From the NCBI GenBank assembly GCA_001794025.1, contig MGJA01000010.1, positions 26,288-71,334 on the forward strand: a stretch of 45,047 nt of DNA. The letters run 5' to 3'. Positions 1 to 45,047 of this stretch are shown in pieces. Below the pieces are notes generated by a model. The model was given only the letters and a program-made list of their open reading frames with translations. It made no database searches and had not been told where the DNA came from. Each line of letters opens with the position of its first letter. The stretch's first letter is position 1. The stretch comes from Candidatus Yanofskybacteria bacterium RIFCSPHIGHO2_01_FULL_41_21. Lineage in GTDB: Bacteria; Patescibacteriota; Minisyncoccia; 2-02-FULL-40-12; GWA2-44-9. The translations under genes and the position numbers were made by a program.

Positions 1-1779
1 ATCGCCTGGTCTGTCAACTGTAGAGTTGGTATTTAAATCAGAACTGTTAACAACAATATTCTGTTGAGTGAAACTATCAACACCGGAAAAAGTCGCATTC
101 GTAAGGACTGGGGCAAAGGCACCGGCTTGGGTTGATGATGGATTGATAGCTACTTGAAAGATTAGTTCATAAGCCAATGTTCCACCGGTACCGATACCGT
201 ATGGCAAGGTACCAATATTCCAAACAATTTGAGAATTACTTTTGTTGAAGGTCGGTTGGGTTTGACCACTGCCAACACTAACCACGTTTTTCCAAGTAAC
301 CCCTTGGGGTAACGTCCCGACTATTTTAGTATTTGAAAGTGCATTGCCCGGATTCGTCACCAGCCAATGAATAGTGAAGGTTGTACTCTTGCCAACTTGA
401 GGCGGCATCGGACCGGATGAGCCAAACGATGCATCGTTGTAATACATTTTTTGAGAAAATGTCGGTTGGCTCGTAATTTTGGTGATAATATCATCAACGA
501 CACTAATTTTATTAATATCAATCGTATCGGGAACATTCTCTGTTTCTAAAGCAATAGTCGCATGGACCAAGGTATTGCCAGAACCAGAACCTGACGTTTG
601 TTTTAATTTTACAGAAAAGACAACTGTACCAGTGGCTCTGGGCGCCAATGAATTAAAATCCGGAACCACGGTTGAATTCCAGTTAATAGTTCCCGTTGAA
701 GAATCGTAAAATCCACCACGCGTATCAAGCGACGACAAATCATACATACTACCGGCCAGTTTGACCGTTAAATTCAGTCCGCTGAATGTGAGGTTAGAGG
801 CGTTGGTATATTTGATTGAATATAAAAGTATATCGCCACCGTGAGAAATATAATTGGCGCTTCCATTAACTGTTGTGTTGATGTTAAGTAATGGTGTTGA
901 AATAACAGTGGTTACGGTTGTTTTCTCGTAGTCAACGTATGTTCCATTGATATTTCGTTGCAAGGTTACATTGACGGCCTTTGATTCGCCTTGTCGGCCA
1001 GTAAGAGTCCCCTGAATCGTAATTCTGGAACCTGAATCTTTTTTCACAATTGGCAAACTCCAAACTGTATTACCGGCAGTAGCATTAGGTGAGACCTTTG
1101 TTACCTTAAAACCATCCGGATAGGTCAATACAAATTGCAAGTCCGAAATATCATCTCCGCTTTGATTCCTGTAATCAAGGATATACGTTACCGCTTGACC
1201 CGATACTGAAGTCGGCGGACCGACAAGGGTCAGGGCAACTGGCACATCGGAAATAGTAGTTGAAAGTTGAGCCGATTTTTCAAATTTTGATTTCAAATCC
1301 CCTGCGTCAAATGTAAGTTTCGCAAACGCAACTTTAATATTACCCTTATCACCGACAAGAAATGAGTGAAATTCTTCATCTTTTGAAGCGCCAGGTTCAA
1401 GGTCGGGTTCATCTACAACTTGAACATTACCGTTACTGGTTACAATCTGGCCATCTTTTACAATCGCTGAACTTTGGGGATAGTTAAACGAAAGTTTTAC
1501 ATTACGAAGTGTTGTCTTGGTTTTGTTTTGATAATTAACTTTATAAACAATCTCATCCCCAACCGAGGCCTGAGTCGGACCATCTATAGTTAAAACAACA
1601 CCGCTCTCAGTAAACGAAGAGCCACCATACAAAAATAAAAGAACGCTAATTATCCCCAACACAACTGCGGTAATAGTAGACCAAAAAAGAGCCCTCCGCG
1701 ACATATGTGAAGTCGGTTTTGGCATTGCTGGTGGAACAGAATAAAGTGGAGTTTGGGTAAAAGTGGGTAAATCAGACAT
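1..1779 (-). CDS. Large secreted/membrane-anchored protein with DUF11-like (conserved repeat) domains, C-terminus truncated by window edge
   Basis: Open frame on minus strand from ATG at 1779 to window edge (593 codons, no stop); N-terminal TM 'RALFWSTITAVVLGIISVLLFLYGG', then repeated beta-rich 'VGDEIVYKVNYQNKTKTTLRNVKLSFNYP'-type modules. Missing from the supplied ORF track, presumably because it runs off the edge. Confidence 0.8.
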   Translation of the reverse strand, partial: MSDLPTFTQTPLYSVPPAMPKPTSHMSRRALFWSTITAVVLGIISVLLFLYGGSSFTESGVVLTIDGPTQASVGDEIVYKVNYQNKTKTTLRNVKLSFNYPQSSAIVKDGQIVTSNGNVQVVDEPDLEPGASKDEEFHSFLVGDKGNIKVAFAKLTFDAGDLKSKFEKSAQLSTTISDVPVALTLVGPPTSVSGQAVTYILDYRNQSGDDISDLQFVLTYPDGFKVTKVSPNATAGNTVWSLPIVKKDSGSRITIQGTLTGRQGESKAVNVTLQRNINGTYVDYEKTTVTTVISTPLLNINTTVNGSANYISHGGDILLYSIKYTNASNLTFSGLNLTVKLAGSMYDLSSLDTRGGFYDSSTGTINWNSTVVPDFNSLAPRATGTVVFSVKLKQTSGSGSGNTLVHATIALETENVPDTIDINKISVVDDIITKITSQPTFSQKMYYNDASFGSSGPMPPQVGKSTTFTIHWLVTNPGNALSNTKIVGTLPQGVTWKNVVSVGSGQTQPTFNKSNSQIVWNIGTLPYGIGTGGTLAYELIFQVAINPSSTQAGAFAPVLTNATFSGVDSFTQQNIVVNSSDLNTNSTVDRPGD

Positions 1780-1797
1780 AGGGGTTTATTAATTATA

Positions 1798-2508
1798 TCA
1801 TTTTATAACCTGATAGAGAAAACCGAGGGATGATATTTTGCGCCCGACAGTGTATTCAAAAAAGGTATCTAAAGTGGAATGTTTAGTCGCTGGGGCTAAA
1901 CTTGTACCAATTAAAGAGTTTAAATCATTCTTTTCAAGCAATACACCTTGCCCACCCGCCAAAAAACAATCTGCGCACATCACTCCACCAAGTTCGGTGC
2001 TCAAGGCAATCATCCGTTCAGTCCCGACCATGGGATCGGTTGAGCAAACCACACATCTTTCAATTTGAGGTGCATATCCTAAAACTTTCAAAAAGCCCGC
2101 TTGATGTTTTCGAAATAACGGAAGAATGCCATCCGAAGACACATCATCAAAATCAACCAGCATCGTATTTAAAAATTCCCAGAGATGAGCATCTTTTTCA
2201 TTTTCAAAAGCAATCTTGTCCAGCACTTCGGTAAAAAATTGAACCGCCACCAGTTTGGGCAATGATTCCTTAATATTTAAATGTTGGTGAGACATCACCG
2301 CCGAAGAAATAATCGGCATTGATTTTCCATGAATCACTTCAAACTCCACGGTATTTAATAATTCCAAATGCATTGACTGCACCGAAGTCGGCTTGCACAC
2401 TCCCCTCGCCATCGCCCGCATCGTCCCATAATCCTCCGAATACAAAGTCACAATCTGATCGTATTCATTGGCCTGCTGTTTTTTAATCACAATCGCTTTA
2501 GTCCTCAT
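1798..2508 (-). CDS. recO: DNA repair protein RecO
   Basis: N-term 'MRTKAIVIKKQQANEYDQIVTLYSEDYGTMRAMARGV', CxxC...CxxC zinc motif (CVVC...CADC). Confidence 0.85.
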   Translation of the reverse strand: MRTKAIVIKKQQANEYDQIVTLYSEDYGTMRAMARGVCKPTSVQSMHLELLNTVEFEVIHGKSMPIISSAVMSHQHLNIKESLPKLVAVQFFTEVLDKIAFENEKDAHLWEFLNTMLVDFDDVSSDGILPLFRKHQAGFLKVLGYAPQIERCVVCSTDPMVGTERMIALSTELGGVMCADCFLAGGQGVLLEKNDLNSLIGTSLAPATKHSTLDTFFEYTVGRKISSLGFLYQVIK

Positions 2509-2547
2509 GCGGGAGTTTCTAGTTTACAGTTTCTAGTTTACAGAAAA

Positions 2548-3123
2548 TTATTTAGCCATTTTTAATAATTCTTCCAAGACAACTGGTAATTCTTTTATTC
2601 CAGTTTCTTGACTGAAATGTCCCTTGCCATGCTCAATAAGTGTCCTAGCTCCTAATTTTTCTTTAAATGCATCCAAATTATCCAATGATACAAATTCATC
2701 GTCGTCAGAAAAAACAGCAACAATATTTTTTGTATGGTTTTTAACACTTTCAAAATCAATGGGTGTTTCTACCCATGGTCTCGCAATCTCAATTTCATTT
2801 TCGTCATAAACACCAATCAATTTTTTAATCCATCCGGCGACAAACACAACACCACCTATTTTCGCGTCTTCTTTTAGATCTCCCAAATATCTCAAAATGG
2901 CTTGGCAACCAATACTGTGACCGATTAAATACGTATTTTCATCTGGTTCCCCTACTAATTTTTCTAAAAACGGAACCCACTCCTCAATCCTAGGTTCATC
3001 TGTATTCGGCATAGCCGGCACCTGCACTTCAAATCCATTATTTTCCAACTCTTTTTTCAACCATGGAAACCAACCCTCTTCAGGAAACCCGCTCCAACCA
3101 TGAATAATAAATACTCGTTTCAT
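2548..3123 (-). CDS. Alpha/beta hydrolase, RBBP9/YdeN family
   Basis: 'FIIHGWSGFPEEGWFPWLKKEL', 'YLIGHSIGCQAILRYL', 'VAVFSDDDEFVSLDN', 'GKGHFSQ'. Confidence 0.8.
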   Translation of the reverse strand: MKRVFIIHGWSGFPEEGWFPWLKKELENNGFEVQVPAMPNTDEPRIEEWVPFLEKLVGEPDENTYLIGHSIGCQAILRYLGDLKEDAKIGGVVFVAGWIKKLIGVYDENEIEIARPWVETPIDFESVKNHTKNIVAVFSDDDEFVSLDNLDAFKEKLGARTLIEHGKGHFSQETGIKELPVVLEELLKMAK

Positions 3124-3732
3124 TTATTCTATTACATGCTTTTCAAGAAAAACCGGCTTATTCTGACTAAGAGTTTTTTCCACAGTATCACCAACACCTT
3201 CACTTGCATTAACCTGAAACCCTACCAAGGCATCTGAAGCATTTACAACTTCGGTATTTCTTTCAAAATAGGTATTGGGGTCAACTACGGTATTTTGTTT
3301 ATTTTCTATCAATGCCTGAGGATTTGCTTTTCTTAACGCTTCCAATTGAGTTATTAATAACCCGGCTTGTTCTGAAGTTATCACTCCTTCCGTCGCCCGT
3401 TTGCGATAATGGGCAGAATAAAGTTCAAGAATAACTGGTAAGAATATTTTTATATATTTCGCTTCTGGATCTAACTTAAGGGCTTCATCCGTTGCGAACC
3501 AGTCGACATTTAAGGCCCCACCCGAAACAATACCGTCTCCTCGTTCTATTATTTTTCTCACCGCATTTCTAACTCCAATTTCTATCTCAGGACTAGTTTT
3601 TCTCCAACTACCGGATATTCCAAACCACAAAGTGCCTTTCCGGCGCTTTAAACTATCTAAACGAGTAAACAATTCCTCCAACGACCCAGCAAGTAATGAT
3701 TCTTTTTTATTTTGTGGAAGTTCTGTCGTCAT
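3124..3732 (-). CDS. Hypothetical protein, possible SLOG/LOG-like Rossmann fold
   Basis: 'WFGISGSWRKTSPEIEIGVRNAVRKIIERGDGIVSGGALNVDWFATDEAL' resembles nucleotide-binding SLOG-type domain; family assignment tentative. Confidence 0.5.
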   Translation of the reverse strand: MTTELPQNKKESLLAGSLEELFTRLDSLKRRKGTLWFGISGSWRKTSPEIEIGVRNAVRKIIERGDGIVSGGALNVDWFATDEALKLDPEAKYIKIFLPVILELYSAHYRKRATEGVITSEQAGLLITQLEALRKANPQALIENKQNTVVDPNTYFERNTEVVNASDALVGFQVNASEGVGDTVEKTLSQNKPVFLEKHVIE

Positions 3733-3745
3733 TTTATTAAAAACC

Positions 3746-6700
3746 TTACTTTTTAATTCCTAAGTAAATCTTTTTATCTGGTCCCAATAAGGATTCCTTA
3801 TACAGGTCGTAGTCGCCGTGTTTCTCTTTTTGTTCAAGCGATTTTAAAACCGTATCTTTTTTAATTTCTTCGGACCATTCGGTGATGGCGGAAATTATTT
3901 CTTTGTCTTCACTATACCAATCAACCATGACAGAATCATCCATCTGGTATTTGGCTTCTTTGCGCATATCTTGAATTTGACGCATCAGTTCTCGCGCATA
4001 ACCTTCGCGAGTTAATTCCGGCGTAAGTTCCCATTCAAAATCCATTTTCGGTAAACTCTCGTCAGGTTTTATGTATTTTATTTTTTTAACATTTAACTCT
4101 TCCCTTATTAAATCTTCCAGATTCCCAAATTCTTCGGTAGATTTAAATATAGAAAGAGGTTGACGAACCTTAATTTGTTTATCCTTTCTCAATTTAAGGC
4201 CAACGGCTATGGCTTCTCTCGCTAAATTCATCCTTAATTCTAATTTATCATCCACATATTTCCTATGAAATTTCGGCCAATCAGTTAAATGAACGGATTC
4301 GGGTTCATTCATTGAAAATTGTAAATTGGTAACTGATAATTGTCGATTGCTTTGCAATCGGTGGTACATATCTTCCGCCATAAAAGGTGTAAATGGAGCA
4401 AGGAGTTTAGATACTTCTATTAATACATTTCTCAATAATGGCAATGCTTCTTTTCGACGACGCGAACGGCGCAACCACCAATTAGATAAATCATCAGTTA
4501 AAAATTGATCAATGGCTCGGCCTGCCGAAGCGACATCATATTTATCCAAATTATCGGTCACGGAAGAAATTGTCCGATGTAGACGAGACATCAGCCATTT
4601 GTCTAATAAGGTAAAAGTCAAAAGCCCTAAGTCATAAGTATCAGAATTATTACTTTTTGCTTCTTCCTTTTTACTTTCTGCGTAGAGTTCATAAAAACGA
4701 ATACAGTTTTGAAGTGTGAAGAAAAAACCTTTCAATTTATCTTCAATCTCCCGAGGGATTACGGCTTTACTTTCCCCAGCCGCAACAGTGGACATAAAAT
4801 ACCAACGAATAACATCCGTACCGTATTTATCCATCAGTTCCATCACGGGCACAAAGTTACCTTTTGATTTAGACATTTTCTGGCCTTTCTCATCTAGGGT
4901 GTGTCCAAGAACTAAAACATTTTTATAAGGAGCACCCCGACCAAGCAAAGTTGAAATACCTAAAAGTGTCCAGAACCAACCACGGGTCTGGTCAACGGCT
5001 TCCACAATAAAATCGGCCGGAAATTGTTTTTTAAAAACATCTTTATTTTCAAACGGATAATGCCATTGAGCAAAGGGCATCGCGCCGGAATCAAACCAGA
5101 CATCAATGAGGTCGGGAATCTTTCTCATTTTTGACTTACACTTTGGACATTTAATGACGACGTCATCAATAAATGGCCGGTGTAAATCCAATTCGCCGTA
5201 TTCATTGCGCGGAATTTTGCGCCATTCCAGTTTACGAATTTCCGCAAGATTAGGAGCAAAATACGGGAAGACATCGGGATTTTTCAATTCGTCTCCGGAA
5301 TATCCATGAGCAATGGCCTGAAAGAAATACATCGGCTGACCATGAGTAACTATCAAAATTTTCTTGTTGCGGTGCTTTGATTCCATATCTTTCATAAAAT
5401 CAGTCACTCGTGTCCTTATTGATTCCGCGCTTTCGGTTCCTTCCGCATACTGCATGGTTCCGGTATCCGATTTACCCTCAAATTCAAGAAGGTATTCCTT
5501 CTCAACTAATCTTTCATCTGTTTCGACTTTATGGTGCAAAACCTGACCCGCTATTTCCGCGGTCTCCTTAGTTCTAAAAAATGGTGAGGCATAAATCGCA
5601 TCAATGCCATCTAGTTTTAAAAGTTCCAATGAACGCTCCACACCCTCTCGACCTTCATCTGTAAGGTGGTAGGTGTCTAAACTAAGTTGTGAATTGACAA
5701 TTGGTTTATCACTACTTTCATTACGAGTCGTCGCTCCATGACGCATTATGTAATAAGTATTTTTAGAACCGAGAGACAGTTTCTCCAGTTCTTTAATAGA
5801 GCCAATGGCGGTTTTGTGGTCACACTGACCGCACTCCCAAATTGGGAGTGGTGTCCCCCAATATCTTTCACGGGATAGTGTCCAGTCCCTTCCTTCTCGC
5901 AACCATCCGCCAAATCGTCCATCTTTAATATGTTCAGGAACCCAATTGACGGTTGCATTATTGGCGAGCAATTCTTTGTTAAGCGCAGATGTTCGTATAA
6001 ACCAAGACGTTTTGGCGTAATACAACAAAGGCGTATTACAACGCCAACAGAACGGATAGTCGTGCTCATAGTCCTCAATTTTTAAAAGTTGATTTCTTTC
6101 CTGAAGTTTTTCAAGAATTAAATCTTCAACGGCCTTGTTCTTTTTTCCGTTCTCAATAATAGCTTTTCCGCCGAGTCCGTCACCCAGAGAATCAATAAAC
6201 TTCCCCTGTTCGGTAACAGTATGAATTTTTGGTAAGTTTAATTTTGTACCAAGAATATAGTCATCTTCACCATACATCACCGCCGTATGAACCACGCCCG
6301 TTCCGTCTGTTGTAGAAACAAAATCTGCTGGATAGACCTTATATGATGTATCGGATTTCAGTTCCGGCACATCAAACAATGGTTCATATTCTAAACCAAC
6401 CAGTTCACTGCCTTTGTAGTTCTTGGCCATTAGCGAATAGCCATTAGCCGACCCAAATACTTTTTCCACCAAATCCTTCGCTAGGATTAATTTTTCTCCA
6501 TCAAGTTCAACGGTCGCGTAATCAATTTCGGGTCCCACCGCTAAAGCAACATTGCCCGGTAACGTCCACGGGGTAGTCGTCCATGCAAGAATATACACCG
6601 GCGAATTTCCAATTTCCAATTTCCAATTTCCAATTTTGGAATGCGGACCTATAACTTTAAATTTAAGGTAGACGGACCTCTCCGTCGTCAGTTTATATCC

Positions 6701-7288
6701 TTGAGAAACCTCATGGGCCGAAAGAGCTGTTCCGCATCGGACACAAAGAGGCACAATCTTGTGGGCCTGATAAAGCAAGTCCTTATCCCAAATCGTCTTA
6801 AGAATATTCCAGACCGATTCCATATATCCCGTTTCGTAGGTAACATACGGATGATCCAGATCCAGCCAAAAACCCATCCGCCGCGTCATGTCTTCCCATT
6901 CTTTGGTATACTTCCAAACACTTTGTCGGGCTTTGCGATTAAACTTAGCAATACCGTATTCTTCAATCTGTTTTTTATTACTAAAACCCAGTTCTTTTTC
7001 AATTTCAATTTCCACGGGTAAACCATGGGTATCCCAACCGGCTTTTCGGAGAACAAAAAAGCCCCGCATGGTTTTATAGCGTCCGTATAAGTCCTTCGGC
7101 AAACGAGTTAAAAAGTGACCGATATGGGGCTTGCCATTGGCGGTGGGCGGACCTTCCCAAAACACAAAACGCTTCCCCTCCCGGCGAAGCTCAAGTGATT
7201 TCTCAAAAATAGCATGATCGTCCCAAAATTTCCGGACCTTATCCTCCGTATTCTTGAAGTCGTACACCAGGTAGTAGAAATCCGACAT
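3746..7288 (-). CDS. ileS: Isoleucyl-tRNA synthetase with an inserted histidine-phosphatase-like domain
   Basis: HIGH motif 'GKPHIGHF', KMSKS 'GQKMSKSKGNF', 'DVWFDSGAMPFAQWHYPFENKD'; insert 'YYIMRHGATTRNE...ILIVTHGQPMYFF'. Confidence 0.95.
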   Translation of the reverse strand: MSDFYYLVYDFKNTEDKVRKFWDDHAIFEKSLELRREGKRFVFWEGPPTANGKPHIGHFLTRLPKDLYGRYKTMRGFFVLRKAGWDTHGLPVEIEIEKELGFSNKKQIEEYGIAKFNRKARQSVWKYTKEWEDMTRRMGFWLDLDHPYVTYETGYMESVWNILKTIWDKDLLYQAHKIVPLCVRCGTALSAHEVSQGYKLTTERSVYLKFKVIGPHSKIGNWKLEIGNSPVYILAWTTTPWTLPGNVALAVGPEIDYATVELDGEKLILAKDLVEKVFGSANGYSLMAKNYKGSELVGLEYEPLFDVPELKSDTSYKVYPADFVSTTDGTGVVHTAVMYGEDDYILGTKLNLPKIHTVTEQGKFIDSLGDGLGGKAIIENGKKNKAVEDLILEKLQERNQLLKIEDYEHDYPFCWRCNTPLLYYAKTSWFIRTSALNKELLANNATVNWVPEHIKDGRFGGWLREGRDWTLSRERYWGTPLPIWECGQCDHKTAIGSIKELEKLSLGSKNTYYIMRHGATTRNESSDKPIVNSQLSLDTYHLTDEGREGVERSLELLKLDGIDAIYASPFFRTKETAEIAGQVLHHKVETDERLVEKEYLLEFEGKSDTGTMQYAEGTESAESIRTRVTDFMKDMESKHRNKKILIVTHGQPMYFFQAIAHGYSGDELKNPDVFPYFAPNLAEIRKLEWRKIPRNEYGELDLHRPFIDDVVIKCPKCKSKMRKIPDLIDVWFDSGAMPFAQWHYPFENKDVFKKQFPADFIVEAVDQTRGWFWTLLGISTLLGRGAPYKNVLVLGHTLDEKGQKMSKSKGNFVPVMELMDKYGTDVIRWYFMSTVAAGESKAVIPREIEDKLKGFFFTLQNCIRFYELYAESKKEEAKSNNSDTYDLGLLTFTLLDKWLMSRLHRTISSVTDNLDKYDVASAGRAIDQFLTDDLSNWWLRRSRRRKEALPLLRNVLIEVSKLLAPFTPFMAEDMYHRLQSNRQLSVTNLQFSMNEPESVHLTDWPKFHRKYVDDKLELRMNLAREAIAVGLKLRKDKQIKVRQPLSIFKSTEEFGNLEDLIREELNVKKIKYIKPDESLPKMDFEWELTPELTREGYARELMRQIQDMRKEAKYQMDDSVMVDWYSEDKEIISAITEWSEEIKKDTVLKSLEQKEKHGDYDLYKESLLGPDKKIYLGIKK

Positions 7289-7402
7289 GCACCTTAGGTT
7301 TTAGACCCAAGCCACAACATCGGACTTTCTTGTTATCTTTATGTCCCGAGGCAGTTAATCTAATCGGTGTAACTAAAACCCGGTCGGATTTTCACTACCT
7401 GG
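7267..7402 (-). repeat. 136-bp terminal-inverted-repeat element containing the ileS start codon (same family as 17452-17590)
   Basis: Arms CCAGGTAGTAGAAATCCGAC / GTCGGATTTTCACTACCTGG; inner stem GGGTTTTAG / CTAAAACC. Confidence 0.75.
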
Positions 7403-7674
7403 TACATATCCTCTTTACTATACCTTATTTTGATTAAAATTCAACTTGATTTTATGTAAAAAGAAGCCCTTAATACTCTCGAGAGTAGGCTACTGTATTT
7501 CGAATCAAGGTCCGGAATCGCCGAAATCCCAAATTCCTAATCCTGCCAGAATTGTGAAGATCAAGGTCTTTGCAAGCGTGCGGATAAATTTGTGACACTC
7601 CTTATCTGTCTTTAATGCGGATGTTTAGCTGCCGCAACAAAAACCGTAGCCAAAGAAGAAGCCAGATAATAAAT

Positions 7675-7795
7675 GACGCGGTATGACTCCGACAACGTGC
7701 CGTACCTGTACCTCAACGACGACGAACCGGCGCTGAACGCGAACTGGAACGACAATGCCAATCCGAAGTGGGGTGCCCCGTCCTTCGGTAGTGTC
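7675..7795 (+). repeat. DGR template repeat (TR)
   Basis: 121 bp, rich in AAC/GAC/TAC codons; aligns gaplessly to VR (revcomp of 9350-9470) with about 23 of 24 mismatches at TR adenines. Confidence 0.95.
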
Positions 7796-7797
7796 CA

Positions 7798-7834
7798 TAA
7801 ACTTAAAAACGGCTTCATGCCGTTTTTAAGTTTA
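7798..7834. terminator. Intrinsic, bidirectional terminator-like hairpin directly after the TR
   Basis: Perfect IR TAAACTTAAAAACGGC-TTCAT-GCCGTTTTTAAGTTTA. Confidence 0.8.
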
Positions 7835-8186
7835 GTGATTTCATCCAGCCACCAAGTTGTTTGCCAATATCTTGAATTTTAGATTCAAGAGAAAGATATT
7901 TTTTGTTATCAATTATCCTTAGTTCTCTAGCTGAACGTAGTAGAAACTTTAATACTTCAAATTTATTATTGGCGACAATAAGAATTGGCAATCTCTCATC
8001 TTTTGAAACCGCGACTGCCCCATAAATTTGCTCTATAAAATCCAACAAGTAATCTTCACAGCGTTTACCCAAAAGATACTGATCCTGTTTGGGGAACATT
8101 TTTAAGTAACCATAAAACTCTTTGTATAAATCGGCGGTCTTTTGGACTATTGGCGCTTCTTGGTCAATTTGCTGTATATTGTTCAT
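7815..8186 (-). CDS. avd: DGR accessory protein Avd (four-helix-bundle family)
   Basis: 'PIVQKTADLYKEFYGYLKMFPKQDQYLLGKRCEDYLLDFIEQIY...LPILIVANNKFEVLKFLLRSARELRIIDNKKYLSLESKIQDIGKQLGGWMKSLN' matches the Avd/four-helix-bundle pattern; next to TR and RT. Confidence 0.88.
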   Translation of the reverse strand: MNNIQQIDQEAPIVQKTADLYKEFYGYLKMFPKQDQYLLGKRCEDYLLDFIEQIYGAVAVSKDERLPILIVANNKFEVLKFLLRSARELRIIDNKKYLSLESKIQDIGKQLGGWMKSLNLKTA

Positions 8187-8189
8187 GTT

Positions 8190-9238
8190 ATGAAAATTAA
8201 TTTATTTGAAAAAACTATTTCCATGGAGAGCTTACTGGAAGCTTGGGATAAATTCAAGGCCGGCAAGAGACGAAGAACCGACGTTCAAATATTTGAGAAA
8301 AGGCTTGAAGATAACCTTTTTAAACTACACGGGGAACTCAGTAGTAAAACTTACCGTCATGGTCCGTACGAAAAATTCTATATTCGCGATCCAAAAGTTC
8401 GGCTCATACACAAGTCCAGTGTCAGAGATCGAGTTGTTGACCATACTATTTTCAAAACCCTAAACGAAATCTTTGAACCCACATTTATTAACGAATCTTA
8501 CTCGTCCAGAATTGGTAAAGGCACCCATCGAGGTATTAAAAGTTTAAAAGAATATCTTATAGAGACACAAAAAGTGTATGGCAAATGTTTTGTCTTAAAA
8601 TGTGACGTTAAAAAGTTTTTCCATTCAATCAATCACAATATTTTAATTTATATCATTCAAAGAAAAGTTACCGATCTAAACATGATCTGGCTCATCAAAC
8701 TACTACTGAAAAGCTTCCCGATTCGGGCGCAATTCGAGAGAGAGAGAGAGAGAGTAAAGCGTGCCCTATCGGTAATTTAACCTCTCAACTATTTGCTAAC
8801 ATATATTTGAACGAGCTTGATCAATACATAAAAAGAGAATTGCATGTAAAAAATTACATCCGTTACACTGATGATTTTATTGTCGTCCACCATAACAGAG
8901 AGTTTCTAGCTCAATTCATAACAACTATCAGAGTTTTTCTTCACGTAGAGCTAGGGCTGAAATTACACCCGAACAAAGTTGGCATCCGTAAGTATCGCCA
9001 AGGCATAGACTTTTTGGGCTATGTCGCTCTGCCTCGGGCCACGGTTTTACGGACAAAAACTAAAAATCGAATCCTGCGAAAAATCAAAGAAAGATTACTG
9101 CAGTTAAAAGAAGGCAAAATTACAGAAGAAAAATTTATGCAAACACTAAATTCTTATTTGGGAGTTTTAAGTCATGCCAACAGCCACAAATTACGATCAG
9201 AGATTATGGATTATATTTGGAAAAATTTGAATGAGTGA
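8190..9238 (+). pseudogene. DGR reverse transcriptase, frame disrupted at a (GA)9 microsatellite
   Basis: N-part 8190-8780 'MKINLFEKTISMESLLEAWDKFKAGKRRRTDVQIFEKRLEDNLFKLHGELSSKTYRHGPYEKFYIRDPKVRLIHKSSVRDRVVDHTIF'; C-part in another frame 'CPIGNLTSQLFANIYLNELDQYIKRELHVKNYIRYTDDFIVV...GIDFLGY'. Motif order is continuous across the frameshift. Confidence 0.92.
8736..8754. repeat. (GA)9G dinucleotide microsatellite inside RT coding sequence
   Basis: aattc-GAGAGAGAGAGAGAGAGAG-taaagc; loss of one GA joins the RT frames. Confidence 0.95.
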
Positions 9239-9256
9239 GTTTATTAAAATTAAATG

Positions 9257-9284
9257 CCCCCGAGTGCGCACGCGCACTCGGGGG
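9257..9284. terminator. 12-bp GC-rich hairpin with tetraloop between RT and VR (bidirectional terminator and/or DGR cis hairpin)
   Basis: CCCCCGAGTGCG-CACG-CGCACTCGGGGG, perfect stem. Confidence 0.75.
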
Positions 9285-9337
9285 ATAAAACCTCAACCCC
9301 CAACCATCAACAACCAATCAGGTCAAAAGGTCAAGGA

Positions 9338-9982
9338 TCAACCTTCAATGACACTCCCGAAGGACGGGGCACCCCACCCCGGAAAGGCACCGTCGCTCCA
9401 GTCCGCGAGCAGCGCCGGCTCGCCGCCGCCGAGGCACAGGCACGGCACGCCGCCGGAGACAAACCGCGACCGGACGAGATCCATATAGTGGTGGTTCAGC
9501 ACCTCGCTGAACACCATCAAGTGGATGTACCCCGCCCACAACCCGTAGCCGAACCGACCTGCCGACTCGATATTGGACTGCGCGACTGACGGCTTGGTGT
9601 TGAGACGCTGACGCCCATCTTCGACGCCGACGAGCATCCGCGGAACGGTGACGAGCGGGTCGAGGTCGCTCAGCGCCGAGACGGTCAAGAAGTTCTGTCC
9701 CATCTTGCCATTGAGCTGAATCCTGGCCATGTACTCGTTCCAGTCCATCTCACTGACCGGCCGCGGCTGGGGCGGCACGAGCAGGAACGGCGTGCCATCG
9801 GCGGGAAGCCGGTCGGCGAACCGGTCGAACATGTCGGCTGTCGCCAGTTTGGCGTCAGCGAGACGTGCCCGCGAGATTTCGAAAACCTCGACGGGTGTCA
9901 GCTGACGAAGTGGCGGAGCGAACAGCGCGCCGATGTCGTCAGACGAGAAGGCCTTGCGGGTTGTCGCGGTCTGCGTGGTCAT
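9338..9982 (-). CDS. DGR target protein with C-terminal variable region (possibly DUF5701-like)
   Basis: 214 aa; C-term 'RFVSGGVPCLCLGGGEPALLADWSDGAFPGWGAPSFGSVIEG' is encoded by the VR; SD-like AGAAAGGTG upstream; GC content clearly above flanks. Confidence 0.88.
   Translation of the reverse strand: MTTQTATTRKAFSSDDIGALFAPPLRQLTPVEVFEISRARLADAKLATADMFDRFADRLPADGTPFLLVPPQPRPVSEMDWNEYMARIQLNGKMGQNFLTVSALSDLDPLVTVPRMLVGVEDGRQRLNTKPSVAQSNIESAGRFGYGLWAGYIHLMVFSEVLNHHYMDLVRSRFVSGGVPCLCLGGGEPALLADWSDGAFPGWGAPSFGSVIEG
9350..9470 (-). repeat. DGR variable repeat (VR)
   Basis: 121 bp aligned to TR; AAC to GGC/CTC/GAC/AGC, AAT to GGT/TTT, TAC to TGC, GAC to GGC/GTC, AAG to GGG. Confidence 0.95.
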
Positions 9983-10122
9983 GGGACACCTTTCTGGCGC
10001 CTCTGGCGCCTCTTGAAGTTGAATATGATTGTAAAGCTAATCCTACTCTAAATTATACGCCTATCTTATATAAAAGTCAAGGTGTAGTTTTTACGGCTTT
10101 ATAACTTGATTTTCGAGCTATT

Positions 10123-11790
10123 TTATATCCGTTCTAATGTCTCAATACCCAACAATCCAAGGCCATCTTTGAGAGTACGAGCGACGGTTTTAATGAGTAT
10201 TAGGCGGGCATCACGGCGAGCAATATCATCGTCATCAAGCACTCGGACATTTTCGTAAAATTGATTAGCAATAACGGCCAACCAATATAAGTAGCCAGTC
10301 AAATAATGAGGGTCAATTTTCTCAACACTTTCTCTGACACTATCTGGAAAATCTAAAAGGTATTTCATCGCCACCGTTTCCCACTTACCTTCCATTTTTG
10401 AAAAATCGGGTTTTGCTTGTTCGCCGGCCTTTAATAAAATACTATGCAACCGAGCATAGGTATACTGAAGGTATGGCCCGGCATCCCCGGAAACAGAAAG
10501 TGATTTTTCAAAATCAAAAATTATATCTTGACCGATGCCCTGTCTTAAAATTGAATATTTAATAGCTCCGACGGCAATCTTTTCTTTATTCTTGTCAGAG
10601 GTTGATTCAGGCAACCTGGAGATAGTTTGTTCTATCAATGATTCAGCCGTGATTACATCTCCGGTTCTGGAAGACATTTTTCCGGTTGTTAATCGGAGCA
10701 TCCCATGACCGACATGTTTCGTTCGCGAAGCGACTTCCGGCATTGTCAGCTCCATAACTTTCAGCAACACTTTGAAATAATCGTTAATTTCATTCCCAGT
10801 AACAATAACGGACAGGTCGGGATGATAAAGATCAAATTTATCCTTATTCACGCCTAGCTCTTTGGTTTCATAAGTTGGAAGACCTTTAGCATTGACGAAA
10901 ACACGAGTGTGGAAACCATAATCTTCACCCCTAAAAATAACGGCGCCGTTCTCCCCGGCCACAAATATATCCGGGTGTGCTTTAACGATTTCCAATCCGG
11001 CCGGTCCGACCTCGCTTTCAAAAAAATAATGGTCAAACTTTGTACCAAGCTTTTTATAAATATTATCAAAGTAATTTAAACTTTCTTCCCGACCTTTTTG
11101 ATAGAGTTCATTTATCTCTGAGTCGCTTTTATCATAAATCTTCTGATTAATTTCGTTAATCTCATCTTTTATTACACTTTCTTCTTCCGCATCTTCATAA
11201 GATTTGGACCCAAAAGAATACGCTTGAGCAATTTTTTCCATTACTAAATCGCGGGATAATGTTTTTTCTTTCTTCATGGCCCAAATCGCTTTTGCGACAT
11301 GGAGACCGACATCGCCCTGGTAATTAACCCTGACAACTTTCGCTTCAGAAAATTCATACAACCGAGCCACCGCCTCTCCGATAATATTCGGCATCAAGTG
11401 GCCGATATGAAAAAGCTTGAACGGATTTGGATCTGTATATTCAACGATAATTGTTTTCTTGGCAAAATCTTTATTTTTCCCATAATTACTATCTTCATAA
11501 ATTATTTCTAATTGTTTCTGTAAAAATTCCGATTTCGCATAAAAATTCAAAAACCCATTCGGCGCAACCTGAATATCAAACATCTCCGCCAATATATTCT
11601 TAGAAAGTTTGTTTTTTATATCACCAGCGACATCAGCTGGTTTATTTCCTTGTTTTTTAGCCAAGACAAAAGCGATATTAGTAGAATAGTCCCCCAGCTT
11701 GGAATCGGGCGGAATGAGAACATCAAAAGAAAGTCCCTCCATAAGACCACTTAATTCTTCCCTCAGTATTTGCCTTGTTGTTTTATCCAT
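10123..11790 (-). CDS. argS: Arginyl-tRNA synthetase
   Basis: 'VEYTDPNPFKLFHIGHLMPNIIGEAVARLYEFSEAKVVRVNYQGDVGLHVAKAIW', 'GMLRLTTGKMSSRTGDVI', 'GDAGPYLQYTYARLHSIL'; alternative start at 11808. Confidence 0.93.
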   Translation of the reverse strand: MDKTTRQILREELSGLMEGLSFDVLIPPDSKLGDYSTNIAFVLAKKQGNKPADVAGDIKNKLSKNILAEMFDIQVAPNGFLNFYAKSEFLQKQLEIIYEDSNYGKNKDFAKKTIIVEYTDPNPFKLFHIGHLMPNIIGEAVARLYEFSEAKVVRVNYQGDVGLHVAKAIWAMKKEKTLSRDLVMEKIAQAYSFGSKSYEDAEEESVIKDEINEINQKIYDKSDSEINELYQKGREESLNYFDNIYKKLGTKFDHYFFESEVGPAGLEIVKAHPDIFVAGENGAVIFRGEDYGFHTRVFVNAKGLPTYETKELGVNKDKFDLYHPDLSVIVTGNEINDYFKVLLKVMELTMPEVASRTKHVGHGMLRLTTGKMSSRTGDVITAESLIEQTISRLPESTSDKNKEKIAVGAIKYSILRQGIGQDIIFDFEKSLSVSGDAGPYLQYTYARLHSILLKAGEQAKPDFSKMEGKWETVAMKYLLDFPDSVRESVEKIDPHYLTGYLYWLAVIANQFYENVRVLDDDDIARRDARLILIKTVARTLKDGLGLLGIETLERI

Positions 11791-11836
11791 TGTTTTGCTT
11801 CTAGTCATTTCTTTTTACTATGATACTATAATAAAC

Positions 11837-12898
11837 ATGAACAGCGAACAATACGACGCATTACCAATCGAAGCAGTCAAAAAGGTCTATCCCGGAGTGG
11901 TCAGCATTGTTATCTCCAAATACATGCCGACAATTCAAGGCAATATGCCTCTACCATTGATGCCATTCCCAAATCCTTTTGGACTTGGTCAAACACCAAC
12001 CGAAGGAACACCCCCAACGAGTGGAGAAAAAGTAAAAGTCGGAGGTGGTTCGGGCTTCGTGGTTCAGTCCGATGGCTTGATCCTCACCAACAAACATGTT
12101 GTTTTTGATACCGATGCCGACTACACTGTCGTCACTAATGACGGGAAAGAATATATTGGCAAAGTTATCGCCCGTGACCCGATTAGTGATATTGCTGTAG
12201 TTAAAATTGAAGCTACCGATTTGCCTGTAATCAAGCTCGGTGATTCCACCAAACTGGAACTAGGTCAGACCGTCATCGCCATTGGTAATGCTCTCGGTAT
12301 GTTTCGAAATAGTGTTTCCAAAGGTATCATTTCGGGCATGTCCCGTTCTATTTCAGCCGCCTTGGGCACCGATGGAGAAATGGAGCACCTCCGCGGTGTC
12401 CTCCAAACCGACGTCGCTATTAACCAAGGTAATTCCGGCGGACCACTCATTAATTTAGACGGCGAAGCCGTCGGTATTAACACCGCCATTATTTTCGGAG
12501 CCCAAAACATTGGTTTCGCTATTCCTATCAATTGGGCTAAACAAGATTTGGACGATATTCAAAAGCACGGCCGAATTATAAAACCATTTTTAGGTCTTCT
12601 TTGTTTGCCTCTCAATAAAAAATTCCAAAATCAATATCACCTTGCTCGTGATAAAGGGGCCTTGGTCGTCCGTGACCATCGTCCAAATTCCGTCGCCGTC
12701 GTCCCCGGCTCTCCGGCCGACCGTGCAGGCATTAAGGAAAATGACATCATCACCCACGTTAACGGCGAAGAAATTCCCGAAGACACCGACTTAATAGAAT
12801 TACTCAAAAAACTCAAAGTTGGCGACGAAATTGAGCTCACCCTCCTACGAGCCGGCCAAGAACTCAAAGCCAAAACAATTTTGGAAGAACGCAAATAG
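11837..12898 (+). CDS. Trypsin-like serine protease with PDZ domain (HtrA/DegP family)
   Basis: 'GSGFVVQSDGLILTNKHVV', 'DIAVVKIEA', 'QTDVAINQGNSGGPLINLDGEAVGINTAI', C-terminal PDZ 'GSPADRAGIKENDIITHVNGEEI'. ORF opens at 11699 but ATG 11837 sits just after TATAAT. Confidence 0.9.
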   Translation: MNSEQYDALPIEAVKKVYPGVVSIVISKYMPTIQGNMPLPLMPFPNPFGLGQTPTEGTPPTSGEKVKVGGGSGFVVQSDGLILTNKHVVFDTDADYTVVTNDGKEYIGKVIARDPISDIAVVKIEATDLPVIKLGDSTKLELGQTVIAIGNALGMFRNSVSKGIISGMSRSISAALGTDGEMEHLRGVLQTDVAINQGNSGGPLINLDGEAVGINTAIIFGAQNIGFAIPINWAKQDLDDIQKHGRIIKPFLGLLCLPLNKKFQNQYHLARDKGALVVRDHRPNSVAVVPGSPADRAGIKENDIITHVNGEEIPEDTDLIELLKKLKVGDEIELTLLRAGQELKAKTILEERK

Positions 12899-12935
12899 TC
12901 GCTCCCTCCACCCCAACCCCCGACTCGACCGATAA

Positions 12936-12963
12936 TAAACCTGCTCCAGCGGCAGGTTTTTAT
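12936..12963 (+). terminator. Intrinsic terminator after htrA-like gene
   Basis: AACCTGC-TCCAGCG-GCAGGTTTTTAT. Confidence 0.75.
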
Positions 12964-12965
12964 CT

Positions 12966-13085
12966 AGACCGCTCGGTTCCTCACCAAGCACCTCGGATTA
13001 TGTCTTCCGCACCCATCGACATAATCCTAGCTTCGGAACCTCCGCGACTTCTCGCTGGGGGTTAGGGTGTTAGTCGCTTGGGTTT
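12966..13085. repeat. Nested inverted-repeat/structured intergenic element
   Basis: GGTTCC...GGAACC enclosing GGATTATGTC...GACATAATCC; GCGACT...AGTCGC. Confidence 0.5.
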
Positions 13086-13212
13086 GTTTCTAACCAATCG
13101 TGCAGATTGAGAAAAATAGTGAGGGCTTCGCTCATCTTCCTAAATCCTATATACTAGAGATGGTTGTTAGTTTTTCGCTAATGGCTAAGTTCTAATCGCT
13201 AATTACTATCTA

Positions 13213-13659
13213 ATGGCGGAATACGTGAATAATTCTAAGGCGGGGTTTGATTATGAAATTCTTGAGACATTAGAGGCGGGTTTGGTTTTGAAAGGCACGG
13301 AAGTTAAATCCATCAAAACCGGCAAGGCCTCTATTAAGGGCTCATTTGTAAAAATTATAAACGGCCGACCTCAACTTATCGGCGCCACTATCTCACCTTA
13401 TCAACCCAACAATACTCCCCCCGATTATGATCCGACCGCCACCCGCATGCTTTTATTATCCAAAAAACAAATCAATGTTATTGTTGGTCTCGCCCAATCC
13501 CAAGGCCTGACTCTGATTCCCTTAAAAATATACGACAAAAAAGGAAAACTGAAACTCCTTATCGGTATCGCCCGTGGAAAGAAAAAATACGACAAACGCT
13601 CCACATTAAAAATCAAAGATTCAGCGCGCCGAAAACAAAGAGGGCTTAGTGAGGACTAA
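13213..13659 (+). CDS. smpB: SsrA-binding protein SmpB
   Basis: 'NSKAGFDYEILETLEAGLVLKGTEVKSIKTGKASIKGSFVKI...RDKRS' family pattern, C-term 'KKKYDKRSTLKIKDSARRKQRGLSED'. Confidence 0.93.
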   Translation: MAEYVNNSKAGFDYEILETLEAGLVLKGTEVKSIKTGKASIKGSFVKIINGRPQLIGATISPYQPNNTPPDYDPTATRMLLLSKKQINVIVGLAQSQGLTLIPLKIYDKKGKLKLLIGIARGKKKYDKRSTLKIKDSARRKQRGLSED

Positions 13660-13663
13660 GCCA

Positions 13664-13936
13664 TTAGAGATTTTTATACTCTAATTCTTTTAAAATATCT
13701 TGAAGTTGAATCTTGAGTTGAGCCCTTCCATTACCACCCTTAAGATAACTTTCTCTTCTTTTTGCATCGGACCATTTTAAATACGTTTCATAATAAATAA
13801 GTTTGAGAGGTATCCTATTTCTTGTTGCTATATTCTTGCCACTAAAATGTTCTCTCATTCTTCTTTCTAGATTATTAGTATAGCCAGTATAGAGTTGTCT
13901 GTCTTTTATACTAAATAAAATATAGACGTAATACAT
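13664..13936 (-). CDS. GIY-YIG nuclease superfamily protein
   Basis: 'MYYVYILFSIKDRQLYTGYTNNLERRMREHFSGK...IYYETYLKWSDAKRRESYLK'. Confidence 0.88.
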   Translation of the reverse strand: MYYVYILFSIKDRQLYTGYTNNLERRMREHFSGKNIATRNRIPLKLIYYETYLKWSDAKRRESYLKGGNGRAQLKIQLQDILKELEYKNL

Positions 13937-14039
13937 TATTCAAAGCTAAGCTTTGTAAAAAATAAAATCAAGCTTGTGCTTGATTTTATTTTTGCCCAGC
14001 TAAGCTGGGTCTGCTCGGAAGGGACCGAGCTGAGCTCGG

Positions 14040-14417
14040 TGGAGATGGGCGGAGTTGAACCGCCGTCCAAAGGTTTATTACAATGACGTGTACTGAGGTA
14101 GCGCATTTGATATTTCGCGAGCGGTTAAAAAATGAACAAAATAAACGCCCACTAGCCCTTACAATTTTTCGGCAGAATTCGGAAGGACAACGGTTCTGCT
14201 AAAGTTCGCTTATGACACTCCAGAATCCGCTAGCGAGCATCGCGGTAGAATGGCTTCCTACTTAACCTTGACCAGCTAAGCTGGTTGAATTAGGCGAAAG
14301 CGTAATTGGTATTTTGATTGCCAGTTACAAGATTTAGTCGAGAAATTAAAGTGGTTAACAACCATCCACTCTCAGCGTCAATTGTAAAAAGAACCAATGT
14401 CGAGGCCTTTCATCCCC
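14040..14417 (-). ncRNA. ssrA: Transfer-messenger RNA (tmRNA)
   Basis: Minus strand begins GGGGATGAAAGGCCTCGACATTGG and ends GGACGGCGGTTCAACTCCGCCCATCTCC(A); GGGGATG/CATCTCC acceptor pairing; tag frame GGC AAT CAA AAT ACC AAT TAC GCT TTC GCC TAA (GNQNTNYAFA*). Confidence 0.93.
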
Positions 14418-14461
14418 AGACCTTAAGTATAACAGAAAACGTGATAAAAATCAAGACCTAA

Positions 14462-15124
14462 TTAATCTAGTATTTCGCTGAATTCTTTGGGTATTTCAAT
14501 AGAAACTTTTATGTCCTCATCTGTAGTTGCGGTTTTAAAAAGAAGCTCGGTGGCGCAGAGAGCCAAAACGTTGTCGGGCAGTGTTTCAGGAGCGCCATAC
14601 TTCATATCCCCCACAATCGGGTGGCCAATTTCGGAAAGCTGAACTCTGATCTGATGGAATCTCCCTGTTTCAAGTTGAATCCGAAGCAAGGAATTTTTTG
14701 AACCGGATTTTACAGTCTCATAATATAAAATTGCAACATCGCCTTCTGGGTCAACGACAGATTGTCTGGAACTTTCATCTTTTGTTAAATGATGTTCAAG
14801 TATTCTGGATGCGGGCTCGGGTTTGCCAATCACGACCGCATGATAAATCTTTTTAATTGTTCGCTCGCGGATCTGTTCCGAGAGCCGGGCTGCGCCCTTG
14901 GATGTTTTGGCAAAAAGAATTATGCCCGACACATTTCTGTCCAGACGATGCAGGACACCTAGAAAAACATTTCCCGGTTTTTTATCCCGCTCTTTTAAAA
15001 ACATTTTTACCTGCCAATAAAGAGTATCATCATCAAGTTCTGGCCCGTCCCCTTTCTGAACCAAAACACCTGCCGGTTTGTAAACGGCAATGAGATGATT
15101 GTCTTCGTATAAAACTTTTATCAT
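14462..15124 (-). CDS. RluA-family 23S rRNA pseudouridine synthase
   Basis: 'MIKVLYEDNHLIAVYKPAGVLVQ', 'GVLHRLDRNVSGIILFAKTSKGAARLSEQIRERTIKKIYHAVV', 'ETGRFHQIRVQLSEIGHPIVGDMKYG'. Confidence 0.9.
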   Translation of the reverse strand: MIKVLYEDNHLIAVYKPAGVLVQKGDGPELDDDTLYWQVKMFLKERDKKPGNVFLGVLHRLDRNVSGIILFAKTSKGAARLSEQIRERTIKKIYHAVVIGKPEPASRILEHHLTKDESSRQSVVDPEGDVAILYYETVKSGSKNSLLRIQLETGRFHQIRVQLSEIGHPIVGDMKYGAPETLPDNVLALCATELLFKTATTDEDIKVSIEIPKEFSEILD

Positions 15125-15164
15125 TATATTAATCCTACCTGTTATTAATGTAGTCCACAATAAA

Positions 15165-15218
15165 AAAGCGGTTAGGAGCGGACGGTGCGTTCACCGGCCG
15201 CTCCTAACCTTTTGCTCA
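15165..15218. terminator. Bidirectional terminator-like hairpin
   Basis: aaaaaagcGGTTAGGAGCGG-acggtgcgttcaccgg-CCGCTCCTAACCttttgc. Confidence 0.65.
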
Positions 15219-15437
15219 CATCCCTGGAGGATCATCGGGGATCAGTTTCTTCAACCGCCGGCGTTTGGCCTGTGTTTTTTTCCCGCCTCGACGTCCGGCC
15301 TCGCGGGCTTCTTCCACCGTCCATTCATGACATGTCTTCTTCTTGTGAGCGGCCCGACCGCCCTTACTTGAAACTTCGTGCCTTTCCCTTAGCGACAATG
15401 AATGGAATCCTCGTCGCCCTCCTTTTTCAGTATTCAT
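15216..15437 (-). CDS. Small KGG-motif (stress/conidiation-10-like) protein
   Basis: 'EVSSKGGRAAHKKKTCHEWTVEEAREAGRRGGKKTQAKRRR' with repeated [KR]GG motifs; ORF extends to 15497. Confidence 0.6.
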   Translation of the reverse strand: MNTEKGGRRGFHSLSLRERHEVSSKGGRAAHKKKTCHEWTVEEAREAGRRGGKKTQAKRRRLKKLIPDDPPGM

Positions 15438-15891
15438 ACCTTCCCCCTTCATACCGCCCTGATAAGCCATCATCTCCCGTGATTCTGTCTTGTTCAAAAT
15501 CCGCTTTCATTCCCTTGACTTCTGACCCGACATAAAAGTCGGGCTGAAGATCGTCCACCTCTGAAAAATCCTCAAATGTCGGCAACGATGGCAACCTGTG
15601 TCGCCGCTCCTTGTCGGTCTCCATCTTTTTTTTCTTGCTACCAACCCAATTCAATCGGGTTGGTTTGGTAGCAACGGTGGGTTGGGCCATCGTTGCCTTC
15701 TTCACTCTGGTTCTTGAGAAACACCTCGCGGACCTCCTGGCTACCGCCCCATCCCTCTTCAAACACGGCTTCTTCACCTTCTTGAGAAGAACCACTCTCT
15801 TTTTTCCCATGTGTGCAGGGGCCTCCTTGACCCACAACCAACAGGAAAAACCTTCGTTCATACTATACAACCATCCGATGATAAGTGTCAA
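15427..15891 (-). CDS. Hypothetical basic protein upstream of KGG protein (start uncertain)
   Basis: Open frame of 154 codons, K/R rich, overlaps next start by a few nt; no recognised domain. Confidence 0.35.
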   Translation of the reverse strand: MTLIIGWLYSMNEGFSCWLWVKEAPAHMGKKRVVLLKKVKKPCLKRDGAVARRSARCFSRTRVKKATMAQPTVATKPTRLNWVGSKKKKMETDKERRHRLPSLPTFEDFSEVDDLQPDFYVGSEVKGMKADFEQDRITGDDGLSGRYEGGRYEY

Positions 15892-15896
15892 CCCCG

Positions 15897-15964
15897 TCCC
15901 GTTAGAGAAAAGTCGCCCCTAGGCGGCTGAAGCCGTGCCTTCGGCAGGGCGTTCTCTAACGGGA
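15897..15964. repeat. 68-bp inverted-repeat element, TCCCGTTAGAGAA...TTCTCTAACGGGA family
   Basis: 13-bp perfect arms; arm core shared with 21664, 24830 and 36731 elements. Confidence 0.75.
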
Positions 15965-15980
15965 TCAATAAAATTGGTAA

Positions 15981-16553
15981 ATGTTGTATTTTCCAGATAG
16001 ACATGATATTATAAACTCCGATAGAAATTTCAACACGTTGGTAAAACATCTTCAACTCAACAATCAAATTCGAGCCCTTCAAGTTCAAGTAATTGATTCT
16101 GAAGGTAAACAGCTGGGCGTTATGACCATCCAGAAAGCGCTTCAGATGGCTCGAGATAGTGATTTAGACCTTGTTGAAGTTGGACCAAATGCCGTTCCTC
16201 CAATTACAAAAATAATGGACTACGGCAAGTATATTTACCAGAAAGAACGTCAGGAAAAGAAAACCGGCGGTGCTAAAAAACAGCGCGTTGAACTGAAAAC
16301 AGTGAGAGTTGGTTTCAAGACCGGCGCTCACGATATGGCCTTCAAGGCAAAAAAGGCCCTTGAATTTTTAGAAGAGGGCCATATTTTAAAGTTAGAGTTA
16401 ACCCTCCGTGGACGAGAAAAAGCCCTCGCTCCGATGGGGAAGGAAAAACTTCTCCAATTCCTCACAAACATCACCGTCCCCTATACTATACAGGAACAAA
16501 TCAAACGAGGGCCCTACGGTTGGGTAATTACTATAAAAAAAGATATTAAATAG
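15981..16553 (+). CDS. infC: Translation initiation factor IF-3
   Basis: 'LNNQIRALQVQVIDSEGKQLGVMTIQKALQMARDSDLDLVEVGPNAVPPITKIMDYGKYIYQKERQEK'; true start may be a non-ATG codon near 16038 given the GATATTATAAAC promoter-like box at about 16003. Confidence 0.92.
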   Translation: MLYFPDRHDIINSDRNFNTLVKHLQLNNQIRALQVQVIDSEGKQLGVMTIQKALQMARDSDLDLVEVGPNAVPPITKIMDYGKYIYQKERQEKKTGGAKKQRVELKTVRVGFKTGAHDMAFKAKKALEFLEEGHILKLELTLRGREKALAPMGKEKLLQFLTNITVPYTIQEQIKRGPYGWVITIKKDIK

Positions 16554-16606
16554 CTCCCCTTTCCAACATTGAAAATTGGAAATTGATAACTGAAAATTTT
16601 ACCAAT

Positions 16607-16804
16607 ATGGCACACGCAGGAAAAACAAACAAATCATTTGCCAAGCGAATTAAAATGAGCGGCACCGGCAAAGTTATGAAACGACCACCGGGGCAGAATC
16701 ATTTTAATTCCAAGGATACCGGCAATCAGTCCCGTAACAAGCATGGTGACAAAGTTGGCCCACACGAACTTACCGATAAAGTTAAGGCATTAATATTTAA
16801 CTGA
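16607..16804 (+). CDS. rpmI: 50S ribosomal protein L35
   Basis: 'MAHAGKTNKSFAKRIKMSGTGKVMKRPPGQNHFN', between infC and rplT. Confidence 0.9.
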   Translation: MAHAGKTNKSFAKRIKMSGTGKVMKRPPGQNHFNSKDTGNQSRNKHGDKVGPHELTDKVKALIFN

Positions 16805-16826
16805 TTACCCAAGAACGAAGTGATTG

Positions 16827-16889
16827 GTTGTAAGAAGTTACCCCCTCACTCAATTTAAAAAGTGAGTGAGGGGGTGGCAAGTTTACAAC
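16827..16889 (+). promoter_or_regulatory. Long hairpin between rpmI and rplT
   Basis: GTTGTAAGAAGTTACCCCCTCACTCA / TGAGTGAGGGGGTGGCAAGTTTACAAC. Confidence 0.6.
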
Positions 16890-16918
16890 TATTCGCTACA
16901 CTCATAGGTAAACATCCC

Positions 16919-17263
16919 ATGACCAGAGTTAAACGAGGTGTAAGAGCCACAAAACGAAGAAAACGACTTCTTGAACACACCAAGGGTTTTTTGTGGACCC
17001 GTAAAAACAAATATCGCCAAGCTAAAGAAGCATTATTGCATGTTTGGAGTTTCCAGTTTGCCGACCGCAAGAAAAAGAAACGCACCATGCGTAATCTTTG
17101 GACCATTAAAATCAATGCCGCTGTTCGCGAACACGGTGTCACCTATTCCAAGTTCATTAATCAATTACTCAAAGCCGACGTCGCCATTGACCGTAAAATC
17201 CTCGCCGACCTCGCCGAACACGAACCCAAAGTGTTTGAACATATCTTCAAATCAGTTCAGTAA
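16919..17263 (+). CDS. rplT: 50S ribosomal protein L20
   Basis: 'MTRVKRGVRATKRRKRLLEHTKGFLWTRKNKYRQAKEALLHVWSFQFADRKKKKRTMRNLWTIKINAAVREHGVTYSKFI'. Confidence 0.95.
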   Translation: MTRVKRGVRATKRRKRLLEHTKGFLWTRKNKYRQAKEALLHVWSFQFADRKKKKRTMRNLWTIKINAAVREHGVTYSKFINQLLKADVAIDRKILADLAEHEPKVFEHIFKSVQ

Positions 17264-17273
17264 ATTCTCAATT

Positions 17274-17303
17274 AAAAACCCGCCAATAAGGCGGGTTTTT
17301 AAT
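17274..17303 (+). terminator. Intrinsic terminator after rplT
   Basis: AAAAACCCGCC-AATAA-GGCGGGTTTTTAATTTTT. Confidence 0.85.
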
Positions 17304-17309
17304 TTTTAG

Positions 17310-17381
17310 CAGCGCCACGGAGAATCGAACTCCGATTGACGGCTTGAAAAGCCGCTGTCCTAACCGTTAGACGATGGCGCC
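17310..17381 (-). tRNA. tRNA-Glu (anticodon UUC)
   Basis: GGCGCCATCGTCTAACGGTTAGGACAGCGGCTTTTCAAGCCGTCAATCGGAGTTCGATTCTCCGTGGCGCTG cloverleaf; loop CTTTTCA. Confidence 0.93.
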
Positions 17382-17451
17382 AAACAACAGAACTATTATC
17401 GCATAAAAGTTGAGGAATGACAATAAAAATGATAAGATCTAATCCTAATGG

Positions 17452-17590
17452 CCAGGTAGTGAATATCCGACTGGATTGTATCTAGCGCCGAATTTTACTA
17501 CTTCTCGGTTGATTAATTTATATCTTAATAATATTTGGTACTACGCATCCAGATACAATCTGAGGCGTATGTCGGATATCTACTACCTGG
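17452..17590 (+). repeat. 139-bp terminal-inverted-repeat element abutting the tsaD start codon (same family as 7267-7402)
   Basis: CCAGGTAGTGAATATCCGAC ... GTCGGATATCTACTACCTGG; inner stem GGATTGTATCT / AGATACAATC. Confidence 0.8.
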
Positions 17591-18721
<1,131 letters not shown>

Positions 18722-18751
18722 AAGTGGGATTTTGTAGTAATATAAATATAA

Positions 18752-20899
18752 ATGTCCGAAGAACTACCAAAGACCTACAATGCCGGTGAAGTAGAGGGTA
18801 AGATTTATAGACACTGGGAAGAGAGCGGTTTTTTTAATCCCGACAATCTGCCCGGGAAACGTGAAGAATCATTTTCAATTATTCTGCCTCCCCCAAATGT
18901 AACGGGTATTTTACATATGGGCAGTGCCCTAATGCTGGCCGTAGAAGACATCCTTATTCGTTACGCCCGAATGAGAGGGAAAAGAGCCCTTTGGGTTCCC
19001 GGTACTGACTCGGCAGCCATTGCCACTCAGACAAAAGTTGAAAAAGAAATTCAAAAAAAGGAGGGTAAAAATCGTCATGATCTGGGTCGTGAAGAACTTT
19101 TAAAGCGAATTGATAAATTCATTGAAGAAAACAAGACCACAATCCTGACTCAAATCAGGGCAATGGGAGCTTCGGTTGATTGGAGTCGCTATGCCTACAC
19201 AATGGATAATGCCCGTTATCGGGCGGTTATGACCGCGTTTATTAGAATGTACGAAGAAGGATTAATTTATCGCGGTAATCGTATTGTTAACTGGGACCCT
19301 AAAGGTCAAACGACCATTTCTGATGATGAAATTGTTTATGAGGAACGAAAAGCAAAGTTTTATACTTTTCGTTATACAAAGGACTTCCCTATTTCTATAT
19401 CTACTACCCGTCCTGAAACAAAGGTTGGTGACACAGCTGTAGCGGTCCATCCCGATGATCCACGATACAAAGAATATGTCGGCAAAGAATATGATTTAGA
19501 ATTTGTGGGTGTTCCTCTCCATATTAAAATTATCGCTGATAAATCAGTGGACCCGGAATTTGGCACTGGTGCCTTGGGGGTTACTCCAGCCCATTCAATG
19601 ATTGACTGGGAAATCGCGGAACGTCATGGTCTACCCGTGAAACAAGTTATCAATGAATATGCCCGCATGACGGTGGGTGGAGACAATTTATTGGATAAAA
19701 AAGTAGCCGAGGCAAGAGAATTTATTGTTCAGTGGCTTGAAGATAATAATCTTTTGGAGAAGACAGAGGAAATAACTCAAAACATCAGTACCGCTGAAAG
19801 AACCGGTGGTATTATTGAACCGCTTCCAAAACTTCAGTGGTTTGTGAATGTTAATAAAGAAATTCCCGGTCGTGGTAAAACACTCAAAGATATTATGCGC
19901 GACCCGGTTGCCAATAATGAAATCAGAATAATCCCCAATCATTCTACAAAAACATACTTCCATTGGATTGATAATCTCCGGGACTGGTGTATCAGTCGGC
20001 AAATTTGGTTCGGACATAGAATTCCAATTTGGTATCGTGGCGAAGAAATAAAATGCGGTCTAGAAAAACCGGAAGGTGAAGGATGGGAACAAGATCCCGA
20101 CGTATTAGATACGTGGTTTTCTTCGGCCCTTTGGACTTTTTCCACCCTTGGCTGGCCCGATGAAACACCGGATCTTTTGTCATACCATCCAACCACGGTT
20201 CTTGAAACCGGGTACGACATTTTATTTTTCTGGGTTGCCCGAATGATTATGATGAGCGGTCTTCATCTTAAACAAATCCCTTTTAAGACAGTGTACCTGC
20301 ATGGATTAGTACGAGATGAACAAGGAAGAAAAATATCAAAGTCATTAGGAAACAATCTGGATCCTTTGGAAATGATCGCCAAGTATGGAGCTGATTCGGT
20401 TCGGATGTCACTAATCATCGGCACCGCCGCCGGAACAGACAGTAAAATATCGGAACCAAAGATTAAGGGATATCGAAATTTCTCCACAAAACTTTGGAAC
20501 ATATCTCGCTTTGTCCTTATGAGCATTCCTGATCCAATAGAATTAGAAAAAATATCATTAGTACCCGAAGACCAAAAGTTATTGGACGAACTTTCAATTA
20601 TTGCCAAAGATATTACCAAGGATATGGAAGAGTTTAGATTTTATCTGGCCGGTGAAAAAATCTACCATTATATCTGGCATACTTTTGCCGACAAAATTAT
20701 TGAAGAAAGCAAAACAAAACTTGCAAGTGAAAATCCGGATATTAAGACATCAGCCCAACGAATGTTACTTGAAATACTTATCACCTGTCTTAAACTTCTC
20801 CACCCATTTATGCCTTTCGTTACCGAAGAAATTTATTCTAAACTACCCATCACCAACAAAAAGTTGTTGATGATTGAGACCTGGCCGAGTATACTGTAA
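18752..20899 (+). CDS. valS: Valyl-tRNA synthetase (short form)
   Basis: 'IILPPPNVTGILHMGSALMLAVEDILIRYARMRGKRALWVPGTDSAAIATQ', 'GRKISKSLGNNLDPLEMI'. Confidence 0.93.
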   Translation: MSEELPKTYNAGEVEGKIYRHWEESGFFNPDNLPGKREESFSIILPPPNVTGILHMGSALMLAVEDILIRYARMRGKRALWVPGTDSAAIATQTKVEKEIQKKEGKNRHDLGREELLKRIDKFIEENKTTILTQIRAMGASVDWSRYAYTMDNARYRAVMTAFIRMYEEGLIYRGNRIVNWDPKGQTTISDDEIVYEERKAKFYTFRYTKDFPISISTTRPETKVGDTAVAVHPDDPRYKEYVGKEYDLEFVGVPLHIKIIADKSVDPEFGTGALGVTPAHSMIDWEIAERHGLPVKQVINEYARMTVGGDNLLDKKVAEAREFIVQWLEDNNLLEKTEEITQNISTAERTGGIIEPLPKLQWFVNVNKEIPGRGKTLKDIMRDPVANNEIRIIPNHSTKTYFHWIDNLRDWCISRQIWFGHRIPIWYRGEEIKCGLEKPEGEGWEQDPDVLDTWFSSALWTFSTLGWPDETPDLLSYHPTTVLETGYDILFFWVARMIMMSGLHLKQIPFKTVYLHGLVRDEQGRKISKSLGNNLDPLEMIAKYGADSVRMSLIIGTAAGTDSKISEPKIKGYRNFSTKLWNISRFVLMSIPDPIELEKISLVPEDQKLLDELSIIAKDITKDMEEFRFYLAGEKIYHYIWHTFADKIIEESKTKLASENPDIKTSAQRMLLEILITCLKLLHPFMPFVTEEIYSKLPITNKKLLMIETWPSIL

Positions 20900-20902
20900 G
20901 TA

Positions 20903-21661
20903 ATGTCTCTCATGACTGCCGGTTTACTTGTCGCCCTTGGTCTTCTGCCCAGTTTGATCTGGATGTTTTTCTTTTACCGTCAGGACTGTCATCCAGAACC
21001 AAAATATCTCATCACCAAGACATTTTTGATGGGAATCATAATCTCTCCCCTTGCGGTACTCCTTCAATTGGGATTTAAACAAATTGATTCTTGGACACCC
21101 TTCAATACCTTAATCGCTCAAGGGTCATTGTTTTTTCTGTGGGCCGCCTTCGCCGAAGAATTTATAAAATATTATGCGGTTCGAACAATTGCCCTCACTG
21201 ATTCGGCTTTTGATGAACCGGTTGATGCCGTAATTTATATGATAGTAGCTGGTCTTGGATTTGCAGCAATTGAAAATATCCTTTACCTCTTTACATCTAT
21301 TGTCAGTAATGGAACCCAAACAACCTTGCTCCTTTGGGGTATGCGTTCGGTTGGTGCCACTCTTCTCCACGCTTTATCATCAGGTATTATCGGTTATTTT
21401 TTGGCTCTATCTTGGTTCTTCCAAAATCATCGCAAAAAATTACTTTTTGTCGGATTGGCTGTTGGAACATTATTCCACTTCTCATTCAATGCTTTTTTGG
21501 CCAATGCCGATAACCAATTCCGAGGATTAATGTTATCGGTTGGCCTCCTGTGCGTAATGGCGTTTCTTGTTTTCTTGTTGTTTGTTAAAATAAAGGAAAG
21601 GTCTTCAAGCGCTATTCCTCGTTTATCAGTGGCAACCGAAAAAGAAATATCATCTGCATAA
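20903..21661 (+). CDS. PrsW-family intramembrane metalloprotease
   Basis: Multi-TM; 'WAAFAEEFIKYYAVR', 'FDEPVDAVIYMIVAGLGFAAIENILYL'. Confidence 0.85.
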   Translation: MSLMTAGLLVALGLLPSLIWMFFFYRQDCHPEPKYLITKTFLMGIIISPLAVLLQLGFKQIDSWTPFNTLIAQGSLFFLWAAFAEEFIKYYAVRTIALTDSAFDEPVDAVIYMIVAGLGFAAIENILYLFTSIVSNGTQTTLLLWGMRSVGATLLHALSSGIIGYFLALSWFFQNHRKKLLFVGLAVGTLFHFSFNAFLANADNQFRGLMLSVGLLCVMAFLVFLLFVKIKERSSSAIPRLSVATEKEISSA

Positions 21662-21663
21662 CC

Positions 21664-21779
21664 CATCCCGTTAGAAATGAACCCTACGGGTATATATATG
21701 AAAATCAATAATATAAAAATGATTGTAACTAGCCACCACCCCAAGACGGTGGACGGTTTGCTACATTTCTAACGGGATG
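21664..21779 (+). repeat. 116-bp inverted-repeat leader containing the hsp20 start codon (CCCGTTAGA family)
   Basis: CATCCCGTTAGAAAT / ATTTCTAACGGGATG, 15-bp perfect arms; internal CCACC...GGTGG hairpin shared with 36731 element. Confidence 0.8.
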
Positions 21780-22190
21780 CAGGACTTTTTTCCAGACGAT
21801 AATCAAGATTCCATGTATCCCGTTTCACTGACGGTAAGCAAGAAAGATGCCAAAACAAAAGACGAAGGTCATTTGACCGTTGACGTTTATCAGACCGACG
21901 ATGATATTGTTATCCGCTCAACCATTGCTGGAGCCAAAATAGAAGATATAGATATCCAGGTTACCCAAGACATGATTACCGTTAAAGGCACACGTAGGGC
22001 TGAGGAGCAAATCAATGCTGAAAGTTTTTTTCATCGTGAACTTTATTGGGGCGCATTCTCACGAGCTATCATTCTCCCCGTGGATGTTGACCCTGAAGGT
22101 GCTAAAGCCAGTTATAAAAATGGTATTCTGACTGTTCGCCTCCCTAAACTAGAAAAAAATCGGACCAAAAAACTTAAAATATCCGGCTGA
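21777..22190 (+). CDS. Hsp20/alpha-crystallin family small heat shock protein
   Basis: 'LTVDVYQTDDDIVIRSTIAGAKIEDIDIQVTQDMITVKGTR...YWGAFSRAIILPVDVDPEGAKASYKNGILTVRLPK'. Confidence 0.93.
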   Translation: MQDFFPDDNQDSMYPVSLTVSKKDAKTKDEGHLTVDVYQTDDDIVIRSTIAGAKIEDIDIQVTQDMITVKGTRRAEEQINAESFFHRELYWGAFSRAIILPVDVDPEGAKASYKNGILTVRLPKLEKNRTKKLKISG

Positions 22191-22198
22191 TTCCTCAA

Positions 22199-23362
22199 AT
22201 GTTTCGCTCACCCTCTTTTAGAACTCTCATCTCCCGGCTCATAATCGCCGGGGCTGTTATCCTCATCGGCTTTCCGCTTGGGATGCTCGCCTATCTTCGT
22301 ACCCTTGCTCCCCCACCGCCTGTACCGGTTAAAAATATCGCGTCACTTGTTGAACAATCTTCAAGTCACGATACGACCATAATTGTCGGTAATAAAAAAT
22401 TTGTTATTAAAAAAGGTACGGTAGCCAACTGGACAGAATCATATACCCGCAACTATACGGGTGAAAAAGACGTCCGCTTTACTGATGCCATTGCTGACTA
22501 TGTTTCCAAGTTGGCCAAAACTGCAAACCGGGTTCCTGTTGATGCTAAGTTTACTATCAATGATGGCAAGGCCATTATTTTGACGCCGGCTCAAAATGGC
22601 CAAGAACTCAATGTTCTTACCGCCACAACAGAACTTCGCCAAGGTCTCCTCGCCAATAAGTCGGAAGTAGAACTTGCACTAGAAATTACCGAACCGGCGA
22701 TAACAGAAGAAAAAATAAGCTCCCTTGGTATTAATGACCGTCTTGCTATTGGTGAGTCCAATTTTACCGGCTCAACTACCGCCCGAATTCAAAATATTAA
22801 GGTTTCTTCAAAAAAATACAACGGCTTTATTATTAAACCCAATGAAACATTCTCTTTCAATACCATTCTCGGCGATGTGGTCGCTTCTACTGGCTATGCT
22901 CCGGAAAAAGTTATTAAGAATGGCCAAATTATGTATGAATACGGCGGGGGTATTTGTCAGGTCTCAACCACGCTTTTCCGAGCCGCTATTATGGCCGGTT
23001 TCCCCATTGTTGAACGTAAGCCCCACGCCTTTCCTGTTCATTATTATGAACCCCAAGGATTTGATGCCACTATTTATCCCGGCTCAAGTGATCTGAGATT
23101 TATAAATGATACTGCCGGTCCAGTTCTTATCCAAACCCATATCGTTGGCAAAAATATATATTTTGAGATATATGGCAAGAGTGACGGCAGAACAGTAACC
23201 ATGAACGGACCATATCAATACGATATCCAACCGAACGGCGCCATGAAGGCCTATTTCACCCGCACAATTAGTTTCGCCGATGGCGCCAGCACCAGTAAAA
23301 CCTTTTATTCAAACTACAGATCGCCAGCACTATATCCCACCGAACCGAATCCTTACCAATAA
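22199..23362 (+). CDS. VanW family protein
   Basis: 'GFIIKPNETFSFNTILGDVVASTGYAPEKVI', 'YGGGICQVSTTLFRAAIMAGFPIVERKPHAFPVHYYEPQGFDATIYPGSSDLRF'. Confidence 0.92.
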   Translation: MFRSPSFRTLISRLIIAGAVILIGFPLGMLAYLRTLAPPPPVPVKNIASLVEQSSSHDTTIIVGNKKFVIKKGTVANWTESYTRNYTGEKDVRFTDAIADYVSKLAKTANRVPVDAKFTINDGKAIILTPAQNGQELNVLTATTELRQGLLANKSEVELALEITEPAITEEKISSLGINDRLAIGESNFTGSTTARIQNIKVSSKKYNGFIIKPNETFSFNTILGDVVASTGYAPEKVIKNGQIMYEYGGGICQVSTTLFRAAIMAGFPIVERKPHAFPVHYYEPQGFDATIYPGSSDLRFINDTAGPVLIQTHIVGKNIYFEIYGKSDGRTVTMNGPYQYDIQPNGAMKAYFTRTISFADGASTSKTFYSNYRSPALYPTEPNPYQ

Positions 23363-23370
23363 ATAAAATA

Positions 23371-23422
23371 GAACTTTACCCGCACCTACTGGTGCAGGGC
23401 ACTGCACTCCTCTTTAGTCGCT
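23371..23422 (-). repeat. 52-nt trailer element behind tRNA-Leu(UAG), homologous to 40233-40284
   Basis: AGCGACTAAAGAGGAGTGCAGTGCCCTGCACCAGTAGGTGCGGGTAAAGTTC (minus strand). Confidence 0.75.
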
Positions 23423-23507
23423 TGGTGCCCTCGAGAGGATTTGCACCCCTACGCCTTTCGGCACCGCCTCCTAAGGGCGGCGTGTCTGCTAGTTTCACCA
23501 CGAGGGC
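23423..23507 (-). tRNA. tRNA-Leu (anticodon UAG), CCA encoded
   Basis: GCCCTCGTGGTGAAACTAGCAGACACGCCGCCCTTAGGAGGCGGTGCCGAAAGGCGTAGGGGTGCAAATCCTCTCGAGGGCACCA. Confidence 0.93.
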
Positions 23508-23593
23508 AATATTCTTTTTTTACTTTTGGCTTATTACTTATACCTTTTGTCATAGTGTACCGATTTTCTGTCTTTTTTTCAATCAAGCATAAA

Positions 23594-23626
23594 ATCCGTC
23601 GAGCTAAGCTCGACGGATTTTAACTT
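23594..23626. terminator. Bidirectional terminator hairpin
   Basis: AAAATCCGTCGAGC-TAA-GCTCGACGGATTTT. Confidence 0.8.
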
Positions 23627-23665
23627 ACGCATGCGTAACTAACTCGCTAAAGGACAGTCAAGAAC

Positions 23666-23965
23666 TTAACCTCTGAAAGTAATAACGTATCCGATTGTTT
23701 GTAAGATAATACCGACAGCCAACACAATCGCTGCTCCAACAATACCATTCCAAACAATCTTTTTTGCTTCGGCCGGGTCAGATGCCATCATCCAACGAAT
23801 ACCGCCATAAACAATAACTATAACGGCGATAACCATACTGGCAACAATCAAGAATTGGGCAACTGAAGTAAGGATATTCTGAATTGCTGGAAGCGTTATT
23901 GCTGACCCACCCACAATAGGAGTTGGCGCAACAATCGCTAATTTTTGTAATTTATTCATAGCCAC
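23666..23965 (-). CDS. TrbC/VirB2-like (T4SS pilin-like) small membrane protein
   Basis: Two TM segments: 'ILTSVAQFLIVASMVIAVIVIVYGGIRWMMASDPAEAKKIVWNGIVGAAIVLAVGIILQTIGYVI'. Confidence 0.75.
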   Translation of the reverse strand: MAMNKLQKLAIVAPTPIVGGSAITLPAIQNILTSVAQFLIVASMVIAVIVIVYGGIRWMMASDPAEAKKIVWNGIVGAAIVLAVGIILQTIGYVITFRG

Positions 23966-24017
23966 CCCCTTTCATATAATTATAAATTTTCATTTATTAA
24001 TTTTGACTGGTTACTAT

Positions 24018-24404
24018 TTACGGAATTATACAAATTCCCCAAAAACTTATCTGACAAAAGAATGTACCATCCACTATTGAATACACGGTGGCCAGGATCA
24101 CACCAGTCGCCAAGATCACACCCGCACCAATCGTGGCATGTTTCAGCCGTAACAGCCCGTTCGTGAACTTGCTTGGATTGGCCTGAGCCATCATCGTCAT
24201 TATACCACTCAAAACAATAAAAATCACGGCCAAAATCATGCTTGTTATAATCATAAACTGGGCGATATTGGTAACAATAACGGTTATAACATCTGTGGTA
24301 ATTGGATTTCCAGCTGGCAAGTTAGCAAGAGCTGAAGTTGCCATAAAAATAATCAATAAGACGGCCGGAATTGCAAAAAAATATTTTTTTAACTTTTTAA
24401 TCAT
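24018..24404 (-). CDS. TrbC/VirB2-like (T4SS pilin-like) membrane protein with signal peptide
   Basis: 'MIKKLKKYFFAIPAVLLIIFMATSALA...TNIAQFMIITSMILAVIFIVLSGIMTMMAQANPSKFTNGLLRLKHATIGAGVILATGVI'. Confidence 0.72.
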   Translation of the reverse strand: MIKKLKKYFFAIPAVLLIIFMATSALANLPAGNPITTDVITVIVTNIAQFMIITSMILAVIFIVLSGIMTMMAQANPSKFTNGLLRLKHATIGAGVILATGVILATVYSIVDGTFFCQISFWGICIIP

Positions 24405-24406
24405 TG

Positions 24407-24832
24407 TTATGGCGTATTTGGGCAACTAAGTGGTGTGTAATCCAGCCAAGATGTAGTACTTGGACCGGTATCGGCACTGCTGATTGCATTACCCACTGTC
24501 GCGATAATCGTATAAGCACCCAAAACCACAATCATACCCACCACGGCGTAACCCAAACTCTTTCTGGCAGTTGTAAATTTTGTTTCATTTCCTTGAGCAG
24601 CCATCATCTGAAATCCATACCAAACAATCATCACCACCATAACTATGGTTACAAAGCGGGTACTCCAACAGGCCAGACCGGTTACAATTCCAAATAAACT
24701 TTGAATCGTCAGATTAATACCCGGCGCATTTTGAAGGCCTCCACCAACAGTAGATGTGGCCGCCATCATCGGCACCGCCGGTAAAAACAATCCCCCCATC
24801 CCCGAAAATAACTGTATAAGATATTTTTTCAT
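24407..24832 (-). CDS. TrbC/VirB2-like (T4SS pilin-like) membrane protein
   Basis: 'GLACWSTRFVTIVMVVMIVWYGFQMMAAQGNETKFTTARKSLGYAVVGMIVVLGAYTIIATVGNAI'. Confidence 0.72.
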   Translation of the reverse strand: MKKYLIQLFSGMGGLFLPAVPMMAATSTVGGGLQNAPGINLTIQSLFGIVTGLACWSTRFVTIVMVVMIVWYGFQMMAAQGNETKFTTARKSLGYAVVGMIVVLGAYTIIATVGNAISSADTGPSTTSWLDYTPLSCPNTP

Positions 24833-25112
24833 CCCGTTAGAGCCAGGAAGCGCTTAATCCTGTTTTGGATATAACGCTTGCCCATGCCAGTTTTAAGATA
24901 CACTTCTCTATCTCGTGCATCTGTTTTATTAATACACATTTCATAATATATTAGTTCAAATGGGCCTCTTCCTTTCGTCTACGAAGTATACTTTCCGTCG
25001 TTGTGTTCCTGAAAGCGCTTCCGTAAATCCACCGTAAACCCTGTATACCAACGTTTATCTTTAGTACTTTGTATAATATAGACATAGTAGCATGTCATGG
25101 CTCTAACGGGAT
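24830..25112 (-). repeat. Inverted repeat (CCCGTTAGA family) enclosing a GIY-YIG gene relic
   Basis: ATCCCGTTAGAGCC ... GGCTCTAACGGGAT; the distal arm holds the ATG of the 24832 gene. Confidence 0.75.
24838..25098 (-). pseudogene. GIY-YIG nuclease superfamily, interrupted by one in-frame TAG
   Basis: 'MTCYYVYIIQSTKDKRWYTGFTVDLRKRFQEHNDGKYTS*TKGRGPFELIYYEMCINKTDARDREVYLKTGMGKRYIQNRIKRFLALTG', same frame on both sides of the stop. Confidence 0.8.
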
Positions 25113-25118
25113 TCATGG

Positions 25119-26564
25119 TTAATTGCAAATAGTCGGATCGGCTGTGCATGATACTCCCGGCTTGTTCGTACAGAACCCGTTTACGCACAACGATTGGGTC
25201 GGTGGCGGATTGGTTCCACCAAGTTCAATAACGCTGATAATCAAACTTATGAATCCTTTGCCGATGAATATAATCGCTAGACCCATAACAGTGTACTTGA
25301 GAATATCTCTCCCTTTTTGAAAGTTAGCCGGTACCGGCCCGGCTGTCAACATTAAGAAACCCGCATACATAATCCAAAGCACCGCCAACGGCACGGAAAT
25401 ATAAATAATCCATTGAGTGACAATGTCTATAACATCAAACAAATCATTCGGTCCGCCCGCCAGTGGATTATCAATTGAAAACGTAAAAGATTGCGCTTCT
25501 GTCGCCGCAGTGCATTGATAATCACAATAGGAATTAGTATATGTCCCGCTTGTATCTGCAGTACATGCATTATTTACGCACTTGTATTTAGTTCCACTAC
25601 CAGGAGGTGTAACGGCATCAATGAGAGCGCCGCCGGTATGATCCTTGCAAACCACCTGACAATCAGAGTGGGTCAGAGGGTCTGATATGATATTACCGCC
25701 ACCGCCAATATATCCATCAGCACAATGGCATGGTTTTGGGTTTATACTTGAATAACAATTAAGACAGCCGTTTTGCGAACCATAAACTATTTCTTGTCTT
25801 GAGCTTTCTACATTCTGACCGCCGGCCCCGGCATAAGCTACAAAATAAAACTGAAACGTATTCGCATTTACACTAGGAGAACCCACGTTCCATCTTGTTG
25901 ACAATGAACCATCTGCTCTCCAAACCACATCAGCAACAGTTCCGGCTGAATTAAATGTGCCTTGGACTTGGGCAAGAATTGGATCTACTCCCGTCACATC
26001 GTCATAAATGACATAATTGACCCCATTATTTGAACAACCAGTGCCAGAAACTTTCATATGCAAAGGTGATCCCATTATTGCTACCCCACTAAAGAGTGTG
26101 CTCCATTGGGCAGACGTTAATGTGCAGCTACCGCCAGTAGCGGTTAACTTTACAGTTAAATTAGGAGAGGTTATCTGGTTACTTGAACCATCTTGAGCTT
26201 TGATTTTCAGATAAACTGTTTGGTCGCCACTACGTCCTGAAAAATCTGAAGCGCTAAATGATGTCTGAAAAGAAATATTGCCTCCACCGCCAGTGGTTGC
26301 TGTAACCGTCAAAGTTCTAATACGAAAATCAACCCCGCTTTTTCCATAGACCTCTACAGTAAAAACCTGGCTATCACAACCGGTATTCCCCCCGAGTGTA
26401 TATGGGACATTCTCTCCGAGAGTAATGGTGTCTTTACCCCACGTTCCAGTGCCTCCGCCGCTACTAAGAACACAGGCAGCACTGACATTATTTTTGGGGA
26501 AAAATAAAAATACTGCTAAAGCGCCAATGATCAATAAGAATCTTAAAAACTTCATTGGTTTCAT
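25119..26564 (-). CDS. Secreted Cys-rich protein with C-terminal T4SS-pilin-like TM domain
   Basis: Signal peptide 'FLRFLLIIGALAVFLFFPKNNVSAAC', Cys module 'YKCVNNACTADTSGTYTNSYCDYQC', TM pair 'VIDIVTQWIIYISVPLAVLWIMYAGFLMLTAGPVPANFQKGRDILKYTVMGLAIIFIGKGFISLI'. Confidence 0.75.
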   Translation of the reverse strand: MKPMKFLRFLLIIGALAVFLFFPKNNVSAACVLSSGGGTGTWGKDTITLGENVPYTLGGNTGCDSQVFTVEVYGKSGVDFRIRTLTVTATTGGGGNISFQTSFSASDFSGRSGDQTVYLKIKAQDGSSNQITSPNLTVKLTATGGSCTLTSAQWSTLFSGVAIMGSPLHMKVSGTGCSNNGVNYVIYDDVTGVDPILAQVQGTFNSAGTVADVVWRADGSLSTRWNVGSPSVNANTFQFYFVAYAGAGGQNVESSRQEIVYGSQNGCLNCYSSINPKPCHCADGYIGGGGNIISDPLTHSDCQVVCKDHTGGALIDAVTPPGSGTKYKCVNNACTADTSGTYTNSYCDYQCTAATEAQSFTFSIDNPLAGGPNDLFDVIDIVTQWIIYISVPLAVLWIMYAGFLMLTAGPVPANFQKGRDILKYTVMGLAIIFIGKGFISLIISVIELGGTNPPPTQSLCVNGFCTNKPGVSCTADPTICN

Positions 26565-27286
26565 TATATCGGATTTTGTGGATTAGGGGGAGGCGGTGTA
26601 TCAACATTATTTGGAGGTGTGCCCGCCCGACCGGACGACGCCGGTCGTTCGGGCGGGGGTAAAGAAGTAGTATTTTTGCGTCGTTTGAAGAACCACCAAG
26701 CCAGACCGGCTAGTATCAATCCGCCTAGAGTGTAGAGGATACCGGACCAGAGTCCATTTGATCCACCAGTCGACGGAGTCGGTGTCGCGGTTGGTGGAAC
26801 GGGCAATGATTGTTTGCAATCTTTGGGACAACTTAATGAATCCTCGCCCCGATCGGCGTTACAAACACCGTCATCATCACAAAATGAACTGTCGCTAACC
26901 GGAATGGTTAAGATCGGTTGGTTTTGAGAATCATAAAATATAACTTTCTGGCCATCGGCGACATATGGCGCTTTGACCGAAATTTTTCCTTTCATGAAAT
27001 TAACATCGCCTTGTTTTGGGTCAAATATGAAATGGTCCGCAATCTCACCGAGCACATTAATAATCTCCCCCCGATATGGAAACTGGGTTGTAAGTGGACC
27101 CTGAATAAATTCTTCACTTATAATATCATATTTAAATTGAAAATCCCGATCAGCATTCAACTGGCCGTTGTCATAATAGAGGTGGAATAGATACTCCGCC
27201 TTCGGAATTTGTTTATCAGCTATTCCTTCGGCACCCACTACCAGCGGGACTAGTATTAATGATATAAGTAATATTTTTTTAATCAT
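26564..27286 (-). CDS. Secreted, C-terminally membrane-anchored protein with dockerin-like/Ca-binding Cys motif
   Basis: Signal 'MIKKILLISLILVPLVVGAEG', 'CDDDGVCNADRGEDSLSCPKDC', C-terminal TM 'GLWSGILYTLGGLILAGLAWWFFKRRK'. Confidence 0.7.
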   Translation of the reverse strand: MIKKILLISLILVPLVVGAEGIADKQIPKAEYLFHLYYDNGQLNADRDFQFKYDIISEEFIQGPLTTQFPYRGEIINVLGEIADHFIFDPKQGDVNFMKGKISVKAPYVADGQKVIFYDSQNQPILTIPVSDSSFCDDDGVCNADRGEDSLSCPKDCKQSLPVPPTATPTPSTGGSNGLWSGILYTLGGLILAGLAWWFFKRRKNTTSLPPPERPASSGRAGTPPNNVDTPPPPNPQNPI

Positions 27287-28941
27287 TGATAGCAAGCGTT
27301 AAATTGTTGAACATAATCTCTAGTTTCCACAAAACCAGTATTGCATGTCGTGTGACTAAGATTATTAAATACGCACTCATACCGCAGAGTGGGGCGTCCA
27401 CTACAATCTGTTTCGTATTTATTGACAGCCGTGCTTGAACTGCTACAACTCTCGCTTAAAGCGAGGGCATTATCAGGATTTATACTCACATTACACCCAT
27501 CACCTCCATTATACCCCGCCGCAATATCTCTTACTTGACCACCATAACAACGTCCGCCTTTAATTGATTTTGCGTATTCCGCCGCCATACAAATGTCCGC
27601 TTGGGCTACCATCTCAATAGTTTCGCCCGCTTGAAGCGCTTTTCCTTGAAGCCAGTCGCAGGTAACAGCATGATTAATACCGCACTGCTGGCGAAACATG
27701 TTTGCAGTCCCCGCTTGCATTTGCGTTAGTCCGCATGAAGGGGGCGTGCTACCGCTCTGCCGAGCGATTTTCCCTTGGGACTCAGTCCTTATAATTGCCT
27801 CAAGAAACTTTGCCGTATCTACACCAATGATTTGATGTTGACTCGCCACCGAAGAAATTAAGTATGTCCAGTCGGTTTTCCCGGGTGGAAGGGCTGGGTC
27901 ACTTATAAACGGTTTACAGGTGGAAGCGCTGCACACTGCGGCCATGTTGCCACATTGTGTCCCTGCCACTGTCGTATTTACTTTAATCGTCAATCCTTTT
28001 GTCGCTGATTGTTTGGCTGAAGAAGAGTCCTCAACTTTAACAGTAAAGGTTGCGGTACCGGTTGTGGTTGGTGTTCCGGAAATATTGGAACCGGAGATAG
28101 CGAGACCAACTGGTAATGTTCCGGAAGATAGGGTCCAAATATATGGAGCCGTGCCACCGGTAGCGGATAAAGATTGGGTATAAGCCGTATTCTGAACGGC
28201 ATCGGGTAGTGAAGCGGTAGCAATAGCAAGGACACCCCCTGTTGGCGCTTGGCAATTACCACTACAGACATTGGAGGTATATTGACCATTAGGGTCTAAA
28301 ACACACCTATTACTGCTATTGCATGAGTATTTGGGTACGACCGTACTTGGAGGTGGTGGTGTTGTCCCATCTACTACATCTTTCAATGTCCCCGTAGTGC
28401 ATTGAATTTGGTACCAAGGTGTACCTGGACACTCAGTATTAGTTGTGCAAGTTTTTGACGCATCTGTGTCACATACACCACTTTGCAGACAAACTCCAGC
28501 CGCTTGATTGGGGGCTAAACTCTTTAAAATAAAATTGGTAATGAGCCAGGCCCCGAGAATAATGGCAATACCGATAGCCGTATCCTTCATTATTTGTCGG
28601 CCCTTGGTCACCCCGCTGGAGTTGCCCTCGCGAGCATTGAAAAGAATAATAAAACCAGCAATAAGAAACATCAGCGTACCAACGGCTGGGACAATACCAA
28701 AAAATGTAAGGTCAATAACATTTTTCCCAAGTTCAATCAAAAGACACCGATTACAGGGTTGGGTATAATCGTGTGGAACTTGCGTACCATCAGGCAAAGT
28801 GTCCATCCGAGTCGCATTAGCTGGTTTATTGTTGAGACCGCACGGAACTATCGGAAACCAATCCACTGCTGAAGCAGTACGTGGCAATGTAAACAATAAC
28901 GAAACCAACAGAACGATAATTGTGAGATATTTTTTGGCCAC
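27283..28941 (-). CDS. Multi-domain protein: T4SS-pilin-like TM pair, Cys module, putative Ig (He_PIG-like) domain, SLT lytic transglycosylase-like domain
   Basis: 'VIDLTFFGIVPAVGTLMFLIAGFIILFNAREGN...IMKDTAIGIAIILGAWLITNFILKSL'; 'LPDAVQNTAYTQSLSATGGTAPYIWTLSSGTLPVGLAIS..GTPTTTGTATFTVKVED'; 'FLEAIIRTESQGKIARQSGSTPPSCGLTQMQAGTANMF...IAAGYNGGDG'. GTG start at 28941 preferred over ATG 28956. Confidence 0.78.
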   Translation of the reverse strand: MAKKYLTIIVLLVSLLFTLPRTASAVDWFPIVPCGLNNKPANATRMDTLPDGTQVPHDYTQPCNRCLLIELGKNVIDLTFFGIVPAVGTLMFLIAGFIILFNAREGNSSGVTKGRQIMKDTAIGIAIILGAWLITNFILKSLAPNQAAGVCLQSGVCDTDASKTCTTNTECPGTPWYQIQCTTGTLKDVVDGTTPPPPSTVVPKYSCNSSNRCVLDPNGQYTSNVCSGNCQAPTGGVLAIATASLPDAVQNTAYTQSLSATGGTAPYIWTLSSGTLPVGLAISGSNISGTPTTTGTATFTVKVEDSSSAKQSATKGLTIKVNTTVAGTQCGNMAAVCSASTCKPFISDPALPPGKTDWTYLISSVASQHQIIGVDTAKFLEAIIRTESQGKIARQSGSTPPSCGLTQMQAGTANMFRQQCGINHAVTCDWLQGKALQAGETIEMVAQADICMAAEYAKSIKGGRCYGGQVRDIAAGYNGGDGCNVSINPDNALALSESCSSSSTAVNKYETDCSGRPTLRYECVFNNLSHTTCNTGFVETRDYVQQFNACYQ

Positions 28942-28950
28942 TTGATTTCC

Positions 28951-29031
28951 TACCAATTACTAATCCTTACAAATGTACGAATAACATCGGCTTCGGTTAT
29001 TTGTATATTCGTATCAATTCGTAATTAGTAG
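28951..29031 (-). repeat. Palindromic leader element, family A (homologous to 33772-33843)
   Basis: Minus: CTACTAATTACGAATTGATACGAATATACAAATAAC...GTTATTCGTACATTTGTAAGGATTAGTAATTGGTAGGAAAT. Confidence 0.65.
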
Positions 29032-29033
29032 AA

Positions 29034-30338
29034 CTACTTCTGCATCAACACTGTCACCCGAGATTCGGCCCGACTCACTGCATCCCGAATTGGTAATCGA
29101 TTAAAGTTAACATCGTCAATCATATCGGCAAAAATTGTCTCAATGACTATATTGTCGGCTTGATACCAAGAACGAGCTGAAAGGGCTTGAACGGCAAAAA
29201 CACCAAGATCAGGGTCATTACGCTGAAGATCAATTAAATCACGGCGGGCTGATGGTCGTTTTGTAGCATTAAGATAAGTCGTCACTCCTTCCCTGGAAGC
29301 AAGGTAATTTACAAACTTCCAGGCCTCAACCGGATGAGCCGATTTGGATGTCACAGCAACTGCCCAATAATTGGCAAAATTACGAATATCATTCAATGAT
29401 GCTTGGGGCATCGGCGCCACGGCAAAATTTAAACGTGGCGCTTTAGAACGGATCACTTGTGAGTTATGAACATAGCCGACCATCATCGCCAGTGTTCCTT
29501 CCGTAAAGGCATCAATTGAGTAATGTTGGCTATCATTCCAAGAATAATTTGGGTTACGAGGATTGGCAAAGTCCGTATAATATTGCACGGCAATCTCACC
29601 AACATGCTGACCATCTATACCCGAACCAAATGTTGCTGAATGTTGATCAGCTGAAGTCATTTGGACCCCGGATTGAATCATCATGCCCATCAAAATATCA
29701 GTTGAACGATTAATATTGCGGGCTGTGCCCAATGAAAATCCGGATTGAATAATGTTACCGCTCTGATCAGTCCTGGTTAATAATCTAACATCAGCATTAA
29801 CTTCTTCCCATGTTTGAGGTGGCCGAGTGATACCGGCACTATTGAATAGGTCTTTATTGTAATAGAGTCCAAGCGTATCAACATATAGAGGCATACCGTA
29901 AATTTGAGTATTATTATAGACAAGATCTTGATAGGCCACATCAACAAATTGGTCTTTAAAACTCTGAATCGTAAATGGATTCTTTTTATCAGGCACGTCA
30001 GGCGGTAATGGTAGAAATTTATCACCATGTTTTGGTAACCAAGTATTATGAATCATCAAAACATCAGGCCCAGTACCGGCCGCAAGGGCGTTCACAAATC
30101 CTTGTTCGTATTGTTCAAAGGTGAACATCCGATACTCAATATCAATATTACTATTCTGGGCTTTAAAATCAGTAATGACTTTATCAAAAGCGTTGCGATC
30201 ATCAAAGACGCCCCAAAATTCAAGTTTTACCGGAGTTGAACCCCCTCCCCCAATATTCCTCAAAATCAAAACAATAGTAATAAAAACCGCAATCACAATA
30301 ATCCCGACGAGAATGTAAAAAAGTTTATTGCTGTTCAC
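29034..30338 (-). CDS. Extracellular solute-binding protein (ABC transporter, sugar-type)
   Basis: Signal anchor then 'VKLEFWGVFDDRNAFDKVITDFKAQNSNIDIEYR', 'GTGPDVLMIHNTW', 'GLYYNKDLFNSAGITRPPQTWEEV', 'WKFVNYLASREG'. Confidence 0.88.
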   Translation of the reverse strand: MNSNKLFYILVGIIVIAVFITIVLILRNIGGGGSTPVKLEFWGVFDDRNAFDKVITDFKAQNSNIDIEYRMFTFEQYEQGFVNALAAGTGPDVLMIHNTWLPKHGDKFLPLPPDVPDKKNPFTIQSFKDQFVDVAYQDLVYNNTQIYGMPLYVDTLGLYYNKDLFNSAGITRPPQTWEEVNADVRLLTRTDQSGNIIQSGFSLGTARNINRSTDILMGMMIQSGVQMTSADQHSATFGSGIDGQHVGEIAVQYYTDFANPRNPNYSWNDSQHYSIDAFTEGTLAMMVGYVHNSQVIRSKAPRLNFAVAPMPQASLNDIRNFANYWAVAVTSKSAHPVEAWKFVNYLASREGVTTYLNATKRPSARRDLIDLQRNDPDLGVFAVQALSARSWYQADNIVIETIFADMIDDVNFNRLPIRDAVSRAESRVTVLMQK

Positions 30339-30438
30339 AGAAATTTACAATTTACTAATTTACAATTTTCAGTAAATGTATCAATTGATCAATGAATCAT
30401 TGAAAATTTATTGTAAATTGAAAACTGAAAATTGATTA

Positions 30439-30990
30439 TTATTTCCGAAAGATCATTCCGTAATGAAATTGACCGGCATTAAATTGTCGGACAAATGTGA
30501 ATCCTTCAGCGACGAATAATGCTTGCATATCGTTGGTATCAGTTCGAAGCTCATTGGGCGGACCTAGGCCACCGCCACTCTTTTTCCATTCAACCAAAAT
30601 TATCGTTCCTTGGGACTTTAAAACTCTTTTTGCTTCTTTTAATATGTCTTGTTTTTTATTTGACTGAAAGAGAATGTTTATGAGTATGACCATGTCTTGG
30701 GATTCATCATTTGCCCCAGTATTTCCAACAATCTCCAAGTTGGCCCGTTTCGTTTCAATATTTTCTAAACCCACTGCTTTAGCTTGGGCTTTAAAACTAT
30801 CCAATTTGTCTTCCATAATATCTAAAGCCAGAACATGACCATCTTTCCCAACTCGCTGAGCAACCAAAATTCCAATGTGGCCCGCGCCACACCCAAAATC
30901 AGCAATATTCATACCTGGGGAAATACCAAACTCCCCGACAATGATGTCGGGGTTAAGAAAACCCTCTGATGAAAACGGGGCCGATTCCAT
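30439..30990 (-). CDS. Class I SAM-dependent methyltransferase
   Basis: 'GISPGMNIADFGCGAGHIGILVAQRVGKDGHVLALDIMEDKLDSFKAQAKAVGLENIE', 'EAKRVLKSQGTIILVEW'. Confidence 0.88.
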   Translation of the reverse strand: MESAPFSSEGFLNPDIIVGEFGISPGMNIADFGCGAGHIGILVAQRVGKDGHVLALDIMEDKLDSFKAQAKAVGLENIETKRANLEIVGNTGANDESQDMVILINILFQSNKKQDILKEAKRVLKSQGTIILVEWKKSGGGLGPPNELRTDTNDMQALFVAEGFTFVRQFNAGQFHYGMIFRK

Positions 30991-31027
30991 CCTTTAATTT
31001 TATCACTAAAATCACCTAAAGTTATCC

Positions 31028-31140
31028 ACGAATTAGAAACTTGCCCTTTAGCCCCAGACCCACGGAACCAGTCCCGTCGGTTCCCCCGCTTCGCGGGTCC
31101 CCTTCCGCTACTGGGTCTTAAGGGCAAGTTTCTAATTCGT
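31028..31140. repeat. Compound inverted-repeat element, family B (core shared with 34210-34314)
   Basis: ACGAATTAGAAACTTGCCCTTTAGCCCCAGACCC...GGGTCTTAAGGGCAAGTTTCTAATTCGT; core GGGGGAACCGACGGGACTGGTTCC (minus). Confidence 0.75.
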
Positions 31141-31170
31141 GTTTATTTTGAAAAATAAATGATCGATTTT

Positions 31171-31326
31171 GTAACTCGCTGGCCCAGCCAAATTCAAGGC
31201 GCGAGCGAGCACCGAAGTGAGCCGTATTTGGAGATACGGCGAACGAGGAGCACAGCGGCAACGCAGAAGTTGGCTGGGAGCCCGCTTCGGCGGCTGAAAG
31301 CCGCAGCGGTGCGGCCAGCGAGTTAC
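31171..31326. repeat. 156-bp nested structured element whose arm contains the gyrA stop codon (possibly related to 34949-35092)
   Basis: GTAACTCGCTGGCC...GGCCAGCGAGTTAC with internal CCGTATTTGGAGATACGG and CAGCC/GGCTG stems. Confidence 0.7.
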
Positions 31327-33749
31327 GCGACTACAACGGAAGCGAGTTTATCACCAGAGTCAAGACGCATAACTCTTACTCCTTGTGTCGCCCGCCCAAG
31401 GATAGAAATACTCTCAATAGAAGTACGAATTACTTGACCCTTAAGAGAGACGGCGATAATTTCTTTTTGTTCTTCTGAAGTAATATGAGCTGAAACCAAT
31501 TTCCCTGTTTTGGGCGTCAATTTTGCGGTCATAATTCCGTGACCGCCTCGTTTTTGAATTTTATAGGCCCTAAGATCCGAGCGCTTACCATAACCATTTT
31601 CCATGAGCACTAATAAATTAAGACCCTTCTCCGCCCCGGACGGAATAACATCTGCGCCGACAACACGCTGATCCTTGTCCAGACGTACACCAATCACACC
31701 GGAAGCTCCTCTTCCCATTGGTCGGACATCCTTTTCTTTAAATCTAATTGCGTTACCGCCTGATGTTACTAATGAAATTTGATCGTCACCTGATGTTGGT
31801 AAAACCCAGCCCAAACGGTCATCACCATTAAGTTTAATGGCGATCATACCGTTGCGTCGCACCTGTGAAAAAGCGTCCATTTCTACTTTTTTAATCACAC
31901 CATGATCGGTTGCCATGAAAAGGTACATCTGTTTTTGGTCTTTTGGAATCGGCACAATTGCTGTAATAACATCACTGGGTGAGACCTGTAAGAAATTAAC
32001 AATCGCTTTTCCTTTTGATTGTCGGGACGATTCCGGAACTTCATAGCCTTTGGTTTGGAATACCTTACCCGAATTGGTAAAGAATAATATATTATCGTGG
32101 GTGTTGGCGAGGAAAAAATGGGAAATCACATCTTCTTCTTTGGTGGCCATGCCCATCAATCCCTTGCCTCCTCGTTTTTGGGATTTCAATATATCGGGAG
32201 CCATCCGTTTCACATAACCGTCCCGAGTAATCATAAAGAGTGAATTCTCTTCCGGAATCAATTCTTCTTCGCCAATTTCACGAAGAGCGGACTTCACGAC
32301 TTTTGTCCGTCGTTCGTCGCCATATTTTTCCTGAATTTCTTTGAATTCTGTTTTTACCAAGCCCAAAATTTTCTTCGGGCTCTTGAGTAAGTCCTCAAGA
32401 TACGCAATGAGTTTTAATTTTTCAGCCAGTTCTTCTTCAACTTTTTTCCGTTCTAGTCCGGCTAAGGCCTGCAGACGCATATCCAAAATCGCTGCCGTCT
32501 GTTTATCCGAAAGCTTAAACTTTTTCATTAAATTAACCGCGGCATCTTCTTTGGAAGCTGAAGCCCGAATAATTTTGATAACTTCGTCAATATGGTCAAG
32601 AGCTATTTTTAGACCCTCCAAAATATGGGCTCGGTCTTTGGCCTTCTGAAGTTCAAACTTACTGCGCCTAATAATTACTTCTTTGCGATGATCAATGAAT
32701 TTCTCAAGCAAGCCCTTCAAGCCAAGAATCTGGGGTTGAATCCCGTCAACCAAAGCGAGCATATTGAAGTGAAATGCCTTTTGAAGCTCGGTGTATTTAA
32801 ATAACTGATTCAAGACCTTACGCGGAAATGCATCTTGTTTCAAATCAATGGCAATACGCATGCCGTCCTTATCTGATTCATCACGCAAATCTCTAATACC
32901 ATCAATCTTTTTTTCTTTTACCAAGTCGGCAATCTTGATAATCAATTCTGATTTATTTACCTGATATGGAATTTCGGAAATAATAATTTGAAAACCTTTC
33001 TTGGCACTTTCCACGATTTCCGCCTTGCCCCGAGTAATAACCGGTCCCCGACCGGTAGCATAGGCATTAATAATATCTTGTTCATTGTAGATAGTAGCGC
33101 CGGTCGGAAAATCGGGACCCTTCACAAATTGCATCAAGTCCTTAAGATCGGCGTCGGGAACATCAATTAAATGCATCATGGCCGCCAAGACCTCGGTCAA
33201 ATTATGGGGTGGGATATTGGTGGCCATACCAACAGCGATACCCATTGAGCCATTAATTAAAAGATTTGGAACGCGCGTCGGCAAAACAACCGGCTCTTGG
33301 TGGGAGCCGTCATAGTTATCACGAAAATTAACTGTATCTTTATCAATGTCGGCCAAAAGTTGATCGGAGATGCCGGCAAGACGGGCTTCGGTATATCGCA
33401 TCGCCGCTGGCCGATCACCATCAACCGATCCAAAATTCCCCTGACCATCTACTAACGGATAACGCAAAGAGAAATCCTGAGCCATTCTAGCCAATGAGTC
33501 ATAGATGGCAGTATCTCCGTGTGGGTGATAGTTGCCCATGGCATGACCGACGACTTTGGCCGACTTTTGCGGTTTTGAAGAATGACGCAAACCCATTTCT
33601 TGCATGGAATACAAAATACGCCGATGAACAGGTTTTAAACCATCACGCACATCCGGCAAAGCACGATCAATAATCGTGCTCATAGCGTATTCCAAATACG
33701 ATTGCTGGACTTCTTCTACTATTTCTCTTGACTTAACGTTGTCGGACAT
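31323..33749 (-). CDS. gyrA: DNA gyrase subunit A
   Basis: 'YLEYAMSTIIDRALPDVRDGLKPVHRRILYSMQEMGL', 'ARMAQDFSLRYPLVDGQGNFGSVDGDRPAAMRYTEARL', GyrA box-like 'QKRGGKGLMGM'. Confidence 0.96.
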   Translation of the reverse strand: MSDNVKSREIVEEVQQSYLEYAMSTIIDRALPDVRDGLKPVHRRILYSMQEMGLRHSSKPQKSAKVVGHAMGNYHPHGDTAIYDSLARMAQDFSLRYPLVDGQGNFGSVDGDRPAAMRYTEARLAGISDQLLADIDKDTVNFRDNYDGSHQEPVVLPTRVPNLLINGSMGIAVGMATNIPPHNLTEVLAAMMHLIDVPDADLKDLMQFVKGPDFPTGATIYNEQDIINAYATGRGPVITRGKAEIVESAKKGFQIIISEIPYQVNKSELIIKIADLVKEKKIDGIRDLRDESDKDGMRIAIDLKQDAFPRKVLNQLFKYTELQKAFHFNMLALVDGIQPQILGLKGLLEKFIDHRKEVIIRRSKFELQKAKDRAHILEGLKIALDHIDEVIKIIRASASKEDAAVNLMKKFKLSDKQTAAILDMRLQALAGLERKKVEEELAEKLKLIAYLEDLLKSPKKILGLVKTEFKEIQEKYGDERRTKVVKSALREIGEEELIPEENSLFMITRDGYVKRMAPDILKSQKRGGKGLMGMATKEEDVISHFFLANTHDNILFFTNSGKVFQTKGYEVPESSRQSKGKAIVNFLQVSPSDVITAIVPIPKDQKQMYLFMATDHGVIKKVEMDAFSQVRRNGMIAIKLNGDDRLGWVLPTSGDDQISLVTSGGNAIRFKEKDVRPMGRGASGVIGVRLDKDQRVVGADVIPSGAEKGLNLLVLMENGYGKRSDLRAYKIQKRGGHGIMTAKLTPKTGKLVSAHITSEEQKEIIAVSLKGQVIRTSIESISILGRATQGVRVMRLDSGDKLASVVVA

Positions 33750-33771
33750 AAATTAAATTTCCTACTAATTA

Positions 33772-33843
33772 CAGATTACTACAAATATACGAATAACTGA
33801 TTGGGATTGCATTTGTATATTCGTTTAGATTAGTAATTGGTAG
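33772..33843 (-). repeat. Palindromic leader element, family A, just upstream of gyrA start
   Basis: Minus: CTACCAATTACTAATCTAAACGAATATACAAATGC...GTTATTCGTATATTTGTAGTAATCTGTAATTAGTAGGAAATTTAATTT-ATG. Confidence 0.65.
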
Positions 33844-33846
33844 TAA

Positions 33847-34194
33847 CTATCGGTTTCCTGATACTGGTAACGGATGAATCTGATCATCTCCCGTTGTGGA
33901 TTGATTATTCACAACGTCTGTCTGTTTATTGTCTCCAAACAGATTATAAATCTGGGCCTTACCATCACTGAAAACTTGAACAATAGAGCCGAATAGCGAC
34001 TTTGATTCTTCGGCAAATTTCTTATCTTGGGCTTGAGATTGTTCTTCAGGATTCAATAACGCATAAATGTTGCGCTGAAAAGAATTGAACCACACGAAAA
34101 CAACAACCGCAACTACAACGATCGTACAAAGCACTGTTGCCAGTTCACGAACATGGTGAGGTTGTTGTCTGATTTCGTGGATGATGTGTTTCAT
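33847..34194 (-). CDS. Small single-TM hypothetical protein
   Basis: 'VRELATVLCTIVVVAVVVFVWFNSFQRNIYALLNPEEQ' TM; in line with the MBL-fold gene. Confidence 0.6.
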   Translation of the reverse strand: MKHIIHEIRQQPHHVRELATVLCTIVVVAVVVFVWFNSFQRNIYALLNPEEQSQAQDKKFAEESKSLFGSIVQVFSDGKAQIYNLFGDNKQTDVVNNQSTTGDDQIHPLPVSGNR

Positions 34195-34209
34195 AATATG
34201 TTTGACGAC

Positions 34210-34314
34210 TGATTTACAGCTAACCCTTTAGACCCAGTAGCGGAGGGGGTCCCTCTGGGGGAACCGACGGGACTGGTTCCCCGGGTCTGGGGCGAAAGGG
34301 TTGGTTGTAAATCA
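34210..34314. repeat. Compound inverted-repeat element, family B
   Basis: TGATTTACAGCTAACCCTTTAGACCCAGTAGCGGAGGGGG...GAACCGACGGGACTGGTTCCCCGGGTCTGGGGCGAAAGGGTTGGTTGTAAATCA. Confidence 0.75.
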
Positions 34315-34944
34315 CAGAGTGAACATTACCAATTTTGTTTCTTCGGCCGGCAGTAATTTTTTAACAATCTTATATTTCTCTACTTTTTCCGGAGTAAGAC
34401 CCAGTTCTTTTACGAATTTTTCCGGAGCTTCTAGTTTATCGTTCAATGAACCATCTTTATAATGCATTGGAATTACAATCTTGGGTTCAATTTGATTAAT
34501 AACCTCAACTGCGGTTTTGGCATCAATTGTGTACGTCCCACCAACCGGAATCATTAAAATGTCTACGTCGCCAATGTCTTCTACCTGATGGTCCGTTAAC
34601 ACGTGACCAAGATCACCCAAATGACAAATATTTAAATCTTCGGCCTTCAATACATAGATAGTGTTCAATCCCCGCTCCGCCCCCTCTTTATTATCATGAA
34701 AGGACTGGATACCACGAATAGCAATGCCATGATTCTCATACTCACCCGGATTCTGAATGATAAATGCCTCCGGATTAGCATCTTCTATATTACTGTGGTC
34801 GTGGTGTTGATGGCTCACCAAAATGATATCATCTTTAATTCTGGGTGGTTTGAGTCCGATTTCTTTGGAAAACGGATCAATCAAAATACTACCCTCTTTG
34901 GCTTCCAATCTGAAACAGGATTGTCCATACCAGGTAATAGTCAT
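34312..34944 (-). CDS. MBL-fold metal-dependent hydrolase (UlaG-like)
   Basis: 'MTITWYGQSCFRLEAKEGSILIDPF', 'DIILVSHQHHDHSNIE', 'PKIVIPMHYKDGSLND'. Confidence 0.88.
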   Translation of the reverse strand: MTITWYGQSCFRLEAKEGSILIDPFSKEIGLKPPRIKDDIILVSHQHHDHSNIEDANPEAFIIQNPGEYENHGIAIRGIQSFHDNKEGAERGLNTIYVLKAEDLNICHLGDLGHVLTDHQVEDIGDVDILMIPVGGTYTIDAKTAVEVINQIEPKIVIPMHYKDGSLNDKLEAPEKFVKELGLTPEKVEKYKIVKKLLPAEETKLVMFTL

Positions 34945-34948
34945 ATAT

Positions 34949-35092
34949 AACTTGCTGACCGCACGCTCGCCTTTCGGCTTTGAGCGGCTCTCGGCCAATT
35001 CCTTCGTTAAAATCTCCGCTTGATTCTCGGCGTATGTCTATACGCCTCGTCTCAATGCTCGATTTTGCCTCGGACTTGACCAAGTCAGCGGC
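34949..35092. repeat. Structured intergenic element with an organisation similar to 31171-31326
   Basis: Minus: CCGCTGACTTGGTCAAGTCCGAGG...CGAGCATTGAGACGAGGCGTATAGACATACGCCGAGAATCAAGCGGAG...GCGGTCAGCAAG. Confidence 0.55.
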
Positions 35093-35193
35093 GTTCTAGG
35101 TACTTTAATTGTAGCAAATTTGAAAGACAAAATCAATGGTAAAAAAGAAGAACGCCGCGATATTCTGCGACGTTCAATGCAATCTGACTCAGC

Positions 35194-35406
35194 TTACTTG
35201 GTCAGGAGCTTGCCCAAAAGCTCGTTGTTCTTTTTCAGTAGCTTATGGGCCTTCTTTCGAAACTCTGGTGCTTGCATTTGCTGCTCAATCTCTTTCCCAA
35301 CGGCAATGCGAATGATCTCGCCGACTGGCTTGCTGTTGACTTCGGCAATTAGCCGAAGTCTTTCCAAGTCATCTACCGGAATTCTTACTGACACTATTCT
35401 GTCCAT
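35194..35406 (-). CDS. Ribbon-helix-helix-like small DNA-binding protein
   Basis: 'MDRIVSVRIPVDDLERLRLIAEVNSKPVGEIIRIAVGKEIEQQM' RHH pattern. Confidence 0.6.
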   Translation of the reverse strand: MDRIVSVRIPVDDLERLRLIAEVNSKPVGEIIRIAVGKEIEQQMQAPEFRKKAHKLLKKNNELLGKLLTK

Positions 35407-35509
35407 GAGCTTATACTCCTTGAGAACACCCTCGGCAAACTCCAAGAATGTTGCCCATACAATACATTGTTACTAATAATAAGTCAACCCAGCGTAATGG
35501 TTCAATCGC

Positions 35510-35538
35510 TTGCAAAACTTATTACTTTAGTGTATATT
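35510..35538 (+). promoter_or_regulatory. Sigma70-type promoter upstream of S1-domain gene
   Basis: TTGCAA - 17 nt - TATATT. Confidence 0.65.
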
Positions 35539-35640
35539 ATTATCACTCTTATTAGGAGAGCTCAAAAATCAATTAACATCGGATTTCTCGTTCAGGACTT
35601 TGATTAAAAGGCCCCGTGGAGATTCCGAATCTTCTTTAGT

Positions 35641-36726
35641 ATGACCGAATCCACGACAGAAATTAAATCAATGAAGGATCTTCTTTTAAAAGAAGAATTT
35701 TTCCTTCCTAAACCCGGCAGTATTTTAGGTGGAACAATTATTAACACTTCCAAGACCAGTGTCATTGTTGACCTTGGTCCCATTGGAATCGGCATCGTTT
35801 ACCCCGGCGAATTTTACGACAATCCGGATCGGATGAAGACACTCAAAGCCGGCGATACAATATCTACCATGCTTATTGAATTGGAAAATGACGAGGGTTA
35901 TCGTGAACTTTCCCTCAAAGCTGCCCAGGTCACAACTGCCTGGCAAGATGTTAAAAAAAAGAGAGAATCAGGTGAAGTTATAGACACCATAATCGTGAAC
36001 ATCAACAAAGGCGGTTTGATTGTTGAGGTTTCCGGTATCCAAGGTTTTCTCCCCTTGTCCCAGCTCGCCGGCGAACATTATCCTAAAGTAGATGGTGGTG
36101 ACACGACTAAAATTGTCCAAGCCCTTCAAAAATTCAAAGGTCAAGTATTTAAGGTCAAAATTCTTGATTTTAATGAAGCCGAAAACAAACTCATCGTCTC
36201 CGAACGGGCTATTCAAGAAGAAGCCGCCAAAGAAGAACTGGGAAAATTGGCTATTGGCGAAACAGTAAATGGTACCGTCACAGAAGTAACGGATTTTGGA
36301 GCATTTGTAAAATTAAGTGACACTTTGGACGGCTTAATACATTCTTCTGAAATTGATTGGAAATTTATTGAAAATCCGCGCGAGATCCTACATATTGGCG
36401 ACACTGTCACCGCCAAGATTATAAGTTTGGATGGCGGTCGGGTTTCTCTTTCCCTCAAAGCCCTCAAAGAAGACCCTTGGATCGGAATTGATAATTTGTA
36501 TCAAGTCGGTCAAAAGATTAGAGGCAAAATATCCAAAGTTCGCAACTCTGGAGCATTTGTGGAATTAGCCGGCGATATCATTGGTTTCGTCCCCCTGGCT
36601 GAACTTGGTGGTCAAACCCCACAAGAAGCCCTGGTTGCCGGACAAGAATATGACATGGCCATTCTTAGTATTGATGCCAAGGATCACAAACTCACTCTTA
36701 CTCTCGACAATAAGGCAAAAGAGTAG
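35641..36726 (+). CDS. rpsA: 30S ribosomal protein S1-like (multiple S1 RNA-binding domains)
   Basis: Repeated S1 motifs: 'GGTIINTSKTSVIVDLG', 'GLIVEVSGIQGFLPLSQL', 'GTVTEVTDFGAFVKLSDTLDGLIHSSEI', 'GKISKVRNSGAFVEL'. Confidence 0.88.
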   Translation: MTESTTEIKSMKDLLLKEEFFLPKPGSILGGTIINTSKTSVIVDLGPIGIGIVYPGEFYDNPDRMKTLKAGDTISTMLIELENDEGYRELSLKAAQVTTAWQDVKKKRESGEVIDTIIVNINKGGLIVEVSGIQGFLPLSQLAGEHYPKVDGGDTTKIVQALQKFKGQVFKVKILDFNEAENKLIVSERAIQEEAAKEELGKLAIGETVNGTVTEVTDFGAFVKLSDTLDGLIHSSEIDWKFIENPREILHIGDTVTAKIISLDGGRVSLSLKALKEDPWIGIDNLYQVGQKIRGKISKVRNSGAFVELAGDIIGFVPLAELGGQTPQEALVAGQEYDMAILSIDAKDHKLTLTLDNKAKE

Positions 36727-36730
36727 TATA

Positions 36731-36845
36731 ATCCCGTTAGAAATTAACCCTAACGGGAGCACGACGGTTAATTATTGATTAAAGCTATCTGCCAGTCCCA
36801 CCACCACAAAGCGGTGGACGGGTAGTAAAATTTCTAACGGGATGA
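36731..36845 (+). repeat. 115-bp inverted-repeat leader containing the ftsH start codon (CCCGTTAGA family)
   Basis: ATCCCGTTAGAAATT / AATTTCTAACGGGAT, 15-bp perfect arms; internal CCACC...GGTGG hairpin. Confidence 0.8.
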
Positions 36846-38659
36846 AATCCTACATTCGTTATTTTTTAATTGTTTTTGGAATCTTAATGATCACAGCTGG
36901 AATTGCTGCTTTCTTTGATTCTTCTTTTAAGAGTCCCCCCGTTATCGCTCTATCTGAATTAGTTACTAAAATCAATGCCGGTGATATTAAAGAAATTAAC
37001 GTTACGGGTGACACTATTAAAATCATTGCCACCAATGGTGACCAATCTTTAACCAAAAAAGAGACGGCTATTTCTGCGTTTGAAACACTCATCAATCTTG
37101 GAGCTGACAAGGCCAAACTTTCAGCGATAAAAATTCAAATCCAAGAGCCGTCGGGTTTTGAATCCATTGTCTCCGGTCTTATTCCAATCGTCCTTCCGTT
37201 TCTTTTTATCTGGCTAATTTTCTGGTTTATGTTCCGTCAGGCCCAGAAGGGCTCAGGTCAGGCAATGTCTTTTGGGAAATCAAAGGCCCAACTCGCCGAT
37301 ACTTCCGGTGGTAGCCGAAAACCGGTAACATTTGCCGATGTCGCAGGACTCATTGAAGCCAAAGCTGAAGTGTCCGAAATAGTTGAATTCCTAAAAGATC
37401 CAAAGAAATTCCAAAAACTCGGCGCCCGAATTCCCCGTGGTGTTTTGTTGGTCGGTTCACCGGGTACCGGCAAGACCCTCCTTGCCCGAGCGGTTGCCAA
37501 TGAGGCCCATGTCCCCTTTTATTATGTCTCGGGTTCTGAATTCGTAGAAATGTTTGTCGGGGTCGGCGCCAATCGTGTTCGTGACACCTTTGAACTCGCC
37601 AAGAAGACAGCTCCCTCTATTATCTTCATTGATGAAATTGATGCCGTCGGTCGTCACCGTGGAGCCGGTCTTGGTGGTGGTCATGATGAACGCGAACAAA
37701 CTCTCAACCAAATCTTGGTGGAGATGGACGGTTTTGATACTAATAATGCCGTCATTGTAATGGGCGCCACAAATCGTCCTGACATTCTTGATCCGGCCCT
37801 ACTCCGTCCCGGTCGTTTTGACCGACGTGTAATTCTTGATGAACCATCGCTCAAAGACCGCGAGGCGATCTTAAAAATTCATGCTATGGACAAACCCCTC
37901 GCCAAAGATGTTAATCTTGTTCCCGTTGCCGAACGCACCGTGGGATTTTCCGGCGCGGAACTGGCCAATCTGTTAAATGAAGCCGCTATCTTGGCCGCCC
38001 GATCTGATCAAAAAGAAATTACCCAAGACAATATCCTGGAAGCAATTGAAAAGGTCATCCTTGGTCCGGAACGACGCAGTCATATTTTAACCAAAAAAGA
38101 AAAAGAGATTACCGCCTATCACGAAGCCGGCCATGCTTTGGTGGCATCATCATTACCTCACTCCGATAAAGTCCACAAGGTCTCCATTGTTTCTCGCGGT
38201 CGGGCTGGTGGCTTTACTATGAAAGTGCCCAGCGAAGATAAATATCTTAAATCCAAACCGGAATTTGAATCGGAACTGGCGGTTCTTTTGGCCGGTTACG
38301 CTGCCGAAAAATTAATCTTTAAACAAGTAACAACCGGTGCTTCCAATGATTTGAAAGTCGCCTCCGAACTCGCCCGCCGAATGATTACCCAATACGGCAT
38401 GTCCGACACCCTTGGCCCCGTCTCCTTTCACGAAAAAGACGACCTAGTGTTTTTAGGCAAAGATCTTTCTTCGGCTAAAAGTTATTCCGAAACAATCGCC
38501 TATCAGATAGATACAGAGATAAAGAAATTTGTCTCTAAGGGTCTTGCCTCCGCCAAAAAAATATTGTCCCAACACATTGATAAACTCAATCTCATCGCCA
38601 AAGAACTCATCAAAAAAGAAACTCTGGAACAAAAAGAGTTCTACGCCCTCGTTAGGTAG
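36842..38659 (+). CDS. ftsH: ATP-dependent zinc metalloprotease FtsH
   Basis: N-terminal TM pair, Walker A '[18 protein letters not shown]', SRH '[20 protein letters not shown]', HEAGH '[13 protein letters not shown]'. Confidence 0.96.
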
Positions 38660-38722
38660 CGAATAGCCAATAGCGGGTAGTGATTAGAACTTAGTCGGAA
38701 AATATAATAAGCTATGATAGTC

Positions 38723-38794
38723 GGGCGTGTAGCTCAGTGGTAGAGCACGTCACTTATAATGACGCGGTCGATGGTTCGATCCCATCCACGCCCA
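38723..38794 (+). tRNA. tRNA-Ile (anticodon UAU)
   Basis: GGGCGTGTAGCTCAGTGGTAGAGCACGTCACTTATAATGACGCGGTCGATGGTTCGATCCCATCCACGCCCA; anticodon loop CTTATAA, discriminator A. Confidence 0.9.
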
Positions 38795-38811
38795 CAGCAG
38801 TTTAAAATTAT

Positions 38812-38884
38812 GCGCGGTTAGCTCAGTTGGTAGAGCGCTTCCTTTACACGGAAGATGTCGAGGGTTCGAGTCCTTCACCGCGCA
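38812..38884 (+). tRNA. tRNA-Val (anticodon UAC)
   Basis: GCGCGGTTAGCTCAGTTGGTAGAGCGCTTCCTTTACACGGAAGATGTCGAGGGTTCGAGTCCTTCACCGCGCA; loop TTTACAC. Confidence 0.93.
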
Positions 38885-38888
38885 CAAA

Positions 38889-39608
38889 ATGCAAATCTCC
38901 AAAGTTTACGAAGACGATAATCTTCTTGTTATCAATAAACCGGCGGGACTTATCGTTCATCCTAAAAATGCAAGTGATATTCAGGAAAGTGTCGTCTCTT
39001 GGCTCATTAAAGAATACCCCAACATCGAAAATGTCGGCGAACCTTTTATCGCTTCAGGCACGGAAAGTCCCCGAGCCGGTATTGTTCATCGTTTAGACAA
39101 AGACACCTCAGGTCTTTTGGTTGTCGCCAAAAACAATGAGACCTTTTATTACCTAAAATCCCTCTTCCAGACCCGTAAAATTCAAAAACATTATTACGCT
39201 CTCGTGTATGGCCGACCCAAGGAAGGCCACGGAATTATTGATGCCCCCATGGGTAGAATCGGCCTAAAACGAACCATCAAACTCGATGGCAGCAAGTTAA
39301 TCGATGGTAAATCTGCAATTACTGAATACGAAATTGCCAAGAGTTTTGATAAATTTACCCTATTAGATGTTGCCCCTAAGACCGGCCGAACTCATCAAAT
39401 TCGCGTCCACCTCCAATCTATTGGTTGCCCTATTGTTGGAGATCCCATCTATGGACCAAAGGGTTGGCAAAAACCCGCCGGGCTGACTCGCCTCTTTCTT
39501 CATGCCTACAAACTTGAATTTACCACTCAAGATGGTAAATCGTTAGTATTGGAATGCGAACTCCCTTTAGAACTAAAAACTATACTTGAGGATTTATCCC
39601 GCACATAA
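38889..39608 (+). CDS. RluA/RluD-family pseudouridine synthase
   Basis: 'VYEDDNLLVINKPAGLIVHP', 'AGIVHRLDKDTSGLLVVAKN', 'PKTGRTHQIRVHLQSIGCPIVGDPIYG'. Confidence 0.93.
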   Translation: MQISKVYEDDNLLVINKPAGLIVHPKNASDIQESVVSWLIKEYPNIENVGEPFIASGTESPRAGIVHRLDKDTSGLLVVAKNNETFYYLKSLFQTRKIQKHYYALVYGRPKEGHGIIDAPMGRIGLKRTIKLDGSKLIDGKSAITEYEIAKSFDKFTLLDVAPKTGRTHQIRVHLQSIGCPIVGDPIYGPKGWQKPAGLTRLFLHAYKLEFTTQDGKSLVLECELPLELKTILEDLSRT

Positions 39609-39654
39609 GGAGGACCACCTCTGATGGCCCCGCCGGTCCTCCTTATGTGCGGGA
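39597..39654. repeat. Perfect 20-bp-stem hairpin overlapping the rluA-like stop codon
   Basis: TCCCGCACATAAGGAGGACC-N18-GGTCCTCCTTATGTGCGGGA. Confidence 0.85.
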
Positions 39655-39694
39655 TTTACAGAAAGTCATCTCTGTGCTAGAATAACCAAGCATT

Positions 39695-40102
39695 ATGAAT
39701 TCTATATCTAAATTCCGAACCGGCCTGACGGAAACCGACAAATTTGAAACCATTAAACCTGGCTGGACTATTCGCGTTAACCAAAGAATTAAAGAAGGTG
39801 AAAAGACCCGCGTGCAGGCCTTTGAGGGTATGGTTATTTCTCGTAAGCACGGCTCTGAAGCCGGGGGTACCATTACTGTCCGCAAGGTATCTGATAACAT
39901 CGGCGTTGAAAAAACATTCCCAATTTATCTCCCCTCAATTGAGAGTGTCAAAGTTGTCCGCAAGGCCAAAGTTCGTCGCGCTAAACTCTATTTCCTCCGC
40001 GATAAGACCAACAAAGAAATCCGTAAGAAAATCCGCACCGAACAACCAAAAGTCATTACTAAAGTCAGTAAGAAAAAGAAAGCGGTTGAAGTCGCCGAGT
40101 AA
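39695..40102 (+). CDS. rplS: 50S ribosomal protein L19
   Basis: 'FETIKPGWTIRVNQRIKEGEKTRVQAFEGMVISRKHGSEAGGTITVRKVSDNIGVEKTFPIYLPSIESVKVVRKAKVRRAKLYFLRD'. Confidence 0.95.
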   Translation: MNSISKFRTGLTETDKFETIKPGWTIRVNQRIKEGEKTRVQAFEGMVISRKHGSEAGGTITVRKVSDNIGVEKTFPIYLPSIESVKVVRKAKVRRAKLYFLRDKTNKEIRKKIRTEQPKVITKVSKKKKAVEVAE

Positions 40103-40145
40103 TCTTCTCAATAAATCTCTTTTCTGTTAGAATTTCTCATACATT

Positions 40146-40232
40146 GCGGACGTGGCGAAACTGGCAGACGCACTACCTTGAGGTGGTAACGGGGGCAACC
40201 CCATGGAGGTTCAAATCCTCTCGTCCGCACCA
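40146..40232 (+). tRNA. tRNA-Leu (anticodon GAG), CCA encoded
   Basis: GCGGACGTGGCGAAACTGGCAGACGCACTACCTTGAGGTGGTAACGGGGGCAACCCCATGGAGGTTCAAATCCTCTCGTCCGCACCA. Confidence 0.93.
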
Positions 40233-40284
40233 AGCGACTGAAGAGAAGCGAAGTGCCCTGCTCCAGAAGGAGCGGGTGCAGTTC
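40233..40284 (+). repeat. 52-nt trailer element behind tRNA-Leu(GAG), homologous to 23371-23422
   Basis: AGCGACTGAAGAGAAGCGAAGTGCCCTGCTCCAGAAGGAGCGGGTGCAGTTC. Confidence 0.75.
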
Positions 40285-40292
40285 CTCATGAA

Positions 40293-40368
40293 GCGCGGTT
40301 AGCTCAATTGGTAGAGCGCCACATTGACGTTGTGGATGTTATAGGTTCGAGTCCTATACCGCGCACCA
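40293..40368 (+). tRNA. tRNA-Val (anticodon GAC), CCA encoded
   Basis: GCGCGGTTAGCTCAATTGGTAGAGCGCCACATTGACGTTGTGGATGTTATAGGTTCGAGTCCTATACCGCGCACCA; loop TTGACGT. Confidence 0.93.
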
Positions 40369-40378
40369 AAACATAACC

Positions 40379-40412
40379 AATCAAAAACTCCCTTGAGGGA
40401 GTTTTTGATTGA
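40379..40412. terminator. Bidirectional terminator
   Basis: AATCAAAAACTCCC-TTGA-GGGAGTTTTTGATT. Confidence 0.85.
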
Positions 40413-40447
40413 GGTGTTATTTGACGAGAAATATTTGGTATTTTATT

Positions 40448-41599
40448 TTATAATCCAACGTCAACTTTCACCTCTGTTTCTGACTCAACTTCAATAGAAT
40501 CTTCGGAAGATGTTTCTTGATCTGATTCATTTTCCGTTTCTTCTTTTATTTCTATATCATCATCAACGTCAGGTATCTTCATCTCAAGTTCAATTTTTTC
40601 ATTCATATCCACTAAAAGTTTGGCTTCCTGCGCAATACGAATTGCCTCTTGGAAACTTGCGAAAGCTTCTCCGTACGTTTGCGCTTCTATTTCCGCTTTT
40701 CCGCGAGCAACCACGCTTTCTGCTACTTCAAGTCGGGCTTCCGCCTGCGCGCTAACGCTTGCGCTTACGGATGATTTCATCTGTTCAATAAAGTTGCGAG
40801 CTTCACTGATTTTATTTTCCGCCGCTTTAAGCTTTCCTTCTGCGGCAGATCTAAATTCGCCATTTGCCTCAACGGACACTTTTACTTCAGCGTTACTTCG
40901 AGCTTTCACAGTTGTGTTTAAGAGAGCGCGAACTTCCAATAAAAGGGATTCTACCTCAGCGCGAATGTTCCCTTTTTCGGCGGCTATCCGAGATAATACT
41001 TGTTCATGGGCTTTAAGTGATGCCTCAAAATCTGAATTGATTTCAAGAGAAGCATTTGTATTTTGTTCTGTCTCTATTTTTTTCGTCTGATCTTCAAACG
41101 CCTTAGAATGACCATCTAAACGAGATTCTATTTGAGCGCGCATCTCGGCATTTAAGCGCCCCTCCGCGGCAAGTTTTTCAGCTTCTTCCAAACGTCGCTC
41201 AACTCGGCGCGCATCCCATTTGGCTTGCGCTTCACTAGAAACAGCGAACCAACCACGAACTTCCTCATTAACGCTGACTTTCACTGGGTACAAGACATCC
41301 CCGGTAAGAGCACTTTCAGCGGCAAATGATGTCCCTCCCCCAACAAGTAATGCGATAATTAATATAATAGGCATAGGTTGTAGTTTATTAATTAATATTT
41401 TTTTTAATGTCAATATTTCCACGAAAGAGGAAATATAGGATTTCGACCTTTCCTGCAATATGTGTCGTATAGAGTCCACATTTCTTACAGGGTGTTTTTC
41501 TGTAAATAACAACAACTCCGCCCTCATTTTCTCTTTTTCTATAGACGAGAGCTTTACCAGTTCTACTTTATTAAAAATGTTTAGAGAATTTTTGTCCAT
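40448..41599 (-). CDS. DUF5667-like coiled-coil membrane protein (putative anti-sigma partner)
   Basis: TM 'PMPIILIIALLVGGGTSFAAESALTGDVLYPVKVSVNEEVRGWF' then long Ala/Glu coiled coil; directly downstream of the ECF sigma gene. Confidence 0.72.
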   Translation of the reverse strand: MDKNSLNIFNKVELVKLSSIEKEKMRAELLLFTEKHPVRNVDSIRHILQERSKSYISSFVEILTLKKILINKLQPMPIILIIALLVGGGTSFAAESALTGDVLYPVKVSVNEEVRGWFAVSSEAQAKWDARRVERRLEEAEKLAAEGRLNAEMRAQIESRLDGHSKAFEDQTKKIETEQNTNASLEINSDFEASLKAHEQVLSRIAAEKGNIRAEVESLLLEVRALLNTTVKARSNAEVKVSVEANGEFRSAAEGKLKAAENKISEARNFIEQMKSSVSASVSAQAEARLEVAESVVARGKAEIEAQTYGEAFASFQEAIRIAQEAKLLVDMNEKIELEMKIPDVDDDIEIKEETENESDQETSSEDSIEVESETEVKVDVGL

Positions 41600-41611
41600 A
41601 ATATTTAATGA

Positions 41612-42118
41612 CTAATCTAGTTCTTTTTCTGTTAATTGCCGCAGTTTGTTCATTCCTCTATGAATACGCACCGATACAACATTTTCTGATACTCCTAGTA
41701 CAGCTGATATTTCTTTCGGAGATAGATCGTCAATAAACCGCATCTGTACAATATTTCTATATGATTCATCCAATAGTTTCAGCTTCTGAACAATACCTTT
41801 CGCCACAAGGCGCTGTTCCAGATTGGACGCATGCTCATCTTCGGGGGAAAACCCTTCTTCCATAAGTTTATCTAACGAAAGGGTCTTTTTCCTTCTTATT
41901 TCGTCCACGATGACATTGTGCAATATGCGGTATAAAAAGGCGCGAATATTTTCAATTTCTTTGCCTTGAGAGAGATATATCCATGTCCTGCAGAATGTCT
42001 CCTGCACCAAGTCCTTTGCCAGCTCTCGGTCATAGATTCTGAAGTAGCAATGACGAAACAACGCATCAGCGTATGCATCGTGCACTGCCAAAAATTGTTC
42101 TTCAATACCGGGCTTCAT
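41612..42118 (-). CDS. RNA polymerase sigma factor, ECF/sigma-70 family
   Basis: 'DALFRHCYFRIYDRELAKDLVQETFCRTWIYL', 'LLDESYRNIVQMRFIDDLSPKEISAVLGVSENVVSVRIHRGMNKLRQL'. Confidence 0.9.
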   Translation of the reverse strand: MKPGIEEQFLAVHDAYADALFRHCYFRIYDRELAKDLVQETFCRTWIYLSQGKEIENIRAFLYRILHNVIVDEIRRKKTLSLDKLMEEGFSPEDEHASNLEQRLVAKGIVQKLKLLDESYRNIVQMRFIDDLSPKEISAVLGVSENVVSVRIHRGMNKLRQLTEKELD

Positions 42119-42231
42119 GATAGATGTCGGAAAGAATGCAAAAATCTTACATCAATATTTCTTTAATAGTACCAAAATATTTGGAATTGGAAATAGAAAA
42201 AAGGATCCAATTTCGTCAAACAATCGCACCT

Positions 42232-42264
42232 CAATCAAAAACTCCCAGATGGGAGTTTTTGATT
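42232..42264. terminator. Bidirectional terminator
   Basis: AATCAAAAACTCCC-AGAT-GGGAGTTTTTGATT. Confidence 0.82.
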
Positions 42265-42270
42265 TTCATG

Positions 42271-42342
42271 TGCCGGGTCCCAGAGTCGAACTGGGCACGC
42301 CTGCCTCTTCAGGGCAGCGCTCTACCGATGAGCTAACCCGGC
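42271..42342 (-). tRNA. tRNA-Phe (anticodon GAA)
   Basis: GCCGGGTTAGCTCATCGGTAGAGCGCTGCCCTGAAGAGGCAGGCGTGCCCAGTTCGACTCTGGGACCCGGCA; loop CTGAAGA. Confidence 0.93.
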
Positions 42343-42496
42343 AATCACTAACGGGTCAATCATATCATCTGCCTTATCTTTTTTCAATTGTTATCCCCTT
42401 TTTTGATGACATATGCACTTTTCCACTTTCAAAACCGAACCCGTGTGTTATATTAAAGGTATAAACTACAGACAACTTCTAAAATATATCAACATT

Positions 42497-43156
42497 ATGA
42501 GAAAAGATAAAGTTAGAGTTTATAAATTACGACGAGAGGGTAAGAGTTACAAAGAGATAAGAAAACTCCTAGGTACTCCTTTAAGTACCATCGCTGGTTG
42601 GTTGAAAGATGAGGAATGGTCAAAACAAATAAGAGATGAGTTGGGGGCAAAAGAATCCATGGCATTCCCCTCAAAATTAATTGCTATCCAAAAAGCCAAC
42701 AAAGCCCGATGGATAAAGAAATATAAAGAATACAAGTCAACTGCCGAATTGGAATTTTCTAAGTTTCAAAACGATCCTCTTTTTATATCAGGGCTTATGC
42801 TTTTTTGGGGTGAAGGAAATAAATCCCCCAAAGACAGCACTGTCAGATTGGCCAACAGTGACCCAGCCATGATTAGAATATTTTATAATTTTCTTACCAT
42901 TACCATGAATATTGATCCGGAAAAAATAAAAATACACTTACTGCTATACCCAGATCTTGTAGATGATATGCAAAAATCATTCTGGAGCAAATCTATAGGC
43001 ATTCCACTATCCCAATTTATAAAATCAACCTACATAAAAGGTAAGCATCCGACACGCCGATTATCATATGGGGTTTGTATGATTTACGTATGTAGCCGAG
43101 AGTTGAAAGACAAGATATTGGTTTGGTTAAATCTCTATCAAAAACTTCTTGTCTAA
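42497..43156 (+). CDS. Hypothetical protein with N-terminal helix-turn-helix (possible homing-endonuclease/resolvase-like)
   Basis: 'VRVYKLRREGKSYKEIRKLLGTPLSTIAGWLKD' HTH; 'GLMLFWGEGNKSPKDSTVRLANSDPAMIRIFYNFLT'. Confidence 0.6.
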   Translation: MRKDKVRVYKLRREGKSYKEIRKLLGTPLSTIAGWLKDEEWSKQIRDELGAKESMAFPSKLIAIQKANKARWIKKYKEYKSTAELEFSKFQNDPLFISGLMLFWGEGNKSPKDSTVRLANSDPAMIRIFYNFLTITMNIDPEKIKIHLLLYPDLVDDMQKSFWSKSIGIPLSQFIKSTYIKGKHPTRRLSYGVCMIYVCSRELKDKILVWLNLYQKLLV

Positions 43157-43191
43157 TGGTTATTTTTGAGGTAACATACAAAACATAATTC

Positions 43192-43265
43192 GCGGGTATA
43201 ATATAGTAGTAGTATATTTCCTTGCCAAGGAAAAAGCGTGGGTGCAAATCCCATTACCCGCTCCA
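43192..43265 (+). tRNA. tRNA-Gly (anticodon GCC), CCA encoded, AT-rich D arm
   Basis: GCGGGTATAATATAGTAGTAGTATATTTCCTTGCCAAGGAAAAAGCGTGGGTGCAAATCCCATTACCCGCTCCA. Confidence 0.9.
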
Positions 43266-43303
43266 ATACAAAAACAGGCCCTAGGGCCTGTTTTTGTATT
43301 GGA
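43263..43303. terminator. Bidirectional terminator hairpin
   Basis: CCAATACAAAAACAGGCCC-TAGGGCCTGTTTTTGTATTGG. Confidence 0.85.
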
Positions 43304-43311
43304 GCGGGTCT

Positions 43312-44931
43312 TTATCTAATAACTCCACCCCACTCAATAACTGTAAATCCTTCCCGTGGAATTGAATGTAACTGGACGGGCTCCACTTGGACTGGTTTAT
43401 TCAATGGAGAAAAGTCCATCAATATGCGAATGATTGTGTCCGGCTTAGGAACAACCAGCATTGGCGCCAAAGTGTCCATCGCCTGAGTGCCGAGGAAACT
43501 AACAAAATAGTACGGGGATCCCTGCATACGTGGCTCCCAAAATTCAACAAAATTAGCAATCTCTTTTGTATTTAATCCAAGCTTAGTTAACGAACTTAAC
43601 AAGAACGTATGAACATTACTTTGAGCCACAACAAACCCTTTCTTCGGTTGCTCATAAATTCCACCCCTTCCCTCCCAGAACAAGTATGGATATTGTTTTC
43701 CCGATTGTATTTCCGTAAGTGTTCCATCCGGCTGGGCTAAAACTTTCCACCCATTATCATACTGGGGTTCCGTATAACTGAAACCTCCTTGGGGCTCAAG
43801 ATACACAGAAACTTCAGTTGCATGTTCCGGATAAAGATAGATTACCGGTTTACCACATTCGGCTTCCGGAACAAATTTTGCGTTTTCAAACTTGATTAAG
43901 CGCTGGAACGGATCCACCCAAAAGAACATCGGGTGAGAATTTATATATTCTTCGTAAGTAAATCTGTCTTTAAGATATTTATTCTCATAACTATCCTTTA
44001 AGAGCTTGTGGTTAGTATCTTTGAGTTGATAAATGGTGTCACCTTTTGAGTTTGTTCCGGCAACAACAAGATCACTTGTTTGATTTATTGTGTCTGTAAC
44101 TACTGAAGCGTAGTTACTACTACCACAACCGGTTACATCTGAATAGTTATATTGATCAGTATTGCGCGAACCACCACTCCAAGTCACTTGGGGTACTCTA
44201 TCATCCCCCACAAAATCAACTACGAGCTTATAGGCAACCTTAGTTCCATCAGGAGCGCGCATATAAAATCCATTTCTAGTTGTAGTATCTTGGACCCTCG
44301 AAGTAAATACATCTCCTTGGGAAATACTGAATGACTTTTCTGAATTTGTAACTAATAAATCAAACATCCCGCGGAAAGTGGAATCACGCTTAAGAATCTG
44401 TCGAGGTTTCAGCCCTTTGATTTCATCAGGAAAAGCTAATCCGGGTAATTCATAGTCCGCGTCTACCGTTACTCCACTATTTAACTTCATATACTGACCG
44501 TCACCAAGTGAATCTGATTGTTTTTTAAGAACATAAATATCTGATCCTCTCGATTGTGAAGACATTAAAACCATTCTATAAATATTTGGACTAAAACACA
44601 TACCGTAACATCCACCTTCCATAACCACAACTCGGCCATCTTTATATTTGCCAGAAAGAACCGTGCCAACATAATAATACTTGTCACTTTGAGTAACCCC
44701 CTGACCCCACCCACTTTCATCAACAACGAAAATACCTAGATTGCCCGTGTCCTGGGGTTCATTCCAGCGGACCTCTTCGTCCCCTGTTATTGAAGAAGGG
44801 ACCGGAGTTGGGGTTATATTATCTGAATTTCTAAAATAACTATAGAAAAAATATCCGGCAGCAGCGCTGGCAACACATAAAATGATTACAACAACTACAA
44901 CTAAAACTGCTTTTGAATTTCGTTGTACCAT
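43312..44931 (-). CDS. Hypothetical N-terminally membrane-anchored extracellular protein
   Basis: TM 'AVLVVVVVIILCVASAAAGYFFYSYF'; AGGAGG upstream of ATG 44931; no domain recognised. Confidence 0.7.
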   Translation of the reverse strand: MVQRNSKAVLVVVVVIILCVASAAAGYFFYSYFRNSDNITPTPVPSSITGDEEVRWNEPQDTGNLGIFVVDESGWGQGVTQSDKYYYVGTVLSGKYKDGRVVVMEGGCYGMCFSPNIYRMVLMSSQSRGSDIYVLKKQSDSLGDGQYMKLNSGVTVDADYELPGLAFPDEIKGLKPRQILKRDSTFRGMFDLLVTNSEKSFSISQGDVFTSRVQDTTTRNGFYMRAPDGTKVAYKLVVDFVGDDRVPQVTWSGGSRNTDQYNYSDVTGCGSSNYASVVTDTINQTSDLVVAGTNSKGDTIYQLKDTNHKLLKDSYENKYLKDRFTYEEYINSHPMFFWVDPFQRLIKFENAKFVPEAECGKPVIYLYPEHATEVSVYLEPQGGFSYTEPQYDNGWKVLAQPDGTLTEIQSGKQYPYLFWEGRGGIYEQPKKGFVVAQSNVHTFLLSSLTKLGLNTKEIANFVEFWEPRMQGSPYYFVSFLGTQAMDTLAPMLVVPKPDTIIRILMDFSPLNKPVQVEPVQLHSIPREGFTVIEWGGVIR

Positions 44932-45047
44932 TTGTCGTTGTCCTCCTGAAGGAGGCGCTTGGTTATGAAAATTCCCCTTTGAAGTGCAACACCAGTACAA
45001 TGGGAAGATGACATATAAACATCTAAATCAGTCAGCTCGGGATCGAA

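Follow-up and report, generated by a model that had tools for sequence, protein, structure and literature searches.

Diversity-generating retroelements (DGRs) of the kind carried by Bordetella phage BPP-1 comprise an RT with the motif IGNLTSQ, the protein Avd, and a TR and a VR that differ at TR adenines, the VR lying at the 3' end of the target gene. DGRs are already known from the Patescibacteria (CPR), as clade 2 of Roux et al. (2021; PMC8144416). That study did not settle whether cellular DGR targets turn over more slowly because RT activity is controlled or because of selection; repeat control is absent from its account, and its main text mentions neither frameshift nor homopolymer. In DiGReF, RT frameshifts are recorded as inactivation (PMC3521204). 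A second kind of system relevant here is the simple-sequence-repeat (SSR) contingency locus of the Moxon type, as in Neisseria and Campylobacter, in which poly-G or short tandem repeats of a hypermutable type, with units that are not multiples of three and lengths out of step with phylogeny, stand at the 5' ends of open reading frames or inside them. A search of the open-access literature, with preprints and most subscription papers outside its scope, returned no report that links DGRs to phase variation, contingency loci, frameshift or homopolymers. Repeat-driven phase variation of a DGR would apparently be new, and prior notice in preprints or subscription papers is possible.

Here we describe a DGR in a 45,047-nucleotide stretch of DNA (the window) from a Yanofskybacteria genome (Table 1). 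Judging from comparisons of its sequence with those of its relatives, we consider it about 80% probable that the activity of this cassette is under SSR, that is contingency-locus, control. The locus has the BPP-1-type features listed above but departs from that type in that avd is divergent from RT, avd and the target lie on the minus strand with TR and RT on the plus strand, and RT is interrupted by a microsatellite. With the CPR DGRs of clade 2 it shares the host group, a cellular setting and a target without a recognisable domain, the clade being assigned from the host.

Table 1. Features of the DGR cassette and its surroundings (positions within the window)
Feature	Position	Strand	Evidence
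Weak match to Rfam RF03028 RT-7 RNA, upstream of TR	7545..7607	+	E 3e-4 in 451 bases, below gathering score
TR, 121 nt	7675..7795	+	Ungapped alignment to VR
16-bp perfect hairpin, directly after TR, overlapping the avd 3' end	7798..7834		
avd, 123 aa, intact, own ATG, divergent from RT	7815..8186	-	Pfam bAvd E 3e-19
RT gene in two frames	8190..9238	+	RVT_1 in both halves, in different reading frames
(GA)9 microsatellite, point of the RT frame break, proposed phase-variation tract	8736..8753	+	
13-bp perfect GC-rich hairpin between convergent RT and target, 65 nt past VR	9257..9284		
Target gene, 214 aa, C-terminal VR	9338..9982	-	ORF; homologues with the same C-terminus
VR, the 3' end of the target gene	9350..9470	-	Ungapped alignment to TR

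TR and VR differ at 24 positions, 23 of them TR adenines (hypergeometric P 6.8e-19). Among the 28 adenines of TR, 16 are changed to G, 6 to T and 1 to C; the sole other mismatch is a T to G at 7789, near the 3' end, so that 1 of the 93 non-adenine positions differs. The differences alter 18 codons and 16 amino acids. These figures bear out the first-pass annotation, which had read from the letters a gapless 121-bp pair with about 24 mismatches, about 23 at adenines, a single T-to-G exception near the 3' end and about 16 changed amino acids, and had proposed looking for an excess of non-adenine substitutions and for further VRs. The first search gave the 1 in 93 just mentioned; in the second, TR was matched by exactly one VR, that in Table 1, and no other was present in the whole 704-kb assembly. 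An AlphaFold2 model of the target protein (pLDDT 85.9) placed C-type lectin (CLec) folds first in Foldseek, although not significantly so (top match E 0.66; TM of the CLec folds at most 0.46). The GC content of the target gene (64%) and TR (60%) stands apart from that of RT (36%), avd (34%) and the window (42%), a composition that makes both look foreign next to the cassette's own genes.

The adjacent genes present a mixed picture. The product of avd scored 77.2 bits against NCBIfam DivGenRetAVD, for which the cut-off is 80. The N-terminal frame of RT begins with an ATG at 8190 and stays open to 8780, and the C-terminal part, ending at 9238, lies in another frame and contains both hallmarks of a DGR RT, PIGNLTSQ and YTDD. 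The break falls at (GA)9, the only (GA)6 or longer tract in the 704-kb genome, which an alignment of RTs places in a length-variable loop ahead of PIGNLTSQ. RT is disrupted at the repeat only, and both halves remain conserved. Because the RT open reading frame is broken there, the assembled allele lacks a full-length RT by ordinary translation; it was therefore only in part correct to call the cassette a complete DGR with adjacent avd and RT, its adenine-specific TR/VR pair and its avd standing, its RT not. The broken RT weakens the claim that the allele is active, not the DGR identity of the locus. From the sequence, (GA)8 or (GA)11 would restore the frame. We rejected the possibility of a split RT made of two subunits: the 3' half has its first listed start at 8807, past PIGNLTSQ, so that the second subunit would lack the motif.

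The layout and details of the locus had been thought to merit study; what gives it interest is the repeat together with its counterparts in about 100 related cassettes, rather than the layout alone. We designate as type C those cassettes with a (GA)n-type tract inside RT before PIGNLTSQ. Pattern searches, the source of all our genome-wide repeat counts, found 22 (GA)6 or longer tracts in 97 related genomes, at least 8 of them at DGR avd/RT genes. When 387 genomes of the class were searched for (GA)6 a short way ahead of the RT motif, 6 genomes matched, and none matched the reversed control pattern; a scan of viral contigs for the type-C pattern also found none. With one further genome (G088), the tract occupies the same RT site in seven species. 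Six alleles are out of frame ((GA)9, three (GA)8, (GA)7 and (AG)8), five with one offset and one with the other, and the seventh, a (GA)6, is in frame. The in-frame (GA)6 locus is collinear with one of the out-of-frame (GA)8 loci (genomes G224 and G085) over 2.7 kb, including the target gene, at about 74% DNA identity.

A second site for repeats is the junction between avd and RT. In two more DGRs of this genome, on contigs C7 and C11, poly-G lies between head-to-head avd and RT genes: G11 at C7, with avd out of frame, and G8 with a run of N after it at C11. These junctions account for two of only four places in the genome with poly-G of 8 or more. We pooled RT relatives in 97 genomes with 80 loci from named assemblies, removing duplicates; nearly all the sequences are metagenome assemblies. 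In most of these related DGRs avd and RT diverge from overlapping 5' ends, and in 93 loci a tract lies in the overlap. The tracts are of diverse kinds (G8-14, (GA)n, (CT)10, (GT)8-10, (AG)16 and (TGGC)6), with a unit of 1 nt in 83, 2 nt in nine and 4 nt in one, and never of 3 or 6 nt. In all, 867 kb of studied loci contain 120 non-A/T repeats, and 93 of these repeats are those at the junctions. Among the named assemblies are Yanofsky-, Moran-, Nomura-, Zambryski-, Doudna-, Levy-, Komeili- and Staskawiczbacteria, and some DGR contigs of the window's family are identical to Yanofskybacteria records (L080/L161, L082/L184, L056/L192). A junction tract is missing from 23 of 76 divergent-avd loci of named genomes, mostly in the window's own RT clade. 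Unlike the window, the phage DGRs that we fetched (BIP-1 and 13 others) carry no comparable repeat, with junction tracts in 0 of 14, and 62 viral DGRs with avd on the RT strand had no junction tract and a single repeat, near the RT 3' end.

The avd reading frame passes through the junction tract and, in 84 of 89 analysable loci, reaches an ATG beyond it in exactly one of the three phases. In 44 loci (type A), a start of RT's own follows the tract within 24 nt, so that the tract would switch avd alone. In 43 others (type B), RT has no such start; 32 of these have an RT ATG within 90 nt beyond the tract, in all 32 cases in the same phase as that of avd (21 of 21 where only one phase offers an ATG, and 10 of 10), although these counts are not of independent events, the loci being related and gathered by similarity to this group's RTs. 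Two type-B loci have only a non-ATG start and nine have no RT start at all; for one of the nine (L041) the tract was placed wrongly, and the locus is of type A. In 72 of 84 loci an RT CAT (His) codon, read in register on the opposite strand, supplies the avd ATG, and in 31 of 32 the RT ATG shares its register with the codons of avd. Given this shared register, one repeat length opens both genes.

By the avd phase, 17 of the 84 alleles are ON and 67 OFF, the latter divided 24 and 43 between the other two phases. The ON share is less than the one in three of pure phase drift, which counts against the phase-variation reading; the OFF excess, more than two in three, fits a mutator that is mostly silent, and assembly bias or recoding could contribute to it. 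Internal or non-ATG starts could also give some Avd from OFF alleles. Recoding might do more than contribute: were ribosomal frameshifting or transcriptional slippage to yield some full-length product from every allele, the repeats would tune dose rather than act as switches. Repeats can cause slippage, and a single out-of-frame phase is common to the 43 avd alleles, as a single offset is to five of the six out-of-frame type-C RTs. All three phases are nonetheless represented both at avd and at the type-C RTs, in-frame alleles included, the repeats vary in sequence (G, GA, CT, GT, TGGC), and phase does not follow the RT tree (see below). We regard pure dose tuning as unlikely; leaky recoding may operate on top of switching.

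We compared character changes on a quickly built FastTree tree of 141 RTs with those in shuffles. Tract presence changed 15 times (40.9 in shuffles) and type A or B 19 times (29.5), so few changes that the architecture is evidently inherited. Phase (33 changes against 34.9; P 0.23), ON/OFF state (17 against 15.7) and poly-G length (40 against 42.5; P 0.18) do not follow the RT tree. Among the loci compared, no conspecific ones differing in repeat length were found, and there were no near-identical pairs apart from duplicates. As at SSR contingency loci, then, a frame-shifting repeat lies in or at the start of a coding region and is enriched relative to the genome and to homologues elsewhere, and its length and ON/OFF state are labile while its presence is conserved, as judged from the tree and the collinear (GA)6/(GA)8 pair. 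In contrast to those loci, the genes predicted to be switched are those of the mutator itself, and one tract at type-B loci serves two divergent, overlapping genes.

Chance expansion of the repeat could instead have inactivated RT in a cassette that is on its way out. The window RT is indeed broken, RT frameshifts alongside an intact TR and VR have been recorded as inactivation (PMC3521204), and a relative, L094 in genome G088, has several in-frame stops. In the window, however, the break is confined to the repeat, with conserved RT sequence on both sides and the single non-adenine TR/VR difference noted above, and the repeat recurs at the same RT site in seven species, once in frame. Moreover, TR/VR pairs with adenine-specific differences occur in 50 of 75 first-set loci, in ON and OFF loci alike, and the OFF alleles are therefore not old wrecks. 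Decay strikes us as a rather improbable account of the window. As for L094, its related RT contains four in-frame stops (one TGA and three TAA), and its sequence is that of a DGR RT in decay, whereas the frame breaks elsewhere are single and lie in a repeat.

It is also very improbable that the junction tract acts through its length or structure, as a leader, promoter or RNA element, rather than through the reading frame. For the 44 RTs that start within 24 nt after it the tract is a leader, but no one unit sequence is conserved, only a single phase leads avd to its ATG, avd and RT of type B share their phase, and the type-C tract lies inside the RT coding region. Finally, sequencing or assembly error, with a true repeat one unit shorter or two longer and a constitutively intact RT, is hardly credible: short repeats are error-prone in metagenome assemblies and four junction tracts adjoin N gaps, but miscounting cannot create repeats at the same two places in some 100 loci, the majority of alleles being out of frame.

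We thus favor control of the window cassette by its repeat, and the comparative data suggest that in much of the Patescibacteria DGRs are probably phase-variable mutators, in which a repeat in the avd/RT overlap, or inside either gene, decides whether hypermutation can occur and a shared-frame antisense arrangement lets one repeat switch both subunits. Replication slippage would alter the repeat number at a high rate, and cells would flip between DGR-ON and DGR-OFF through repeat length. In the ON state, RT and Avd would be made, TR RNA would be copied with random bases at A, and VR would be rewritten by mutagenic retrohoming; in the OFF state, the current VR variant would be retained. The assembled window allele, from which avd but not a full-length RT could be made, would be OFF. 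If this is correct, phase variation and mutagenic retrohoming, both classic mechanisms of diversity, are joined in one device, and a heritable, stochastic mutator switch would explain bursts of diversification after which a good variant is kept. The switch state can be read from sequence, in that metagenomic reads allow tract length to be compared with VR diversity. Meanwhile, pipelines that expect intact RT and avd open reading frames will either score such cassettes as defective or overlook them.

Several minor features of these loci deserve mention. The hairpin that follows TR is possibly an avd terminator or part of the DGR RNA, and that between RT and the target may be a DGR target-site hairpin or a plain bidirectional terminator. 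As for an IMH/IMH* difference with a downstream hairpin, the window has the single T/G mismatch close to the 3' end and, 65 nt past VR, the 13-bp hairpin, possibly a terminator. The weak RT-7 match upstream of TR is a possible remnant of a DGR leader RNA; at curated cut-offs, 18 related loci yielded only tmRNA and tRNA as RNA families. Relatives in the window's RT clade share a conserved leader of greater length ahead of TR (CCAGAG-hairpin-AGCGTGC plus other blocks). Members of that clade without an avd/RT tract carry (GATG)n, 6-13 units, just past the RT 3' end (RT-oriented positions: L076 4032, L080 4099, L084 4036, L089 4136; also L167), possibly another switch.

Pilin-like and secreted-protein genes are the usual company of contingency loci. 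We note (GA)n/(TC)n at the 5' ends of such genes in related genomes (L126 1244, L127 1983, L131 2002, L132 1999, L133 2002), some of the tracts encoding LSLSLS or RERERE; from their sequence, these genes are candidates for other phase-variable surface genes of Patescibacteria. Elsewhere in the window, short repeats occur inside two essential genes: ileS contains (AATTTCC)4 at about 6604-6631, which codes for a GNWKLEIGN-like peptide, and in the tsaD open reading frame (17591-18721) a short repeat codes for KTGNWKLETGN in TsaD.
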